This document shows, in pieces, positions 1-64,000 of a DNA stretch of 64,000 nucleotides. The stretch is taken from positions 1,116,001-1,180,000 of the forward strand of contig NZ_WVHS01000001.1 in NCBI RefSeq assembly GCF_009834915.1, read 5' to 3'. This stretch comes from Hufsiella ginkgonis (lineage in GTDB: Bacteria; Bacteroidota; Bacteroidia; Sphingobacteriales; Sphingobacteriaceae). How positions within the stretch are numbered: position 1 is the first letter of the stretch; the number at the start of each line of letters is the position of its first letter. The notes under the pieces were generated by a model. The model was not told where the DNA came from. It saw only the letters and a list, made by a program, of their open reading frames with translations, and did not search any database. The position numbers and the translations under genes are program-made.

Positions 1-121
1 ATGCGATACAACCCGAGTAAACCGCCACTGCCGCGAGTAACGGGGCAAGCTTACGGAACGTATCGGCTTTATGGATCCGGAAAATAAAAGTGAACCATTC
101 TTTCGGGTTGTAGTTGATCAT
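1..121 (-). CDS. Bestrophin family channel protein, N-terminal 40 residues
   Basis: Reading leftward from an ATG at 121, an open frame runs off the window edge. It begins MINYNPKEWFTFIFR, continues HKADTFRKL, and then turns hydrophobic (LLAAVAVYSGCIA). The N-terminal pattern of an aromatic amphipathic stretch, then HKADTFRKL-like residues, then the first membrane helix is what I know from bacterial bestrophin/UPF0187 (YneE-like) anion channels of Bacteroidota. The start lies 14 bases beyond the stop of the GHL10 gene on the same strand, so the two are probably co-transcribed. Only the N-terminus is visible, so pore residues cannot be judged. The family call rests on this segment alone. Confidence 0.7.
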   Translation of the reverse strand, partial: MINYNPKEWFTFIFRIHKADTFRKLAPLLAAVAVYSGCIA

Positions 122-135
122 AAGTATCCGTTAAA

Positions 136-1692
136 TCATTCTTTCCGTTTTCCTATTTCGGCTACGACGAGGTTGGTGGGCATGCTTTCGTTCTTCAGCC
201 TGTCTAATGCGGTAACCGCATACACATAGCGAACCTCGGGGCGCACAGACTCGTCGGTATACGAAGTAGTGCTTCCATCGTACGATACCCTGAGAATGTT
301 ACGCGGGTTCTGAAAGTTTACCTCTTCGCCTTCATTAAACCGGTAGACCACGTAGCCATAAGCCGTTTCGCCATCGGCAGCTTTTAGCGGCACGTTCCAG
401 TTGAGGGTGATCCTGCGGGCGGCCACGCTGCTTACCAGCACACCCGGCGCGTTAGGCGGCACCGGGTCTATCCAAAGCATGGGCGGTACCAGGGCCTGGA
501 ACTTATAAAAGTCGAAGCGCAGCGAATCGCGCACGCCCCCGAGATTGTTGATCACCGATTTAGAGCTGAAAAACACGCTCCCCTGTACGCGGGGGTTCCG
601 CCTCAGCGCGCGCAGCTGGTTGGGGATGGTTTTCCTATCGTTCCAGCCGTACCTTAGCTCGGCCGCCCGGTAAGCGCCCTGGCCGATATAAAGGTGACGG
701 TTGTAGGTATTGTTGCTCCACCATTCGAGCAGGTTCTCGAAGGGCGCGGGGCGATAACCGAATGTCCAGTAAAGTTGCGGCGTAATGTAGTCCACCCAGC
801 CTTTGGCGACCCATTTGCGCGAATCGGCGAATTGTTCCAGGTAAGAAGAGCCGCCGGCGCTTTTGGAACCGAGGGTGTCCTGTCCATAATTTTTCCAGAT
901 GCCGAACGGGCTGATGCCAAACTTAACGAAAGGCTTAGTGGCCCTGATGCTATCGGAAAGCACGTGAATGAGCGTATCGACATTTTGCCGGCGCCAGTCG
1001 CGGATATCCGAAAAGCCCTTTCCGAAAGCCTCGAACGTTACTTTATCCGGGATTGGGGTATTATAGCGGTCCTTGTAAGGATAAAAATAGTCGTCGAAAT
1101 GGATGCCGTCTACATCGTAGTTACGCAATACATCCAAGATCACCTGCACGATGTAGTCGCGCACCTGCGGGATCCCGGGGTTAAATTGTTTCCTCCCATC
1201 GTACGTAAAAAACCAGCCTGGACGTGTTTGGGTGATGTGATCCGCAGAAGTATGCGTGGGCAGCAGGTCGACCGTTGCGCGGTAAGGGTTAAACCACGCG
1301 TGCAGTTCCATGCCGCGTTTATGGGCTTCGGTAATAGCAAATTCGAGCGGGTCGTAAAACGGATCGGGGGCTTTTCCCGGCTTTCCAGTAAGGTAACGGC
1401 TCCATGGTTCGCGGCCTTTTGCGTAGAAGGCGTCGGCAGCGGGACGGACCTGGAAAACGATCACGTTCATGCCGGTGCGCTGCTGGTCGTCGAAAATCGC
1501 GGTAAGCTCATTCTTTTGCTGCTCGGTGGTAAGCGCCTGCTTAGAAGGCCAGTCGATGTTTCCCACCGTGGCCACCCATACTCCCCGGAACTCGCGTTTG
1601 GGACTATAATCTGCAGTTTGAGCGGCTAATCGCACAGCTAGAAACAAGAAAACCGCGGTAAATGTAAACTTGCAGGAAAATGATGTACACAT
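136..1692 (-). CDS. Secreted GHL10 glycoside hydrolase-like protein with C-terminal FN3 domain
   Basis: The product is about 518 residues with an N-terminal signal peptide ending near AVRLAAQ. The catalytic-type barrel starts with EFRGVWVATVGNIDWPSK (about residues 34-51). It contains NVIVFQVRPAADAFY, ELHAWFNPYR and VDGIHFDDYFYPY, the marks of the DUF187/GHL10 (YngK-like) family. After the barrel (to about residue 390), a stretch from about 405 to 505 (NAPGVLVSS, ITLNWNVP, GYVVYRF, YVYAVTALD) reads as a fibronectin type III domain. The ATG at 1692 is preferred to an upstream TTG at 1719, because that TTG overlaps the -7 box at 1717-1724 and the signal peptide follows well from the ATG. Family members are thought to act on cell-wall or other polysaccharide, but the substrate cannot be read here. 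The gene precedes the bestrophin gene. Confidence 0.9.
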   Translation of the reverse strand: MCTSFSCKFTFTAVFLFLAVRLAAQTADYSPKREFRGVWVATVGNIDWPSKQALTTEQQKNELTAIFDDQQRTGMNVIVFQVRPAADAFYAKGREPWSRYLTGKPGKAPDPFYDPLEFAITEAHKRGMELHAWFNPYRATVDLLPTHTSADHITQTRPGWFFTYDGRKQFNPGIPQVRDYIVQVILDVLRNYDVDGIHFDDYFYPYKDRYNTPIPDKVTFEAFGKGFSDIRDWRRQNVDTLIHVLSDSIRATKPFVKFGISPFGIWKNYGQDTLGSKSAGGSSYLEQFADSRKWVAKGWVDYITPQLYWTFGYRPAPFENLLEWWSNNTYNRHLYIGQGAYRAAELRYGWNDRKTIPNQLRALRRNPRVQGSVFFSSKSVINNLGGVRDSLRFDFYKFQALVPPMLWIDPVPPNAPGVLVSSVAARRITLNWNVPLKAADGETAYGYVVYRFNEGEEVNFQNPRNILRVSYDGSTTSYTDESVRPEVRYVYAVTALDRLKNESMPTNLVVAEIGKRKE

Positions 1693-1716
1693 GAAAACGC
1701 TTTTTAGGAAGACGGG

Positions 1717-1724
1717 CAAAGATA
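1717..1724 (-). promoter_or_regulatory. Bacteroidota -7 promoter box for the GHL10 gene
   Basis: On the minus strand this reads TATCTTTG, an exact match to the TAnnTTTG -7 element of Bacteroidota. It lies 24 bases before the ATG at 1692. No clear -33 TTG was recognised. Confidence 0.6.
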
Positions 1725-1778
1725 ACAGTAAACTTTAATGATGATGCTGGTGTTATAACGACAGTTCGGCAGAAATTT

Positions 1779-1786
1779 TATATTTG
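1779..1786 (+). promoter_or_regulatory. Putative -7 promoter box for the coiled-coil membrane protein
   Basis: TATATTTG matches TAnnTTTG on the plus strand. It lies about 108 bases before the ATG at 1895, so a leader of roughly 100 bases is implied. The surroundings are AT-rich, so chance occurrence is possible. Confidence 0.4.
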
Positions 1787-1894
1787 CCTTACTTTATAAT
1801 GACAATAAATACATTTTCGGGCAGTTATTTATGTTAGTGCTGGAAGCCCAAAGCAGAAAGCCGGCCCCTGTCAGTTATCCAAATAAGAGATTAC

Positions 1895-2827
1895 ATGGAA
1901 GAAAACAAACCACGTGAACAGCAGCCCCGGATAAAAGATTCGAACGCCATATACTTCCTGGTTATCGTAATTATCGCGCTCCTTGGCACTAATGCGTATT
2001 TATACTACCGTGAAAAGAAAACCAACGACCGGGTAGTAAACCTGAACGACCAGCTGCGCGATGAAAAAACGCGCATGGAAACCGAGATCGATAAGATAGA
2101 GGCCGAGCTCGACAATGCCAACAGTACCAATATTAAGCTTACCAGCGACATGCAGAACGAGCAGGAGCTCGCCCGCCTCAAGATCGCTTCGCTGCGCGAA
2201 CAGCTCCGTAAGAACAAACTTACCATGGGCCAGCTGGAACAAGCGCAAACAGACGTAAAACAGCTCCGTTATTTCGTGACCAAGTATACCTCAGACATCG
2301 GGGAATTGCGAAAGCAGAACTCGGCCCTCACGGTTGAGCGAGACAGTCTCAAGAATACCGTGAATGACGTGAGCGCGCAGGCCGATGAGCTTGCCAAACA
2401 GAATGAAGAATTAAATTCGAAGGTAAAAGAGGCCGCCGCCTTAAAGGTGCGCACCATTTCGGTTACCCCGATGCGCGTAAAAAACAATGGCAAGGACGAT
2501 GACGTTTCGAAAGCCGGCAACGCAAAAAAACTGCGGATAAGCTTTAATATCTCCGACAATACCATCGCCTCCAAAGGCATGCACGATATTTTTATACGCA
2601 TTATCGATCCAAGCGGTAACCTCATCATTGCCGATAACAGCAGCATGTTCACTGCTGATAACGAGGATATGCAGTATACCTACAAAACGGCTATCGAGTT
2701 CGGCAACGAGGGCAAGCTATATGAAGTGGATTGGACCAACCCCGCTAAGTTCCAGAAAGGTACGTACACCATCGTACTATATTCAGACGGGTACACCATG
2801 GGGAGAACGGGGGTGAAGCTTAAATAG
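1895..2827 (+). CDS. Membrane-anchored coiled-coil protein of unknown function
   Basis: This 310-residue protein has three parts. There is a short cytoplasmic N-terminus, then one transmembrane segment (about residues 19-38, AIYFLVIVIIALLGTNAYLY). A charged heptad-type coiled coil follows from about 42 to 185, rich in E, K, L, Q and N. The C-terminal part (about 188-310) looks like a compact beta domain (KKLRISFNIS, HDIFIRIIDPSGNLI, GTYTIVLYSDGY) of Ig-like type. Such proteins in Bacteroidota are often labelled SMC-like only because of the coiled coil. I see no ATPase motif and would not use that name. It is a single gene, convergent with the sigma factor gene. Its role is unknown; a spacer or scaffold in the envelope is a guess. 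Confidence 0.85.
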   Translation: MEENKPREQQPRIKDSNAIYFLVIVIIALLGTNAYLYYREKKTNDRVVNLNDQLRDEKTRMETEIDKIEAELDNANSTNIKLTSDMQNEQELARLKIASLREQLRKNKLTMGQLEQAQTDVKQLRYFVTKYTSDIGELRKQNSALTVERDSLKNTVNDVSAQADELAKQNEELNSKVKEAAALKVRTISVTPMRVKNNGKDDDVSKAGNAKKLRISFNISDNTIASKGMHDIFIRIIDPSGNLIIADNSSMFTADNEDMQYTYKTAIEFGNEGKLYEVDWTNPAKFQKGTYTIVLYSDGYTMGRTGVKLK

Positions 2828-2885
2828 GGTTACAGGCTTAGCCTGACAGGGGTTACGCGGCTTCAGCAAGCAACCCGTTCCTTGC

Positions 2886-3461
2886 CTAGCAGGCTGCTGC
2901 AAGTTTGCTTATTCTTACTTCCCTCCCGGTGATGGATTGACGCAGGATCTCGCGCGCCCGGCAAAGGCTGGTACGCGAAGCGAGCTCGGTCATCCCGGTG
3001 ATGCCGGCAATTTCGCGATGCGAGTAACCATCAATGGCGTAGAGGTTAAATACCGTCCGGTAATTTCCGGGTAAGCGGCTGATGAGGCCGATCATTTCTT
3101 TTACCTCCAGGGCGGCGCCGTTATCTGCCTGGGGCAGCAGGGTACTCATTTCAGAAATATCTTCTACCAGTTCCGTGCGCCGGTTCTTACGGTAGCATTC
3201 AATGCCTGTGTGTACCATGATCCTTTTGATCCATCCCTCCAGCGAACCTTCGTTACGAAAGCTGCCGATCTTTTCGAATACACGGATAAAGCCGTTCTGG
3301 AGAATATCTTCGGCATCTTCGCGGTTCCTGCCGTAACGGAGGCAAATGCCGAACATGGGCGATGCAAAAGCGCGGTAGAGTTGTTCCTGTTGTTTCCTGT
3401 CGCCCCGCTGGCACCCTTCTACCATCTGCTGCAGGGAAGTATGTTGTTGTTCGATTTTCAT
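2886..3461 (-). CDS. ECF-type RNA polymerase sigma-70 factor
   Basis: The product is about 191 residues. Region 2 runs from about 20 to 95 (EQLYRAFASPMFGICLRYGR, EDAEDILQNGFIRVFEKIG, SLEGWIKRIMVHTGIECYRK). Region 4 runs from about 125 to 180 (ISRLPGNYRTVFNLYAIDGY, SHREIAGITGM, SLCRAREILRQ). This two-region layout without region 1 or 3 is the ECF class. A longer frame opens upstream at 3572, but it would start inside the terminator hairpin at 3553-3592. ATG 3461 (MKIEQQ) or ATG 3476 (MKPTVM) are the plausible starts, and I use 3461. No anti-sigma gene is adjacent. Targets cannot be inferred from sequence. Confidence 0.92.
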   Translation of the reverse strand: MKIEQQHTSLQQMVEGCQRGDRKQQEQLYRAFASPMFGICLRYGRNREDAEDILQNGFIRVFEKIGSFRNEGSLEGWIKRIMVHTGIECYRKNRRTELVEDISEMSTLLPQADNGAALEVKEMIGLISRLPGNYRTVFNLYAIDGYSHREIAGITGMTELASRTSLCRAREILRQSITGREVRISKLAAAC

Positions 3462-3541
3462 CACTGTTGGTTTCATACCCTTATGCCAAAGGAGTGCCAC
3501 CGGGATAAAAATGGCCTTTACAGCGCTTAAACGCCTATCGG

Positions 3542-3592
3542 GTAAAAAACAAGCCGCAGTAACTGTTCGCATCCGAACAGTTACTGTGCGGC
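3542..3592 (-). terminator. Rho-independent terminator of the TPR gene/TonB receptor operon
   Basis: Arms at 3553-3569 and 3574-3592 pair over about 17 bp (GCCGCAGTAACTGTTCG against CGAACAGTTACTGTGCGGC) with one 2-base bulge and a 4-base loop. On the minus strand the hairpin is followed by a T-rich stretch (TTGTTTTTTAC). It lies 33 bases past the stop of the 3625-4266 gene and ahead of the sigma factor gene, so it separates two minus-strand transcripts. Confidence 0.85.
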
Positions 3593-3624
3593 ATCGGGCG
3601 CTGCGGCGCGCATAAATGAACCGG

Positions 3625-4266
3625 TTATTTACACTGGGACAGCAGGGTAAGACAACGCTTTTCGCCCCAGGCAGGCATCAGCGCAGCGGTGGTTTTAACA
3701 GCCGCATACTTAGCGCCGGCGTTCTCGAGCATCGTTTTTGCCGCCTTTTTGCCGCCGCCAAATGCTTCGGGTGTGTAAAAGGTATTCTGGCCCTGCACAA
3801 ACCATGGACGCGGGTTGGCAGGATCGAGCGTTTTCGCTTTTTCGAGCGAGGTATTGGCAGCGCTCATCAGCGCCATGCGGCTCATGGGGTCGATGCTCAT
3901 TTTCATAAACTGGACGTAGCCTTTCACCGTCCAGATCTCGCTGTTATCGGGCGAGAGGGTTTCCGCCTGCCCGATTTCCAGCAGCGCTTTGTCGAGCAAC
4001 TGGTCCTTTTGCCTGTTATCGGCGGTAACCAGGCCGGCCAGCAGGTTACTGTAAGCGGCATAATAGGCCGGCAGCCATTCTTTGGCGGCCACCGCCGAGA
4101 TCCGCTCGAACTGGTTGGCAGTGCCGATAAAGCCGGCCGACGTTTCTGCCGAATCCAGCGAGGCCAGCGCTTTTTGCATGGCGGTTTCATACTTCCCGCC
4201 CTGCGCGAAAACAGTGGCAGCCATGGTGATCATTAACAAGGTAAAGGTGAATTTTAACGTTTTCAT
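3625..4266 (-). CDS. Secreted TPR-like protein of unknown function
   Basis: The 213-residue product begins with a clear signal peptide (MKTLKFTFTLLMITMAATVFAQ). The mature part is helical, with repeated A/L/Y patterns such as KEWLPAYYAAYSNLLAGL and AANTSLEKAKTLDPANPRPW, the latter a good TPR-type unit. It lies 41 bases downstream of the TonB-dependent receptor gene on the same strand and ends at the terminator at 3592-3542, so the pair forms an operon. It may assist the receptor in the periplasm or bind a processed ligand; this is inferred only from position. No enzyme motif was seen. Confidence 0.8.
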   Translation of the reverse strand: MKTLKFTFTLLMITMAATVFAQGGKYETAMQKALASLDSAETSAGFIGTANQFERISAVAAKEWLPAYYAAYSNLLAGLVTADNRQKDQLLDKALLEIGQAETLSPDNSEIWTVKGYVQFMKMSIDPMSRMALMSAANTSLEKAKTLDPANPRPWFVQGQNTFYTPEAFGGGKKAAKTMLENAGAKYAAVKTTAALMPAWGEKRCLTLLSQCK

Positions 4267-4307
4267 ATTACTGGATTTATGGTTTCTAACGCTGTTGTTT
4301 GCCTACG

Positions 4308-6419
4308 TTACCGCACGAACGTATTGTCGCCGAGGGTCATCAGCAGCCCGATGAACAGGTCGCGCCGGGCGGGAGGGCCTATCGCTTTGCGCATTTGCCC
4401 GTTGGCAGAATATTGGTAACCGTACACATTCCTGAAGCCGGGGACATTGTTTGCCGCCACATACACTACCGTAAATTGGCGTAGAATATGGGTGAGGTAG
4501 CTCGCGGTAAGGCTCAGGTTATTAAAAGCCCTTGTTTTATCGGCCAGGTAGGCCGCATTGTTTGGGTTCACGTAAGTACGACCGGAGGCGAAGGTGTACG
4601 TAGTGCTTAGCTGTGTTTGCAGCTTATCGATAAACTTTTTGTACACCACGCTCATGGTGTGCTTAGCCGCGAACGGCGGCGTGGCGCTTATAGGGTAGTC
4701 CCTGAAATTACGCCTGGTATCGAGAAACGAATAAGAGATCCAATAGTCCGAGTTCTTTAACGTTTTTTTGTCTCTCCAGAACAGGTCGATGCCTTTGGCG
4801 TAGCCGTCGCCGGTATTTTCGGGTAGGGTGCTACCGGTTTTTACCAGCCGGTCGTAGTTTTTATAGTAAGCTTCCGCGCGGAAGATCCGCCCGTTGCCCA
4901 TGTATTGGTAGTTGGCCAGGTAATGGTCGGCTTGCTCGAAATCCAGCGGCTGCAGGATCAGGTAATCATCCTCCGGGTTCTGGTAGAACCGGCCATAGGC
5001 TACGGATACCTGGCTGTGAGCCCCGGTTTTATAACCCAGGGAAGTACGCGGCGCCAGGTTGAACAGCTGCATATACGACGAGTACTCGGTGCGCAAACCC
5101 AAACGGGCCACCAGCTTCGGGGTAAAAAAGAGGTCCGTTTCCGCGAATGCGGCGCTAAGCTGATCGTGGTACTTGTGCGACCGGCCGCCAAGGCCCTCAT
5201 TACGACCGGTATACATGGTTTCAACGCCTGCTTTAATGGTAGATAAGCTGCCGGTATAGTTGGTAACTGTAACCCGGCCCTGCAGGTTTCGATCGGTGCG
5301 GGTGTAGTTCTCTGCCGATTGCAGTCCTTCATCGTGGTTGCTGCTGTAAGCTACGCCCCCCTGTAACTTCCATTTGCTGCCCAGGTATTCCTGGTAAGTT
5401 GAATTGAGGTACACATTTTTGTTATCGTTGTCGAAATACTTCTTTGCGGCCGGATCATCCAGGTTGGAAGTGTACAGGCTCAGCACGGAGCGGCTTAGCT
5501 GCGCGAATGCTTTAAACATGCCCGTTTCGGAGGTATTGAGTTTATAATTAAGTGTACCGCCGTATTGCTCGGGCATTTTGTCCCAATCGGTTTTTTGTTT
5601 AATAATGGTAAATGCGGGTCTCAGGTTGTAGTAGAAGGTTTCTGCGGCGAGGGAGCTGTTCTTAAAGCGCTGCGTATGGTCGAGCCCCAGGCCGGCCGAA
5701 AGCAGGGAAACCCCGGTGGTGGTTTTCTCGGCCAGGTCCTTGCTTTCGAGCACCAGCGCCGAGGATAGCGCCTGCCCGTATTGTGCGGAGTATGCTCCGG
5801 CGGAGAACGAGGTGCCTTTGAACAGGAACGGCGAAAAACGCCCGCGGGAAGCCTGGTCAGGTACCTGCGTGTTAAACGGCGATTTTACCAGCATGCCGTC
5901 GAAAAAAGTCTTGGTTTCCGCCGCAGCGCCACCCCGAACAAATAAGCCGTTTTCGGAGAACGATGTCTGCGTGCCCGGAAGCGTTTGCAGCGCCGCGAAG
6001 ATGTCGGCGGTAGCGCCGGCGGTGGTAGCTACATCGAGCGAGTTGAGCACAACGTTCTTTTTGTTGTCGCCCGCCTCGAAAGTACCGGCGGTGATGCTTA
6101 CCACGTCCAGCTCGGTCAGCTTTTCGTCCAGTACCAGTTTCAGCTCATGCGTTCCGCCGGCGAGGTCGGCCTGCAGGCTGTCGGCGCCGAACCCGATGGC
6201 GGAAAACGTGATCACCTGCTTTCCCTTCTCGCTGGTGTTAAAAGAGAAACGGCCGGTACTGTCTGACGAAGCTCCGTCGAATGTATTCTTTACCGCGATG
6301 CTGGCATTGGGAATGGCAACCCCTTTAGCGGTTTTTATCGTCCCGGTGATCCGGGTGTCCTGGGCCAGGGAGCAGGTTCCGCAAATGAGCAATAGCAGCA
6401 GGGTCAGGTAAGTTTTCAT
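4308..6419 (-). CDS. TonB-dependent outer membrane receptor with N-terminal carboxypeptidase-regulatory-like domain
   Basis: This 703-residue protein has a signal peptide (LLLLLICGTCSLAQ). An N-terminal CarboxypepD_reg-like beta sandwich follows (about 22-105: ITGTIKTAKGVAIPNASIAV, STGRFSFNTSEKG). Next come a plug domain (about 110-215, with IFAALQTLPGTQ and GLFVRGGAAAETKTFFDGM) and a beta barrel. It is shorter than SusC-type receptors (about 1000 residues) and has no SusD partner, so I class it as a stand-alone TonB receptor (FecA/oar-like layout). Barrel strands alternate aromatic and polar residues up to the C-terminus (LFIGLLMTLGDNTFVR). The substrate is not deducible. A secreted TPR-like protein is encoded directly downstream, and the T9SS cargo gene is divergent. 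Confidence 0.9.
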   Translation of the reverse strand: MKTYLTLLLLLICGTCSLAQDTRITGTIKTAKGVAIPNASIAVKNTFDGASSDSTGRFSFNTSEKGKQVITFSAIGFGADSLQADLAGGTHELKLVLDEKLTELDVVSITAGTFEAGDNKKNVVLNSLDVATTAGATADIFAALQTLPGTQTSFSENGLFVRGGAAAETKTFFDGMLVKSPFNTQVPDQASRGRFSPFLFKGTSFSAGAYSAQYGQALSSALVLESKDLAEKTTTGVSLLSAGLGLDHTQRFKNSSLAAETFYYNLRPAFTIIKQKTDWDKMPEQYGGTLNYKLNTSETGMFKAFAQLSRSVLSLYTSNLDDPAAKKYFDNDNKNVYLNSTYQEYLGSKWKLQGGVAYSSNHDEGLQSAENYTRTDRNLQGRVTVTNYTGSLSTIKAGVETMYTGRNEGLGGRSHKYHDQLSAAFAETDLFFTPKLVARLGLRTEYSSYMQLFNLAPRTSLGYKTGAHSQVSVAYGRFYQNPEDDYLILQPLDFEQADHYLANYQYMGNGRIFRAEAYYKNYDRLVKTGSTLPENTGDGYAKGIDLFWRDKKTLKNSDYWISYSFLDTRRNFRDYPISATPPFAAKHTMSVVYKKFIDKLQTQLSTTYTFASGRTYVNPNNAAYLADKTRAFNNLSLTASYLTHILRQFTVVYVAANNVPGFRNVYGYQYSANGQMRKAIGPPARRDLFIGLLMTLGDNTFVR

Positions 6420-6591
6420 ATCGCAATCGGTTTGACAAAACGAAGGTGCAATGCGATACGTTTTTTTCTAAGCGTTTTCCGATGAACGGTTGATGGCAGG
6501 AGATGAATGGTGCAATGCCCCGCCATCCGACCACAATGACAAACAGAAATCGTACTTTCGAAACGAAGTGGCACATCTCCGAACCATATGT

Positions 6592-8940
6592 ATGCTGGTG
6601 CTGACCTTGTTGTGCCAGCGTGCGCATAGCGAAACCATACCCGTTACCACCGCTAACGACAGCGGCCCGGGTTCCCTTCGCGCCGCACTTACGCAGGCGG
6701 CGGCCAATGGCAGCGCCGACTGGGACCTGGTGAGCTTTAACCTGCCCGGAGCGCCGCCTGACTGGGTGATCTTCCTGCTTTCGGCGCTGCCGGCCGTAAG
6801 CGCTAAAGTAGTGATCGATGGTACTACACAGCCCGGCGTGCTTAATCCGGGCCCGAACGCCAGGATCTCGCTGGTGAGAAGCAGCACGGATTTTTTCCAC
6901 GGATTGTTCTTAAACGGCTGCCGCAACGTTGAGATCTATGGAATGATCTTCCAGAATTTCAAGTCGGGACCGACCAGGTTTGGCGGCATCTGTCTAAAAA
7001 ATGCCTACGAAGTGGTTATTGGCAAACCAGGCGGCGAAAACGTATTCATCAATAACGGGGTCGGTATTTACTCATCGGAGGATTTTGGCGACACGGGAGC
7101 CAATATCAAAATCGCCGCTAATTATGTGGGCGTAACCGCCGATGGGGCCGCAGCATCGCCGAACCAATCGGGGATCGATCTTTCCTGGCTGGAAAACGTA
7201 GTCATCGGCGGCGCTGATCCCCGGGAGGGGAACATAGTATGCGGCAATACGGTGATCGGGATCGGCTGCGGGGGGTTTACGGGCATTAACCTGGTCGAAA
7301 ACAACCTGGTGGGCGTAAGCCGGGACGGCACCCGCACCTATCCTGTTGATAAGGCCACCGGCATTTTCGTGTCGGGCGCGGCAACCTTCAATATCGTAAA
7401 AAACACGGTAGGCGTACAGGAGAAAGGCATCCTGCTGCAGAACGTGAGCAAACCCTTCCGGGTGCAGCGAAACCATATCGGCACCGGTCCTTCAGAAAAT
7501 GAGCCGCTTGGCAACAAGCTGTATGGTATCCAGGTGCTCAATTGCCCGACGGGGGTTATCGGCGGACCGCTGCCGGCCGACAAAAATGTGATCACCAACA
7601 ACGACTACGCCATTTACCTCGAACTGGATGTATCCAGGGTAACGATCACGCTGAACAGCATCTTTTGCAATAAAAAAGACGCGATCGTTTTTAACCGCGC
7701 GTTGACGGTGCCCCCGCTGGTTACGCTTGACAGGATCACCGCAACAGGGGCCAGCGGCACTTATCAGCCGGGCGCCCTTATCGAACTTTTTTATGACGAC
7801 AACTGCCCAAATTGCGAGGGTAAAACCTATATAGCCACCGCAACGGCGGATGCGGCCGGCAGGTGGTCGTACACGGGCGCGTTAACGGGCAGTTTGCTGG
7901 CTACCGGCACCGTCAACGGGTCGACCAGCGCTTTCTCCAAGCCGACATTCGTGGTAAGCTCCGCGCAGATCGGCCCGGCCTACTGCAACGGCAGCACCGG
8001 GTTCATACGGAACATCACGGCAACCGGGGCCACTCAATTCGAATGGCGAAACGCACTAAACGAGATAGTGGCCACCAGCCTGGCGCTGGAAAACGCGCCT
8101 GCAGGAACTTATTACCTGCGGGCCGGCCAGCCCGGCGGCTGCCTGCTCGAAACACAGCGCTTCGTGATAGACCAAAAGGTCATCAGTTATGAAATAAGCG
8201 GGACGAACATTGTCCCGGCAAGCTGCTTCAAAAATAACGGGCAGGTGGTGATCACCGCATTTAAAAGTGATACGCCGCTTTCATACAAATGGCTTAACAG
8301 TGCGGGCGCGCAAGTGGGTACGGGCAGAGACCTTAAAGACGTCGCCGCAGGCGAATATACCTTGGTATGCGGTAACATGAACGGCTGCGAAAACGTTGCC
8401 GGGAAGTTCACCGTTCCGCAAGCCGGGGCGCTGGATATCAGCCTCGCCAATATCGTTAAAGAAGTAAGTTGCGAGGGCAATGTGAGTCTTCGCGGCATCC
8501 GGGTTTCCGGCGGCGGCACGCCTTACAGTTATGCCTGGAAAAACGAGGCCGGCGCCACGATCGGCACTGCCGCCGACCTGCCTCCTTCGCCCCCCGGCGC
8601 CTATTTCCTCACAGTTACCGATACATATGATTGTACGGCATCCTCCGGCGAGATCCGGTTAACGGGTAATGACGGCGCGGGTATTAAGGTCCCCAATAAT
8701 TTTACGCCTAATGGCGACGGCATTAACGATACCTGGAACATTACCGGGGTGCAGTTCTATCCCTCCGGGTCCTTTAAGCTTTTTAACCGGTACGGGGAAC
8801 AGGTATTTTCGTCTAAAGGCTACGCCACTCCCTTTAACGGCACATTAAACGGCAAGCCGCTTCCCGTGGGAACCTATTATTACCTCATCAAACTAAGCAG
8901 TTGCCCACCGCTTACGGGGCGCGTTACTATTATGCGATAA
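6592..8940 (+). CDS. Large secreted protein with beta-helix and T9SS type B (gliding motility-associated) C-terminal signal
   Basis: From ATG 6592 (MLVLTLLCQRAHSETI) the product is about 782 residues with a short signal peptide. The frame is open further upstream to 6490, but ATG 6592 places the hydrophobic segment at the N-terminus. Residues about 20-350 show repeated G/N/I/V turns (VVIGKPGGENVFINNG, NVVIGGADPREGNIVCGN, GVIGGPLPADKNVITNN) typical of a right-handed parallel beta helix. Ig-like/SprB-type repeats follow (about 400-690: YKWLNSAGAQVGTGRDLKD, YAWKNEAGATIGTAADL). The end (NNFTPNGDGINDTWNI, FKLFNRYGEQVFSSKGY, LPVGTYYYLIKL) is the CHU_C/type B T9SS sorting domain. Export through T9SS and surface attachment are inferred from that domain. 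An adhesin or polysaccharide-binding role is likely but unproven. Confidence 0.9.
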   Translation: MLVLTLLCQRAHSETIPVTTANDSGPGSLRAALTQAAANGSADWDLVSFNLPGAPPDWVIFLLSALPAVSAKVVIDGTTQPGVLNPGPNARISLVRSSTDFFHGLFLNGCRNVEIYGMIFQNFKSGPTRFGGICLKNAYEVVIGKPGGENVFINNGVGIYSSEDFGDTGANIKIAANYVGVTADGAAASPNQSGIDLSWLENVVIGGADPREGNIVCGNTVIGIGCGGFTGINLVENNLVGVSRDGTRTYPVDKATGIFVSGAATFNIVKNTVGVQEKGILLQNVSKPFRVQRNHIGTGPSENEPLGNKLYGIQVLNCPTGVIGGPLPADKNVITNNDYAIYLELDVSRVTITLNSIFCNKKDAIVFNRALTVPPLVTLDRITATGASGTYQPGALIELFYDDNCPNCEGKTYIATATADAAGRWSYTGALTGSLLATGTVNGSTSAFSKPTFVVSSAQIGPAYCNGSTGFIRNITATGATQFEWRNALNEIVATSLALENAPAGTYYLRAGQPGGCLLETQRFVIDQKVISYEISGTNIVPASCFKNNGQVVITAFKSDTPLSYKWLNSAGAQVGTGRDLKDVAAGEYTLVCGNMNGCENVAGKFTVPQAGALDISLANIVKEVSCEGNVSLRGIRVSGGGTPYSYAWKNEAGATIGTAADLPPSPPGAYFLTVTDTYDCTASSGEIRLTGNDGAGIKVPNNFTPNGDGINDTWNITGVQFYPSGSFKLFNRYGEQVFSSKGYATPFNGTLNGKPLPVGTYYYLIKLSSCPPLTGRVTIMR

Positions 8941-8941
8941 T

Positions 8942-8972
8942 AAAAAACCGCCCCGGTTAAGGGCGGCTTTTT
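8942..8972. terminator. Bidirectional rho-independent terminator
   Basis: AAAAAA, then stem CCGCCC (8948-8953), a 7-base loop, stem GGGCGG (8961-8966), then CTTTTT. It sits directly after the T9SS cargo gene and 18 bases before the end of the convergent DUF4397 gene, with A and T tracts on both sides, so it can serve both transcripts. Confidence 0.85.
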
Positions 8973-8989
8973 AAGGATTACTCACCTGA

Positions 8990-9769
8990 CTAGTTATTAG
9001 CCGTATTATCCATAAACGGCCGGTTGGTGGCGGTGCCGGTAGCCGAGACCGTCATGTCGCCGCGGGTGGTAATGGTATAAACCCTTCCTTTTACAAAGGA
9101 TACGGCGGTGCGGGTAAACACGATAGCTGTCGGGGTGGCAGTATACCTGATATTCAGATCATACACACCCTGCGGAACCTTTACGAACTCTGAGGCTGCT
9201 TTATAAGCGATCCCGGTAGCGATGGTAGGCTCGGCGCCGCCAACGGTGTTTTTAATAGTGAAGTTCAACGCTCCGGTCCCGTTAGGAATGGTGTTCACTA
9301 ACCGCACATAAGCGGAAGAGGTATCCTGCGCGGGAATTTTATCTTCCACGATAAAGGCGTCGCTGGTTTTAGCGGTGGCGTTGTAAAAGCCGCAGAGGTA
9401 CAGCGAGTAAAACTTTCCTTTTTCGATGGCGCTGCTGGTATTAGAGATCGCCAGGTCTTTATCTGTGGCGGCCGCAATCTGGCCTTTAAACGCGTAAGTG
9501 CCGGCAACCAGGCTTGCATAAGTGCTTGCAGGGCCTACCGATCCATAACTTACCCCGGTGGTTGCCTCTGCCCCGGTGGCCGAAACGGTTGCCGTTACCT
9601 TAGTAGTATTGGCGTAAAAATTCACAGAAGGTGCATTGATACCAAAATTGAAGAACTTGATCTGTGCACCGATTTCACGGCCGTCAATCACCTGGATACT
9701 GTTTTTTTCGCAGGCGCTGAATCCTGTTACGAAAACCATGGCTAGTATATATAAATAGTTTCTTTTCAT
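8990..9769 (-). CDS. DUF4397 domain lipoprotein, third gene of the SusCD operon
   Basis: The product is about 259 residues, starting MKRNYLYILAMVF. It has a lipoprotein signal peptide with lipobox TGFSAC. The mature part (AQIKFFNFGINAPSVNFYAN, LVAGTYAFKGQIA, YSLYLCGFYN, AYVRLVNTIPNGTGALNF, VYTITTRGDM) is the two-lobed beta pattern of DUF4397, a surface-exposed beta-sandwich family of unknown function. The open frame extends 30 bases upstream, but ATG 9769 gives a proper lipoprotein leader and starts 11 bases after the susD-like stop. As the third gene of a SusC-SusD operon it probably sits on the outer membrane and helps capture the ligand, like other auxiliary Sus surface lipoproteins. That role is an inference. 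Confidence 0.85.
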   Translation of the reverse strand: MKRNYLYILAMVFVTGFSACEKNSIQVIDGREIGAQIKFFNFGINAPSVNFYANTTKVTATVSATGAEATTGVSYGSVGPASTYASLVAGTYAFKGQIAAATDKDLAISNTSSAIEKGKFYSLYLCGFYNATAKTSDAFIVEDKIPAQDTSSAYVRLVNTIPNGTGALNFTIKNTVGGAEPTIATGIAYKAASEFVKVPQGVYDLNIRYTATPTAIVFTRTAVSFVKGRVYTITTRGDMTVSATGTATNRPFMDNTANN

Positions 9770-9780
9770 CGGTTTAAAGT

Positions 9781-11367
9781 TTAAGGTTGAAGGATCCACA
9801 ACGGCTTGATATGATAATCAATCGCTAACGCACCGATCAGGTCGAGGTTCGCACGGTTCCAAACATATTCGGAGTTGTACCTTGGGCGCAGCCGCTGTAC
9901 CGGTTTTCCGCCGTTATCATCATACAAGGTGGTAGGCAGTGCAAAACCAACGTATACAGATTTAGTGGTTGCAGGGTCGGCATCGGTGTAATGGAACCTG
10001 CGCATATCCATCCAGGTTTCCATATGTCCCCATGCCCACAGGGCGATGTATTTCTGGCACATGATGTGGGTAAGGGTAAGCTGGGCGGGATCGGTCGGTA
10101 CGATATTGACGTCGGAAAGGAACGCTGTTTTCTCCGCCGCACTGATCTGCGAAGGCAGCTGGCCGTTGTCAGAGTTACGTGCATTCACAAAATCGATGTG
10201 CGAGGAGATCCCGTTCTTATAAGCGGTAAGCGCGGTAGTCTTGTCGTTCATCCTGAAAGCCGCTTCAGCCTTAATGAACTGGAGCTGTGAATAGGTGATG
10301 GCCGGGATCTTCGACTTGTCATCAAAGATATACCGGGTAGGTACGCCGGCTGAAACCGCACCTGCATAACCGTGCAGGTTATAGGGCTGTTTCGCGGCGG
10401 CGAGTGCGCCGAAGTTTAGCACGTTGATGTCGGTACCATTGTACGTGCCGTCAGAAGAAGGGGCCAGCATCCTGGACATGCGCGGGTCGACCACGTTATT
10501 AAACGCCGTACCGTTCATCAGGTTAACAATAAACTGTGTCTGCCTGTAGCTGGTGGTAGAGGTAACCAGGTTGCCGCGACGGGGACCGAAAAAGTTGGTA
10601 TCATCATTCGCGGTGTTGGTGTACGTAAGCAGCGCATCATCGGCATTGCTGGCAAACGATTTATCAACAGCGGCGATCACATCGGCCGGTTTATATAATG
10701 TGGGCTTATTGCTGTAGTGGCTCAGGTTAACTGCCAGCAGGGCGTATGCATATTTAATCCACTTGGTCCTGTCGCCGTTATAGATCTTATCGCCTACGGC
10801 AAGGTAAGCGGTGTTGCTGTTACCCTCGGTTTTTTGCAGGTTGGCGATGGCCAGGCCCAGCAACCGCTGAACTTCCTGGTAAGCAAACTCCTGTGAGTCG
10901 TAGCTGAAGGAAGTTTTTGAAGGGTCGATGGCTTCTTTAATGGTAATCTCGCCATGAAGGTCGGTGAGGCTCTGCCAGCCCCATGCTTTCAGGATCTGGG
11001 CCACGCCAAGGAGGTCCCAGCGTTGCTCGGCCTCGGCTTTGTTGGTCATGTCAACCAGGTTCTGGCCAAGGCTCCAATATACGTCGCGCCAGATCTCGGC
11101 GGCGTTGTCTGAAGCGGGATCGTAACCCATCTTTTCCCAATTGTTAATAACGGTGGCCCCCACCAATTTCCAGTTCTGGGTGTAGCGGCCCACGAAACGT
11201 CCCTCGTAAAGCGGCGCTGTTACCATCCAATGCAGCATTGGCGCCAGGTAAAGGTTGGCTGCTACCTTTTCAGGTGCGTTCGGATTCGTGTTTACGTCGA
11301 GGTATTTTTTACAACCCGAGCTTAGAACAAGCCCGCTTGCAATTAACAGTATATATAATTTTTTCAT
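9781..11367 (-). CDS. SusD/RagB family nutrient-binding outer membrane lipoprotein (SusD-like_2 type)
   Basis: The product is 528 residues with a lipobox LSSGC, then KKYLDVNTNPNAP, a common start for SusD-like_2 proteins. Helical TPR-type segments characteristic of SusD are visible throughout (LGVAQILKAWGWQSLTDLHG, KYAYALLAVNLSHYSN, SQLQFIKAEAAFRMNDKTTA). It lies 11 bases downstream of the SusC-like gene. SusD-type proteins form a lid over the SusC barrel and bind the ligand before import. Glycan and peptide specificities both occur in this branch, and no enzyme gene in the locus points to a substrate. Confidence 0.93.
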   Translation of the reverse strand: MKKLYILLIASGLVLSSGCKKYLDVNTNPNAPEKVAANLYLAPMLHWMVTAPLYEGRFVGRYTQNWKLVGATVINNWEKMGYDPASDNAAEIWRDVYWSLGQNLVDMTNKAEAEQRWDLLGVAQILKAWGWQSLTDLHGEITIKEAIDPSKTSFSYDSQEFAYQEVQRLLGLAIANLQKTEGNSNTAYLAVGDKIYNGDRTKWIKYAYALLAVNLSHYSNKPTLYKPADVIAAVDKSFASNADDALLTYTNTANDDTNFFGPRRGNLVTSTTSYRQTQFIVNLMNGTAFNNVVDPRMSRMLAPSSDGTYNGTDINVLNFGALAAAKQPYNLHGYAGAVSAGVPTRYIFDDKSKIPAITYSQLQFIKAEAAFRMNDKTTALTAYKNGISSHIDFVNARNSDNGQLPSQISAAEKTAFLSDVNIVPTDPAQLTLTHIMCQKYIALWAWGHMETWMDMRRFHYTDADPATTKSVYVGFALPTTLYDDNGGKPVQRLRPRYNSEYVWNRANLDLIGALAIDYHIKPLWILQP

Positions 11368-11378
11368 GATCGTTCTTT

Positions 11379-14300
11379 TTAAAGGCCTATTCTAATTCCG
11401 AAGTTCAACCCGATAGGCATCGGGAAGTTACCGAAGTCGATACCGGCAGCGCCGGAACCACCCACCGCGGCCGTGTTACCGTTAACTACCGGGTCGAGAC
11501 CGGTATAGTTTGTGATTAAAAACAAGTCTGTACCGGTTACAAATACGCTGGCATTTTTTACGAAGTTCTGGCGGCTAAGCAATTTTGCCGGTAACCGGTA
11601 GTTCAGCGTTACGTCTTTTAAACGGATCCAGTTGATATCTTTCTCGATGTACAGCTCTTCGCTGATCCCGGTGTAGTACCCATTGCTGTAGAATGGCGTC
11701 ACCGCGATGTTGTTGCGGGTTGGGTTAGCGGTATTTTCTTTACCGTCCTGGAAAACGCCGTCGATAATGCGTGGCTCCATACGGTCGAGCGTACCCATGC
11801 TCAGGCCCTTGGTGGCCAGGTACTGTTCGGTAGCATTCAATACATCGCCGCCTTTACGGGTATCGATCAGGAATGACATGGAGAAATCTTTGTAACGGAA
11901 CGTGTTGGTAATACCCATGGAGAAATCGGGCTGGCGGTCATACCCGGCATCAAAGAACACGGTAGAGCGCAGGGGTAAGCCGGTAGACGGGCTGATCAGG
12001 ATCTGTCCCTGGTTATTGCGCAGGTAATATAAACCGGTGAGCGAGCGGGTAGATTTTCCAACCGTGTTACCGTTTCTTACGTTACCGTACAGCCAGGTGT
12101 CAGAAACATACGACTCGGGCAGCGCATTTGGCAGCGCCAGCACTTTGCCTTTGGCGGATTCGAAGTTCACCAGGAAATCCCAGTTAAAGCTCTGTTTCTT
12201 TACCGGTGATCCTTTAAGCGAAATCTCGATACCCTGGTTACGCGTAGAAGCACCGTTCAGGTTAAACAGGATGTAACCGGTAGAGTAGCTTCCGCGGATG
12301 TCGTTTACGATCTGGTCGGTTGTTTCTTTCCGGTATACGGTCACGTCAACACCCAGGCGGTCGTTAAGGAATGAAAGCTCGGTTCCGAATTCGTACGACT
12401 TGGCGAACTCCGGTTTCAGGTTCAGGTTAGGCCCGGTAAACCCGTAGCCGTAACCGCCGCCAACGGTTGCTTTAAACTCGAGCGAGGGCACATACGCATA
12501 AGGACGCGCATCGCGCCCTACTTCCGCGTATGCGGCCCTGATCTTACCCGACGACAGGAATGCCGGGAGACCTTTAAACGCATCGGTAAACACGAAACTT
12601 CCCGAAACAGACGGGTAAAAGAAGGAGTTGCGGTCTTCGGGAATGGTGGAGGTCCAGTCATTCCTGCCGGTAGCGGTGATGTATAAATAATCTTTGAATG
12701 ATACGGTAGCGGTTCCGAACACGCTCATCAGCCTTCTCTGTGAGATGGTGCTCCGGGCGTTCCTGATATTGGTATTGTTTACCGAAATGAAGTCCGGGTC
12801 AAGGAAGCTTTCGCCATAAGTGGCATCAACGTTCGATTTCAGGTCCTGGATAGAGTTACCCAGCGTTCCGTTGATGGCGAAGTTTTCACCCAGCGATTGT
12901 TTATTGATATTTAACAGGTTCTGGATGTTGATGTTCCGCGTAACGTCGTTCGCGATATCCAGGATCCCTTTAAAGGTAAAGCCGGCAGAACTCTGTGGGT
13001 GACGCACCTGCAGGTTCTGGTTGGTGTACGTATCTACACCGATGTTCGACTTTAAATACCCCCATTTAAACGGCGTGATGGTTAAACCGAGGTTAGAGAT
13101 CAGGCGGTTTGTTTTTGCACCGATCTTGTTCTTGTTGATGTTAAAATAAGGGTTGTCGATCTCCGCCGCGGCGGTACCGGTAGTAACCTGCCTGCGAAGG
13201 CCGCCCGGGGTAAGATAGTTGGTGGCATCGTCTGTTTGCGGCCATAAAAGCAAACCGATGAGCGGCCCGTTAGTGCCCTTTGAAGGCTGCACGTTGTTGG
13301 AATAGGTATACGCCAGGGAAAGGTCCGTTTTTAACCAGGAGTTTACTGTTGCCTGGCTGGCGCCGGTAAGATTTATCCTGTCGTAAATTGAATTGGGAAC
13401 CACCCCGTTCTGGCCGGTATAAGAGGTAGCTACGCGATAAGTTACCTTGTCGCTGCCGCCACTCATAGAGAGGTTGTGTTTCTGGGTCATCGCGGTCTGG
13501 AAAAACTCGCTGATATTATCGTAAAACTTGGTGCCCTGCGGATAGGCAGGGCCGAAATAGCTAAATGAGGTAGAAGTGCTGAATGGCGCACCGCTCGCCC
13601 CCAGGCCGTATACCTGCTGGATCTCCGGTTGTGCCCTGGTTTTTTCAAGGCGGAAGCTGTTGCTGTATTCTACCGAGCCGGCTCCTGCTTTACCTCTTTT
13701 GGTGGTAATCACGATCGCGCCGTTCGCTGCGTCGATCCCGTAAAGCGCTGCCGCTTCAGGGCCTTTTAACACCACGAGGGTTTCGATGTCCTCGGGGTTA
13801 ATATCTGCCGCCCGGTTGGTGTAATCCGTGCTGCGGTTAGCCTGCGAGGTGGTCGAGCTGATCTCGGAAAAGAAAACCGAGTTACTCAGCGTTTTATTGT
13901 CAACGGGTAAACCGTCAACGATAAATAACGGTTGGTTGCTTCCGCTGATGGAGCTTACCCCGCGAATGGTAATGGACGAAGATGCGCCCGGTACACCCGA
14001 AGTATTGGTCACTTCAACACCGGCGATCCTGCCCTGTAATGCGTTGATAAAATTCTCGCGCTGTGTCTCGGCAATTGCAGCTCCTTTTACGGTTTGCTGC
14101 GAGGTACCCAGGGCACGCTGCTGAACTGTATTTCCCAACGCCGTTACCACTACTTCGTTAAGAGTTTTGGAATCCGATTTCAGCACCACGTCGATCACAG
14201 AAGCGGTGCCTACGGTCCTTTCTTCGGTCACCATTCCCAGGAACTTGAAAACCAGTACCTGGCCCGCAGACGCCCTTACGGAATACGTGCCGCTGGCGGT

Positions 14301-14465
14301 GGTCGACCCACCCTGGGTGGTTCCTTTAACAATCACCGAAGCGCCGGGGAGGGGAAGGCCGTCTTCAGCCGAAATAACCTTTCCGGTAATTACTTTTTCC
14401 TGCGCAAGCGCACTTGCCGCAATAAAAAGGATACCCAAAAGTGTCGTGAGTAGTCGTTTTTTCAT
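11379..14465 (-). CDS. SusC/RagA family TonB-linked outer membrane transporter
   Basis: The 1028-residue protein has a signal peptide (LLGILFIAASALAQ). A carboxypeptidase-regulatory-like domain follows (about 22-105: KVISAEDGLPLPGASVIVKG, TYSVRASAGQVLVFKFLGM). The TonB-box/plug region (about 110-240) holds FINALQGRIAGVEVTN, SSITIRGVSSISGSNQPLF and IVDGLPVDN, which are signatures of the SusC/RagA subfamily. A 22-strand-type barrel extends to the C-terminus (NFPMPIGLNFGIRIGL). Length is typical. It is the first gene of a three-gene operon with the SusD-like and DUF4397 lipoproteins. A DeoR-type regulator is transcribed divergently from 14663 and may control the operon. No polysaccharide hydrolase is nearby, so the ligand is unknown. 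Confidence 0.95.
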   Translation of the reverse strand: MKKRLLTTLLGILFIAASALAQEKVITGKVISAEDGLPLPGASVIVKGTTQGGSTTASGTYSVRASAGQVLVFKFLGMVTEERTVGTASVIDVVLKSDSKTLNEVVVTALGNTVQQRALGTSQQTVKGAAIAETQRENFINALQGRIAGVEVTNTSGVPGASSSITIRGVSSISGSNQPLFIVDGLPVDNKTLSNSVFFSEISSTTSQANRSTDYTNRAADINPEDIETLVVLKGPEAAALYGIDAANGAIVITTKRGKAGAGSVEYSNSFRLEKTRAQPEIQQVYGLGASGAPFSTSTSFSYFGPAYPQGTKFYDNISEFFQTAMTQKHNLSMSGGSDKVTYRVATSYTGQNGVVPNSIYDRINLTGASQATVNSWLKTDLSLAYTYSNNVQPSKGTNGPLIGLLLWPQTDDATNYLTPGGLRRQVTTGTAAAEIDNPYFNINKNKIGAKTNRLISNLGLTITPFKWGYLKSNIGVDTYTNQNLQVRHPQSSAGFTFKGILDIANDVTRNINIQNLLNINKQSLGENFAINGTLGNSIQDLKSNVDATYGESFLDPDFISVNNTNIRNARSTISQRRLMSVFGTATVSFKDYLYITATGRNDWTSTIPEDRNSFFYPSVSGSFVFTDAFKGLPAFLSSGKIRAAYAEVGRDARPYAYVPSLEFKATVGGGYGYGFTGPNLNLKPEFAKSYEFGTELSFLNDRLGVDVTVYRKETTDQIVNDIRGSYSTGYILFNLNGASTRNQGIEISLKGSPVKKQSFNWDFLVNFESAKGKVLALPNALPESYVSDTWLYGNVRNGNTVGKSTRSLTGLYYLRNNQGQILISPSTGLPLRSTVFFDAGYDRQPDFSMGITNTFRYKDFSMSFLIDTRKGGDVLNATEQYLATKGLSMGTLDRMEPRIIDGVFQDGKENTANPTRNNIAVTPFYSNGYYTGISEELYIEKDINWIRLKDVTLNYRLPAKLLSRQNFVKNASVFVTGTDLFLITNYTGLDPVVNGNTAAVGGSGAAGIDFGNFPMPIGLNFGIRIGL

Positions 14466-14662
14466 ATGTTAATTAGTTTGGATTGAGTAAGCAAAGCCGC
14501 GTCCAACCGCATGGTACGTTACGCTAACACGACCGAACACCGGATGGATAAGCTAAAGTTATATAGTTTATTTTTAAAAAGCGCAAACTCTCGCAATAAT
14601 ATTTTTAAATCCCGCAAAAAACCGCAACTTTATCATTCAAACATAAACAAACCAAATCTCCG

Positions 14663-15430
14663 ATGCTTACCCCAACGGTCAACCTTTTAAAGAAAGAACG
14701 CCACGCTTTTATTATAAAACAGGTAAACCTTCATAATAAGGTACTCTCTTCTGACCTGAGCCAACAGCTTAACGTATCGGAAGACACGGTAAGGCGCGAC
14801 CTTAACGAACTTGCAGAAACCGGCAAAGTATTAAAAGTACACGGAGGGGCTTTGTCCCGGTCGTTCCATTTTCCTTTCCGGGATAGTGAAACCTATGCGC
14901 TCGACTCGAAAAAGGAAGTGGCCCGCAAAGCTCTCGGCATGATAAAGGATGGAATGGTGATCCTCACGGCAGGCGGCACCACCATGATCGAGCTGGCCCG
15001 TATGGTCCCCGACGACCTGCGCGTTACGTTTTTCACCATCAGCCCGCTGGTAGCGCTGGAGCTTAACGAGCATGCGGGTGCGGAAGTGATCCTGGTAGGC
15101 GGCCAGCTGTCGAAAAACTCGCAGGTGAACATCGGCTCACAAACCGTGAGCTTTTTACACGAGATCCAGGTAGATATCTGTTTCCTGGGCACCAATGGCG
15201 TCTCGGCCGGTAAGGGCATTACCGATTCCGACTGGGAGATCGTACAGGTAAAGAAAGCGATGATCAAGTCGGCCAACCGCTCCGTGATCCTGAGCATTTC
15301 TGAGAAGCTCGACTCGGTACAGCCCATGAAAGTATGCGGGCTTAACCAGGTGTCGGCGCTGGTTACAGAGCTCGACCCGCAGGATAAACAGCTTGCCGCT
15401 TACAGGAACGCTTCGGTGCAGTTAATCTAA
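14663..15430 (+). CDS. DeoR/GlpR family transcriptional regulator
   Basis: The product is 255 residues. The N-terminal winged helix-turn-helix (about 10-65) has KKERHAFIIKQV, LSSDLSQQLNVSEDTVRRDL and LAETGKVLKVHGGAL, the DeoR signature. The C-terminal sugar-phosphate sensing domain (about 80-235) includes MIKDGMVILTAGGTTMIELA, VILVGGQLSKNSQVNIG, DICFLGTNGVSAGKGITDSD and KSANRSVILSISEKLDS, of the ribose-5-phosphate isomerase-like fold. DeoR regulators usually respond to a phosphorylated sugar. It is divergent from the SusC operon with about 200 bases between them, so control of that operon is plausible. The gene ends in a 34-base convergent gap before the AI-2E permease gene. Confidence 0.93.
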   Translation: MLTPTVNLLKKERHAFIIKQVNLHNKVLSSDLSQQLNVSEDTVRRDLNELAETGKVLKVHGGALSRSFHFPFRDSETYALDSKKEVARKALGMIKDGMVILTAGGTTMIELARMVPDDLRVTFFTISPLVALELNEHAGAEVILVGGQLSKNSQVNIGSQTVSFLHEIQVDICFLGTNGVSAGKGITDSDWEIVQVKKAMIKSANRSVILSISEKLDSVQPMKVCGLNQVSALVTELDPQDKQLAAYRNASVQLI

Positions 15431-15464
15431 GACCGGGTTGTCCGTCCCGGTAGGTTACAGGAGC

Positions 15465-16595
15465 CTATTTGCCTGCTACTTTTTCGACCACTTTTTCTGA
15501 AACGGCTTTTTCGGGGGGCGCTTTTTTGGCTTTTCGCCTGAAGGGGTTCCGGCGCTTGGTGGGGATTTCGTCGCCCAGCAGTTTTCCCCATGGCTTAAGT
15601 TCATCTACCCGGTCGAAAATGATCTTGAGAATAGCCACGAACGGGATGGTGAGAAACATCCCGGCAATGCCCCATAACGCACCGCCAAGCAGCACGCTGA
15701 TGATAGAAATAAGTGCGTTGATCTGTACTTTCGACGATACGATGCGCGGTACCAGAATATTATTATCGATAAATTGGATGAGCATGTAGGCACCGATCAC
15801 GCCCAGCTGGGTGGAATAACCGTCTTTGGTAACCGTAGCCATCAGCACCGGCAGGGCGATGGCGATAAGCCCGCCAATATAAGGCAGCATATTGAGCAGC
15901 GCACCGATCACCCCTAGCAGCACGGCATATTCCACGCCCAGGATCAGCAACGCGGCAGAGTTCATCACCGCTACGATGAGCGCCTCGAGCAGGAGCCCCA
16001 CCATGTAGCTTTGAATGGCCATTTTGGTTTGGCTGAGCACCTCGGCTACTTTTTTCTCATGCTCGTCTGCAAACACCTCGTACAGGAAATTCAGCACGAG
16101 CGGTTTATATAACAGGAACATGAACACATATACCGGCACCAGGAAAACCAGCGCGAGCGTACCAAGCGCGGAACCAAGGGTATGACCTACCATCGCGCTG
16201 CCGCTGTTAATGGCGTCGCTGATGAGCTGCTGCTGTTTCTCGAACGAAACTCCGAAATCGCGCTGCAATAATTTCCGGGTATCGTCAAGCACCGTCGTGA
16301 ATTTTGCCTTGAGCAGCGGAAATGCATCGCTGAAATGCGCGATCTGCGACGACAGGAAATAGATCACGCCCGATACGATAACCAGCGCGATGAGCATCGA
16401 TGCGGCGATGGCAAGCGCGCGCGGCATTTTTTTCTGGAAACGATTCACCAACGGGTTCAGCAGGATGGCGATGATCAGCGAAAACGCGATCGGCGACAAG
16501 ATATCCTTCAGGTTAAGCAGGGCATACGACAAAAGGGTCAACCCGAATAACACCACGGTGCTCTTAAGGTAAAAAGGATATTCTTTGGGTTTCAT
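15465..16595 (-). CDS. AI-2E family transporter (TqsA/YdiK-like permease)
   Basis: The 376-residue membrane protein has about eight predicted helices: a pair at about 11-75 (STVVLFGLTLLSYALLNL, IAFSLIIAILLNPLV), one at 62-85, and a group at about 150-330 (LALVFLVPVYVFMFLLY, VLLGVIGALLNMLPYIGGLI, LLGGALWGIAGMFLTIPFVA). PYIGGLIA and GGALWGIAGMFL are family landmarks of AI-2E_transport. The C-terminus is a basic, Ala/Lys/Val-rich cytoplasmic tail (KKAPPEKAVSEKVVEKVAGK). Members export small molecules, and some are Na+/H+ antiporters. Autoinducer-2 transport should not be assumed. An inverted-repeat element starts 8 bases upstream of its ATG. Confidence 0.92.
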   Translation of the reverse strand: MKPKEYPFYLKSTVVLFGLTLLSYALLNLKDILSPIAFSLIIAILLNPLVNRFQKKMPRALAIAASMLIALVIVSGVIYFLSSQIAHFSDAFPLLKAKFTTVLDDTRKLLQRDFGVSFEKQQQLISDAINSGSAMVGHTLGSALGTLALVFLVPVYVFMFLLYKPLVLNFLYEVFADEHEKKVAEVLSQTKMAIQSYMVGLLLEALIVAVMNSAALLILGVEYAVLLGVIGALLNMLPYIGGLIAIALPVLMATVTKDGYSTQLGVIGAYMLIQFIDNNILVPRIVSSKVQINALISIISVLLGGALWGIAGMFLTIPFVAILKIIFDRVDELKPWGKLLGDEIPTKRRNPFRRKAKKAPPEKAVSEKVVEKVAGK

Positions 16596-16602
16596 GGGAG
16601 GT

Positions 16603-16793
16603 AGTCAGTTTTCAGTGATCAGTGATCAGTTCCGGCAGGATTTAATGTAAGCCGGTATTCGCGCCTGACAACTAACAACATAACAATCAGCTTTCAGTTT
16701 TAATTATCAGGGATTACTTCCTGTAAAGCGCCGCACAGTAAACTGATCACTGATCACTGATCACTGATTACTGATTACTGATTACTGATTACT
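16603..16793. repeat. Intergenic inverted-repeat element 1: heptamer arrays (TCAGTGA / ACTGATC)
   Basis: The left arm at 16603-16630 contains CAGTTTTCAGTGATCAGTGA and one more copy of the word. The right arm at 16742-16793 is seven tandem 7-base units, three ACTGATC followed by four ACTGATT, plus a partial ACT. The arms are reverse complements over about 20 bases. Between them lies a 111-base body with AGCGCCGCACAG at 16727-16738. The element fills the gap between the divergent AI-2E permease gene (start 8 bases away) and purN (-7 box 24 bases beyond the array). Related copies lie at 18995, 20216, 47065 and 53950. Confidence 0.85.
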
Positions 16794-16816
16794 AAAGTAT
16801 TTTCCCCGCGATTCGG

Positions 16817-16824
16817 TATCTTTG
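16817..16824 (+). promoter_or_regulatory. -7 promoter box of purN
   Basis: TATCTTTG, an exact TAnnTTTG match, ends 25 bases before the purN start codon. The expected -33 position falls at the edge of the heptamer array that ends at 16793, so the repeat element supplies the upstream half of this promoter. Confidence 0.7.
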
Positions 16825-16849
16825 TTACACATCCAACCAGGTTCCCGCT

Positions 16850-17431
16850 TTGAAAAAACGTATTGCCATTTTTGCTTCCGGATCGGGCTCGAATGCTCAG
16901 CGGATCATGGAGCACTTTAAAAGGAGTCATGATGCCGAGGTATCTATCGTCCTTACCAACAACCCGGAGGCCTACGTGCTGCAGCGCGCAGACAATTTCG
17001 AGATCCCCAGCCACGTGTTTACCCGCCACGAATTCTACCACACGGCAGATGTGGTGAACCTGCTCATGAACCTGCAGGTAGATATTATCGTGCTAGCAGG
17101 CTTTATGTGGCTTATCCCGGAGAACCTGCTAAAAGCATTTCCCAACAAGATCATCAACATTCACCCGGCGCTGCTGCCCAAGTACGGAGGCAAAGGCATG
17201 TATGGCGACCACGTGCATAAAGCGGTACTGGCCAATGAGGAAGAAGAATCGGGCATCACCATCCACTTTGTGAACGAGCATTTCGACGAAGGTGAAATCA
17301 TTCACCAATCGCGGTTCCGCATTAACAAAGGCGACGACCTGGAAATGATCAAGTTCAAGGGTCAGCAACTGGAACATCTTCACTATCCTAAGGTAGTAGA
17401 AAGCTTGCTGAAGAGGATGAAGAGCTTGTGA
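16850..17431 (+). CDS. purN: Phosphoribosylglycinamide formyltransferase PurN
   Basis: This 193-residue enzyme transfers a formyl group from 10-formyl-tetrahydrofolate to GAR, the third step of purine synthesis. The N-terminal substrate loop is IAIFASGSGSNAQRIMEHF. The catalytic Asn/His motif is INIHPALLPKYGGKGMYG, and ESGITIHFVNEHFDEGEII carries the catalytic Asp region (here DEGEI). Length is typical for PurN. The start is a TTG (TTGAAAAAACGT): no in-frame ATG is found nearby upstream, and the TTG sits the usual distance from the TATCTTTG box. purH follows 39 bases downstream with its own -7 box. Confidence 0.95.
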   Translation: MKKRIAIFASGSGSNAQRIMEHFKRSHDAEVSIVLTNNPEAYVLQRADNFEIPSHVFTRHEFYHTADVVNLLMNLQVDIIVLAGFMWLIPENLLKAFPNKIINIHPALLPKYGGKGMYGDHVHKAVLANEEEESGITIHFVNEHFDEGEIIHQSRFRINKGDDLEMIKFKGQQLEHLHYPKVVESLLKRMKSL

Positions 17432-17439
17432 AAAAATCA

Positions 17440-17447
17440 TACCTTTG
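17440..17447 (+). promoter_or_regulatory. -7 promoter box of purH
   Basis: TACCTTTG matches TAnnTTTG. It lies just after the purN stop and 23 bases before the purH ATG, so purH can be transcribed separately from purN. Confidence 0.65.
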
Positions 17448-17470
17448 CACCTTCAAAAATTTCACCCCGC

Positions 17471-18997
17471 ATGAGTCAGCCCGTTAAAATCAAAAACGCC
17501 TTAATATCTGTCTATTACAAAGATAATCTCGAGCCGCTGATCCGTCAGCTGCATAGCTTCGGGGTAACGTTATATTCAACGGGCGGAACGGAAAAATTCA
17601 TCCGCGACCTGGGGATCGGCGTAGTAGCGGTAGAGGACCTTACCGGCTATCCCTCTATCCTGGGCGGGCGGGTAAAAACCCTGCATCCGAAAGTTTTCGG
17701 GGGGATTCTTACACGCCGCGGACTGGAGACCGACAAGGCGCAGATTGCAGAATACGAGATCCCGGAGATCGACCTGGTGATCGTAGACCTGTATCCGTTC
17801 GAAGAAACCGTAAAAGCGGGCGGTACGGAACAGGAGATCATCGAGAAGATCGACATCGGCGGCATTTCGCTCATCCGCGCTGCGGCTAAAAACTTTAAAG
17901 ATGTGGTGATCATCGCCTCCAAAGACGATTACCAGCCGCTTCAGCAGATCCTGGAAGAAAATGCGGGTTATACCATGTTGGCGCACCGCAAGGCTTTTGC
18001 CAAAAAGGCGTTCCATGTATCGTCGCACTACGACACTGCCATATTCAACTACTTTAACCAGGAAGAGCCCATCCGGGTGTTCAAGCAAAGCGAGGAAAAA
18101 ACCACCGTGCTTCGTTACGGCGAAAACCCGCACCAGCAGGGCATATTCTACGGCGACCTCGACGCCATGTTCAAACAGCTGTCCGGTAAAGGGCTTTCTT
18201 ACAACAACCTGGTCGACGTAGATGCCGCCGTGGCGCTGATCGATGAGTTCACAGAGCCAACTTTCGCGATATTAAAACATACCAACGCCTGCGGCGTGGC
18301 TTCCCGCGCCAACCTCCTCGATGCCTGGAAAGACGCGCTTGCCTGCGACCCGGTTTCCGCATTCGGCGGCGTGCTGATCTGCAACGGCGAGGTTGATAAC
18401 GAAACTGCGCCCGAGATCAATAAGCTCTTTTTCGAAGTGCTTATCGCGCCCTCCTACACCCCGGAGGCCATTGCCACCTTTGCCGGGAAGAAAAACCGCA
18501 TCATCCTCGTGCGCCGGCAAACCAGCCTCCCGGCGAAACACTTTAAAACGCTGCTGAACGGCGTGATCGAGCAGGATAAAGACAATACCATCGAAGGCCC
18601 CGGGCTGATGACACCGGTTACCGATCGCAAACCGACACCGGAAGAACTTAACGACCTCTTTTTCGCGAACAAGATCGTAAAACACACCAAATCGAACACC
18701 ATCGTGCTGGTAAAGAACGGGCAGCTGCTGGCAAGCGGCGTGGGACAAACCTCCCGGGTAGACGCGCTGAAACAAGCCATCGTTAAGGCCGGGTCCTTTG
18801 GCTTTAAGCTTGACGGATCGGTAATGGCTTCCGATGCCTTTTTCCCGTTCCCAGACTGCGTGGAGATCGCCGCCGATGCCGGCATCACGGTAATATTACA
18901 ACCCGGCGGTTCTATCAAAGACCAGCTATCTATCGACATGGCGAACAAAAAAAATGTGGCGATGGTGACGACGGGGGTGAGGCATTTTAAACACTAG
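17471..18997 (+). CDS. purH: Bifunctional AICAR formyltransferase/IMP cyclohydrolase PurH
   Basis: The 508-residue enzyme carries out the last two steps of IMP synthesis. The N-terminal MGS-like cyclohydrolase domain (about 1-195) shows IKNALISVYYKDNLEPLIRQ, LYSTGGTEKFIRD and GYPSILGGRVKTLHPKVFGG. The C-terminal formyltransferase domain (about 200-508) has LRYGENPHQQG, AILKHTNACGVAS with the catalytic Lys-His pair, DPVSAFGGV, and a C-terminal block with SDAFFPFPDCVEIAADAGI and QPGGSIKDQLSIDMAN. It ends HFKH, usual for the family. The TAG stop (18995-18997) is the first three bases of the next intergenic repeat element. Confidence 0.97.
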   Translation: MSQPVKIKNALISVYYKDNLEPLIRQLHSFGVTLYSTGGTEKFIRDLGIGVVAVEDLTGYPSILGGRVKTLHPKVFGGILTRRGLETDKAQIAEYEIPEIDLVIVDLYPFEETVKAGGTEQEIIEKIDIGGISLIRAAAKNFKDVVIIASKDDYQPLQQILEENAGYTMLAHRKAFAKKAFHVSSHYDTAIFNYFNQEEPIRVFKQSEEKTTVLRYGENPHQQGIFYGDLDAMFKQLSGKGLSYNNLVDVDAAVALIDEFTEPTFAILKHTNACGVASRANLLDAWKDALACDPVSAFGGVLICNGEVDNETAPEINKLFFEVLIAPSYTPEAIATFAGKKNRIILVRRQTSLPAKHFKTLLNGVIEQDKDNTIEGPGLMTPVTDRKPTPEELNDLFFANKIVKHTKSNTIVLVKNGQLLASGVGQTSRVDALKQAIVKAGSFGFKLDGSVMASDAFFPFPDCVEIAADAGITVILQPGGSIKDQLSIDMANKKNVAMVTTGVRHFKH

Positions 18998-19140
18998 TTT
19001 TCAGTGATCAGTAATCAGTGATCAGTACCTGCAAATCGCCAGCTTCTATTCTCATACAAGCAACTTTATGTTTAGCCCATTCACTTCAAATGTTACCCAG
19101 ATCCCGAAAAACTGACAACTCATTACTGATTACTGATTAC
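18995..19140. repeat. Intergenic inverted-repeat element 2, between purH and mreB
   Basis: The left arm at 18995-19026 (TAGTTTTCAGTGATCAGTAA then TCAGTGATCAGT) begins with the purH stop codon. The right arm at 19111-19140 (ACTGACAACTCATTACTGAT then TACTGATTAC) ends 7 bases before the mreB -7 box. The arms are built of the same heptamer family as element 1. The base run after the left arm (ACCTGCAAATCGCC) resembles the corresponding part of element 6 (TTCCTGCAAGGCGCC). Confidence 0.8.
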
Positions 19141-19147
19141 TTTAAAG

Positions 19148-19155
19148 TACCTTTG
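19148..19155 (+). promoter_or_regulatory. -7 promoter box of mreB
   Basis: TACCTTTG, an exact TAnnTTTG match, lies 37 bases before the mreB ATG. It starts 7 bases after the right arm of the repeat element, so the -33 region of this promoter is made of ACTGATT repeats. Confidence 0.65.
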
Positions 19156-19192
19156 CATACTTTTTTTTACACACATTTAAACTCCATATTTG

Positions 19193-20215
19193 ATGGGATT
19201 ATTTAACTGGTTCACACAGGAAATAGCAATCGATCTGGGTACTGCAAATACCCTCATTATACATAACGATAAAGTGGTGGTGGATGAGCCCTCGATAGTG
19301 GCGTTTGACCGTACCACCAACAAGGTGATCGCCATCGGCAGGCAAGCCATGCAGATGGAGGGTAAGACCCACGAGAACATCCGCACGGTGCGGCCGCTAA
19401 AGGACGGGGTAATTGCCGACTTTAACGCCGCCGAGCACATGATCCGGGGAATGATCCGCATGATCAACAACGGCAAAGGCTGGTTTTTCCCGTCGCTGCG
19501 GATGGTGATCTGTATCCCTTCCGGTATCACTGAAGTGGAAAAACGTGCCGTGCGCGACTCCGCGGAGATCGCCGGCGCCAAAGAAGTTTACCTTATCCAC
19601 GAGCCGATGGCTGCTGCCGTAGGGATCGGCATCGACGTGGAAGAGCCGATGGGCAACATGATCATCGATATCGGCGGAGGGACCACCGAGATCGCGGTAA
19701 TCGCCCTTTCGGGGATTGTTTGCGACCAATCTATCCGCGTAGCGGGAGACAATTTCGACAGCGACATCGTTCAGTATATCCGCCGCCAGCATAACATCAT
19801 GATCGGTGAGCGTACTGCCGAAAAGATCAAGATCGAAGTTGGGGCTGCGCTGCCTGAGCTTCCCGACCCGCCGGCAGATTTCGCCGTACAGGGCCGCGAC
19901 CTGATGACCGGCGTGCCCAAACAGATCACGGTTTCTTATACAGAGATCGCTCATTGCCTGGATAAGTCCATTTCCAAGATCGAAGAAGCGATCCTGAAAG
20001 CGCTCGAGATCACACCTCCGGAGCTTTCCGCAGATATTTACCAAACCGGTATTTACCTTACCGGCGGCGGCGCTTTGCTGCGCGGACTGGACAAGCGTGT
20101 AGCCGCAAAAACGAAACTCCCGGTACATGTTGCCGAAGATCCGCTTCGCGCCGTAGTTCGCGGTACCGGCATCGCGCTGAAGAACATCGGGAACTTTAAA
20201 TTTTTGATGCAATAA
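19193..20215 (+). CDS. mreB: Rod shape-determining actin homologue MreB
   Basis: The 340-residue protein starts MGLFNWFTQEIAIDLGTANT. A TTG codon directly in front (19190) opens the frame but the ATG at 19193 is the natural start. Actin-fold ATP-binding motifs are present: phosphate-1 IDLGTANTLI, phosphate-2 IIDIGGGTTEIAVIAL and adenosine IYLTGGGALLRGLD. FPSLRMVICIPSGITEVEKR and YLIHEPMAAAVGIGID are MreB-specific. The N-terminal NWF may act as the membrane-binding region. MreB filaments guide the elongasome, whose other parts (MreC, MreD, PBP2, RodA) follow. A repeat element separates mreB from mreC. Confidence 0.97.
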   Translation: MGLFNWFTQEIAIDLGTANTLIIHNDKVVVDEPSIVAFDRTTNKVIAIGRQAMQMEGKTHENIRTVRPLKDGVIADFNAAEHMIRGMIRMINNGKGWFFPSLRMVICIPSGITEVEKRAVRDSAEIAGAKEVYLIHEPMAAAVGIGIDVEEPMGNMIIDIGGGTTEIAVIALSGIVCDQSIRVAGDNFDSDIVQYIRRQHNIMIGERTAEKIKIEVGAALPELPDPPADFAVQGRDLMTGVPKQITVSYTEIAHCLDKSISKIEEAILKALEITPPELSADIYQTGIYLTGGGALLRGLDKRVAAKTKLPVHVAEDPLRAVVRGTGIALKNIGNFKFLMQ

Positions 20216-20302
20216 GGAGCTATCAGCTACCAGCCACCAGCTATCAGCCCCGTTAAGGCGCCGAAACAGAGCTGAAGACTGATAGCTGACTGCTGATAGC
20301 CA
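20216..20302. repeat. Intergenic inverted-repeat element 3, between mreB and mreC
   Basis: The left arm at 20216-20249 consists of variants of AGCTATCAGC/AGCTACCAGC repeated three to four times. The right arm at 20269-20302 contains CTGATAGCTGACTGCTGATA. The core AGGCGCCGAAACAG at 20256-20269 matches the cores of elements 1 and 6. The element begins directly after the mreB TAA and ends 7 bases before the mreC ATG. The word differs from the TCAGTGA of elements 1 and 2, but the architecture is the same. Confidence 0.75.
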
Positions 20303-20309
20303 CAAGATT

Positions 20310-21149
20310 ATGCGTAACCTTTGGATTTTCCTCAGCAAGTACAGCGCATTTTTTTTCTTTATTATTTTTTTCGTGTGTTCGGTTACGATGGTGGTAAAGA
20401 ACAACTCCTACCAGCATGCTACTTTCATCAACTCGTCGGCTACCGTAGTGGGCGAGGCGTATGCGCGCATCAACGGCTATAAAAGCTACCTGAACCTCAA
20501 AGAAAAAGCGGACCTGCTGGCAGCAGAGAACGCAGCCCTGCGGCAGCAGCTTAAAACGTCCTTCTATTACGACTCGGTTACGCAGCGCACCGTAAAAGAC
20601 ACCCTCACCAAACAGCAATACACCTATATCGTGGCCCGGGTGGTAAACAACTCGGTGAACCAGAAGGACAACTTCTTGACCATCGACCGCGGAACGCGAC
20701 ATGGAATTGGCAAAGACATGGGCGTGGTTACCGCCAACGGCGTAGTAGGCATTATACGTAACGTAAATGAGCGCTATGCTACCATCTCCTCGCTCCTGAA
20801 CAGCGAAACGCACGTCAGCGCCACCGTAGCCGGTACTAACGCGTTCGGATCGCTGATCTGGGGAATTGGCAATTCAGACCCGACCATCGCCATCCTCCAG
20901 GATATTCCCAACCACATTATCGTTAAACCGGGGCAAAAGGTGGTAACCACCTCGCAGTCTACGCTGTTCCCCGCAGGGCATCCCATCGGCACCGTTAAAC
21001 GCATAAACCGCAACAGCGGAGGCAGTTTCTGGGACATCGAAGTAAAGCTGTCTACAAACTTTGCTACGCTCGAATACGTGTACGTGGTGAATAACCTGTT
21101 CGCCGCAGAGCAAAAACAACTGGAAGCAGAAAATAACAAGGTGAAATGA
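20310..21149 (+). CDS. mreC: Rod shape-determining protein MreC
   Basis: The 279-residue bitopic protein has one N-terminal transmembrane helix (about 9-28, KYSAFFFFIIFFVCSVTMVV). A periplasmic coiled coil follows (about 55-85, YLNLKEKADLLAAENAALRQ), then the MreC beta domain (about 105-270). That domain includes FLTIDRGTRHGIGKDMGVVT, GVVGIIRNVNERYATISSLL and GSLIWGIGNSDPTIAILQDI. MreC links MreB and PBP2 in the elongasome. The gene's stop overlaps the mreD start (ATGA), so the two are translationally coupled. Confidence 0.95.
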   Translation: MRNLWIFLSKYSAFFFFIIFFVCSVTMVVKNNSYQHATFINSSATVVGEAYARINGYKSYLNLKEKADLLAAENAALRQQLKTSFYYDSVTQRTVKDTLTKQQYTYIVARVVNNSVNQKDNFLTIDRGTRHGIGKDMGVVTANGVVGIIRNVNERYATISSLLNSETHVSATVAGTNAFGSLIWGIGNSDPTIAILQDIPNHIIVKPGQKVVTTSQSTLFPAGHPIGTVKRINRNSGGSFWDIEVKLSTNFATLEYVYVVNNLFAAEQKQLEAENNKVK

Positions 21150-21661
21150 GCCGGGTGATCCTCATAAATATGATACGCTTTATGGCACTCCTGTTTTTCC
21201 AGGTGTTCCTGTTAAAGAATATGGGGTATTATAACCTGGCTACGCCGTTCCTCTATATCCTGTTCATTATGCTGCTGCCATTCGGTATTCCCAATTGGCT
21301 GCTCTTCGTCCTTGCTTTTATTACCGGTTGTACGGTCGACGCTTTTTATGATACCGCCGGCGTAAATGCCGCGGCGTGTACCGTACTGGCCATGGTGCGG
21401 GTGATCTTTATCAGTATTACCGTGCAGCGCGAGGGGTTTGACAATGAGCCAGAGCCTAATCTCGCCGTTATGAACTTCCGGTGGTTCTTTTTCTACACGT
21501 TTGTACTTACAATCTTTCACCATACCACACTTTTCCTTCTCGAAACCTTTAATTTTGATGAAATTCAATATACCATCACGCGGATCCTGCTAAGCTCTGC
21601 GTTTACTATAGTATTGATCCTGGTATACGAATTCATATTCTCTACAAAGAAGGCGCGGTAA
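21146..21661 (+). CDS. mreD: Rod shape-determining membrane protein MreD
   Basis: The 171-residue protein has about five transmembrane helices (FMALLFFQVFLLKNM, ATPFLYILFIMLLPFGI, WLLFVLAFITGCTVDAFYD, FFFYTFVLTIFHHTTLFLLE, FTIVLILVYEFIF). Sequence conservation in MreD is low. The call rests on size, topology, the GCTVDAFYDTAGVNA segment typical of MreD, and its place between mreC and the PBP2 gene. It overlaps mreC by 4 bases and the PBP2 gene by 1 base (TAATG). Confidence 0.92.
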   Translation: MSRVILINMIRFMALLFFQVFLLKNMGYYNLATPFLYILFIMLLPFGIPNWLLFVLAFITGCTVDAFYDTAGVNAAACTVLAMVRVIFISITVQREGFDNEPEPNLAVMNFRWFFFYTFVLTIFHHTTLFLLETFNFDEIQYTITRILLSSAFTIVLILVYEFIFSTKKAR

Positions 21662-23580
21662 TGAATAGTTTTTTTGCGAGGCGGTTCGTGGTGCAGTCCA
21701 TATTCATCGTGGTAACGCTGTTGCTGCTTTCGCGGCTGTTCTATATCCAGGTGATAGATGACAGCTATGTGCTTTCCGGCAAGAACAACGTGTTGCGGCG
21801 GGTGATCAAGTTCCCCGCCCGGGGTTCTATCATGGACCGTACGGGTAAGCCGCTTGCGCAGAACGAGCCCGTTTACGACATTATGGTGATCCCCCGGGAA
21901 GTAAAAGCGTTTGATACGCTTGAGTTCTGCCGGTTGCTCAACATCGACAAAGAAGGCTTTGACAAGCGAATGAAAAAGGCGCGGACGTACTCCCCCAACC
22001 TGGCCTCCCCTTTCGAGAAATTGATCTCGGCACGTGACTTTGCCGCCATCCAGGAAAAGCTATCCGACTACCCGGGTTTCTTTAAACAGAGCAGAACGGT
22101 GAGGGCCTACCCGGATTCGGTGGCGGCGCACTTCCTTGGCTATACGCTTGAAGCTAACCAGGCCATTATAGAAAAGTTCGGGGGATACTATCGCCCCGGC
22201 GATTTTATTGGGATCGCGGGCGTGGAGAAGTCGTACGAAGAACTGCTTCGCGGCCAGCGCGGCGTGGAAAACGTACTGGTAGATGCACGCGGCCGCCCCA
22301 AGGGTATTTTTGCAGAAGGTAAATACGATACCGCCGCGGTTGCGGGCGACCGCCTCAAATCCTCTCTCGATCTCCGTATCCAGAAACTCGGGGAGCAGCT
22401 CATGGCCAATAAGGTGGGCAGTATTGTGGCCATCGAACCGGCAACGGGCGAGATCCTGGCTTTTGTGAGCAGCCCCTCGTACGATCCTAATCTAATGGTA
22501 GGACACGACCGCGGAAAGCATGTAGCCGCATTAAATAAAGACCCATATAAACCCCTCCTGGTACGACCGGTGGGCGCCTGGTATTCCCCGGGTTCGTCTT
22601 TCAAGCCGCTCGACGCATTAATTGCCTTACAGGAAGGATTGATCACTCCCTCTACCACTTTTTTTTGCCCGGGATATTATATGGCCGGTAATCACCGGGT
22701 AGCCTGCGAACATACCGACGGCACTACGGACATGACCAAGGCCATTAAAATGTCGTGCAATACCTATTTCTGTAACACGTTCGAGAAGCTGATCAATAAG
22801 AACGGGCCTAAGAGCACGCGTAATTCGTTTATCGACTGGCGTAAACGTGTAGCCGCTTTTGGTCTCGGCGACAAGCTGAATGTCGACCTCCCTTTTGAAA
22901 GAAAAGGAAATGTGCCAACCGATGAGCACTATGACAAGGTTTTCGGTAAGAACCGGTGGAGGGCCAGTTCGGTGATGTCGCTGGCCATAGGGCAGGGCGA
23001 ACTGCTGGCTACTCCCCTACAGTTGGCCAATATCGAGTGCGTTATTGCCAACCGGGGATACTATTATACGCCGCATCTTATTAAGTCGATCGGCGAAAAG
23101 GAGATCGTTAAGCCCGAATTCAGGGTAAGACACAATGCCGGGATAGACGCACGGCATTTTGAGCCGGTAATTAACGGGATGCAGCAGGTAGTAGAAAGCG
23201 GCACCGCAGCAGCCGTTAGGATCCCCAACATTATTATGTGCGGCAAAACAGGCACGGTACAAAACAACCGCGGTAAAAATCACTCGGTATTCGTGGCCTT
23301 CGCGCCGCGCGATAACCCGAAGATCGCCATTGCGGTGGTGGTAGAAAATGCCGGGTACGGCTCGTCGTACGCGGCGCCGATCGCCAGTTACCTGGTAGAA
23401 TTATACCTTACCGGCAACATCTCCAGGCCGAAATCTGAAGTAGATTGGATGAAACAGGCGAACCTGATGCCAGCACTAAAGGGTGTACCGGCCAAAAATG
23501 CTAAGCCCGCCAACAGCGATAGCCTTGTAAGAGACAGCATTCGCAAAGGATTAAAAACCGTAACCGCCAAAACCCGTTGA
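21661..23580 (+). CDS. mrdA: Penicillin-binding protein 2 (elongasome D,D-transpeptidase)
   Basis: The 639-residue class B PBP has an N-terminal membrane anchor (VVQSIFIVVTLLLLSRLFYI). The pedestal/dimerisation domain includes FPARGSIMDRTGKPLAQNEP and GIAGVEKSYEELLRGQRGVE. All three transpeptidase motifs are visible: SSFKPL (catalytic Ser and Lys, about residue 309), SCNT (SxN, about 364) and CGKTGTVQN (KTG, about 531). PBP2 crosslinks lateral-wall peptidoglycan with RodA. The basic C-terminal tail after about 600 is extra. rodA begins one base after the stop. Confidence 0.96.
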   Translation: MNSFFARRFVVQSIFIVVTLLLLSRLFYIQVIDDSYVLSGKNNVLRRVIKFPARGSIMDRTGKPLAQNEPVYDIMVIPREVKAFDTLEFCRLLNIDKEGFDKRMKKARTYSPNLASPFEKLISARDFAAIQEKLSDYPGFFKQSRTVRAYPDSVAAHFLGYTLEANQAIIEKFGGYYRPGDFIGIAGVEKSYEELLRGQRGVENVLVDARGRPKGIFAEGKYDTAAVAGDRLKSSLDLRIQKLGEQLMANKVGSIVAIEPATGEILAFVSSPSYDPNLMVGHDRGKHVAALNKDPYKPLLVRPVGAWYSPGSSFKPLDALIALQEGLITPSTTFFCPGYYMAGNHRVACEHTDGTTDMTKAIKMSCNTYFCNTFEKLINKNGPKSTRNSFIDWRKRVAAFGLGDKLNVDLPFERKGNVPTDEHYDKVFGKNRWRASSVMSLAIGQGELLATPLQLANIECVIANRGYYYTPHLIKSIGEKEIVKPEFRVRHNAGIDARHFEPVINGMQQVVESGTAAAVRIPNIIMCGKTGTVQNNRGKNHSVFVAFAPRDNPKIAIAVVVENAGYGSSYAAPIASYLVELYLTGNISRPKSEVDWMKQANLMPALKGVPAKNAKPANSDSLVRDSIRKGLKTVTAKTR

Positions 23581-23581
23581 C

Positions 23582-24841
23582 GTGAATAACCAGCGCAGCC
23601 TTTTTTTTAATGTAGATTGGGTGACCGTATTGCTCATCTTTGCGCTGATGTCTATCGGGCTGCTAAATATTCATTCGGCGGTGTTCGACCCGCTGCACCC
23701 CGACTTGTTCGATTCCCGCACCAGCTATGGGAGACAGTTCATATTCATTATTTCGTCGATGGTGATCGGCCTCGTGATCCTCCTGCTCGACAGTAAGTTC
23801 TTTAATGCCGCCTCTCCCATTTTTTACGGCATCACCATCTTTATGCTCGTACTGGTGCTGCTCATCGGCCGGAATATTGGCGGTAACCAGGCGTGGATCT
23901 CCATTGGCTCCTTTGGTTTGCAGCCCTCAGAGTTCGCCAAGTTCGCCACCTGCCTGTTGCTGGCCCGTTACCTGAGCGCCAGCACCACCAAGGTGCAGGA
24001 CCTTAAAACGCAGCTTTCGTGCGCCGCCATCATTATCGTACCGGTGGTCCTGATCCTTCGCCAGCCGGATGTGGGCTCGGCGCTGGTATTCACCTCGCTT
24101 ATTTTTGTGCTTTACCGCGAAGGGTTACCAGGCTATTTCCTGGTGGCCGAGCTGGTGGCCATTGTTTTATTCGTACTCACTTTATTATACAATAAGTTTT
24201 TTGTACTGGGCGGGGTAGTGGCGTTGGCGGCGTTCCTGTTTTACCAGTTTAAGAGGGCGAGAGTGCTGAGGATGCGGCTCATTATCGGGACGGCCCTATC
24301 CATCGGCTATGTGTTTTGTGTCGACTTTGCGTACACCAACGTACTTCAGCCGCATCACCGGAAACGCATCGATGTCATCCTCGGGAAAATAAACGACCCG
24401 CGCAACGAGGGATACAACCTCAACCAGTCGAAGATCGCCATTGGCTCAGGCCAGCTTTGGGGGAAAGGCTATATGCAGGGAACGCAAACGCGTTACGATT
24501 TCGTGCCTGAACAAAGTACCGACTTCATTTTTTGCACGATCGGCGAAGAGTGGGGCTTCGCGGGCTGTTTTGTGGTAATGGGGCTGTACGTGTTCCTGCT
24601 GATGCGTATTATATTCATCGCCGAGCGCCAGCGATCGGCATTTACGCGGATCTATGCTTATGGTGTGGCCTCCGTCATTTTCTTCCATTTTTTCATCAAC
24701 ATCGGGATGACGATCGGGCTGGTACCCGTTATCGGTATTCCGCTGCCGCTCATCAGCTACGGAGGGTCGTCGTTATGGGCGTTCACCATCCTGCTTTTTA
24801 TTATGCTCAAGCTGGATTCGAACCGGATGGGCGTACTCTGA
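23582..24841 (+). CDS. rodA: SEDS peptidoglycan glycosyltransferase RodA
   Basis: The 419-residue polytopic protein starts with GTG one base after the PBP2 stop; tight coupling supports that start. SEDS landmarks are NQAWISIGSFGLQPSEFAKF (about 100-119), LRQPDVGSALVFTSLIFVLY, YDFVPEQSTDFIFCTIGEEW (with the Asp expected to be catalytic) and PLPLISYGGSSLWAFTILL. A soluble-looking extension around 225-300, with RKRIDVILGKINDPRNEGYN, is normal for RodA of this phylum. It polymerises glycan strands at the elongasome and is the last gene of the mre cluster. Confidence 0.96.
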   Translation: MNNQRSLFFNVDWVTVLLIFALMSIGLLNIHSAVFDPLHPDLFDSRTSYGRQFIFIISSMVIGLVILLLDSKFFNAASPIFYGITIFMLVLVLLIGRNIGGNQAWISIGSFGLQPSEFAKFATCLLLARYLSASTTKVQDLKTQLSCAAIIIVPVVLILRQPDVGSALVFTSLIFVLYREGLPGYFLVAELVAIVLFVLTLLYNKFFVLGGVVALAAFLFYQFKRARVLRMRLIIGTALSIGYVFCVDFAYTNVLQPHHRKRIDVILGKINDPRNEGYNLNQSKIAIGSGQLWGKGYMQGTQTRYDFVPEQSTDFIFCTIGEEWGFAGCFVVMGLYVFLLMRIIFIAERQRSAFTRIYAYGVASVIFFHFFINIGMTIGLVPVIGIPLPLISYGGSSLWAFTILLFIMLKLDSNRMGVL

Positions 24842-24848
24842 GGTCTCC

Positions 24849-25934
24849 CTACGAAAAACGCCGGGTAATGATCGCGTACAACTTATCAACGGTAGCCTGT
24901 TTCGCCGACCATTGATTTTTCCCGCCATAGTTGGCTTCCAGGAACTTCACCGCGGCGTCATAACTTCCCGCCCGGTTGGCCATATCCATCGCTTCGCTGT
25001 AAGCGAGACTATAGCCGTTAAACAGGTCTTTAATAAAGAGCAGCTTGTCGTTCAGGTTCACCGCCGACTTAATGTCGCTTACCGGCTGTGTATACTGGGC
25101 CGCAGTAGCCGATGTTTTTAGCCCGGCCGATAACAGCTCATTAATAGTGGGCGCTTTTGCAGGGGCTTCAGCGGGCCCGGGGAGCGTATCTATGGCTACC
25201 GTTCTTTCACGGATCACTACCTCGTGCACTACCGGCCCGGCAATTGCGGGCGCCGGCTCAGGCGCTTTTTCTTCTGCCACGGGTTCCGGCGCCTTAACTG
25301 GTGCTGGATCTACCGGTTCCGGCTCGTTAGCGGATCCCGGTTGTGCTTCTTCAAGGTTTTCTTCGCGTTGCGGCGGCTCCACGGGCTCATCCGCTGTTTC
25401 ATCCTCTTCTTCCGGCTCAGTTGCGGCTTCTTCGGGCGCGCTATCCCCAATGGCTCCGTCAGGCGCTTCTTCAGGGTCCCCGTCTTCTATCGGTTCCGCA
25501 TCCAGGAAATGGCGGGTAACCGTCCCGGGCGCTTCTGCGGCACTTTCCGGTTCCTCGCCCTGCCCTGGTTCCGCATCGGTTTTAAGGCTTTCCTTAATTG
25601 GCTCGAATACCCATTCCCGCGAGGGTTGCTGCTCTTCTTCAACGGCTGCTTCCTGCACCGGCTCCTCCTTTTCCGCTGCCGCTGGATGCGCGGGTTTTTC
25701 GCTTTCCGCCACAGGCGAAGGAGGCTGGACGGCCGGGGTTGGGGGAACCGGCGCCGCCTGGCTAAACCGGTGAAGGATCTCGATATGGTCGTTTAGAAAG
25801 TGAGTATTCGCTCTTAAAAGTTCGAGCTCGAACTCGTTCAGGCTTTCGGGATTTTCGGCGAGGAATTTTTGCTGATCATGCAGCTCAGAAATAATTACAC
25901 CAATCTTTTTGATTATCTCTTTGGTATTCATCAT
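24849..25934 (-). CDS. Acidic Pro/Glu/Ala-rich protein of unknown function
   Basis: The 361-residue protein has two ordered ends and a low-complexity middle. The N-terminal helix (about 1-60) includes KEIIKKIGVIISELHDQQKF and FELELLRANTHFLNDHIEIL. Residues about 65-270 are dominated by E, P, A and V and are probably disordered. The C-terminal helical part (about 275-361) has VNLNDKLLFIKDLFNGYSLA and YSEAMDMANRAGSYDAAVKF. I recall proteins with such a C-terminus in related genomes but no assigned function. No signal peptide or membrane segment is seen, so it is probably cytoplasmic. It is convergent with rodA. The two long plus-strand frames over the middle are shadows of the biased codons. 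Confidence 0.85.
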   Translation of the reverse strand: MMNTKEIIKKIGVIISELHDQQKFLAENPESLNEFELELLRANTHFLNDHIEILHRFSQAAPVPPTPAVQPPSPVAESEKPAHPAAAEKEEPVQEAAVEEEQQPSREWVFEPIKESLKTDAEPGQGEEPESAAEAPGTVTRHFLDAEPIEDGDPEEAPDGAIGDSAPEEAATEPEEEDETADEPVEPPQREENLEEAQPGSANEPEPVDPAPVKAPEPVAEEKAPEPAPAIAGPVVHEVVIRERTVAIDTLPGPAEAPAKAPTINELLSAGLKTSATAAQYTQPVSDIKSAVNLNDKLLFIKDLFNGYSLAYSEAMDMANRAGSYDAAVKFLEANYGGKNQWSAKQATVDKLYAIITRRFS

Positions 25935-26031
25935 AAAGCAGGTAACAGCTAGTTGCGCAGGATGTTGGTAAGTCGCTTGTCAAAAATAGGATTTAATTCT
26001 GATATTGCCCGGCAAGCCCAAGCCTAAGAAA

Positions 26032-26604
26032 ATGCTATTCAGTGAACATACCTTTATAAAACGGGAACGTCCTACCGGCAGTATCGAAGTCATCTGCGGG
26101 TCTATGTTTTCGGGCAAAACCGAAGAACTTATCCGCCGTTTACGCCGCGCGCAAATTGCCCGGCTGAATGTCGAGATCTTTAAGCCGCGCACCGATACGC
26201 GTTACGACGAAGTTGCCGTGGTATCGCACAACATGAACTCGATCCAGAGCACCCCGGTAGAAAATTCCTCTTCTATCCTGCTGCTGGGCGCCAACACGCA
26301 GGTGGTGGGCATTGATGAGGCCCAGTTCTTTGATGCGGAGCTCCCCGATGTGTGTGTAAGGCTGGCTAACAATGGTATCCGCGTGGTGGTGGCAGGCTTA
26401 GATATGGATTTCCAGGGCAGGCCGTTCGGGCCGATGCCTGCGCTTATGTCTATTGCCGAGGAGGTAAGTAAGGTGCATGCTATTTGTGTACGATGCGGTA
26501 GCCCCGCCACTTATTCGTACCGTACGTCTGCCAGTGAAGCCACTATCCTGCTGGGCGAAAAAGACAGCTATGAGCCAAGGTGCAGGGAGTGTTTCTTTGA
26601 ATAG
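26032..26604 (+). CDS. tdk: Thymidine kinase
   Basis: The 190-residue type II thymidine kinase has a P-loop ([19 protein letters not shown], about 28-46). The catalytic/metal segment is [11 protein letters not shown], and the lasso carries two zinc-binding CxxC motifs ([15 protein letters not shown] and PRCRECFF). It phosphorylates thymidine for salvage into dTMP. The ATG at 26032 gives the usual family length; a TTG at 26005 would add nine residues (PGKPKPKK) with no family support. The gene is divergent from the acidic protein gene. Confidence 0.96.
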
Positions 26605-26622
26605 CGGGCGATAACTGATTAC

Positions 26623-29478
26623 CTATTTCGCTACCATCATCTTCAGCGCCTTTTCTTCCCCGCGGTATTTGATCTTGTACATGTAGATCCCGTTTTGCAG
26701 GTCGAATGAGCTGATGTTCAGCGTATGCACGCCGGCGGCAAGAAATTCGTTAAGGTAGGTTTTCACTTTCCGGCCCACGAGGTCATAAAGCGCTACCGAC
26801 ACCTGTCCGCCTTCGGGGATAGAAAACTCAACCGTCGTTTTCTCCGTCACCGGGTTAGGAAAATTCTGGCTCAGCACCAATGTGTTGGCAATGGGCGGCT
26901 CTTCCGGTGAGATACTGATATACTTAGCCTGGGCGGCGGCGGCGCTGGCCTGGATATCGGCCAGGTTATCACCGGCCATAAACGCGAACGCTATTTTTAC
27001 AGAACCTTTAGCGGGGATCTTTAACGGCCCGTAGCCGCTTACAAATTGTACGTCGTATCCGTTTGAAGACTCACCGAGACCGGAAGCCTTGATACCGGAC
27101 GACAGCGTGGTAAATTTCTCCGCAGCACTAAAGTTATCGTCTGCCAGCGGATCGCCTGAAAGCATGTACGTCATCGGGTAATAAAGCGGGGTGGGCGCAG
27201 CGTTCAGCAGCTTTATACCGGCATAGGGAAACGAGCCCGTCTTCTTGAAAACGTACGCCAGCCGGGTATTCGCATCGTACTTGGTCACGTCTGTGCTTCC
27301 GCCATCGATATCAAAGTCTGTGAGGAGACCCGCATATACGCCGCTCATATCTGCGGTGGTGGTGTTAAAGATCTCATATTCAACGATCGTATACTTGTCA
27401 TCCGGCACTGCGGCGTAGGCGACCTGGCGGTGTTTTACGTAAATATTCAGCGGGGAGGGATTCCCGCTGTCATCGAACTCCGAGGCACCTTCGAACGCAG
27501 CCGTAGTGGTGGCTGATTTGGTAGCCCTTACCCGTTTCACAAAATGGTCGTTGAAAGTATTGGTTGAAATCCGCGCATTATCTGAAAGCTTGTTAGCCGA
27601 GGTACCGATCATGAGCGAGGCTTCGTACAACAAGTTCTGGTTATTGTAAATAAACCCCTGGCCATTGGTGGCCGAAGGGCGACTGTACCCTACACGGCCG
27701 TTACTGGTCATGGTAGTCCACACCTTATTTACCTGGATATTCAGGTAATCGAGGTTCACGGTAGTGGTAAAGGTTTCTGATTCCGTGTACGCACCGCCAT
27801 TGGCCGTATACTGCAGCTTAAAAATAACCGTACTGTTATCGGGCGTAGTTGGCTTAATGTATACTTTAAACGGGCCCACGTTATTGGCGGTACCGTCTGT
27901 AACCAACGAGGCCACCGTTTGGTCGGCACCGGTAACCGTTACGTTTGAATTGGCGCTCGACAGTTTTACCTGCAGGTTAGTTACCGGCGAAAGGAAGTTT
28001 TTGAGGTTAAAATACAGCGTTACAGTATCGCCTGCCGGGATGTTCCCGTTGCTTTTATCGGCGAGCGTAATTTTCTGGTAGCGGATAGAGGGCGGCGATT
28101 CCGTTAACGCCCTATACACGTTCAACCTCCCCTTACCCAGCATGCCTGCATAATTGGGGTTTTTGGCATCGATATTATCTGCGGTGGCCCTCAGGCGCTC
28201 GCCGACCTGCTGCATGGTAAGTGACGGAACGTACGATTTCAGGAGGGCGGCGGCGGCGGCAACCATCGGCGACGACATAGAGGTACCGGTAAGGCTTGTG
28301 TAGGTACTGTTATAATAAGTATTAAAGATCGATGTACCCGGTGCCGATAAGGCCACGTGCGGACCGTAATTAGAGGAGCCGCTCTTCACGTCCGTATTGG
28401 TGGTATTGGCCACGGCGAAAACGCCGGGATAAGCCGATGGGTAATCTGGGGTGGTAGTATTGTCGTTCCCGGCGGCCGCAATGATCAGGCAATCTTTCGC
28501 CAGGGCATAATTAATGATATCGAGGCCGTACGAACCGCCGCCGGGCCCGCCCCAGGAGCAGTTAATGATCTTAGCGCCATGGTCGGCAGCGTACTTAATA
28601 CCGTCATAACCCCGGTAGATGGATGAACCGTTGTTATCCGCGCCGCATTTAACGATCAGCAATTTCGGGTTAAAGGAAATGCTGGCTACGCCGATGCCAT
28701 TATCGGTAACGGCACCCGCGATGCCGCTTACGTGCACGCCGTGGCTGGTACTGTCACTTTTAACGGCGGGGTCATTGTCTTCCCTGATGTTGCTGCCCGA
28801 GTTTCCAACCAGGTCCCACCCCTTAAAATTGTCGATGTAACCATCACGGTCGTCGTCCACCCCATTTACAGGGTCGGCGGTATTGGTATAGATGTTAGCG
28901 GCGAGGTCCTGGTGGGTGAGGTCAGAACCCGAATCGACGATGCCGATCACGATATTCGATGAGCTCCTGATCAGGTTCCACGCTTCCGGGGCTTTTACTA
29001 CGGTGAGGTATGCCTGGTTGGTAGCGAACCGCGGGTCGCTGGGGTCGTAATTTACATGGTAAACATAATCGGGCTCGGCGTATTCAATCCGCGGGTCGAG
29101 CAGCAGCTCGTTCACCAGGTCTTCAATCTTACCACCGGTGAACTTCACTTCATAGATCCGGTCGAGGCCATTGTCGGCCGCAGCTTTAGAAATAGTGGCC
29201 GCGCCGCCGGAAACCGTTTCGGCCGGAAACTTGCGGGTAACCGAAACCACCTGGGCACCGGTAAGCCTGATCTGCGGTGTCGCCGGTGTGTTTTGCACCT
29301 TGGCTCCGGAGGTGGTTACCGGCTTAAACTTTACGATGAGTATCCCCGGACGATAATCCCGGGTGGTAACGCCGGCGGGCAATGTGAATTTATACCCGGA
29401 TTTTTTCTGCGTTGCAGCATCCTGCGCAAACACACCACCCGACAGCAACGTTAAAAATAGGAGTAAAAGTTTCTTCAT
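26623..29478 (-). CDS. Secreted subtilisin-like (S8) peptidase with T9SS type A C-terminal signal
   Basis: The product is about 951 residues from ATG 29478 (MKKLLLLFLTLLSGGVFAQ, a clear signal peptide). A fervidolysin-like prodomain occupies about 35-125 (GILIVKFKPV, IYEVKFTGGKIEDLVNELLL). The S8 catalytic domain (about 150-470) contains the triad motifs IVIGIVDSGSDLTH (Asp), SHGVHVSGIAGA (His) and LTGTSMSSPMVAAAAALL (Ser). A beta-rich middle follows. The last about 85 residues (LSQNFPNPVTEKTTVEF, VALYDLVGRKVKTY, GIYMYKIKYRGEEKALKMMV) form the T9SS type A sorting domain (Por_Secre_tail). It is thus exported through T9SS, probably as a cell-surface or extracellular protease. Confidence 0.96.
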   Translation of the reverse strand: MKKLLLLFLTLLSGGVFAQDAATQKKSGYKFTLPAGVTTRDYRPGILIVKFKPVTTSGAKVQNTPATPQIRLTGAQVVSVTRKFPAETVSGGAATISKAAADNGLDRIYEVKFTGGKIEDLVNELLLDPRIEYAEPDYVYHVNYDPSDPRFATNQAYLTVVKAPEAWNLIRSSSNIVIGIVDSGSDLTHQDLAANIYTNTADPVNGVDDDRDGYIDNFKGWDLVGNSGSNIREDNDPAVKSDSTSHGVHVSGIAGAVTDNGIGVASISFNPKLLIVKCGADNNGSSIYRGYDGIKYAADHGAKIINCSWGGPGGGSYGLDIINYALAKDCLIIAAAGNDNTTTPDYPSAYPGVFAVANTTNTDVKSGSSNYGPHVALSAPGTSIFNTYYNSTYTSLTGTSMSSPMVAAAAALLKSYVPSLTMQQVGERLRATADNIDAKNPNYAGMLGKGRLNVYRALTESPPSIRYQKITLADKSNGNIPAGDTVTLYFNLKNFLSPVTNLQVKLSSANSNVTVTGADQTVASLVTDGTANNVGPFKVYIKPTTPDNSTVIFKLQYTANGGAYTESETFTTTVNLDYLNIQVNKVWTTMTSNGRVGYSRPSATNGQGFIYNNQNLLYEASLMIGTSANKLSDNARISTNTFNDHFVKRVRATKSATTTAAFEGASEFDDSGNPSPLNIYVKHRQVAYAAVPDDKYTIVEYEIFNTTTADMSGVYAGLLTDFDIDGGSTDVTKYDANTRLAYVFKKTGSFPYAGIKLLNAAPTPLYYPMTYMLSGDPLADDNFSAAEKFTTLSSGIKASGLGESSNGYDVQFVSGYGPLKIPAKGSVKIAFAFMAGDNLADIQASAAAAQAKYISISPEEPPIANTLVLSQNFPNPVTEKTTVEFSIPEGGQVSVALYDLVGRKVKTYLNEFLAAGVHTLNISSFDLQNGIYMYKIKYRGEEKALKMMVAK

Positions 29479-29535
29479 GTACAACACACCAATATTCAAA
29501 ACTAATGAAAGTTCCGGATATTACTTGGAAAAAAG

Positions 29536-29745
29536 GTTGTACGTTTTATGTTATACGTTTGACGTCCGGGCATTTAGCCACACCTTGTAACAGCGGGATA
29601 GGAAACGTGCAACGTCAAGGCGTGGAGAAGAGCTTCTCCTGCCGTGTTCTTAAGTTGTTTAGTCGTTTGTTCCGGGTCCTTCATGCTTTCGCTCCGCCTT
29701 GGATGACTGCCGGCCGGTTTGGACGTCTAACGTTTAACGTCCAAC
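29536..29745. repeat. Intergenic inverted-repeat element 4 (ACGTTT words)
   Basis: The left arm at 29536-29567 (GTTGTACGTTTTATGTTATA then CGTTTGACGTCC) and the right arm at 29721-29745 (GGACGTCTAACGTTTAACGT then CCAAC) are imperfect reverse complements made of repeated ACGTT-type words. About 150 bases separate them, including AAACGTGCAACGTC in the middle. The right arm covers the stop codon and last codons (LDVKR) of the flippase-like gene at 29727-30800. The word is unrelated to that of element 1, but the design is the same. Confidence 0.7.
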
Positions 29746-30800
29746 CCCCGTCCCGCCTGTCTTTTCAGCAAACTGATCACTACATATGCCCCGATCATGG
29801 AAGGAAAGAACAGCAGGAACGAGCGCTGCAGCAGCGTAAACACCGGAAGCAGCGCGCCCGGCACCATCTTTCCGAACAATACCGAAATGCCCACTTCGGC
29901 AAAACCGCTTCCACCGGGACTTGGTGCAAAATAGATCATAAACTGGATGAGCACCTGTACCGAGATCACCTGCGCCAAGTTGGCGTTAATGCCCAGCCCA
30001 AGCAGGATCACGTATTGCAGCACATACTTATTGAGGTAAAGCACGGTAGTGATCAGCAGGCTCAGCGGAAAAAGGAACGGGTGTTTACGGATGATCACCA
30101 CGCAGGTTTGCTGGTAAGTGGCGATACTGGTATACGATTTTTCGGCCCAGGCGAGCAGTTTTTCTTTCCGCGCCGGGAAGAGGTTGCCTAACCCGCGCGC
30201 AAGCTTCCTGATAAGGTCGCCCATTAGTACCGGCCTATAAAATGCCAGCAGGAACACCAGCAGGAAAATAAAAAAGAACCCGAAGCCATATTTAAGCATC
30301 CCCGGAATAATGCCGCTTACCGCGCTGGTATCCATCAGCATAATAGCCGCAAATCCCGCCAACGGCATAAAAACCAGGGTAGCTCCCCAGTTGATGAGGC
30401 TAACGGCAAATGCGTCGACAAAGCTTACCCCGTTGCTGGTGTATACATACACCTGCGCCGGACCTGCGCCGCCATGGGCCGGTGTAACGGCCCCCATAAA
30501 TACGTTGGCCACATTGGCCCTAAAGCTTACCCAATGTGATAATTCGGGATTGAGCTTACGGATATAAATATGGTTCCGCAAGCTGCCCAGCATCATATCT
30601 GCCAACAGCATTACGCCGCAGATCAGCATATATTTCCATGAAATATGGGCGAGTGCGTTAAGGGATTTTCCCCCGTTACTATAAAAGAACACTACCGCCA
30701 GGGTAGCGATGGTGATCAGGGCCAGCCACAAGCTGCCCTTAATGATCATGTTCTTGTTAAAGATAGACTTAACGTCCTGTTTATCGTCCTTAATCGCCAT
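29727..30800 (-). CDS. Flippase-like integral membrane protein (LPG synthase TM/UPF0104 family)
   Basis: The 357-residue protein has seven to eight hydrophobic helices (MIIKGSLWLALITIATLAVV, YMLICGVMLLADMMLGSL, LINWGATLVFMPLAGFAAIM, FGFFFIFLLVFLLAFY, LLITTVLYLNKYVLQYVILL). Family landmarks are NVFMGAVTPAHGGAGPAQVY and APSPGGSGFAEVGISVLFG, as in YbhN/AglD2-like proteins. These resemble the membrane part of MprF without the aminoacyl-transferase domain, and a lipid-flippase role is proposed for relatives. It overlaps the phosphatase gene upstream by 11 bases, so the two probably act in one pathway. Its last codons fall inside a repeat element arm. Confidence 0.9.
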   Translation of the reverse strand: MAIKDDKQDVKSIFNKNMIIKGSLWLALITIATLAVVFFYSNGGKSLNALAHISWKYMLICGVMLLADMMLGSLRNHIYIRKLNPELSHWVSFRANVANVFMGAVTPAHGGAGPAQVYVYTSNGVSFVDAFAVSLINWGATLVFMPLAGFAAIMLMDTSAVSGIIPGMLKYGFGFFFIFLLVFLLAFYRPVLMGDLIRKLARGLGNLFPARKEKLLAWAEKSYTSIATYQQTCVVIIRKHPFLFPLSLLITTVLYLNKYVLQYVILLGLGINANLAQVISVQVLIQFMIYFAPSPGGSGFAEVGISVLFGKMVPGALLPVFTLLQRSFLLFFPSMIGAYVVISLLKRQAGRGLDVKR

Positions 30801-32217
30801 CGATCAAACTTTCTCCTTCCGAAGGGATGCCGGTGATCCCTTTCCATTGTAAGATAGTGCTGAATACGTCGGCGGTGCGCACCTGGTGTGTTTTCCAGTT
30901 TTTCTGGTTGTAAATAAGCGGCACGTGGATATGCGATTTATGCAGCGATCCGTGTGAGCCTTTGTGCTCCGGGTATTCCCAGAAATCGCGGAGATCGTAG
31001 CCGATGCTGGCGCTCACCACGAAATCGCCGGCACGTACGCTTGAAAACAACTGGGTGATCTGCACCAGCGAGTCGGGGTATTCGCTGTCGAAAGTAGCCT
31101 CCAATGCTTCGCGATGGCCCGCTACTTCAAACGCTTTGCCGAGCTTTAACGGGTCGGAAGTTCCCGGATCGTAGCCGTATTTGCCGTCGATGTGGGTTAC
31201 GGTTCCCTGGCCGTCTTTATTCTGGACTATAAAGGTGTTTTCCTGGTCGCCACGGTAGGCTATAAAGTCGATCGCCTTCTCGTTGAGGAATTTCGTAAGA
31301 CGCTCCCCGCCCATCAGGGCCTTGAGCGCTGTTTCGCGCAGCACATGGTCGCCTGTATGGTTAAGCAGGTGTACGCTGCCAAAGGAGTTCCCGGAGATCA
31401 TTACCACCGATTTAGGTTTGCGGCGCCATATCACCGGGTAGGTGAGGCATTTCAGGCCGTTTTCAGTAAGCCAGTCGCCAATATCGAGGTGGTGTTGGGT
31501 AGCGGTAAGGCCGTGGTCGGAAGTGAGGATGAACAGGGTATCGTCCCACCAGCCCTTCTTTTCCAGTTCCCCGCGTACCTCGCCGAGACTGTTATCTGCG
31601 ATCTGGTAGGCGGCAACCGTTTTTTCATCACGTACATCGAACATGTGCGAGTCCCAGTCGACACTTGGAAGCACAAAAAATATAAAGTCGAAATCCTTGC
31701 CTGATCGCAGCATCGTCATCAGCCGGCGGTGGCTTTCCTCATCCACGTTGTGGTGTTCCTGGAAAAAATGCGCCCGTATATACAGCTTGCTTTTCCCTTT
31801 AGCCATCAGGTCGCGTTCGGCGGCTACGCCACGGGTCACCATGCTGTTGAGGTTATAAGTTTCGCCGAGCAGCTCGAAGAGGGTCTTTTTCTCCGCCGGC
31901 ATGTCGGTATTAAACCAGGCCGCTTCGGGTCCGCAGTACGAGCGCATGGCGTATTTATTGAGCCGGGTACGTTTAAATTCTTTTTTGTCGAACCAGCGGA
32001 TCCCGGTAACTCCCATACTGCCCGGAAAATGCCCGGTAAGGAACGGCAGGTACGCCGAACCCGTGGTAGAAGGAAAACAAGTGGTGGCCTTTCTCATGGT
32101 ACCCTCGTCTACGATCCGTTTTATATTCGGTAAAAGCCCTTTCTCCAACAGTTCAGGAAGTACCTCACTATGTGCACCATCAACCAGGTAAAATAGCACA
32201 CGTTTTTTCCCTTGCAT
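30790..32217 (-). CDS. Alkaline phosphatase family protein (type I phosphodiesterase/pyrophosphatase fold)
   Basis: The 475-residue protein has the metal and nucleophile landmarks of the type I phosphodiesterase/alkaline phosphatase superfamily. The first metal Asp is in VLFYLVDGAHSEVLPELL, the Thr nucleophile region is ATTCFPSTTGSAYLPFLTG, and metal ligands are in SVDWDSHMFDVRDE, ILTSDHGLTATQHHLDIGDW and HKGSHGSLHKSHIHVPLIYN. No signal peptide is evident at the N-terminus (MQGKKRVLFYLV), so it may be cytoplasmic. The start overlaps nothing, while its end overlaps the flippase-like gene by 11 bases. A role in lipid head-group or nucleotide-sugar chemistry with that partner is an inference. 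Confidence 0.9.
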   Translation of the reverse strand: MQGKKRVLFYLVDGAHSEVLPELLEKGLLPNIKRIVDEGTMRKATTCFPSTTGSAYLPFLTGHFPGSMGVTGIRWFDKKEFKRTRLNKYAMRSYCGPEAAWFNTDMPAEKKTLFELLGETYNLNSMVTRGVAAERDLMAKGKSKLYIRAHFFQEHHNVDEESHRRLMTMLRSGKDFDFIFFVLPSVDWDSHMFDVRDEKTVAAYQIADNSLGEVRGELEKKGWWDDTLFILTSDHGLTATQHHLDIGDWLTENGLKCLTYPVIWRRKPKSVVMISGNSFGSVHLLNHTGDHVLRETALKALMGGERLTKFLNEKAIDFIAYRGDQENTFIVQNKDGQGTVTHIDGKYGYDPGTSDPLKLGKAFEVAGHREALEATFDSEYPDSLVQITQLFSSVRAGDFVVSASIGYDLRDFWEYPEHKGSHGSLHKSHIHVPLIYNQKNWKTHQVRTADVFSTILQWKGITGIPSEGESLIDGD

Positions 32218-32358
32218 CTGTCTATATGGATTTTCTATTTGGGCCGAAGGTCGTGAATAATTTTAATAATTGCGGATGGTAACAATACTTTCACGAAAGG
32301 CTGGTCTGCACCCTGCAGCAGCGCCTTGCGAACCAAATCTTTGTTAACTTTATCGGGA

Positions 32359-33057
32359 ATGAAACTTCTTGTAATACTTTTCTTGCTGCTGATTCCCGCG
32401 GCTTACCACGCCACGGCGGCCAACCGCGAACCGGGCGCAGATACTGCCCAGGTGCTTCTCAGCGAGCAGGGGAAACCGCTCCGTTTTCATCAATACTTCC
32501 CCATGCTTTACGGCGGCGATTACTATCTCGAAATTAACAAAGGCAAACGCACGGTCCGCCGTTACCCCGACAGCCTGTTAGCCAGCATCCGTCAATACCG
32601 CAACCGGCAGGACAGCATCACCAGGGCAAAAAATGTTTTTTACCGTTTATCACGCGCCGAGAAAGTGGTGGTGGTTAAAAGCAGCCGCAAGCTGTACGTT
32701 CAGCGAGATGGCAAGAACATTTTTACGTTCCCGGTAAACCTCGGAAGGAACCCCATCGGCCATAAGCAAAGAGAGGGCGACGGCCGCACACCTGAAGGCA
32801 GGTATACCCTCGACCTGAAGATGTGGACTTCCCAATATTACAAGAATTTCCGCATCTCGTATCCTGATTCCAACGACCTCCGCACCGCAAAGCGAAATGG
32901 GTACAAGCCCGGCGGAGATATCATGATCCACAGTACGAGCGCCCGGCGGAGTAAACTTAAAGACTGGACAAACGGCTGCGTAGCGATCTCTAACGCGCAC
33001 CTGGATACCTTGTTTAACTACGTGGCCATCGGCACCGAAATCGAGATAATAAAGTGA
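32359..33057 (+). CDS. L,D-transpeptidase (YkuD domain) envelope protein
   Basis: From ATG 32359 (MKLLVILFLLLIPAAYHATA, a signal peptide) the product is about 232 residues. The YkuD domain (about 105-232) includes VVVVKSSRKLYVQRDGKNIF, GHKQREGDGRTPEGRYTLDL and the catalytic stretch with IMIHSTS followed by TNGCVAIS, containing the active-site Cys. Such enzymes make 3-3 crosslinks in peptidoglycan or attach proteins to it. A TTG at 32326 would extend the frame, but the ATG gives a proper signal peptide. Its TGA overlaps the next gene's ATG (TGATG), implying coupled translation. Confidence 0.92.
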   Translation: MKLLVILFLLLIPAAYHATAANREPGADTAQVLLSEQGKPLRFHQYFPMLYGGDYYLEINKGKRTVRRYPDSLLASIRQYRNRQDSITRAKNVFYRLSRAEKVVVVKSSRKLYVQRDGKNIFTFPVNLGRNPIGHKQREGDGRTPEGRYTLDLKMWTSQYYKNFRISYPDSNDLRTAKRNGYKPGGDIMIHSTSARRSKLKDWTNGCVAISNAHLDTLFNYVAIGTEIEIIK

Positions 33058-33836
33058 TGCCTGGTAAAATAACGATCCGCCCGGGGATGTGCGCGGCGCT
33101 GTGCATGCTGTTGCTTACCGGCGTTTCCGCATACGGACAGTCGCCGCCGCCGCCACCGCCGCCGCTCTCCAGGGTAATATTTCCCAAACCCGTTAAGGTA
33201 GCCGCCGACAGCCTGTTTTCCAGGCAACTGTTGGGCAACATGGTCAGCAACAACTTGGAAACGGGTTTCTACCAGTTTTCTGTTAAAGCGCCCGGCGCAA
33301 AGCCGATGAACGTTTTTGGCCGCGACTCGCTGGTGTTTTACGTAAAAGGACGGGCATACCGTGAAGGCGAATCGGGACAGATCGACACTTCCTTCTTACA
33401 TAATGGTACCACTAAATACGGGTGGGGACGCGCTATGGATTACCAATTTGCCGACAGTACTATCCGCGGCGACCGGACGGTGATCTGGTATGGCGAGCCA
33501 CCTCCCTACTCGCAGCGATACCTGGAAGTTCAGCGCCTCAAAAAGCAGTTCGTAAATAAAACGGTGGCGGGCGTAGTAACTGGCTATACGTATAACGCCC
33601 GCAGCAAAACTGTGATCGACGGATTCACATTCGAAACCGGTACTGTTACGTTCCGGGTTTTTATCCGGGTCGACGAGGCAAAAAGGCTGGTTAAAAATCT
33701 TTTCCCGGGGGATGTGGTACTCATCAATACAGAGGGCATCTACAATTGGTCGGATACAGAAGGATTGCGCCTGTCGCCGAATACGTTGATAAAAGACGGC
33801 GAGACTCTTGTGTTTAACGGAACGGTGCAGATCTGA
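33057..33836 (+). CDS. Secreted protein with proline tract, coupled to the L,D-transpeptidase
   Basis: The 259-residue protein has a signal peptide (MCAALCMLLLTGVSAYGQ). A seven-proline run follows directly (SPPPPPPPLSR, about 32-41), encoded by an almost pure CCG tract at 33144-33164. The rest (about 60-259) is beta-rich without a motif I recognise (LETGFYQFSVKAPGAKPMNV, DRTVIWYGEPPPYSQRYLEV, GTVTFRVFIRVDEAKRLVKN). The start codon overlaps the transpeptidase stop, so the products are probably made together in the envelope. The proline run may act as a rigid spacer. Function unknown. Confidence 0.85.
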   Translation: MPGKITIRPGMCAALCMLLLTGVSAYGQSPPPPPPPLSRVIFPKPVKVAADSLFSRQLLGNMVSNNLETGFYQFSVKAPGAKPMNVFGRDSLVFYVKGRAYREGESGQIDTSFLHNGTTKYGWGRAMDYQFADSTIRGDRTVIWYGEPPPYSQRYLEVQRLKKQFVNKTVAGVVTGYTYNARSKTVIDGFTFETGTVTFRVFIRVDEAKRLVKNLFPGDVVLINTEGIYNWSDTEGLRLSPNTLIKDGETLVFNGTVQI

Positions 33837-33863
33837 TAGCGATAAAAAACCTATTTTTACTAC

Positions 33864-34802
33864 ATGCCACACACCCGACGTCACCTTCTTAAGTCGCTCA
33901 CCCTCGGTACCGCCGCCGCTGTTTTACACGAACCGCTGGCGGCATCGGTATTGCCAGCCAAACCTAAAATGTCCCCGTTTATCTTCTCGCTTAACATGAG
34001 CACCATCCGCGGTCATAACCTCGGTTTCACCAGGGAACTGGAAACGGCGTCGAAGGCAGGTTTCCGTTCGGTAGAGATCTGGATCGACTCTTTACAGGCT
34101 TACCTTCAGCAAGGTGGTACGCTGGCCGAGGCACGAAAACGCGTCAGCGACCTCGGGCTTACCATCGAGAGCGCCATCGGCTTTGCCCGCTGGATGGTAG
34201 ACGATGCGCCAACGCGCGAAAAAGCTGTTGCGCAGCTGCGCCGGGAAATGGAGATGTTGGCCGCTATCGGCTGCAAACGAACAGCTGCGCCGCCGTCTGG
34301 CGCTACAGGACTGCCGCTGATCCCTTTAAACGTGGTCGCGGAACGCTACGCCGCCATCCTCAACCTGGGCGAACAACTGGGCGTGACGCCCCAGCTGGAA
34401 CTGTGGGGCGGCTCAAAGAACATGAATAAGGTAAGTGACGTATTGTATGCCGCCTCGGCCAGCGAGCGTAAAAGCGCCAGGATCTTACTGGACGTGTTCC
34501 ATTTATACAAGGGTGGCTCTAACATCAGCAGCCTGCACTGCGTAGGGAAAAACGCATTAGAGATCTTCCACGTTAACGATTACCCGGCCGGCATCGGGCC
34601 CGCCAAGATCTCCGAGCCCGACCGCATTTACCCGGGGGACGGCATTGCCCCGATCAAAGAAATATTAACCATCTTAAAGAACCCGGAAAAGCCGCTGGTA
34701 CTGTCGTTCGAGGTATTTAATAAAAGCTATTACACGCAAGACCCGGTGCTGGTGGCAAAAACCGCATTGGCTAAAATGAAGGCCGTTGCCTATTCCGTAT
34801 GA
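33864..34802 (+). CDS. Tat-exported sugar phosphate isomerase/epimerase-like protein (xylose isomerase-like TIM barrel)
   Basis: The 312-residue protein starts MPHTRRHLLKSLTLGTAAAV, a twin-arginine signal (TRRHLLK). The mature domain (about 38-305) has the AP_endonuc_2/xylose isomerase-like pattern: FSLNMSTIRGHNLGF, TASKAGFRSVEIWIDSLQAY, GVTPQLELWGGSKNMNK, ARILLDVFHLYKGGSN, ALEIFHVNDYPAGIG and IYPGDGIAPIKEIL. The Glu/Asp/His metal ligands of the family are plausibly in ELWGG, LDVFH and HVNDY. Relatives interconvert sugars such as keto-hexoses or inosose. The substrate is unknown. Its stop overlaps the start of the histidine kinase gene. Confidence 0.9.
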   Translation: MPHTRRHLLKSLTLGTAAAVLHEPLAASVLPAKPKMSPFIFSLNMSTIRGHNLGFTRELETASKAGFRSVEIWIDSLQAYLQQGGTLAEARKRVSDLGLTIESAIGFARWMVDDAPTREKAVAQLRREMEMLAAIGCKRTAAPPSGATGLPLIPLNVVAERYAAILNLGEQLGVTPQLELWGGSKNMNKVSDVLYAASASERKSARILLDVFHLYKGGSNISSLHCVGKNALEIFHVNDYPAGIGPAKISEPDRIYPGDGIAPIKEILTILKNPEKPLVLSFEVFNKSYYTQDPVLVAKTALAKMKAVAYSV

Positions 34803-36991
34803 AGATTTTATACCACCTGCTGAAACTACCGGCGCTCTTCCTTTTGTTTACCGGAAGTACGGGCAGCTACGCGCAGCAGCATTGGCCACCGGCGTACCAG
34901 CTAACGGCCGACACCGCCCGGGTGGTACGCCTCCCCGATTCTAACTGGCAAATGCTCGCCGACCCAGGCGGGAAGCTCACCATTAATACGGTAAACGACC
35001 CGGTAAACACTACCCGTTTTCACCTCAACAATACCAGCGAAAAAGGATTCAGCTTCGATATCAACACCTATTGGCAGCGATACCAGTTACGAAGTACCCT
35101 CCCGAAGGATACGCGGATCGCCATCCCCGAAGGGACTACAGACGCAACCGTCTATTACTCGGTGAACAACGGACCATGGACCGCCATGCGCACGGGCGCT
35201 ATTGTTCCCTATAGCCAGCGCGACGGTTTAAAGGAGATGTCGGCGGTGATAGTGCCTGTTCCCGCCGGAAGCACGGTGCGCATTTATGAACAAAATCATT
35301 TCAACTACGCTTTCAGTCAATCAAACAGGCTGGTTGCGATGTTCAGGTTTGCCGACCAGGTCATAGCCGATACCTACATTGACAACGCCGGCCGCGAGTC
35401 GGTCCTTATGACGGAATCGTTCCTGATGGGTATCGTGCTCTTCGCGGTTGTGCTTAACCTGTTCTTCTTTTACTCGATCCGCGAACGGGTATATCTTTTT
35501 TATGGCATCCTGCTGCTGGCGGGCGGGCTGCGGATCTACAACGGCTTGTTCATGCCTGCCTACCGCGAGAACCCGGTGTTTACCCATTACTGGTTCATCT
35601 TCCTCTTCGTGATCCAGTTCTTTTCGTTCATACAAACCAACAGGCATTTTGTAAAACTGGGTAGTTTTTATCCACGGTGGGACAAGTTCCTGTTTACGCT
35701 GAGCTTCTTCCCGGTGATTTTGTACCTGGTGGCCAACCTGGTTCTTCCGCAGGTTAAGCCCGGCTGGATAACGCCCGGAAATACATTATACGGCCTGGTT
35801 TCCTTTATAGTGATGATCTGTATGGCGGTTACGCTGGCGCTTTTTATTCCCAGGAAAGACACCAACTCCCGGCAATATGTGATCAGCGTGCTGCCTCTTA
35901 CGTTCTGGATCCTGGCGGGCCACATTATCAGCGTGTTTCCGCGGTGGCCCTTCAGCCTATGGGCGGCTAAGTGGAACCAGGTGCTCAATGCCCTCTGCAT
36001 AGGCTGGCTGCTGCTCATCTTTACCTGGGCGCTGATCCTGCGATTCAGCAAGCTTCGCCAGGAAAATGCGCAGAAGGAGATCGAAAAGGAACGCCTCGCC
36101 CGCGAAAAGGAGCAGGAGCGCAACGAGCTTATCGCCCGGCAAAAGATCGAGCTGGAACAGCAGGTACAGGAGCGCACCGCAGCGCTCAAAGAATCGCTCG
36201 TGAGCCTTCAGACTACGCAATCACAGCTGATCCAATCAGAAAAAATGGCCTCGCTGGGAGAGCTTACGGCCGGGATAGCCCACGAGATACAGAACCCGCT
36301 TAATTTTGTAAATAATTTCTCGGAAGTAAGCATCGAGCTCCTCGACGAGCTGCAGGAAGAGGCCGAAACCGGGAACAAGGACGAGGTGATCGCCATCGCC
36401 CACGACCTGAAACAAAATTTAGATAAGATAAACCACCACGGTAAACGGGCAGACAGCATTGTAAAAGGGATGCTCCAGCACTCGAGAAGCGCCGGCGGCC
36501 AAAAGGAGCTTGTGAATGTGAATGCCCTTGCCGAAGAGTATTTCCGGTTGAGCTATCACGGTATCCGCTCGAAAAATAAGACTTTTAACGCACGGCTGGA
36601 AACAGACCTGGACGAGGCTGCGCCGAAGATCGAAGTATCGCCGCAAGACCTTGGACGCGTGTTCCTGAACCTGTTTAATAACGCTTTCTACTCCGTAGGA
36701 AAGAAAAAAGACGGCGATGCAAACTACGATGCGGTAGTTAAAGTAACCACTTCCGCCACCGGAAAACACCTGGAGATCCGGGTTTACGACAACGGACTTG
36801 GCATCCCCGACGCCATTAAAGACAAGATCATGCAGCCCTTTTTTACCACTAAGCCTACCGGCGAAGGGACAGGGCTGGGACTGTCGCTCAGTTACGATAT
36901 CATTGTGAAAGGCCATGGCGGGCAATTGACCCTAAACACCGTTGAAGGAGAATTCGCAGAATGGGTGGTATGGTTACCGGTCCGGCATTAA
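34799..36991 (+). CDS. Sensor histidine kinase with 7TMR-DISM sensor and membrane region
   Basis: The 730-residue protein has several parts. There is a signal peptide ([15 protein letters not shown]) and an extracytoplasmic beta domain (about 30-190) of 7TMR-DISMED2 type. Seven transmembrane helices follow (about 205-420: [37 protein letters not shown]). Then come a coiled coil (about 425-475), HisKA with the H-box [20 protein letters not shown] (phosphorylated His, about 500), and HATPase_c with [29 protein letters not shown]. No receiver domain or response regulator is adjacent. It overlaps the TIM-barrel gene by ATGA and ends in a 4-base convergent overlap with hisS. Confidence 0.94.
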
Positions 36992-38391
36992 ACACCGGCG
37001 TCTGTCGTCTGTTTAAAATACATGAACAGCTGTTCAGCCCTCACCTTCGCCTGCTCACCCGTTTTCATGTTCTTTACTGATAGCAGCCCCGACTGCATTT
37101 CCTCACTGCCGATCAGCACCACGTAGGGGATCTTCTTATCATCCGCATATCCCAGCTGTTTTTTCAGCCTGGCGGGCGACGGGTATACTTCGGCCGAAAT
37201 ACCTTCGCTGCGTAGCTTCCGGAGCAGCGGAAGCGCGAACTTCTCCGCCTCCGTATCGAAATTGCTGAACAATACCTGCGTGGTTAGCGAAGTGCGTTCC
37301 GGGAAAAGGTCCAGCTCCTGCAGCACATCGTAAATGCGGTCGGCGCCAAATGAAATGCCGACCCCGGTAAGGCCTTTTAACCCGAACATACCGGTAAGGT
37401 CGTCGTAACGGCCGCCGCCACCGATACTGCCCATAGGCACTTCGTTGGTTTTTACTTCGAAAATAGCGCCGGTATAGTAGTTGAGACCGCGGGCAAGGGT
37501 AATGTCGACTTCTACGTTGGAGGTTTGCGATTCAAACAAGCTCACATATTCGAGTATCAGCTCGAGCTCGGCAATGCCTTTCAGCCCCGTTTCGGAACTG
37601 GTAAGTACCGCCTTTAACTGATCGATTTTCGACCCGTTCGTGCCCTCGAGCAGGATCACCGGCTTAAGCCGCTCGATATCGGCCTCCGTAAAACCGCGTT
37701 CCAGCAGTTCTTTTGTCACGCCGTTCAGCCCGACCTTGTCGAGCTTATCGATGGCTACCGTCATGTCGACGATCAGCTCCGGTTTGCCGATTATTTCGGC
37801 TATGCCGGACAGGATCTTGCGGTTATTAATCTTAATGGTGAAATCTTTCAATCCGAGGTTGCTCAGCGCTTCCTGGTAAATAAGCACGAACTCCGCTTCG
37901 TTCAACAGGCTCTCTGACCCTACAACATCGGCATCGCACTGGTAGAATTCGCGGTAACGGCCTTTTTGCGGACGATCGGCACGCCACACGGGCTGTACCT
38001 GGAAACGCTTAAAAGGCAAGGTGATGTCGTTCTGGTGCATTACCACATAACGGGCGAAAGGAACTGTGAGGTCATATCGAAGAGCTTTTTCGGAAACCGC
38101 GGGAAGCAGTGTTTTGCTACTCCATTCGGGGTTGCCGGCTTTTTGGTTCCTGCGTTCTGCTTCCGCCCAAAAATCCCCGGAGTTGAGGACCTTAAAGATC
38201 AGCTTGTCGCCCTCGTCGCCATATTTACCTGTCAGCGTATCCAGGTTCTCCATGGTGGGAGTTTGGATCTCCTGGTATCCATATTTCTTAAAAACAGTCC
38301 TTATCGTATCGAAAATGTAATTGCGTTTCACCATTTCTTCCGGTGAAAAATCGCGCGTTCCTTTCGGGATAGCTGGTTTGATCGTAGCCAT
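36988..38391 (-). CDS. hisS: Histidyl-tRNA synthetase
   Basis: The 467-residue class II synthetase has motif 1 region [20 protein letters not shown] and motif 2 [20 protein letters not shown]. The histidine-specific loop [14 protein letters not shown] (HisA) and the motif 3 region with [12 protein letters not shown] and [15 protein letters not shown] are present. A C-terminal anticodon-binding domain runs from about 375 to 467 ([40 protein letters not shown]). It charges tRNA-His. ATG 38391 is taken as start; a TTG two codons earlier (38397) lies inside the -7 box TACCTTTG. This puts the likely transcription start at or next to the start codon. It converges with the histidine kinase gene by 4 bases. 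Confidence 0.97.
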
Positions 38392-38394
38392 GCG

Positions 38395-38402
38395 CAAAGG
38401 TA
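38395..38402 (-). promoter_or_regulatory. -7 promoter box of hisS, almost touching the start codon
   Basis: On the minus strand TACCTTTG is followed by CGC and then ATG of hisS, only 3 bases away. A transcript starting the usual 5-8 bases after the box would be leaderless or nearly so. The match may also be chance. Confidence 0.5.
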
Positions 38403-38542
38403 AGATTATCGGGCGGAGGCAGAAATGTTAAGAATTGAGAAAATAGGTATAAAAGTCTTCGGTAATTTCATTTATCATAACAATATCCTCTCGCCGTCTA
38501 CCCGGAGTCACGACCGCGGCCCTAAGTTCAGGTAAGACAAAT

Positions 38543-38683
38543 ATGGGGCGGACCGAAATCTATACGGAGCCGGCAAACGTTTATGCCCACCCCGATATAA
38601 GCGTGGTTTGCGGGTTAGAAGATGAAAATGTAAAGATTCCCCGCAAAAGCCTTAGCCTGCATAAAAACGGCGAGGCTCTTTAG
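38543..38683 (+). pseudogene. Possible Uma2-family nuclease fragment in the hisS-PepSY_TM gap
   Basis: The 314-base gap between hisS and the PepSY_TM gene contains a short frame of 46 codons, MGRTEIYTEPANVYAHPDIS then VVCGLEDENVK. The segment VYAHPDISVVCG closely resembles the YPDISVVCG signature around an active-site Asp of Uma2/DUF820 (PD-(D/E)XK) proteins. After that the resemblance stops: the usual NPTLIIEVLSPST part is missing and a stop follows at 38681. The rest of the family is not found on either side, so I read it as a decayed remnant. The remainder of this gap holds only promoter sequences. Confidence 0.4.
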
Positions 38684-38705
38684 GCGAATTGTTATCTTGC
38701 GAAGC

Positions 38706-39842
38706 ATGCAACTTAAAAAGATAGTCCGCTTTGTTCACCTCTGGCTTGGCCTTAGCACCGGGGTCCTGGTTTTTATCATCAGCATTTCCGGCTGCCTGTA
38801 TGTTTTTAAGGATGAGTTTTCTGAAGCATGGTATGCACGCGTATTGTTTATCGATCATCCCGGGAAACAACCGTTACCGGTCAGCTTACTGCAGCAAAAA
38901 GCACAACGGGCGCTGGGCGATCGATACACGATATCGGCCATTACGACCTACGGCGATCCGTCAAGGACCTGGTCGTTCTCTACTTACGCGTCCGACCCGG
39001 AGGCGCTTACGTATTTCGGGCAGGTAAAAGACGTGCGGCTGGCTTATCTCGACCCGTACACAGGTAAAGTGGCCGGGATCATCGATTATAAATACGACTT
39101 CTTTATGCTGGTAAAGTCGCTTCATACCAGCTTATGGTTGCGGGGAAGCATCGGCCGGCCGGTAAATAGCGCAGCTACCCTGGTGTTCGTGGTAATGCTG
39201 GTCAGCGGCCTGGCGCTTTGGTGGCCCGGCAGTACACAGGAAACCGCGGTAAAGCAACGTTTTACCATCCGCTGGAACGCTTCATTTAAACGCGTTAATT
39301 ACGATCTGCACAGCGTGCCCGGCTTTTATGCGCTGCTTATCTCACTCGTTATCGCGCTGACCGGTGCGGCAATGACCTATGGCTGGCTTCGCAGTGCGGC
39401 GTATTCAGCAGCCAACGGTTTCCGGGAAAGACCGAAAGCCGCAATGGCTTCGTTACCGGCGACCCGGAAGATAGCGGCTGATACCCATTTAACCCCTATG
39501 AGCAGGGCTCTTGTTTTTACCAGGAAACTGTATCCCGGGGCGTTCTCCATCGCGTTGTACCCGGCGGCTCCTGCCGATTCGACCTTGTACGTATACGCGA
39601 ATGCGCGACACGGAACGATCTACCGGTTCGACCTGCTTACGTTTAACAACTTCACCGGGGAACCGGCGCAGCAGCTCAGGCATGCCGACAAGAATCCCGG
39701 CGAAAAGCTTAATGCCATGAATTACGATATCCATACCGGCGCCATCGGGGGATTGGCCGGCAAGGCCCTTGCATTTATCGCCAGCCTGGTAGCAGCAAGC
39801 CTGCCGGTTACCGGGTTCCTGATCTGGAAGGGTCGCCGCTGA
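38706..39842 (+). CDS. PepSY-associated transmembrane protein (PepSY_TM)
   Basis: The product is about 378 residues from ATG 38706 (MQLKKIVRFVHLWLGLSTG). It has four membrane helices: about 13-35 (GVLVFIISISGCLYVFKDEF follows the HLWLG motif), about 160-180 (AATLVFVVMLVSGLALWWPG), about 206-228 (GFYALLISLVIALTGAAMTY) and about 350-372 (AFIASLVAASLPVTGFLIW). PepSY-type segments lie between them (DRYTISAITTYGDPSRTW, LAYLDPYTGKVAGIIDY). In Bacteroidota such proteins often go with siderophore uptake or ferric reduction; no partner gene is near. Its 3' end overlaps the phosphatase gene on the other strand by 35 bases. The upstream TATCTTGC resembles a -7 box. Confidence 0.9.
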   Translation: MQLKKIVRFVHLWLGLSTGVLVFIISISGCLYVFKDEFSEAWYARVLFIDHPGKQPLPVSLLQQKAQRALGDRYTISAITTYGDPSRTWSFSTYASDPEALTYFGQVKDVRLAYLDPYTGKVAGIIDYKYDFFMLVKSLHTSLWLRGSIGRPVNSAATLVFVVMLVSGLALWWPGSTQETAVKQRFTIRWNASFKRVNYDLHSVPGFYALLISLVIALTGAAMTYGWLRSAAYSAANGFRERPKAAMASLPATRKIAADTHLTPMSRALVFTRKLYPGAFSIALYPAAPADSTLYVYANARHGTIYRFDLLTFNNFTGEPAQQLRHADKNPGEKLNAMNYDIHTGAIGGLAGKALAFIASLVAASLPVTGFLIWKGRR

Positions 39843-40269
39843 AATCGGCTATGATCCGCTTACACGCCTTTTCTATCATTACGAAAACGGGGTCGAATAG
39901 CGCATTGTCATAATAGGGATCCGGCACGATGTCGTTTTTAAGCAGTAGCTGGACCTTTTGCCGGTCTCCATCGTTCCGCGCAAGACGAAGCACGTCGGCC
40001 AGGTTGCTGCGGTCCATTACATAAATGCGGTCGTATTCGTCGAAATCCTTTACGTTAAATACGCGGCAGCATTGCGAAGAGATGTCGATCCCGTAATTTT
40101 TCGCTACGGCGATGGAGCGGCGATCGGGCGGTTCTCCAACGTGCCAGTTGCCGGTCCCTGCCGAATCAACATCCCAATCGAGGCCTGCTTTTTTAACTTC
40201 GTGTTCCATAATTCCATGGGCAAGCGGCGACCGGCAGATATTGCCAAGACAAACCATCAATATTTTCAT
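39808..40269 (-). CDS. Low molecular weight protein-tyrosine phosphatase
   Basis: The 153-residue enzyme has the P-loop at the N-terminus, ILMVCLGNICRSPLAHGIM (CX5R with catalytic Cys and Arg). The general-acid loop is DIVPDPYYDN near residue 115 (Asp of DP). Both are exact family features and the length is typical. Bacterial members dephosphorylate Tyr on kinases or other proteins, often in polysaccharide export control. No tyrosine kinase gene is nearby. Its last 11 codons are antisense to the end of the PepSY_TM gene, and both frames are intact there. Confidence 0.94.
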   Translation of the reverse strand: MKILMVCLGNICRSPLAHGIMEHEVKKAGLDWDVDSAGTGNWHVGEPPDRRSIAVAKNYGIDISSQCCRVFNVKDFDEYDRIYVMDRSNLADVLRLARNDGDRQKVQLLLKNDIVPDPYYDNALFDPVFVMIEKACKRIIADFSGDPSRSGTR

Positions 40270-40284
40270 AACAGGTAATTAACG

Positions 40285-41100
40285 TTAGCCGCCGAAGACC
40301 TGGTTTAGTAATCCCGCCAAATGAACGCCGCCTTTTAACAACTGCTGGTTCAGCAGCGCCAGGTGATCAAAGTTATAGCGATAGCCCAGCTTATCGTCGG
40401 GCTTAACATCGGTGTACAGTTTCTCTACGATGATATGCGAATCATATATCCACTTGGTGAGGTCCTCTTTCCATAATGAAGCGCGCTCTGCCGGTGTGGT
40501 AAAATTTATCGCCCTGGCATATTCGGTATAGCTCAGCTGCTGCGACTCGATCAGCTCTGAATCCCACAGGCTGTGCATATTGATCGGCTTGTTAAACCAG
40601 TTCACCTTAAACCCGTTCCCACCCTGGTCATCGGTGTGTCCAACGTGAAAAGGCTGGTGAATGTCTTCAGCGATATGGATCAGCAAACGCAGGTACATCA
40701 CTTTTTCACTTTGGGAGATGCCGCTTTTTTTAAGCTGCGCGGTTAAAAAGTTGATGCGCGTATACGCGTTTGTGCTGGTGTCGCTTTTCAGGAACGCATG
40801 CAGTTCCGGGTAAGTGTATGGTTTGTCGAGGTCTACGTAATGCCAGTTACTCAGGTAGGCGTACGAACGATCAGATTTAATAAAATCTGCCCAGTTGCTC
40901 GCCATCGCGATCGATTCGTTTCCCAGGATAGCTTTAATCTTTGCCCTGGCTTTCGCAGTCAGGTAGCTGTCGGCGATCTCGCCGACGATTCGGTGTCCCA
41001 GCATGCCCCAGGCCATCGCCCTGGTTGGCAGGAAGAGGAAAAGTCCCAGGAAGCACATTTTCTTGAAAGTTGTCCCGAAGGCAATTAACCTGTTATTCAT
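40285..41100 (-). CDS. Secreted S1/P1-type nuclease
   Basis: From ATG 41100 (MNNRLIAFGTTFKKMCFLGL) the product is about 271 residues with a signal peptide cut before the mature Trp in MAWGMLGHRIVGEIAD. That N-terminal Trp is a zinc ligand in the S1/P1 family. Other ligands fit ASNWADFIKSD, LSNWHYVDLD, LIHIAEDIHQPFHVGHTDD and NMHSLWDSELIE. The family cleaves single-stranded DNA/RNA, often with 3'-nucleotidase activity, so a role in nucleic acid or phosphate scavenging outside the cytoplasm is likely. The frame stays open upstream to 41241 but overlaps the neighbouring lipoprotein gene, so that longer start is rejected. Confidence 0.94.
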   Translation of the reverse strand: MNNRLIAFGTTFKKMCFLGLFLFLPTRAMAWGMLGHRIVGEIADSYLTAKARAKIKAILGNESIAMASNWADFIKSDRSYAYLSNWHYVDLDKPYTYPELHAFLKSDTSTNAYTRINFLTAQLKKSGISQSEKVMYLRLLIHIAEDIHQPFHVGHTDDQGGNGFKVNWFNKPINMHSLWDSELIESQQLSYTEYARAINFTTPAERASLWKEDLTKWIYDSHIIVEKLYTDVKPDDKLGYRYNFDHLALLNQQLLKGGVHLAGLLNQVFGG

Positions 41101-41111
41101 ATCAGTTGGAG

Positions 41112-41600
41112 TTAGTGACAAACTATTTTCTCTTTTAGATCCATCGTTATGGGCACGTGCTGCATATTTAGCAGCCGGAGCGTGTCGGCACTGTGCTTCT
41201 TTATCAAAAAAGCCTGCAGGTACTGCCCGATCCGGTAACATCCCGACAACTTCTGCTTAAAGCTGGCATGGGTGAAGGTCGCGTTGATGTAAAGCGTATC
41301 ATTGCGCACCAGGTACTTGCCTTTTGCATATTCTGTCCAGCTGCCATTGCTGAAACAACTGTCGGGGTAAGGGTTCACCCTGGCGGTCGTTTTCAATACC
41401 GCGTAAAAAGAATCGCAGGTAAACGTAAACGTATGCCGGGTATATTGCAGCAGCTGGTCCTGGTAAGCCGCTTTTTCTTCGGTCCACACCCCCTGGAGGT
41501 AAGCAGTTCCTTTTCCCCGAACGTTAGGGTTGAACTTGCAGGCCGTAATGCCAAGAAACAAGAAACATCCGAAAAAAACGACCTTACCTGTAAAACGCAT
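41112..41600 (-). CDS. Small lipoprotein of unknown function, beside fumC
   Basis: The 162-residue product has a lipoprotein signal (MRFTGKVVFFGCFLFLGITA followed by Cys). The mature part (about 22-162) is a beta-rich single domain (GTAYLQGVWTEEKAAY, YTRHTFTFTCDSFYAVLKTT, KGKYLVRNDTLYINATFTH, CYRIGQYLQAFLIKK), a lipocalin-like strand pattern. It lies 5 bases downstream of fumC and 11 bases upstream of the nuclease gene, so fumC, this gene and the nuclease gene look like one transcript. It has no fumarase motif despite its position. Function unknown. Confidence 0.85.
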   Translation of the reverse strand: MRFTGKVVFFGCFLFLGITACKFNPNVRGKGTAYLQGVWTEEKAAYQDQLLQYTRHTFTFTCDSFYAVLKTTARVNPYPDSCFSNGSWTEYAKGKYLVRNDTLYINATFTHASFKQKLSGCYRIGQYLQAFLIKKHSADTLRLLNMQHVPITMDLKEKIVCH

Positions 41601-41605
41601 CGGTG

Positions 41606-43003
41606 TTATTTTAATCCGCCGATCATATCTTCAGGGCGTACCCACTCATCGAACTGTTCGTTAGTTAACAAACCGAGGCCGATGGCTGCTTCGCGGAGCG
41701 ATTTATTTTCCTTAAGGGCAGTCTTGGCAATCTTTGCGGCGTTCTCATAGCCGATATGCGGGTTGAGGGCCGTAACCAGCATCAGTGAATTTTCCAGGTG
41801 CTTTTTAATGCCATCGTAATTAGGCTCGATCCCGGCCGCACAGTTTTCGGTAAACGACACACAGGCATCACCGATCAGGCGGGCGGATTGCAGGAAGTTT
41901 GCCGCCATTACCGGCTTAAATACGTTCAGCTCGTAGTGACCGTTGGAGCCCGCAACGGAGATGGTTACATCATTACCCATCACTTGTGCCGCCACCATGG
42001 TAACCGCCTCATTTTGCGTAGGGTTAACTTTGCCTGGCATGATCGAGGATCCCGGCTCGTTATCAGGGATATGGATCTCGCCAATTCCCGACCGTGGTCC
42101 GGAGGCCAGCAGGCGGATATCATTCGCAATCTTCATCAGCGAAACGGCCACTCGTTTCAACGCACCGTGGGTTTCCACGATCGCGTCATGTGCCGCCAGC
42201 GCTTCGAACTTATTTTCCGCTGTGCGGAAAGGCAGCCCGGTAAAATCCGCAATATATTTGGCCACGTTTACATCATATCCTTTGGGGGTGTTGATGCCTG
42301 TTCCAACAGCTGTTCCGCCGAGGGCGAGCTCTGATAAATGCTCGAGCGTGTTCCTGACGGCTTTAAGACCGTGATCGAGCTGGGACACGTATCCCGAAAA
42401 TTCCTGGCCCAGCGTAAGCGGTGTAGCATCCATCAGGTGAGTACGACCGATCTTTACCACGTCTTTAAACGCTTCCGATTTCGATTTCAGCATGTCGCGC
42501 AGCTTCTCGATCCCGGGGATGGTCGTTTCAATCACCATCTTGTAGGCCGCAATGTGCATCGCGGTGGGATAAGTATCGTTGGACGACTGCGACTTGTTCA
42601 CGTCGTCATTCGGGTGGATAAATGTTTTACCCTCACCCAGCGTATTGCCGTGCAAAACGTGCGCGCGGTTAGCGATCACTTCATTCACATTCATGTTCGA
42701 CTGGGTACCCGAACCGGTTTGCCAGATCACCAGGGGAAATTCTGCGGCCAGTTCACCCGCCAGGATCTCGTCGCACACGGCGGCGATCAGGTCACGCTTT
42801 TCAACGGGAAGGATCCCCGCATCGGTATTGGTGAACGCCGCGGCCTTTTTGAGGTATGCGAAGGCTTCGATGATCTCTTTCGGCATCGAGGCTTCAGGCC
42901 CGATCTTGAAGTTATTCCGCGAACGCTGTGTTTGCGCGCCCCAGTACTTATCCGCAGGCACCTGCACATCGCCCATGGTGTCGTGTTCAATTCTGTATGT
43001 CAT
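41606..43003 (-). CDS. fumC: Class II fumarate hydratase
   Basis: The 465-residue enzyme starts [20 protein letters not shown]. It contains the N-terminal motif [54 protein letters not shown] and the superfamily signature [16 protein letters not shown] (about 315-330). Together these identify FumC rather than aspartase. It converts fumarate and malate in the TCA cycle. Start ATG 43003 follows the -7 box at 43028-43035; an upstream in-frame codon at 43048 lies before that box and is rejected. A small lipoprotein gene follows 5 bases downstream. Confidence 0.96.
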
Positions 43004-43027
43004 GTCTGAGTTAATGTGTTCCGGCGG

Positions 43028-43035
43028 CAAAGGTA
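43028..43035 (-). promoter_or_regulatory. -7 promoter box of fumC
   Basis: TACCTTTG on the minus strand, an exact TAnnTTTG match, lies 24 bases before the fumC ATG. Confidence 0.65.
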
Positions 43036-43107
43036 ATAAATGATACAAATGAATAACGGGTAATCAGCAATGAATAATCCGGGTCCCGATGTGAATAACC
43101 GGTTCGG

Positions 43108-43308
43108 CATGGCATCCACGCCATCAAATTTGCGGCATAGGACTACCGCCTCAAGCCCATGGACATCGGGGAGCCGAAGACCCCGATGGTCGATTTTATC
43201 CGGAACGGCGCAGATCTGTCCCCGAAGAGCACCTTGCCTGTTCAACGAACGTTATATGTAAAGATAGGCGAAATTGTATATTGCGCGGTTGCTACACCCT
43301 ATACCGTT
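43108..43308 (+). pseudogene. Remnant of a LytTR-type response regulator
   Basis: In the 303-base gap between fumC and the DUF5723 gene, the plus-strand frame reads HGIHAIKFAA, a TAG stop (43138-43140), then DYRLKPMDIGEPKTPMVDFI, RNGADLSPKSTLPVQRTLYV and KIGEIVYCAVATPYTV. The order matches the junction of a receiver domain (AIKAIKFxALDYLLKPIDIDEL) and a LytTR domain (IALPTxxGLxFVKIxDIIYCEAxxNYTxFxL), with the conserved LKP, LP, IVYC and YT positions in register. The usual Leu before DY has become a stop. The phosphoacceptor half and most of the DNA-binding domain are absent. It is a decayed fragment, not a functional gene. An 8-bp hairpin at 43164-43188 within it is probably incidental. Confidence 0.65.
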
Positions 43309-44755
43309 ACCTGCCCGGTGCAAACTTGTCGTATTTGTTTTTTAGGATGCCAATGTGCAGTCCCAAAAAAATGTCGGCTTGTTTTGAAGATCCGGTGAGC
43401 GCACTGATCAAACTGCCGGAACCCAGCGTGAGGGGCCCCATGCGTACCCCCACCCCGATGTTGGTTTCGGTGAGCGCGTTAAAGTTGACCGGCAGGAACA
43501 ATCCGAAAACGCTGGTTTCGATCCTTGGCGTGAGGGTAAAGCTATTGTAATACTGCCCGTTATAAACAGTGCTGGAATTACTGCTAAGCGCCAGTTGGCC
43601 GCCCGCGTTGATATACAGCATTTTGGCTACATGGTAATCAGCGTCGATCTGCAGCGTGGTAGGCAGGCTCACCGAATACTTCCCTTCAGATTCCCCGGCA
43701 ACCGGGGTGAAAGCGTTTGGCTGGCTGTTAAACTTGCTTTTGTAACTATCCAGGTCAACGTCTTCCAGCTGGCTGAAGTAATATCTCTCACCCGGGCTGT
43801 TGATTGCGATGTCGTATGCCCCGCTCCGGTTTACATCGCGTGTAAAGCTGATCTTACCGGCATCCAGCAACGAAATGCCCAGGCGGAATTTATAGCCGGG
43901 ACGGTTGCGGCCCAGTTTCATATCGGCCGAATCGGCGATGCCTTTAGTGCTTTTCCATTCGTAAACAAGACCGATGTCGGCACCCACGCCGCTGCCGTTA
44001 AACTTGGTAAGATCGCCGGCCTCGAAATCTGAAAAGTTAACCCCCGAAAAGCCGAGCGCTAAACGGCCGGTGGTATTGTTCAGGTAGGCATCCTGTAACA
44101 CGTTATCGGCGTTAATGGTACCGTTCAGTTTGCCGATGTTCACATAACTATTGGCGATCCCGGCCAGGTACTTCACGGTAATACCTGCTCTCAGGCGCTT
44201 TCCGGCGCTGTTAAACACCTCACGCGCGGCCGTTAAACCGAACTCAGACCAGCCACTGATGTTTACCAGCATATTGTCATTCGAGGCGACGGTATAAGGC
44301 AGTTCGGGATCATTTTCAAAATCTTCGGTGATCTTATTCACCAGTTTGCCGTTCAGGCTATTGATGTTGGCAAGGACCCGCGCCCGCGAGGTGAGGGCGA
44401 AACTCATCTTAGGCCCTGCGTTAAACATCACCGATGGCAGGTTCAACGAAATATTGGCCAGGCCATTGGCGGCCCCGGCGTTTTTACCGAATACCTGGTC
44501 AGAAAAACTGTCGCCGCTTATTGAGCTGGTGAGGTCCTTCATTTTAAAGGAAGCCTGGTCGTTACCGGCCAGCACATGGGCAGAAAATAAGTTGAGATCG
44601 AAACGGTACGGACTTGCCGCAATATTGGCAGGATTAGAGAATGCGCCATTCACACCGCTGTAATTGCCGGTGCGCAAACCGGGGAAGTCCTGTGCTTTCG
44701 CATTTTGCAGTGCGCATATCGTCGCCAGGAGAACGAGAGAGAGCGTTACTTTCAT
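43307..44755 (-). CDS. DUF5723 family outer membrane beta-barrel protein
   Basis: The 482-residue protein has a signal peptide (LSLVLLATICALQNAKAQ), then DFPGLRTGNYSGVNGAFSNP and ANIAASPYRFDLNLFSAHV. This is the N-terminal pattern of DUF5723, a Bacteroidota family resembling FadL/PorV-like barrels. Alternating strands run throughout, ending LGLHIGILKNKYDKFAPGR. The protein probably sits in the outer membrane. No cargo or partner gene is adjacent. Its stop codon falls at the last recognisable codon of the antisense LytTR remnant, so the ends of the two meet. Confidence 0.85.
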   Translation of the reverse strand: MKVTLSLVLLATICALQNAKAQDFPGLRTGNYSGVNGAFSNPANIAASPYRFDLNLFSAHVLAGNDQASFKMKDLTSSISGDSFSDQVFGKNAGAANGLANISLNLPSVMFNAGPKMSFALTSRARVLANINSLNGKLVNKITEDFENDPELPYTVASNDNMLVNISGWSEFGLTAAREVFNSAGKRLRAGITVKYLAGIANSYVNIGKLNGTINADNVLQDAYLNNTTGRLALGFSGVNFSDFEAGDLTKFNGSGVGADIGLVYEWKSTKGIADSADMKLGRNRPGYKFRLGISLLDAGKISFTRDVNRSGAYDIAINSPGERYYFSQLEDVDLDSYKSKFNSQPNAFTPVAGESEGKYSVSLPTTLQIDADYHVAKMLYINAGGQLALSSNSSTVYNGQYYNSFTLTPRIETSVFGLFLPVNFNALTETNIGVGVRMGPLTLGSGSLISALTGSSKQADIFLGLHIGILKNKYDKFAPGR

Positions 44756-44780
44756 AATTGGTTAAGGATTAAGGTGTTAA

Positions 44781-44788
44781 CAAATATA
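44781..44788 (-). promoter_or_regulatory. -7 promoter box of the DUF5723 gene
   Basis: TATATTTG on the minus strand, matching TAnnTTTG, lies 25 bases before the ATG at 44755. The region is AT-rich, which lowers the weight of the match. Confidence 0.5.
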
Positions 44789-44946
44789 TCTTATCGGTCC
44801 GGAAAAATGACTTTCCCAAAGAAAATAAATATTCGCTAAAAGAAAACAGAAATTCTTTCCATGACTTTATATGTTTAAAAATATTAAAGGGAGATGTCGC
44901 AATAATTTTCAAGTTTTGCCGATTCTTTTACACACACCTCTGAGAA

Positions 44947-46161
44947 ATGACCATACCTGCCAGGAATAGCCTCCTTGTTTTCGCGTTTTTTATACTCATC
45001 TGTTCCTGCCGGTCGAACGACAAAAGTCCCGCAGCTTTTACCCGTACGGTAAGCGACGACGAAAAGGACAGCTTATTGCTGCTATATAACCCGAAACATG
45101 CCGATAAACGCATCGACGCCTTTATGCAGCACCTGCACAAAGTGAGCGGCTTTAACGGCAACGTGCTGGTAGCAAAAAAGGGAAAGATACTGTACGAGAA
45201 TTGTTTTGGCTGGGCGGACCATCTCCGGCGCGACAGCCTGAAGATCGATTCTAAATTCGAGCTTGCCTCCGTTACCAAAACCATGACGGGCACCGCCGTT
45301 CTCCTGCTGCAGGAACGCGGCAAATTGCGGCTCGACCAGAACGTAAAAGAGTTCTTTCCTAATTTCCCGTACGATAACATTACCATACGCCTGTTGCTTA
45401 CTCATCGCTCGGGCATGATGAACTACGTGTACTTTGTAGACAAGCTCTGGAAGGCCGCCCATAAAGACGAGCGGAAAGGGATCACCAATACTGATGTGAT
45501 GAACCTGATCGCTGAGTATAAACCGGCTCCCTATATTCAGCCCGATAAAAAGTTCCATTACAACAACTCCAACTACATGGTACTTGGCGCTATTATCGAA
45601 AAGATAACCGGTATGAGCTATGCCGATTTTATGGCACAGAACGTATTCAAACCGGCCGGAATGAAGCATACCGCTGTTTATTCTAAAGCGGTGTACGACA
45701 AGATCCCTGTCGACGTAGTAGGTCACGACCGTAATAGCTGGAGATACTCCGTGGCACAGAACTTCCTCGATGGCCCGGTAGGCGATAAAGGCATCTACAG
45801 CACCGTAAAAGACCTGTACCTGTTCGATCAGGCCCTCAAGTCGGGCCGGCTGCTCAAAAAGGCAACCCTGGATTCGGCCTATACCGGTCGCAATCCCCTC
45901 GTGCGCGGTCACTTTAACTATGGTTACGGCTGGCGCATCTTCGAAAGTCCGGGGCAAAAGGTGGTTTACCACACCGGCTGGTGGCATGGATTCAGGCATA
46001 TTTACCTGCGCGACCTGAAGAACGACGTCACCATCGTATTACTTGGCAACCTGGTGAACGGAAGCTTACTCAACCTCGATGAGTTATTCAATATTACCGG
46101 CATGCCAGTAGTGCGTAAGGGGGCATATACCGGCAGCGGTGACGCCACAGATGACCAGTAA
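44947..46161 (+). CDS. Serine hydrolase lipoprotein of the beta-lactamase/class C PBP family
   Basis: The 404-residue protein has a lipoprotein leader (LLVFAFFILICSCRS). Class C active-site motifs are present: SVTK in FELASVTKTMTGTAVLLLQE (catalytic Ser and Lys, about 102-105), YNNSN in KFHYNNSNYMVLGAIIEKIT (YxN), and HTG in VVYHTGWWHGFRH (in place of KTG). Such proteins are D,D-peptidases or esterases as often as beta-lactamases, so resistance should not be assumed. An AT-rich gap of about 190 bases lies upstream without another gene. Confidence 0.93.
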   Translation: MTIPARNSLLVFAFFILICSCRSNDKSPAAFTRTVSDDEKDSLLLLYNPKHADKRIDAFMQHLHKVSGFNGNVLVAKKGKILYENCFGWADHLRRDSLKIDSKFELASVTKTMTGTAVLLLQERGKLRLDQNVKEFFPNFPYDNITIRLLLTHRSGMMNYVYFVDKLWKAAHKDERKGITNTDVMNLIAEYKPAPYIQPDKKFHYNNSNYMVLGAIIEKITGMSYADFMAQNVFKPAGMKHTAVYSKAVYDKIPVDVVGHDRNSWRYSVAQNFLDGPVGDKGIYSTVKDLYLFDQALKSGRLLKKATLDSAYTGRNPLVRGHFNYGYGWRIFESPGQKVVYHTGWWHGFRHIYLRDLKNDVTIVLLGNLVNGSLLNLDELFNITGMPVVRKGAYTGSGDATDDQ

Positions 46162-46280
46162 ACGCTACCGATTGCATTACTAAAAATCTTTTCTCATATT
46201 TATTTCGTAAACGAGACAGGGTTTTTAGCAGCGTCGTTCGTATTACGTAACCAGATACACCCGCCCAAGGGCCCATATAC

Positions 46281-46676
46281 ATGAGCAGAGTATTTATTAT
46301 CGATGACGACCAGATTCATCAGCGTATCGCACAGATAATGATCGAAAAGCACCTTATTTTCGATCAATATACCAGTTTTACCGAAGCAGACAAGGCACTT
46401 GAGTTTCTGAAACTTAATGCAGAAGATGATTCGGCAATGCCCGACGTGATCCTGCTCGACCTGAATATGCCCGTGTTTGACGGCTGGGACTTCCTGGATA
46501 ACTTCGGCATCGTGGCTCCCTGCCTGCACAAACCACTACGTATCTATATCGTTACGTCCTCCGTCGACGAAAAAGACCGCATCCGCTCCCAAACTTATCC
46601 TTATGTAAATGGTTTCATTTCTAAACCATTGTCGCCGGACATAATCCGGTCGACCAGGAACGAGTTTATTTCTTAA
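46281..46676 (+). CDS. Single-domain response regulator (CheY-like receiver)
   Basis: The 131-residue protein is a receiver domain only. The acidic pocket is VFIIDDDQIHQRI, the phosphoacceptor Asp is in PDVILLDLNMPVFDGWDFL (about residue 60), the conserved Thr/Ser region is IYIVTSSVDEKDRI and the Lys is in NGFISKPLSP (about 117). No output domain is attached. The segment NMPVFDGWDFLDNF is common in Bacteroidota receivers that work with hybrid kinases. No kinase gene adjoins it; the 7TM kinase at 34799 is too distant to pair by position. Confidence 0.94.
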   Translation: MSRVFIIDDDQIHQRIAQIMIEKHLIFDQYTSFTEADKALEFLKLNAEDDSAMPDVILLDLNMPVFDGWDFLDNFGIVAPCLHKPLRIYIVTSSVDEKDRIRSQTYPYVNGFISKPLSPDIIRSTRNEFIS

Positions 46677-46755
46677 TGCAAACGTTTGTTGTTACGAAAC
46701 GTCTTTGCGCTAATAAAGGATCATCGGTAAGGAATCATTAACTCAACACAACATC

Positions 46756-47046
46756 ATGTTCGACAAGTTATTACAGGCCCAGCAAATTGCCGGCGACATC
46801 AAGAAACGCCTCGACAATTTATCAGTTACCGGCGAAGCCGAAGGCGGTAAGATCCGGGTAACCGCAACCGGCAATAAACAGGTTACGGCGGTGGCCATCG
46901 ACCCGGATTTTTTCGCTTCCGCGGACAGGGAAGAACTGGAGGAATTATTGGCCGTTGCCATAAATAAAGCCTTGGAACAGGCGGAAAACATTAGCCAGGC
47001 AGAAACGCAGGCGGCTACGAGGGAGATGTTTGGAGGAATGTTTTAA
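46756..47046 (+). CDS. YbaB/EbfC family nucleoid-associated protein
   Basis: The 96-residue protein shows the family pattern: an N-terminal helix (MFDKLLQAQQIAGDIKKRLD), a central sheet (GGKIRVTATGNKQVTAVAID) and a C-terminal helix (REELEELLAVAINKALEQAE). YbaB proteins form tweezer-shaped dimers that bind DNA. In many bacteria the gene pairs with dnaX-recR, but here it is alone between a CheY-like gene and glgC. A repeat element begins right after its TAA stop. Confidence 0.9.
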   Translation: MFDKLLQAQQIAGDIKKRLDNLSVTGEAEGGKIRVTATGNKQVTAVAIDPDFFASADREELEELLAVAINKALEQAENISQAETQAATREMFGGMF

Positions 47047-47064
47047 TCAGTAGCGATCTACTGG

Positions 47065-47158
47065 TTAAAGGCTGGAGGCTGAAGTTAAGTTGGCTGGCCG
47101 GATGCGCCATTTCAGCACAGGTAAGCTCCCCATCTTAACGTTAAACCTCCAACTTCAA
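47065..47158. repeat. Intergenic inverted-repeat element 5, between ybaB and glgC
   Basis: The left arm at 47065-47089 (TTAAAGGCTGGAGGCTGAAG then TTAAG) and the right arm at 47134-47158 (CTTAACGTTAAACCTCCAAC then TTCAA) are imperfect reverse complements. The centre holds GCGCCATTTCAGCACAG (47104-47120), related to the GCGCC..ACAG core of elements 1, 3 and 6. As the gap is convergent, the hairpin could also end both transcripts, but it lacks a T tract. Confidence 0.6.
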
Positions 47159-47162
47159 ATCC

Positions 47163-48425
47163 CTAAATTACCATTCCGTTTTCCAATACCGCTTCTTTCT
47201 TAATTACCACGATACCGTCGCGAACCACGTATTTCTCGAAATCGCCGTCCGCGAGATGTTCGCCGCCGTTTATGCGCACGTCGCTGCCGATGTGGCAGTT
47301 TTTGTCGAGGATCGCATTTTTGATGTAGCAGCGTTCGCCGATACCCATGATCGGTTTGCCGGACTCTCCCGCTTCTTTTAGCTGATCGAGCGTTTCGTAA
47401 TAGTCGCTGCCCATAATGTAACTGCACACGATGGTGGTACCTTTGCCGATGCGGGTACGCACGCCGATCACCGACCGTTCCACACGGCTGGCGTTAATGA
47501 TGCACCCATCGGCAATGATGGTTTTCTCCAGCGTCGTGCCCGAGATCTTAGAAGGCGGAAGCATGCGCGCACGCGTAAAAATGCTCCGTTTATCAAACAG
47601 GTTAAACTGCGGGATATCATCGGTAAGGCCGATGTTGGCCTCAAAAAACGAAGGGATGGTACCAATATCTGTCCAATACCCGTCGTACAGGTAGCTTACT
47701 ACTTTGTGGGTGTTGATGGCGCCAGGAATAATCTCTTTACCAAAGTCGGTATGCGGATCGTTGTTCAGCATGTCGTACAACACCTTGCGGTTAAAGATAT
47801 AGATCCCCATCGAGGCCTGGTAAATGCGTCCCTGTGCTTTCAGGTAGTCGCTCACGTCAGACGTCCAGCTTTCGAAATCCTTTTTAGGCTTTTCTACAAA
47901 GGCGGTAATATTTTGCGCTTCATCAATTTTCATGATCCCGAAGCCGGGTACCTCTTTTGCCGTAACGGGGATGGTGGCCACAGAAATATCTGCGCCGGCA
48001 GCCTCGTGGTTCTTAATCATGTCGTCGAAATCCATCTGGTAGAGCTGGTCGCCGGAGAGGATCAGCACGTATTCGAACTCGAACGGCGCCAGGTGATGCA
48101 GCGATTGGCGGACCGCATCGGCTGTGCCCTGGAACCAGCCGGCATTACCGGGCGTTTGCTCGGCCGCGAGGATATCGACAAAAGCAGCGCTGAAAACGTT
48201 GAAGTGGTACGTGTTTTTAATGTGTTTGTTTAACGAGGCCGAGTTGAATTGCGTGAGCACGAAGATCCGGTCGATGCCCGAATTAAGGCAGTTTGAAATG
48301 GGGATATCGACCAGGCGATATTTTCCGGCAATAGGGACAGCAGGCTTGGAACGGGTGGCGGTTAGCGGATGAAGGCGGGATCCCTGTCCACCTCCAAGAA
48401 TCACCGAAATTACTTTCGAGTTCAT
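47163..48425 (-). CDS. glgC: Glucose-1-phosphate adenylyltransferase
   Basis: The 420-residue enzyme has the nucleotidyltransferase N-terminus VILGGGQGSRLHPLTATRSK and AVPIAGKYRLVDIPISNCLN, the ADP-glucose pyrophosphorylase signature. GTADAVRQSLHHL and YVLILSGDQLYQMDFDDMI follow, and the C-terminal left-handed beta helix runs from about 290 (IIADGCIINASRVERSVIGV). It makes ADP-glucose from glucose-1-phosphate and ATP, the committed step of glycogen synthesis. It starts 10 bases after the glgA stop, forming a glgA-glgC operon. Branching and debranching genes are not in the window. Confidence 0.96.
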   Translation of the reverse strand: MNSKVISVILGGGQGSRLHPLTATRSKPAVPIAGKYRLVDIPISNCLNSGIDRIFVLTQFNSASLNKHIKNTYHFNVFSAAFVDILAAEQTPGNAGWFQGTADAVRQSLHHLAPFEFEYVLILSGDQLYQMDFDDMIKNHEAAGADISVATIPVTAKEVPGFGIMKIDEAQNITAFVEKPKKDFESWTSDVSDYLKAQGRIYQASMGIYIFNRKVLYDMLNNDPHTDFGKEIIPGAINTHKVVSYLYDGYWTDIGTIPSFFEANIGLTDDIPQFNLFDKRSIFTRARMLPPSKISGTTLEKTIIADGCIINASRVERSVIGVRTRIGKGTTIVCSYIMGSDYYETLDQLKEAGESGKPIMGIGERCYIKNAILDKNCHIGSDVRINGGEHLADGDFEKYVVRDGIVVIKKEAVLENGMVI

Positions 48426-48435
48426 ATAGGAATGA

Positions 48436-49848
48436 TTAATAAAGACTGTTGTATAGGTTTATATATTGGTTTGCAGATTGATGCCATGAAAAATCGAGCC
48501 CCATCATTTTCTTCCGCAGCGTCCCGGTACGTGCCGTATCGGGATATAAGGCGACCGCGCGGTCAATCGCCGCACAGATCCCGGCAACGGAGAGACTCGT
48601 AAATGTGATGCCATAGCCTTCAGGCGTTTCTATATCTATCACAGTATCTTTTAACCCGCCTGTGCTTCGCACGATGGGCATTGTACCATAGCGCAGCGAG
48701 TATAATTGGTTAAGTCCGCAGGGTTCTACGCGCGAGGGCATCACCAGGAAATCAGCGGCGGCATAGATCTTATGCGAGAGCACCTCGTTATACCCGATGG
48801 TGGCATGATACCTGCCCGGAAATAACTCGTTAAGCTCACGCAGTTGATCTTCTATTTCGGCTTCGCCTGAACCGAGTACCAGGAAATTCAGCCCCGGATT
48901 TTTCTCCAGCGAAAGACGGATGGCCCCGGGAAGGAGGTCTGCGCCCTTTTCATTTACCAGGCGACCGATAAACGCCACCAGCGGTTTCGATGGATCGAGG
49001 CCAGATGCCCCCGCAAGCGGCTCTTTGTTAGCTTGCTTACCCGCAGCTACCGAACGCACGTTATATTTCCTGGCGAGCATCGGGTCGGTCTGGGGATTCC
49101 AAACCTCCGTATCGATGCCGTTAATAATGCCCTGGCCTTTGCCGCTCTCGGCTGCAAATAAATATTCGAGCCCGTTGGAGTTGTGCGAAAGCTCGGCCAT
49201 GTAACTAGGCGATACTGCAGTGAAACGCCAGCAGCACTTAATGGCTGCAGCGAGGGGGTTTATCACTCCGTCCCAATCCAGCAGTCCTTTTTTAGACAGG
49301 TCGATCTCGGGGAGCAGGTCGGCTTTGTCCCAACTCATCCAGCCCTGGTACTGCCCGTTATGCACCGTAACTACGGTAGGGACGTTGGCCAACGACCGGT
49401 AACGGTACGAAGAGGTGATTAAAAAGGGGACAAGTCCCATGTGATGATCGTGGCAATGCAGGATATGCGGACGTTCTTCGCGCTGCACGATCCAATCAAG
49501 GAACGCGACCTGGAAGGCCAGGAATTGCTCCGACTCGTCGTTGTAACAATATACTTCCGGCCGGTCGAGCAGCCCGGGGATCCGGATAAGGTAAAGACTA
49601 AATCCCAGCTGGTTGGTAATCTCCTTTAATACCGTAAAATGGAACGGCCTGTTACCCAAGGTGCTGCTTCCTTCGTAAACGGTTTCGAACCGGTTATCAC
49701 GGGTAAATTTACGATCGTAGAACGGCATCACTACCGAGGCATTTACCCCTGCAAGGCACTGGTATTTAGGCAGCGCTCCCACTACGTCGCCCAGGCCACC
49801 AACCTTGGCGACAGGGTAACACTCGGCACTTAAATGGATGACGTTCAT
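48436..49848 (-). CDS. glgA: Glycogen synthase
   Basis: The 470-residue GT5 enzyme starts MNVIHLSAECYPVAKVGGLG, with the ADP-glucose-binding KxGGL motif. HCHDHHMGLVPFLI, VVTVHNGQYQGWM, ESGKGQGIINGIDTEVWNPQ, FIGRLVNEKGADLL and MPSRVEPCGLNQLYSLRYGT (C-terminal Glu-containing motif) are all in place. It extends alpha-1,4-glucan from ADP-glucose. ATG 49848 is preferred over an in-frame codon at 49875, because the family begins at this Met. Upstream gene of the glgA-glgC pair. Confidence 0.96.
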   Translation of the reverse strand: MNVIHLSAECYPVAKVGGLGDVVGALPKYQCLAGVNASVVMPFYDRKFTRDNRFETVYEGSSTLGNRPFHFTVLKEITNQLGFSLYLIRIPGLLDRPEVYCYNDESEQFLAFQVAFLDWIVQREERPHILHCHDHHMGLVPFLITSSYRYRSLANVPTVVTVHNGQYQGWMSWDKADLLPEIDLSKKGLLDWDGVINPLAAAIKCCWRFTAVSPSYMAELSHNSNGLEYLFAAESGKGQGIINGIDTEVWNPQTDPMLARKYNVRSVAAGKQANKEPLAGASGLDPSKPLVAFIGRLVNEKGADLLPGAIRLSLEKNPGLNFLVLGSGEAEIEDQLRELNELFPGRYHATIGYNEVLSHKIYAAADFLVMPSRVEPCGLNQLYSLRYGTMPIVRSTGGLKDTVIDIETPEGYGITFTSLSVAGICAAIDRAVALYPDTARTGTLRKKMMGLDFSWHQSANQYINLYNSLY

Positions 49849-49943
49849 GAAAATGGGCTTGTCAGACAACAACAATAAATGTGCGTATAAGTTAGCAACA
49901 ATATGCTATTAATTCGCTTTCCCGGGGCTTTTTTGGCCGTCGG

Positions 49944-50993
49944 CTATTTCCCGTTCCTGCGGCTAATAACCGGCATGGTAAACTGCGACCGGCCCCTGTC
50001 GTCGATATACAGATCGGCGGTAATCGTGAGTACATCCGAAATGGTTTTACCGTCTTTTTGCGAGGGTATCCAGTAACCTATCCTGCTGATCACCTCGTTA
50101 TACAGCAGCCTGTCGCCGGCTGCACCAAACGGAGTTTTCACGTCGACGTTACGGGGGCGACCCCTGCTGTCTACGTCCAGCCTGATCAGCATCCGTCCCG
50201 CAGTAATTCCCGCAAAACGTACGGCAAAGGACGAGAGCAGCGACCTGTTCAGTTTTTCAGACAGGTAGGTGGTAAAATAAACCTGGTCGTCTACCAGGCA
50301 TGGCATCGACAATAGTTTCTCCGCGTTGGTATAATACTGCGTAGGCGTAAACAATAGGCGCTCTACAGACGCGGGCACAAGTTCGGGGGGACCTCCTTTA
50401 TATAAATATTCTACTACCGGTATGCTTGCCAACCGGTTTCCGTCCAGTTTGTAGCGGTAACGGGTGGCGTAATAGCCCTTTTCGTTGAAGCCGTATGCCG
50501 GGTCCTCGAGCTCGAATTTGCCGGTTCCCTGCGTTACCACGTGTTTACCTTTCAGGTCCCATTGTTCTTTAACCAATACCTGTTCCCCGCGGTATTCTAC
50601 GATCAGCCAGGGTCTTCCGTCGCTATAGTAATAATCCCAGGTGCCGGTTCGCTTGTCGTTAACGTAGTCGCCGCTCCATTGCAGGTACCCGTTTGGGAAG
50701 AAGCCCTTAAAAGTGCCGGATTTTTTGCCGTTTGCATAAGTTCCGGTCATCAGGGTAACACCGTCTTTTGTGTAATCGGTGAAATCGCCGGCAAATTGCC
50801 GGGATTTTACATCGAACCCCGAAACACGCCTGATCGCAAAAAAATCGCACGCTTTGTCTACCAGCATGTATTGCTCATTCAGGTAAAACTGTACATGTGT
50901 GCTGTCCAGCCGCTCCAGGAAGGTTTCTTGTGCGGTTAGTTTTCCGGCGAGCGGAACCAGGAAAAAAAAGACCAGCAGCATTCTCATTATCAT
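49944..50993 (-). CDS. Secreted MORN-repeat protein with TonB-like C-terminal domain
   Basis: The 349-residue protein has a signal peptide (MLLVFFFLVPLAGKLTAQ). MORN_2-type repeats run from about 70 to 150 (VTLMTGTYANGKKSGTFKGF, FPNGYLQWSGDYVNDKRTGT, WDYYYSDGRPWLIVEYRGEQ). The C-terminal domain (about 245-335: RMLIRLDVDSRGRPRNVDVK, NEVISRIGYWIPSQKDGKTI) resembles the TonB C-terminal fold seen in many periplasmic proteins of this phylum. It lacks a membrane anchor, so it is not a classical energy-transducing TonB. Function unknown. It lies between polA and glgA on the same strand. Confidence 0.8.
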   Translation of the reverse strand: MIMRMLLVFFFLVPLAGKLTAQETFLERLDSTHVQFYLNEQYMLVDKACDFFAIRRVSGFDVKSRQFAGDFTDYTKDGVTLMTGTYANGKKSGTFKGFFPNGYLQWSGDYVNDKRTGTWDYYYSDGRPWLIVEYRGEQVLVKEQWDLKGKHVVTQGTGKFELEDPAYGFNEKGYYATRYRYKLDGNRLASIPVVEYLYKGGPPELVPASVERLLFTPTQYYTNAEKLLSMPCLVDDQVYFTTYLSEKLNRSLLSSFAVRFAGITAGRMLIRLDVDSRGRPRNVDVKTPFGAAGDRLLYNEVISRIGYWIPSQKDGKTISDVLTITADLYIDDRGRSQFTMPVISRRNGK

Positions 50994-51149
50994 GGCAGTT
51001 TAATTTCCGTTTACCGGCCGATCACGGGAATTGCAAAAGAGGCATCATCCTATTTATACAGCCTGGTACAGACGGTTACAGTAAAAATACCAGAAATTGG
51101 CTTATTTTCCTGCTAGTTACGAAAACCAAGGCAATAGCTATCAGCCGTT

Positions 51150-53948
51150 TCAATGCGCTTCCAGCCAGTTTTTCCCCTGTCCGATCTCGATGTCGATGGG
51201 CACAATGGTCTTGATGGCGTTTTTCATCCGGTCGGTGATGATGGCTTTCACCTGTTCTTCCTCGCCCGACACCACATCGAACACAAGCTCGTCATGCACC
51301 TGCATGGTCATTTTCGATTCGAGTTTTTGTGTCGCCAGATCACGGTGGATGTTTATCATCGCGATCTTGATCAGGTCGGCCGCCGATCCCTGGATAGGAG
51401 CATTAATGGCATTTCGCTCTGCAAACCCGCGAACGGTGGCATTGGCCGAGTTGATATCGCGCAGGTACCTTCTCCGGCCCATGATCGTTTCTACGAAGCC
51501 GTTCTCGCGTGCGAAGTTCATGGTGTCGCTCATATACCGTTTAACACCCGGGTACTGGTTAAAATACTGCTCGATGATGTCGGCGGCTTCCCTGCGGGGG
51601 ATGTTAAGATTTTGAGAGAGCCCAAAGGCCGACTGCCCGTAAATGATGCCAAAGTTCACTGCTTTCGCATTGCGGCGCTGCATCGATGTTACTTCCTCCA
51701 ATGGGATGCCGTATACCTTTGCCGCGGTGGCGGTGTGGATGTCGAGATTTTTTGTGAACGCATCCATCATGTTCTCGTCCTTACTGATCTCGGCGATCAA
51801 CCGGAGCTCTATCTGCGAGTAATCAGCCGAAAGCAGCGTATGGCTTTCACTGCGCGGGATGAAAGCCTTACGCACTTCGCGGCCACGCTCGGTACGGATC
51901 GGGATATTTTGCAGGTTGGGGTTATTGGAGCTTAGCCGCCCGGTGGCCGCCACTGCCTGGTTATACGACGTGTGAATCCTGCCTGTTTTGGGGTTGATCA
52001 TCAACGGCAGCGCATCTACATAGGTCGATTTAAGCTTCAGCAATTGCCTGAAATCCAGGATATCTTTGGCAATGTCGCTCTTGTTCGACAACCAGGTGAG
52101 CACATCCTCGCCGGTTTGGTACTGGCCGGTCTTGGTTTTCCTGGCTTTGGGGTCCAGCTGCAATTTTTCGAACAGCACTTCTCCAAGCTGTTTCGGCGAC
52201 GAAATATTGAACCTTACGCCAGCTTTCTCATAAATGGTCTTTTCCAGCTCTACCAGGTCGCGCTGCAGCTCCACCGAAAAATCGGCCAGCGTATGCTTAT
52301 CTACCAGCACGCCCTCACGCTCCATATCTGCCAGCACATAGATCAGCGGGTTTTCGATCTCCATGGCCAGTTTCTCCGCATTCACCCGTTTTAGCGACGG
52401 TTCAAATATATTCTTGAGCTGGAGCGTGATATCGGCATCTTCGGCTGCGTACTCTTTGATCTGTTCCAATTCCACATCGCGCATGCTTCCTTGGTTCTTA
52501 CCCTTGGCGCCGATGAGCGAGGTAATGGAAACCGGCGAATATCCCAGGTAGTTCTCGGCCAGCACGTTCATGTTATGCCGTGTATCGGGGTCGATAAGGT
52601 AATGCGCCAGCATCGTATCAAACAGTACGCCTTTCACATCTATGCCGCACCATTTCAGCATCAGGATATCGTACTTGATGTTTTGCCCTATCTTTTTGAT
52701 GTTTTCGTTTTCAAGCAGCGGTTTAAACTCCTTCACAATTTCGCTGCACTGGGCTTGGTCGGCGGGCACGGGTACGTAATACCCTTCGCCGGGCGTTACA
52801 GAAAAGGAAAGGCCTACCAGTTCGGAGTTATTGGCATCTGTCCCGGTAGTTTCCGTGTCAAAACAGATCTCTTCCTGCTGGCTCAGCATGGCGATCAGCT
52901 CCGCCCGTTTTCCGGGTGTATCAACAAGGTGATACGTGTGTTCTGTATTGTTGATATTTTTCCCGGGCACCGCCGGCTCAACAACCGTAGTTTTCTCCAC
53001 GGTCGTAACTTCCACGGGGTTTCCGAACAGGTCCATTTGCCCTGAAGTTTGCGTAACGGTTACTTCGGTTACGTTAAATTCTTCGCCAAATACCCGGCGG
53101 CCGAAGGTGCGGAACTCTAGCTCGGCAAAAAGCGGCTCCAGTTGCTCACGGTCAGGATCGGTAATGGTTAATGCTTCGATATCCAGGTCTACGGGAACAT
53201 TTAGCAGGATGGTGGCCAGCTTCTTGGAGATCAGTCCCTGCTCGGCGAAGTTTTCCACGTTCTCGCGCTGCTTGCCCTTTAGCTGGTGACTGTTGGCAAT
53301 GATGTTCTCCATCGAGCCATATTGTTTTATCAGCAATTTCGCGGTTTTTTCACCGATACCGGGAATGCCGGGGATATTATCCACCGCATCGCCCCAAAGT
53401 CCCAGGATGTCTATCACCTGGCAGGGGTCCTCGATCTCCCATTTGGCCAGCACTTCGGGCACGCCCATGATCTCTACATCGTTGCCTAAACGGGAAGGCT
53501 TATAGATAAAGATGTTGTCAGACACCAGCTGGGCGAAATCTTTGTCCGGCGTCATACAGAACACGGTGAAGCCCTCTTTTTCGGCTTTCTTAGCCAGGGT
53601 GCCAATGATATCGTCGGCCTCGAACCCGTCCGAGGTGATCACGGGGATATTAAAACCGCGGATCAGCCTCACCACGTAAGGGAGCGCGAGCGAAAGGTCT
53701 TCGGGCATGGCCTCCCGGTGTGCTTTATAATCGGCAAACTCGATGTGCCGCTCGGTAGGCGCATCGGTATCGAATACCACCGCCATATGCGTAGGCTTCT
53801 CTTTCCTGATCACTTCGAGCAGCGTATTGGCGAAACCCAATACCGCCGACGTATTTAACCCAAAAGAGGTAAACCGCGGATTCTTGCTTAAAGCGAAGTG
53901 AGCCCGGTAGATAAGGGCCATACCATCGAGGAGAAAGAGCTTTTTCAT
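51150..53948 (-). CDS. polA: DNA polymerase I
   Basis: The 932-residue protein has all three domains. The 5' nuclease (about 1-290) includes VVFDTDAPTERHIEFADYKA and PGIPGIGEKTAKLLIKQYGS. The 3'-5' exonuclease (about 345-520) appears intact, with ExoI CFDTETTGTD, ExoII GQNIKYDIL and ExoIII YAAEDADIT. The polymerase (about 560-932) has motif A DYSQIELRLIAEIS, motif B RRNAKAVNFGIIYG and motif C MQVHDELVFDV. The ATG 53948 (MKKLFLLDGMALIYRAHFAL) is the family start; the frame continues upstream through a repeat element to 54005 without family support. It is used in repair and Okazaki fragment processing. Confidence 0.97.
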   Translation of the reverse strand: MKKLFLLDGMALIYRAHFALSKNPRFTSFGLNTSAVLGFANTLLEVIRKEKPTHMAVVFDTDAPTERHIEFADYKAHREAMPEDLSLALPYVVRLIRGFNIPVITSDGFEADDIIGTLAKKAEKEGFTVFCMTPDKDFAQLVSDNIFIYKPSRLGNDVEIMGVPEVLAKWEIEDPCQVIDILGLWGDAVDNIPGIPGIGEKTAKLLIKQYGSMENIIANSHQLKGKQRENVENFAEQGLISKKLATILLNVPVDLDIEALTITDPDREQLEPLFAELEFRTFGRRVFGEEFNVTEVTVTQTSGQMDLFGNPVEVTTVEKTTVVEPAVPGKNINNTEHTYHLVDTPGKRAELIAMLSQQEEICFDTETTGTDANNSELVGLSFSVTPGEGYYVPVPADQAQCSEIVKEFKPLLENENIKKIGQNIKYDILMLKWCGIDVKGVLFDTMLAHYLIDPDTRHNMNVLAENYLGYSPVSITSLIGAKGKNQGSMRDVELEQIKEYAAEDADITLQLKNIFEPSLKRVNAEKLAMEIENPLIYVLADMEREGVLVDKHTLADFSVELQRDLVELEKTIYEKAGVRFNISSPKQLGEVLFEKLQLDPKARKTKTGQYQTGEDVLTWLSNKSDIAKDILDFRQLLKLKSTYVDALPLMINPKTGRIHTSYNQAVAATGRLSSNNPNLQNIPIRTERGREVRKAFIPRSESHTLLSADYSQIELRLIAEISKDENMMDAFTKNLDIHTATAAKVYGIPLEEVTSMQRRNAKAVNFGIIYGQSAFGLSQNLNIPRREAADIIEQYFNQYPGVKRYMSDTMNFARENGFVETIMGRRRYLRDINSANATVRGFAERNAINAPIQGSAADLIKIAMINIHRDLATQKLESKMTMQVHDELVFDVVSGEEEQVKAIITDRMKNAIKTIVPIDIEIGQGKNWLEAH

Positions 53949-53949
53949 T

Positions 53950-54038
53950 GAGTAATCAGTTTTCAGTGGCCAGTTACCGGTTCCTGCAAGGCGCCATACA
54001 GGCACTGATCACTCAGAACCGATCACTGGCAACTCAAG
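53950..54038. repeat. Intergenic inverted-repeat element 6, directly upstream of polA
   Basis: The left arm at 53950-53980 (GAGTAATCAGTTTTCAGTGG then CCAGTTACCGG) begins 1 base upstream of the polA ATG. The core AGGCGCCATACAG lies at 53989-54001. The right arm at 54003-54038 (CACTGATCACTCAGAACCGA then TCACTGGCAACTCAAG) mirrors the left, including the outer CTCA/TGAG ends. The run CAGTTTTCAGTG is shared with elements 1 and 2, and TTCCTGCAAGGCGCC with element 2. This points to a common origin rather than separate slippage events. Confidence 0.8.
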
Positions 54039-54112
54039 CAAACTTATCAATTTTTGGTTGAACACCTCAATGGCGGCAGAAAATTATGCAGGTAATTCCC
54101 GGCGATGCGTCT

Positions 54113-54120
54113 TATCTTTG
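54113..54120 (+). promoter_or_regulatory. -7 promoter box of the PNPOx-type gene
   Basis: TATCTTTG, an exact TAnnTTTG match, lies 39 bases before the ATG at 54160. Confidence 0.6.
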
Positions 54121-54159
54121 TGTAGATACGCGACCGCTCATTTATCTTAATATACCAGT

Positions 54160-54711
54160 ATGGGAAAGTTTTTTGACATCATCGAAGATTCGCACGTCAG
54201 CTTTATTAATAACCAGAGAATGTTCTTCGTGGGAAGCGCGCCTCTGAGCGGCGACGGGCATGTGAATATCTCGCCGAAAGGACTCGATAGTTTCCGGGTA
54301 CTGTCGCCATCACGCGTAGCGTACCTTGACATTACCGGCAGCGGTAACGAAACCTCGGCACATATCCTGGAGAACGGCCGGATCACCTTTATGTTCTGTG
54401 CGTTCGAAGGCCCGCCGAATATTCTCCGTTTGTATGGAAAAGGAACCACTATTTTACCCGGCAATCCCGAATGGGAAGCGCTCATCGCCCTGTTTGCCCC
54501 GCATCCTTCTACCCGCCAGATCATTACGGGCGAGATCCATAAAGTACAGACTTCCTGCGGTTTTGGTATCCCGTTTTATGATTACATCGGTGAACGTGAC
54601 TTTTCCGAAAAATGGGCAGAGAAAAAAGGCCCGGAAGGAATTCTAAAGTACCAGGCAGACAAAAACGTGGTCAGCATAGACGGATTGCCTACGGCGCTGG
54701 CAACTTTATAG
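54160..54711 (+). CDS. Pyridoxamine 5'-phosphate oxidase family protein
   Basis: The 183-residue protein has the split-barrel flavin-binding pattern. It starts MGKFFDIIEDSHVSFINNQR, followed by MFFVGSAPLSGDGHVNISPK, SRVAYLDITGSGNETSAHIL and NGRITFMFCAFEGPPNILRL. The first half matches PNPOx-like proteins that bind FMN or F420-type cofactors. The C-terminal third (TSCGFGIPFYDYIGERDFSE, KWAEKKGPEGILKYQADKN) is typical of a subgroup of unknown substrate. It is probably a cytoplasmic flavoprotein, not the vitamin B6 enzyme PdxH. Confidence 0.9.
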   Translation: MGKFFDIIEDSHVSFINNQRMFFVGSAPLSGDGHVNISPKGLDSFRVLSPSRVAYLDITGSGNETSAHILENGRITFMFCAFEGPPNILRLYGKGTTILPGNPEWEALIALFAPHPSTRQIITGEIHKVQTSCGFGIPFYDYIGERDFSEKWAEKKGPEGILKYQADKNVVSIDGLPTALATL

Positions 54712-54759
54712 AAAAACAAAACCTCGCGGGACTTGATTTGTCTTTTAAATACACCAATC

Positions 54760-54987
54760 ATGAAAACCATGGAACAGCAACAAAATCATCCCGACAAGAA
54801 TTCGAATGAACAAAACAATAACGGAACCATCGGCCAGGAAGTAGAAGAGGAAAAGGGCGACGACCCGCGGTCTCATTCAATTCCCAACCCCAATGGTGTT
54901 GCAGAAAACGAAGAAGACCACCACGTGCGGATTACCGCTGATGACGAAGATCCCCGCGATACCGTTAACGATTCTTCCGCAGGGTAG
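54760..54987 (+). CDS. Small acidic hydrophilic protein
   Basis: The 75-residue product starts MKTMEQQQNHPDKNSNEQNN and is rich in D, E, N and Q with no hydrophobic segment (EEEKGDDPRSHSIPNPNGVA, DDEDPRDTVNDSSAG). It is probably disordered. It follows the PNPOx-type gene by 48 bases. Codon use and composition look like a real small gene, but I recognise no family. A TTG at 54733 opens the frame earlier and is less likely. Its TAG stop shares its last base with the next repeat element. Confidence 0.6.
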   Translation: MKTMEQQQNHPDKNSNEQNNNGTIGQEVEEEKGDDPRSHSIPNPNGVAENEEDHHVRITADDEDPRDTVNDSSAG

Positions 54988-55069
54988 TTTGTCATCCTTG
55001 CCGAAAGAAGTAACATGTAAAAAGTCTTGGTATTTACGATACTCCTTCGGCAAGCTCAGGTTGGCAAAC
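54987..55069. repeat. Intergenic inverted repeat with CTTGCCGAA arms
   Basis: Arms GTTTGTCATCCTTGCCGAA (54987-55005) and TTCGGCAAGCTCAGGTTGGC then AAAC (55046-55069) pair, with a small bulge because the left arm lacks the GAGC part. The loop is about 40 bases. The sequence TTCGGCAAGCTCAGG resembles a repeat that I recall from intergenic regions of other Sphingobacteriia (CTGAGCTTGCCGAAGG). The element begins on the last base of the preceding gene's stop codon. Confidence 0.65.
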
Positions 55070-55133
55070 TAATAGGGTACGGGGCGTGAAGAGGGATTGA
55101 CCGGTGTGAATCGCGGTGCCTGCGGTAGTTACC

Positions 55134-56387
55134 TCAGCTTCCTAAATTCCCGTTCAGGTTTACGCGCACCTCGTAGGGCTTCATATAATATTGCAGCAGG
55201 ATGGCGAATTCCCTGCGGGTTATTACGCGGGTAAGGTCATATGTACCGGAAAAGTTGAACACTTCTTTCCAGTTTTTCTGCAGTTCTTTGTCCAGCTCGT
55301 TGCCGCGTACGGCGGTATATTTTATGAGGCTTACCATATCGCCGAACGTGAACTTTTCGATCTTTTTATCGGCGAACCAGATCTGGCTGCGAGAATAGTA
55401 CTGGCGGATCACCGGACGGATCTCTTCGGAAGAGACCGTAGTATCCGGTTTAAAATAAAATGCCCCGTTTACCTGCACCGGTTTTAGCACACCTGTGAGA
55501 CCGGTGTATTGGATCACCTGGAAGTTTGGATCGCTAAACTTGATGTCAGCGTAAGGCACCATCCACGATTTGTAACTGAACAGCTCGCTCTGGATCTGCC
55601 TGGTACGCATGGTAAGCGCCATGTTTTTTGTCGATTCGTCGAAAAATGCAAAGTAAGAGGCGCCTGCGCCGGCTGCCTGCCCGGTAAACATGGCATCGGC
55701 TGAAGACTGGTTCGCGGCAAATTTGCCAATAACGAAGAAATTATCGACTCCGCCACCGGCCATCAGTGCGCCGAGCGGGACCATATATGACTCACCGGTT
55801 TTTGTATCAGTGCCGATAGCTACGCTGGTGCGGTAAAGTTGGCTTTCGTAAGGTTTGGTTAACGGAACAGGTTGAATGATGGTACGCGGAAGCTTTGTTT
55901 TGGGATCCATAAACACGCCGGCCGTTACCGCCAGGATACCATTAGGAAGTGCATCGATAGCTACATTGGCCTTGATCGTGGCTTTATCCTGCAGTTTGAT
56001 CTCCCAGCCGCGGCCCGATTTTTCGATCCGGGACCAGGTGGCATTATACCTCACCGTGAGGTTTTTAATGGAATCCGTCCATGATTTAAGTACTGTGGGG
56101 GTACTTACCGCATCCGGTTGGGCGTTAGAATCTTTCTTTGCTGCACGTGTTTTTTTCAGGAACTCTGACCATAAACCACCTTCAAATGCCTTTGAGCTGG
56201 GAACGATGTTACCGCCAAGTTTTCCGGTTTCTTCTACCAACAACGTTTTTACGCCCGACCTCGCTGCCTGGATGGCCGCGGCAATCCCCGCCGCATTGCC
56301 GCCAAATACCACGACATCTGTTTTAATGGTTTGGGCATACGAAGTACAGGCCAATAAGCATAGGAATGCAACAAGGATCCTTTTCAT
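55134..56387 (-). CDS. Secreted FAD-dependent oxidoreductase
   Basis: The 417-residue protein has a signal peptide (ILVAFLCLLACTSYAQ). The dinucleotide-binding motif is VVFGGNAAGIAAAIQAARSG, followed by KTLLVEETGKLGGNI, and VAIDALPNGILAVTAGVFMD completes the FAD_oxidored (PF12831-like) layout. The usual GxGxxG is GGNAAG here, which is accepted in this family. Export before folding via Sec with FAD added later, or export of a folded form, cannot be told apart. The C-terminal helical part (ELDKELQKNWKEVFNFSGTY, TRREFAILLQYYM) is unlike the catalytic core. Substrate unknown. Confidence 0.88.
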   Translation of the reverse strand: MKRILVAFLCLLACTSYAQTIKTDVVVFGGNAAGIAAAIQAARSGVKTLLVEETGKLGGNIVPSSKAFEGGLWSEFLKKTRAAKKDSNAQPDAVSTPTVLKSWTDSIKNLTVRYNATWSRIEKSGRGWEIKLQDKATIKANVAIDALPNGILAVTAGVFMDPKTKLPRTIIQPVPLTKPYESQLYRTSVAIGTDTKTGESYMVPLGALMAGGGVDNFFVIGKFAANQSSADAMFTGQAAGAGASYFAFFDESTKNMALTMRTRQIQSELFSYKSWMVPYADIKFSDPNFQVIQYTGLTGVLKPVQVNGAFYFKPDTTVSSEEIRPVIRQYYSRSQIWFADKKIEKFTFGDMVSLIKYTAVRGNELDKELQKNWKEVFNFSGTYDLTRVITRREFAILLQYYMKPYEVRVNLNGNLGS

Positions 56388-56544
56388 GAACTAATTGAAA
56401 TTAAGCAACTACTGTTATGTGGTTTAATAAGCAATTGAACGAAAAACCCGGGTTTTAAGTTTTGGGAGGGCTGAATTTAACAAAATTTAACAAGTCCGCG
56501 CGATACACGGAAGGTATGAGGAGTCAAATCTTTTCGACGCCCTG

Positions 56545-56661
56545 CTAATGTTTATTTCCTTTTATGATCAGGAAAAGGATGGCCAAAGCAGTAATTGGCA
56601 ACAGGAGCCAGATCCATAACGGATTTGAACGCCCCTGATGTAGAAAGTCAAAGTTGCCCAT
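56545..56661 (-). CDS. 38-residue single-pass membrane miniprotein
   Basis: A short frame from ATG 56661 to TAG 56545 encodes MGNFDFLHQGRSNPLWIWLL followed by LPITALAILFLIIKGNKH. A polar 14-residue N-terminus precedes one strong transmembrane helix (about 15-33) and a basic tail (KGNKH), which by the positive-inside rule would keep the C-terminus in the cytoplasm. The gene lies between the FAD oxidoreductase and YtxH genes on the same strand, behind a perfect hairpin. It is too short for ordinary gene calling. The coherent TM plus basic tail argues for a real product. I recognise no family. Confidence 0.6.
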   Translation of the reverse strand: MGNFDFLHQGRSNPLWIWLLLPITALAILFLIIKGNKH

Positions 56662-56686
56662 GGTAATAATCGCAGGTAGATAATCA

Positions 56687-56713
56687 GTGCGGACAGCTCA
56701 CACCTGTCCGCAC
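56687..56713. other. Perfect 10-bp hairpin between ytxH-like gene and miniprotein
   Basis: GTGCGGACAG (56687-56696) and CTGTCCGCAC (56704-56713) pair without mismatch around a 7-base loop (CTCACAC). No T tract follows on the minus strand, so it is a weak terminator candidate for the YtxH gene. It lies 26 bases before the miniprotein ATG and could be a 5' leader structure or an operator. Confidence 0.6.
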
Positions 56714-56794
56714 AATAATATATTTACCCGGGCAAAATTGTTTTAAACAACATAAAAACACGTATAAATACGTGTCGCTTACGCAAAACCGGGA

Positions 56795-57184
56795 TTATAT
56801 ATCCTGGATTGCATCGTTCGCATCGTCGGCCGTGGTTTTTATCCGGGCGCGTGTCTTGCTGATGGCTGCCTGTTTTGCTTCGTTAAAGTCGCTGGCTGCC
56901 GCGCGGACCTTGCTGCGGGCGGTCGATTTTACTTCCTCTTTCAGTTCTTCGAGTTCTTCGGCATGCGTACGGAACTTATCTTTAAGGGATTGGAGCCTGT
57001 CTTCGAGGTCGCTGGTAAGATCTTGCGCTTTCCGCGAAAGCTTTTTGCGTGTGTCTTTACCGCTTTCAGGTGCAAGCAGTACTCCTAACAGGGCGCCGGC
57101 GGCAAGGGCGGCAAGCAATCCTGCTACGGTTCTGCCTGGGTTTGATCCGGAGTTAATACCGGGTAGTTGCTTTCTGATATTCAT
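56795..57184 (-). CDS. YtxH domain protein (general stress type)
   Basis: The 129-residue protein has a glycine-rich membrane segment (TVAGLLAALAAGALLGVLLA, about 19-38) followed by PESGKDTRKKLSRKAQDL. This is the YtxH signature: one TM, then APxSGKxxR and a long charged helix. The helix continues to the C-terminus (LEDRLQSLKDKFRTHAEELE, VKSTARSKVRAAASDFNEAK). Homologues are often induced in stress. No neighbour gives its role. Confidence 0.88.
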   Translation of the reverse strand: MNIRKQLPGINSGSNPGRTVAGLLAALAAGALLGVLLAPESGKDTRKKLSRKAQDLTSDLEDRLQSLKDKFRTHAEELEELKEEVKSTARSKVRAAASDFNEAKQAAISKTRARIKTTADDANDAIQDI

Positions 57185-57282
57185 AGCGTGATGTGTTTAT
57201 AAAGACAACATCAAAGGGGGGATTGTGTTTCGCTTTTGTTTCCGCCGATCTTTCGCTACTTTAGCGGGTAAGCCCTCCGTTT

Positions 57283-58956
57283 ATGAAAATCACCTTAAAA
57301 AAATCGTTGTATTTGTTGGTCCCATGTGGTGTAAGCTTTTTAGCGGGATCGCTGCTCGCCGGCCGTCCTGATCCGGATACGCTTACGGTTTCCATTGTCA
57401 GCGAAGCGGCTAAGGTAACAGGCATCCCTTTTACGGGCGCCGAAGCCGATTCGATGCTGGGAAGCCTTAATGACCAGCGAAATGCGTATGCCGAGCTGCA
57501 CGCGTTAAAGATGTCGAACGCTATTTCGCCTTCCCTGTCATTTAACCCGATGCCGCCGGGATATCGGTTTCCCGACAAACTGGATAACTTTAAGCTGGCT
57601 CCGGCCGCCGCGGTAACTTTACCCGCAAATCGCGACGCGCTGGCGTTTTATACGGTACGCCAGTTAGGTGAGCTGGTACGTACCAGGAAGATCTCATCGC
57701 TCAAGCTTACAAGATTCTTTATCGCACGGCTGAAGAAGTACCAGCCGCAGTTGTTGTTTGCGGTAACCATTACCGAAGAGCTGGCGCTTAAGCAGGCCGC
57801 AGCCGCGGATGCCGCGATTGCCGCCGGTAAATATCGCGGACCTTTGCATGGAATCCCTTTTGGGGCAAAAGACCTGCTTGCGGCGAAGGGATATAAAACC
57901 ACCTGGGGATCCGTAGCCTATAAAGACCAGGAAATTAACGAAGATGCCACCGTGATTAAACGGCTGGAAGATGCCGGGGCGGTATTGGTAGCCAAAACCA
58001 CGCTGGGCGAACTGGCGCAAGGCGACGTATGGTTCGGCGGGCGGACAAAAAATCCGTGGAACGTTACCCGCGGCTCCAGCGGATCGTCTGCGGGCACCTC
58101 CTCGGCGGTTTCGGCAGGCTGCATTCCTTTCGGCATCGGGTCAGAAACCCTGGGCTCGATCGTGTCGCCGTCTACAGAATGCGGGGTAACCGGCTTGCGA
58201 CCCACATTCGGCCGTGTGCCCAAGACCGGTGCTATGGCCCTTAGCTGGACCATGGACAAGCTCGGCCCCATCGCCCGCAGCGTAGAAGACTGTGCGCTGG
58301 TGTTTAACGTCATCAAGGGAACCGATGGCCAGGACCTGAGCGCCATAGATGCCCCGTTTGATTATAAACCGTTTACCACCTTAAAAGGGCTGAAGATCGG
58401 TTATATCCAGGCCGACTTCGGCGCCCGCAACCGCAACCGTGCCAACGACTCGCTGACCCTTGCAAAGCTAAAAGAACTGGGGGCCGAACTCGTCCCGATC
58501 GAATTACCGGCACTTCCTTATGGCGCCATGCGTATCATGCTTACCGCCGAGGCAGGCTCTGCCTTCCAGGAACTGGTGCTAAGTAACCGCGACGACCTGC
58601 TGGTGCGACAGAACAAAGGCGCGTGGCCTAACACGTTTCGCGCCGCGCAGCTCATTCCAGCTACGGAATACATCAATGCCAGCCGCGCCCGCACGTTGCT
58701 TATCCGGCAGCTGAATGATAAGATTAAAGGCCTCGACCTGTATATGGCGCCCACTTCCAGCAACAACTTAACAGCCACCAACCTGAGCGGCCACCCATGC
58801 GTAGTGCTTAAAAACGGCCTCAACCGGCAGGAGCTGCCTGCCAGCATCACCTTTATCGGTCAGCTGTTTGGCGAAGGGAAACTCCTCGCGGTAGCACAGC
58901 TCTACCAGGAAAAGACTGATTTTTATAAGAAGAATCCCGTGTTGAGTTATCAGTGA
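57283..58956 (+). CDS. Secreted amidase (amidase signature family)
   Basis: The 557-residue protein has an N-terminal hydrophobic leader (LYLLVPCGVSFLAGSLLAG). A helical N-domain (about 30-125) precedes the amidase-signature core. The Ser-cisSer-Lys triad is visible: Lys in PLHGIPFGAKDLLA, then RGSSGSSAGTSSAVSAGCIP (cis-Ser) and FGIGSETLGSIVSPSTECGV (nucleophile Ser), followed by GLRPTFGRVPKTGAM. Relatives hydrolyse varied amides, and location outside the cytoplasm suggests peptide or amide scavenging. The last codons (SYQ-stop) read TTATCAGTGA, the start of a degenerate repeat element. The -7 box may be TACTTTAG at about 57256. Confidence 0.93.
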   Translation: MKITLKKSLYLLVPCGVSFLAGSLLAGRPDPDTLTVSIVSEAAKVTGIPFTGAEADSMLGSLNDQRNAYAELHALKMSNAISPSLSFNPMPPGYRFPDKLDNFKLAPAAAVTLPANRDALAFYTVRQLGELVRTRKISSLKLTRFFIARLKKYQPQLLFAVTITEELALKQAAAADAAIAAGKYRGPLHGIPFGAKDLLAAKGYKTTWGSVAYKDQEINEDATVIKRLEDAGAVLVAKTTLGELAQGDVWFGGRTKNPWNVTRGSSGSSAGTSSAVSAGCIPFGIGSETLGSIVSPSTECGVTGLRPTFGRVPKTGAMALSWTMDKLGPIARSVEDCALVFNVIKGTDGQDLSAIDAPFDYKPFTTLKGLKIGYIQADFGARNRNRANDSLTLAKLKELGAELVPIELPALPYGAMRIMLTAEAGSAFQELVLSNRDDLLVRQNKGAWPNTFRAAQLIPATEYINASRARTLLIRQLNDKIKGLDLYMAPTSSNNLTATNLSGHPCVVLKNGLNRQELPASITFIGQLFGEGKLLAVAQLYQEKTDFYKKNPVLSYQ

Positions 58957-59003
58957 CCGCCATTACTGAAATGATAACCGATACCTGACCACTTGTAACT
59001 CAT

Positions 59004-59540
59004 ATGACTACCCAACCCGACCTCCGCTATCCCATTGGCAAGTACGTATCGCCTGCACAAATAACACCCGAACAGGTAGATAACTGGATCGCTGAAATTG
59101 CAATGCTGCCGGCAAAGATGCACGATGCAGCAGCCGGTCTCACAGACGAACAGCTGGACATGCCCTATCGCCCCGGCGGATGGACATTGCGGCAGGTTTT
59201 TCACCACGTGCCGGATAGTCATGCAAATGCATACATCCGCTTTAAGCTTGGTATAACTGAAGACCGCCCAACTATCCGCCCGTATTTCGAGGATCGCTGG
59301 GCCGAGACCGAAGACGGCAAGTTCGCTCCCGTACAGGTTTCGCTTAACCTGCTGGATGCGCTGCACCAACGTTGGGTGCTGTTCCTGCGGTCGCTAACGC
59401 CAGCCGACCTGGAACGCACCTACGTCCACCCCGAACATGGCAAGACCTTCGTGCTTAAAGACATGATCGGCATGTATGTATGGCATGGGGAGCATCATTT
59501 GCAGCAGGTGATGGAGATGAGGAGGAGGAATGGGTGGTGA
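59004..59540 (+). CDS. YfiT/BstA-type DinB-superfamily metal-dependent protein
   Basis: The 178-residue protein starts TTQPDLRYPIGKYVSPAQIT and contains MPYRPGGWTLRQVFHHVPDS (first His ligand), HANAYIRFKLGITEDRPTIR and MYVWHGEHHLQQVMEM (two further His). These give the three-His metal site of the YfiT/DinB fold. PIGKF/Y near the start and the length are typical of the YfiT putative metal hydrolase. Some family members are thiol transferases in detoxification. Substrate unknown. The 47-base gap in front holds a weak TGAGTTA/TAACTCA inverted repeat. Confidence 0.92.
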   Translation: MTTQPDLRYPIGKYVSPAQITPEQVDNWIAEIAMLPAKMHDAAAGLTDEQLDMPYRPGGWTLRQVFHHVPDSHANAYIRFKLGITEDRPTIRPYFEDRWAETEDGKFAPVQVSLNLLDALHQRWVLFLRSLTPADLERTYVHPEHGKTFVLKDMIGMYVWHGEHHLQQVMEMRRRNGW

Positions 59541-59569
59541 GGAGATCGATGATCACTAATCACTGCCAA

Positions 59570-60379
59570 CTAAAAGATATTATACAAATTATATTCCACC
59601 CGCACCAGGTACTTGTTCTTAACTGTTCGCCGCATATTGTTCCATAGCTGCAGCTGCCGGGAAGCATCCACCCGCACCTTGCTGCCGAAGATGAATTGCA
59701 CGGCAGGTGCAACGTCCATCAGGTGCTGGTTTTTTCCGGGATTCGACTTCCCGAGAAACTCGAGGTATAAATTCATATTCGTTTGCTTGTAATCTTTATA
59801 CACCCTGGGGAATACCAGGTAGCCGGAAGAAAATGTGTAACCGATGCTTTCTGAAGGGTAGCCGTGAAGCGCATGGTGTGTATCGTTCACATCCAGCATA
59901 CGGGTATAACTTGCCGAAGCAGACAATGCCAGCTTATGCAGTAGCTGGGTGACGATCAGCCCGCCCTGGATGCCGGTATTATCGCCCTCCAGGCTGATGT
60001 CGTCGTTCACCATCAGGTTCTTGCTTGAGGTATACCTGCCGAAAACGGCGCTGCGGGTATGGCGCTGTACCCTGTCGGCCGACAAAAACCGGTACTTGGC
60101 GTAAAAAGAAACGGCCTCCAGGCGTTGTTGCTTCCTGTAATAGTCTGACAGATAAGCGCTTGCATGCACCATCAGGTTCTTGGTGACACCAGTCATCAGC
60201 TCCAGTCCCGTGCGTGTACGGATCTCTGAGCCGAACATGCCTTCGTTCATTAACCGGATGCCCAGGCCGCCGCGCGGCATATTGCTGGCTGGCTCGGTAG
60301 ATACATAAAGCTCCTGCGCAAAGAGGTCCCCGGCCGGCAGCATGGCTGCGACCAGGAAGATCTTTATCATCCGTTTCAT
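59570..60379 (-). CDS. Outer membrane beta-barrel protein linked to heavy-metal proteins
   Basis: The 269-residue protein has a signal peptide (IFLVAAMLPAGDLFAQ) and then alternating aromatic/polar strands (GGLGIRLMNEGMFG, KNLMVHASAYLSDYY, RSAVFGRYTSSKNLMVNDDI, SIGYTFSSGYLVFP, MNLYLEFLGKSNPG) ending in VRVEYNLYNIF. The closing aromatic Phe is typical of outer membrane barrels. Its start overlaps the stop of the HMA protein gene (ATGA), so it is coupled to the metal cluster and may move metal or metal-ligand complexes. No porin family could be named. Confidence 0.8.
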   Translation of the reverse strand: MKRMIKIFLVAAMLPAGDLFAQELYVSTEPASNMPRGGLGIRLMNEGMFGSEIRTRTGLELMTGVTKNLMVHASAYLSDYYRKQQRLEAVSFYAKYRFLSADRVQRHTRSAVFGRYTSSKNLMVNDDISLEGDNTGIQGGLIVTQLLHKLALSASASYTRMLDVNDTHHALHGYPSESIGYTFSSGYLVFPRVYKDYKQTNMNLYLEFLGKSNPGKNQHLMDVAPAVQFIFGSKVRVDASRQLQLWNNMRRTVKNKYLVRVEYNLYNIF

Positions 60380-60900
60380 CAGATGGTTACGTGAACAACT
60401 TTATCCTTACCCATCACACCGCTCTTGTAGCATGAATAGGTGGTTTGCGCGGCATACTTTTTAAAATCGCCGGCCGGGATGAAGTCCTTGTTGATCACGG
60501 TTAGCTTTACTTCGCCATCGAGCGTTTTCTCGGCGACATTCATAAAATGATAGAGCTTGCCCTCGTAACGATAGTGAAAGTTGTTACTGATGGCTACCTG
60601 ATCAAAGCTGAGCGTTACCACCAACTTGCTTACCGAAAACCCTGCCGATTTAACCTTTGACTTAATCTGGTCGAGGTCAACCGATTGGCCTTTCTTAAAG
60701 ATTAACGTGTACACACCCGTATTCAGGTTTGGCTTAATTTCGCCGATAAAGCCGAGGGTTTTAAGCGATTTCTCTGTAGCCAGCTGGCACATAGAGCAAG
60801 TAAGCCCGCTCACCTGCACTTCGGCACGGGTTTGCGACCAGGAAGTATGAGAGGCTATGAGAAGTGCAGCGATTGCCGCTGCTATTTTGAAGATTTTCAT
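60379..60900 (-). CDS. Secreted heavy-metal-associated (HMA) domain protein, CSMC type
   Basis: The 173-residue product has a signal peptide (FKIAAAIAALLIASHTSWSQ). An HMA-like ferredoxin fold (about 25-95) follows, with metal motif GLTCSMCQLATEKSLKTLG (CxxC as CSMC). A C-terminal extension from about 95 to 173 (LVVTLSFDQVAISNNFHYRY, LYHFMNVAEKTLDGEVKLTV) holds one further Cys (TTYSCYKSG). Usual HMA chaperones are cytoplasmic and about 70 residues, so the exported longer form is unusual. It lies between another HMA gene and the barrel gene, suggesting copper or similar metal handling in the periplasm. Confidence 0.87.
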   Translation of the reverse strand: MKIFKIAAAIAALLIASHTSWSQTRAEVQVSGLTCSMCQLATEKSLKTLGFIGEIKPNLNTGVYTLIFKKGQSVDLDQIKSKVKSAGFSVSKLVVTLSFDQVAISNNFHYRYEGKLYHFMNVAEKTLDGEVKLTVINKDFIPAGDFKKYAAQTTYSCYKSGVMGKDKVVHVTI

Positions 60901-60985
60901 CGTGTTTGGATTATAGTGAACTTGATTGGGAAACAGAGAATGGCCAGGCCATACCTGGCCATTCTTTGTTTCTATTCTCTACACA

Positions 60986-61333
60986 TTATTGCACAGGTGC
61001 GCGATCATACCGGCAGCATTCGTCTAACTCGCTGTAAGCTTTGTCGTTAGCACGAACTTTGTCGGTATCGTAACCGGCTGCGGCCACTTTCTGGTGGATC
61101 TGCCCGAGCTTGATCTTCTGGGGATCGTACGTAACGGTTAGCTTCTTGGTGTCTTCGTTCCACGAAGCTTTGGTTACGCCATCAGTTTTAAGCGCGGTTT
61201 CGATGTGTTTTTTGCAGGCGCCACAGTTACCATAAACTTTAAAAGTGGTGGTTTCCGGCTTGGTATCCGCAAAAACGGGAGATAGCGTGATAAGGAGGAA
61301 TAAGGTTAAAAAAGAAATTTTCAATGTTTTCAT
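60986..61333 (-). CDS. Secreted HMA domain protein, CGAC type
   Basis: The 115-residue product has a signal peptide (ISFLTLFLLITLSPVFA) and one HMA domain (about 27-95) with metal-binding NCGACKKHIETALK (CGAC). TKKLTVTYDPQKIKLGQIHQ and KVAAAGYDTDKVRANDKAYS complete the fold. The short tail ends ELDECCRYDRAPVQ, and its Cys-Cys pair may add a third metal ligand site. Secreted MerP-like proteins of this size act as periplasmic scavengers of mercury or copper. A copper role fits the HYC_CC_PP neighbour upstream. Both genes are on the minus strand with about 85 bases between them. Confidence 0.9.
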   Translation of the reverse strand: MKTLKISFLTLFLLITLSPVFADTKPETTTFKVYGNCGACKKHIETALKTDGVTKASWNEDTKKLTVTYDPQKIKLGQIHQKVAAAGYDTDKVRANDKAYSELDECCRYDRAPVQ

Positions 61334-61418
61334 GATTTGATTTTTTGTGATTAAATGTAAACACCTGCAGCAACGGTCCGCAGCATAGGCATTAAAGCCT
61401 GGAGAAAACGGTCAATCA

Positions 61419-61802
61419 TCAAATCCTGAACACGCAGTTCCGGATGGTAAGGGGTACCGGGGCTACGGGTGGCGAGTGCGCGGCCGAAACGGCTTGCCAG
61501 GCGTGCATCGAAAACTGTGCGGAAAAACAGCTCAAAGTAAGTACAAACAGATCGATTCCCGTTGGTACCGGCGCTTTCGCGATCATTCCGGTAGCATGTT
61601 CATCCGCTATGCGAACGGTCACCTTTTTGTTCTTGCAGCATTTATCTTCTTTCTCCGAAAGTGCCTTGCAGCACGATTTTGCCGCCTGGTTAATAGAAAC
61701 CTTCGAAAGCTTCTTTCCGCAGAAATGCAGGCTCATGGCGAACCCGGTCGAGGTGACCAGGTAAATACACAATACCATAATTGCTGCAATGCGCTTTGCC
61801 AT
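61419..61802 (-). CDS. HYC_CC_PP family cysteine-rich protein
   Basis: The 127-residue protein has an N-terminal hydrophobic segment (AAIMVLCIYLVTSTGFAMSL) followed by HFCGKKL (HxC), AKSCCKAL and DKCCKNKK (two CC pairs). A second hydrophobic stretch (GIDLFVLTLSCFSAQFSM) precedes SPPVAPVPL and the terminal NCVFRI. The order HxC, CC, CC, PP and the final FRI are the marks of the Bacteroidota HYC_CC_PP family, which is often found beside copper or other metal transport genes. Function unproven; metal binding by the Cys pairs is likely. It is the first gene of the minus-strand metal group. Confidence 0.85.
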   Translation of the reverse strand: MAKRIAAIMVLCIYLVTSTGFAMSLHFCGKKLSKVSINQAAKSCCKALSEKEDKCCKNKKVTVRIADEHATGMIAKAPVPTGIDLFVLTLSCFSAQFSMHAWQAVSAAHSPPVAPVPLTIRNCVFRI

Positions 61803-61849
61803 TATGCAAAAGTACGATGATTTGATGCAGAAAGTATCATCGGCGTATC

Positions 61850-61885
61850 AAAAAAAAAATCCCGTTATGTTTAAACATAACGGGA
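61850..61885 (-). terminator. Rho-independent terminator of the OmpA-family gene
   Basis: The perfect 26-base palindrome at 61860-61885 (TCCCGTTATGTTTAAACATA then ACGGGA) is followed on the minus strand by ten T residues (A tract at 61850-61859). It lies 24 bases past the OmpA-family stop and before the HYC_CC_PP gene, separating the two. Confidence 0.9.
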
Positions 61886-61909
61886 CCCGTAGATATATGA
61901 TGGAGTTAA

Positions 61910-62593
61910 TTATTGTCCGGCACTTGCTTTTGCTTCCTGCTTTAACTGGTCGTTGGCAACGATCACGATCTCAACGCGACGATTCTGTGCTTTCCCGGCC
62001 GCAGTGGTGTTATCACCGATAGGCTCAGATTCGCCCTTACCCACAGTAGTTAACCTTGCACCGGCAATTCCCTGCGTTACCGCATAGTTTCTAACGGCAT
62101 TGGCACGTGCTTCTGAAAGGGTTTGGTTATATGCATCGGTACCATCGCCATCGGTATGGCCGATCACCAGGATATTGGTTTCAGGGTTATTTTTCATGGT
62201 AGTGGCCAGGTTGGCGATATTGGTCATCGCATTGCTCTTCAGGTCGGATTTGTTGGTGTCGAACAGGATCCCGGAGTCGAATTTCACGATAAGGCCTTCG
62301 TCGGCCGAGATCACTTCTGCACCGGGAACGGTTTTGCGGATCTCTTCGGCCTGGCGGTCCATCTTACGGCCGATAAAAGCGCCGGCTGTACCGCCGATCG
62401 CACCACCGATGATGGCGCCAACCGCCGTGTTACCTGCTTTTTTACCGATCAATGCGCCCAATGTACCACCGGCCGCAGAACCGATCACCGCACCTTTTTG
62501 AGTTTTGCTTAAACTGCTGCAACTGGTACCGATCATGGAGGCGGTAGCCAATGCCACACAGGTTATCGCTATTTTAATTTTCAACGTTTTCAT
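61910..62593 (-). CDS. OmpA-family lipoprotein with glycine zipper
   Basis: From ATG 62593 (MKTLKIKIAITCVALATASM) the product is about 227 residues with lipobox MIGTSC. A glycine-zipper segment (about 40-85: GAVIGSAAGGTLGALIGKKA, AVGAIIGGAIGGTAGAFIGR) precedes a C-terminal OmpA domain (about 105-215) with GILFDTNKSDLKSNAMTNIA, ILVIGHTDGDGTDAYNQTLS and EARANAVRNYAV. The last has the Asp and Arg that bind diaminopimelate in peptidoglycan. It probably tethers the outer membrane to the wall (Pal/YiaD-like). The frame extends to 62653, but the -7 box at 62632-62639 and the signal peptide favour 62593. Confidence 0.93.
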   Translation of the reverse strand: MKTLKIKIAITCVALATASMIGTSCSSLSKTQKGAVIGSAAGGTLGALIGKKAGNTAVGAIIGGAIGGTAGAFIGRKMDRQAEEIRKTVPGAEVISADEGLIVKFDSGILFDTNKSDLKSNAMTNIANLATTMKNNPETNILVIGHTDGDGTDAYNQTLSEARANAVRNYAVTQGIAGARLTTVGKGESEPIGDNTTAAGKAQNRRVEIVIVANDQLKQEAKASAGQ

Positions 62594-62631
62594 AATAATA
62601 TTCTTTAGTCCGGTAATTCCAATTAGGATGC

Positions 62632-62639
62632 CAAACGTA
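62632..62639 (-). promoter_or_regulatory. -7 promoter box of the OmpA-family gene
   Basis: TACGTTTG on the minus strand, an exact TAnnTTTG match, lies 38 bases before the ATG at 62593. Confidence 0.6.
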
Positions 62640-62818
62640 TATATACGTGTCACAACACTGTATCACAAGGATTTAACCGCGACGCAAGTTCCCTTCTCGC
62701 GTCATCATGACCATTTTTTAGTACATATCACAGCGGGAAATGCACCATTCGTCGCCAAAATCCGTCCTCCCGTCGGTATTTTTATACTGTATTACCGCAA
62801 TTCGGATATCTTCGGAAC

Positions 62819-63895
62819 ATGCAAAAGGAGTTGTCGTTTTATAACAGGTATAGCTGGCTAAGGATCAACATCAAGTATGGCTTGCTGCTGGGTTTGCTTA
62901 TCGGCACACTGCTTTGCATATTCCGTTCGATCATCCAGGGGCAGATCATCCCGGGGAGGAGCATTCTTTATAACATGCTTTTTAGCGTGGTAATTTCGCT
63001 AAGTATTTGCAACAGCACGTGGGTGATGGAATGTTTATGGAAACTCAGGTCCGGGAAGTACTGGCAGTTTATCGCGCTTTATTACATTGGTTGCCTAGCG
63101 GGAATGGTGATCGGGATCGAGCTGACGTATGTGCTGATCTCTTTTATTTTCCACACGAAGTATGTGTTTCTCAGTCACCCCGCCGATCTCATGGCAAGCT
63201 GCTTCATTGTCCTGCTGGTATGCACTATTATATACACCTACAAATCTCAGCGGGAAGCGCTGTATAATAAGATCAAAGAAAAAGAGCTCGATATGGCAAA
63301 GCTCAGCCAGCTTAAAACGGAGGCCGAGCTGCAGGCGCTGCAGTCGAAGATCAACCCGCACTTTTTGTACAACGCGCTTAATTCCATAGCGGGACTGATC
63401 CACGAAGATGCCGGCAAAGCGGAAGACATGACCATAAAGCTCTCCAAGTTATTTCGCTACAGCATGAACGCTAAACACGAAAACTACGCTACCATCGAAG
63501 AGGAGCTGGAGGCAGTGAACACCTATCTCGACATTGAAAAGGTACGGTTTGGCGGCAGGATCAATTTCGAAGTACAAGTGACCGAAAAGACCTATGGCGT
63601 ACGGATCCCGCGGTTCCTTATTCAACCGCTGGTGGAAAATTCGCTTAAGCACGGCCTTAACAACGTAACAACAGGCGGAAAGCTTTCCGTAAACATTTAT
63701 CGTGCTGACCACGGGATCGTGATAGAGGTGGCAGACAACGGGGCACCCTTCCCCGCGGAGTTAACCGCAGGCTACGGGCTGCAAAGCACTTACGACAAAC
63801 TGAACCTGTTGCATCCGGACCAATACGAAGTGCAGCTGATCAACCACCCAGACAAAAAGGTCCGGATCGCTATTCAAATCAACCAGCCGCTATGA
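62819..63895 (+). CDS. LytS-type sensor histidine kinase
   Basis: The 358-residue protein has about four N-terminal transmembrane helices (about 20-140: YGLLLGLLIGTLLCIFRSII, FIALYYIGCLAGMVIGIELT, ASCFIVLLVCTIIYTY). A linker coiled coil follows, then the His_kinase domain LQSKINPHFLYNALNSIAGL (phosphorylated His, about 182). HATPase has LIQPLVENSLKHGL (N-box) and VIEVADNGAPFP. This is the membrane kinase type that pairs with LytTR response regulators. The next gene overlaps by ATGA and starts as a receiver domain. A TATCTTCG box lies 5 bases before the ATG, so a very short leader is possible. Confidence 0.94.
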   Translation: MQKELSFYNRYSWLRINIKYGLLLGLLIGTLLCIFRSIIQGQIIPGRSILYNMLFSVVISLSICNSTWVMECLWKLRSGKYWQFIALYYIGCLAGMVIGIELTYVLISFIFHTKYVFLSHPADLMASCFIVLLVCTIIYTYKSQREALYNKIKEKELDMAKLSQLKTEAELQALQSKINPHFLYNALNSIAGLIHEDAGKAEDMTIKLSKLFRYSMNAKHENYATIEEELEAVNTYLDIEKVRFGGRINFEVQVTEKTYGVRIPRFLIQPLVENSLKHGLNNVTTGGKLSVNIYRADHGIVIEVADNGAPFPAELTAGYGLQSTYDKLNLLHPDQYEVQLINHPDKKVRIAIQINQPL

Positions 63896-64000
63896 TAACC
63901 TATAAAACACTGCTGATCGACGATGAGCCCCTTGCCAGGCAGCGATTAAAGCGCCTATTACAACCATTCGGGCAGTTCGACATTGTCGGCGAAGCCTCCA
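63892..64000 (+). CDS. Response regulator, probably LytTR type, N-terminal 36 residues
   Basis: The partial product MITYKTLLIDDEPLARQRLK then RLLQPFGQFDIVGEAS runs off the window. LLIDDEPLARQRL is the acidic pocket of a receiver domain, in the form typical of LytR/AlgR-type regulators. Its ATG overlaps the TGA of the LytS-type kinase gene, so it is the cognate partner. The DNA-binding domain is outside the window, so the LytTR class is inferred from the partner. Confidence 0.85.
   Translation, partial: MITYKTLLIDDEPLARQRLKRLLQPFGQFDIVGEAS

Follow-up and report, generated by a model that had tools for sequence, protein, structure and literature searches.

The locus occupies positions 59570-61802 of the window, that is, of the whole 64,000-nucleotide stretch of Hufsiella ginkgonis DNA that was analysed. 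The four open reading frames described there by the first-pass annotation were confirmed, all on the minus strand, and they succeed one another as HYC, HMA1, HMA2 and the barrel gene, with intervening gaps of 85, 85 and -1 bases (Table 1). The HMA2-barrel junction had been described as an ATGA coupling; it reads TGATG, and the two genes share one base, not four. All four products start with an export-signal-like sequence and, judging from these starts, are presumably exported.

Table 1. Positions of the genes and sequence features of the locus, with one neighbouring gene from a related locus.
Feature	Position	Strand	Description
HYC	61419..61802	-	small Cys-rich protein, 127 aa, 8 Cys, export-signal-like start, HYC_CC_PP
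HMA1	60986..61333	-	115 aa, export-signal-like start, GNCGAC site, C-terminal CCxYxR
HMA2	60379..60900	-	two-domain, 173 aa, export-signal-like start, GLTCSMC site and C-terminal domain
Barrel	59570..60379	-	predicted outer membrane beta-barrel, 269 aa, start overlaps HMA2 stop (TGATG)
TACTTTTG	61807..61814	-	directly 5' of HYC, read from sequence
Terminator-like hairpin and T run	61857..61888	-	3' of upstream OmpA-type gene, 14-pair stem
Met/His-rich protein (example)	L061:8813-10219		

HYC passed the NCBIfam model NF047658 at 50.6 bits (cut-off 28). Both HMA proteins passed the Pfam HMA model PF00403 (cut-off 24.8), HMA1 at 50.9 bits with CGAC as its CxxC site and HMA2 at 26.1 bits with CSMC. 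Against the curated MerP model TIGR02052 (cut-off 92.55), HMA1 scored 43.6 bits and HMA2 14.8 bits; against the CopZ model NF033795 (cut-off 91), the scores were 40.1 and 32.5 bits, respectively. MerP gave the best NCBIfam score of HMA1, below its cut-off. The extra "ECC" that had been pointed out in HMA1 proved to be part of a CC-x-Y-x-R motif, which was invariant in 8 of 8 aligned sequences, the window's included; these eight HMA1-type sequences also have G-[N/E]-C-x-x-C in common. The description of the group as exported, Cys-rich and of soft-metal type is supported.

The hairpin sets the OmpA-type gene apart from HYC. Its stem was the longest among 6 terminator-like sites, where 3.3 sites were expected by chance. 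The TACTTTTG element resembles TAnnTTTG, which we take to be the Bacteroidota -7 element. Comparing 7-mers over the 250 bp that precede HYC, across 86 loci, revealed no shared operator, and the HYC upstream regions had only a -7-like element in common with the copA upstream region. Downstream of the barrel, a bacillithiol-transferase type gene (NF009807) lies in the opposite orientation.

Conservation of the HYC-HMA2-barrel order

The gene order was compared in 115 loci, and 105 distinct loci were kept after 10 near-identical barrels were dropped. They comprise 85 Sphingobacteriaceae-like loci, the window included (family loci), and 20 distant loci, a division that follows the way in which the loci were retrieved; a few members of the first group are named merely as Bacteroidetes or Sphingobacteriales. 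The 80 named loci are the best 80 of 357 relatives, so that the sample leans to Mucilaginibacter and Pedobacter.

HYC, HMA2 and the barrel gene were found in that order in 85 of 85 family loci. Of these, 81 were read directly from the gene caller; the window adds one, its HMA1 standing between HYC and HMA2, and tblastn completed the remaining three, L031, L081 and L096. The genes missed by the gene caller and recovered later were HYC in these three loci, HMA2 in L081 and HMA1 in the distant locus L166. Since the order recurred in every family locus, the adjacency is far beyond chance.

The order of four genes suggested by the first-pass annotation therefore stands for three of them, while HMA1 was present in 1 of the 85 family loci, the window alone, and a four-gene unit including HMA1 was rejected on this count. 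Relatives of HMA1 precede HMA2 in 12 of the 20 distant loci, where they lie behind HYC or behind another Cys-rich gene. HMA1 is part of a broader family. At E 1e-12, its profile, into which extension columns from three longer members also entered, gave matches in 70 of the 151 family genomes. In the best-scoring 29 HMA1-family loci outside the window, examined with 1.5 kb on each side, a Cys-rich gene adjoined in 28 and a P-type ATPase core lay within the flanks in 16. In several family genomes, HMA1-like domains were seen inside open frames of about 850-1037 aa, as if fused to a large protein, some of them in tandem copies.

In 15 of the 20 distant loci, HMA2 immediately precedes the barrel gene and shares its strand; in L160 and L166, a TlpA-type gene lies between the two. 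Two weak-match barrel relatives of 253-254 aa are followed by a 106-aa single-domain HMA protein (L172:7055-8159 and L173:6790-7891), which is possibly the same partnership in reverse order. No HMA2 was found beside the barrel relative of L168. Altogether, 104 of the 105 distinct loci, which span several families, have an HMA2-profile match either among the three genes that precede the barrel or in the gene that follows it.

The distribution among genomes follows the same pairing. Counting the genome of the window, 15 of the 60 relatives have the barrel, so the unit is patchy; across the phylum, the barrel profile matched 27 of 395 genomes, five of them weakly (E 5e-12 or worse). HMA2 was present in 15 of 15 barrel-bearing relatives vs 2 of 45 without the barrel (Fisher p 2.6e-12, computed ignoring relatedness). 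The two matches outside the barrel-bearing genomes, which bring the total among the 60 relatives to 17, are a strong one in G014 and a weak one, interrupted by stops, in G016. The match in G014 is full-length (G014:C9:115935-116432), and no barrel was found in that genome. HYC was present in 43 of the 60 relatives, mostly in genomes without the barrel. Judged from sequence and gene order, HYC, HMA2 and the barrel are a conserved unit in one family and some relatives. The shared role of barrel and HMA protein, for which the first-pass annotation had cited the overlap of their genes, is probable in view of the near-obligate pairing of HMA2 with the barrel.

Predicted structures of HMA2 and the barrel

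The AlphaFold model of HMA2 (pLDDT 88.8) comprises two domains. The first, from residue 25 to about 90, has the HMA fold and resembles Atx1 and CopZ, and its GLTCxxC site was invariant across 48 aligned HMA2 sequences, the window's included. In the fold search, whose matches cover residues 21-99, copper chaperones and copper-ATPase domains ranked first, narrowly ahead of ZntA and MerP (Z 7-8). When run against PDB sequences, the HMA2 profile aligned through its first domain, mainly with copper ATPases and CopZ. The second domain was confidently predicted as five strands and two helices, and the strand-helix order in this model is reminiscent of an OB fold. HMA2 has the same fold and CxxC site in its first domain as the CopZ/Atx1 chaperones and MerP, but it differs from them in its apparent export signal, its second domain and its scores below the curated CopZ and MerP cut-offs.

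The barrel was predicted by AlphaFold as 12-stranded, with a mean pLDDT of 89.2. It had no Pfam match up to E 1, a chance-level match only in NCBIfam (E 0.039, far below cut-off), no match of its profile to PDB sequences up to E 1, and no match among plasmid records. Its nearest folds were FapF, a COG4313 channel (4rl8), KdgM and NanC (Z 18-21), which have the 12-stranded architecture in common with it over approximately 170-220 residues, but only about 10% identity. The known roles of these four proteins are not in metal handling. The solved PcoB structure was not among the 50 fold matches listed for the barrel.

The barrel contains no Cys and no conserved Met cluster, and it has one invariant His; it is therefore not an obvious soft-metal channel. 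The conserved polar residues alternate along the strands (K95 and R97; H107 and R109; N201, N203 and E207; R236 and D238), which suggests a conserved charged lumen, the alternation indicating which side of the modelled strands would face inward. Metal passage through such a lumen is possible.

These properties bear on whether the barrel might serve another envelope role and be merely co-transcribed with metal genes. The missing thiols and Met cluster, the closest folds being 12-stranded barrels of unrelated role and the barrel relative of L168 without a detected HMA2 would all be in keeping with such a role. Nevertheless, the HMA2-profile match near the barrel in all but one of the distinct loci, though single-domain in L172 and L173, makes it very unlikely.

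Neighbouring genes and metal pumps

The genes within seven positions of the unit were typed and counted with profiles built for this analysis, and Pfam was run on a few representatives. Among the 85 family loci, DUF3347-type genes were found in 39, YceI-type in 25 and AraC-type in 24. The 20 distant loci contained TlpA-type genes in 10, Cys-rich type in 8, DUF3347 in 6, AraC-type in 5 and DsbD-type in 2. HMBD proteins were also among the neighbours. A Met/His-rich protein of 451-551 aa was encoded beside the unit in 27 of the 85 family loci, and in all but one of the 27 (26) its gene is the next one after the barrel. It is a putative outer-membrane protein, and the one example scanned matched neither Pfam nor NCBIfam models at E 0.001 or better. 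In one locus (L094:5128-8813), two HYC genes flank the gene of the Met-rich protein upstream of HMA2 and the barrel.

The first-pass annotation had remarked on the absence of a P-type ATPase, a CusA-type pump and a multicopper oxidase. Locally this holds, since the genome has four ATPase (E1-E2 ATPase) and nine RND (ACR_tran) matches above cut-off, one of the nine a fragment, and none of them lies inside the window. For the multicopper oxidase domain, the whole genome gave no PF07732 match at E 0.01, whereas 8 of 14 control genomes were positive. What cannot be maintained is that the lack of a pump is exceptional: none of the 84 other family loci showed an ATPase core next to the unit in the stretch fetched, and pumps are encoded elsewhere in the genome. 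The ATPase on contig C20 carries the CPC and DKTG motifs and passes TIGR01511 at 609.8 bits (copA); its cluster (L043:9712-12755) continues behind copA with the genes of a 71-aa HMA protein and of an AraC-type regulator. A cadmium-type ATPase is encoded on C1, at a distance of approximately 97 kb from the unit.

Among the 104 other loci, the fetched stretch contained an ATPase core in 6, every one of them a distant locus; in 13 of the 104, one flank of the barrel covers less than 5 kb, so that absences at those loci are weak. RND genes were near the unit in 3 of the 104. A "CopA" called by profile at L089 was withdrawn, as no ATPase core was found at that locus.

As no ATPase core was found near the unit in the family loci, what ties these loci to copper is the regulator, DUF3347 and the Met-rich protein. 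The AraC-type protein of the copA cluster scored 224 bits against the profile of the unit-associated AraC-type regulators. This regulator family, common by sequence to the copA cluster and the unit loci, is the best, though indirect, link between the window's unit and copper.

The ATPases of the distant loci also bear on the possibility that the same architecture handles another soft metal, i.e. silver, mercury, cadmium or zinc. In L167, a cadmium-type ATPase, which passes TIGR01512 at 485 bits and fails the copper model, lies directly upstream of HMA2 and the barrel, and the highest NCBIfam score of HMA1, albeit sub-cut-off, was for a mercury-type model, MerP. However, the remaining five ATPases (L154, L155, L156, L157 and L165) scored 586-591 bits with TIGR01511 (cut-off 397) and, although they also pass the cadmium model, scored lower there; moreover, the best matches of HMA2 were copper proteins. 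Another metal thus appears quite improbable to us.

The neighbours of the distant loci raise a different alternative, in which the unit would supply or repair copper for exported cuproenzymes, e.g. cytochrome oxidase, instead of conferring tolerance, with the barrel as an entry pore and HMA2 as the delivery protein. The TlpA-type genes near the unit in half of the distant loci, and the DsbD-type genes in two, fit periplasmic thiol reduction. PcoB, an outer-membrane barrel of copper defence, is reported to pass copper inward (PMC9210255), which would suit an entry pore. On the other hand, 0 of 85 family loci had a TlpA- or DsbD-type profile match near the unit, no oxidase or SCO gene was among the 10 neighbours scanned with Pfam, and the Cys-rich and Met-rich partners resemble sequestration. 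We therefore regard a supply function as unlikely.

Proposed copper handling in the periplasm and outer membrane

The reading that we favour, with moderate confidence, is that the unit serves periplasmic and outer-membrane copper handling, with the pumps encoded elsewhere. The observations in its favour are the conservation of the genes, the near-obligate pairing of HMA2 with the barrel, the predicted folds and the copper-type neighbours in relatives. Counted against it are the failure to find an ATPase core near the unit in the 84 other family loci, the upstream comparison with copA, which yielded only a -7-like element, the cadmium-type ATPase of L167, the ATPases that pass both models, the barrel without thiols, the occurrence of HYC mostly without the barrel and the patchiness of the unit.

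In the proposed mechanism, Cu(I) would be bound by the exported thiol proteins on the outer side of the inner membrane: HYC would serve as a Cys-rich trap and HMA2 as a carrier of the Atx1/CopZ type, with HMA1 as an extra carrier in the H. ginkgonis genome. HMA2 would act jointly with the 12-stranded barrel dedicated to it, and the unit would thereby lower or control periplasmic copper, while CopA, encoded elsewhere, would clear the cytoplasm. We infer from these observations that the metal is copper and that HMA2 and the barrel would be in physical contact; the copper may leave the cell by this way, or it may enter in a PcoB-like manner for periplasmic storage. Going beyond this, the second domain of HMA2 might dock on the barrel and form a carrier-gated copper pore that works without a TonB receptor or an RND pump, an idea that we put forward as a tentative and rather doubtful one.

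The proposed arrangement can be compared with known copper systems. Pco/Cop, with its PcoB barrel, is the nearest precedent. Like it, the unit encodes a predicted outer-membrane barrel together with putative copper-binding proteins that are presumably exported. However, HMA-type proteins stand in place of PcoA, PcoC and PcoE, no PF07732 multicopper oxidase domain was found in the genome, the Met-rich protein near the unit has no Pfam match up to E 0.001, and the barrel matches no Pfam model up to E 1, that of the PcoB/CopB family included. In CusCFBA efflux, a periplasmic copper carrier works with an outer-membrane component, and a predicted carrier and an outer-membrane component are also found in the unit; but no RND match was found in the window or, at 101 of the 104 other loci, close to the unit, and the barrel is predicted to be a simple 12-stranded one, not a TolC-type tunnel. 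In Bizionia argentinensis, another member of the Bacteroidota, the copper genes include HMA proteins, pumps and a TonB receptor (PMC11213822), whereas the passages of that study on the gene set mention no such barrel.

A description of the HYC-HMA2-barrel unit was not found in the open-licence PMC literature, in which copper transit across the outer membrane of Bacteroidota is little described. The barrel, for which neither Pfam, nor the curated NCBIfam models, nor the PDB sequences gave a match, nearly always has a two-domain HMA protein as its partner and is a candidate for this outer-membrane step. If the docking model is true, these Bacteroidota would have a carrier-gated outer-membrane copper route, separate from the inner-membrane pumps.
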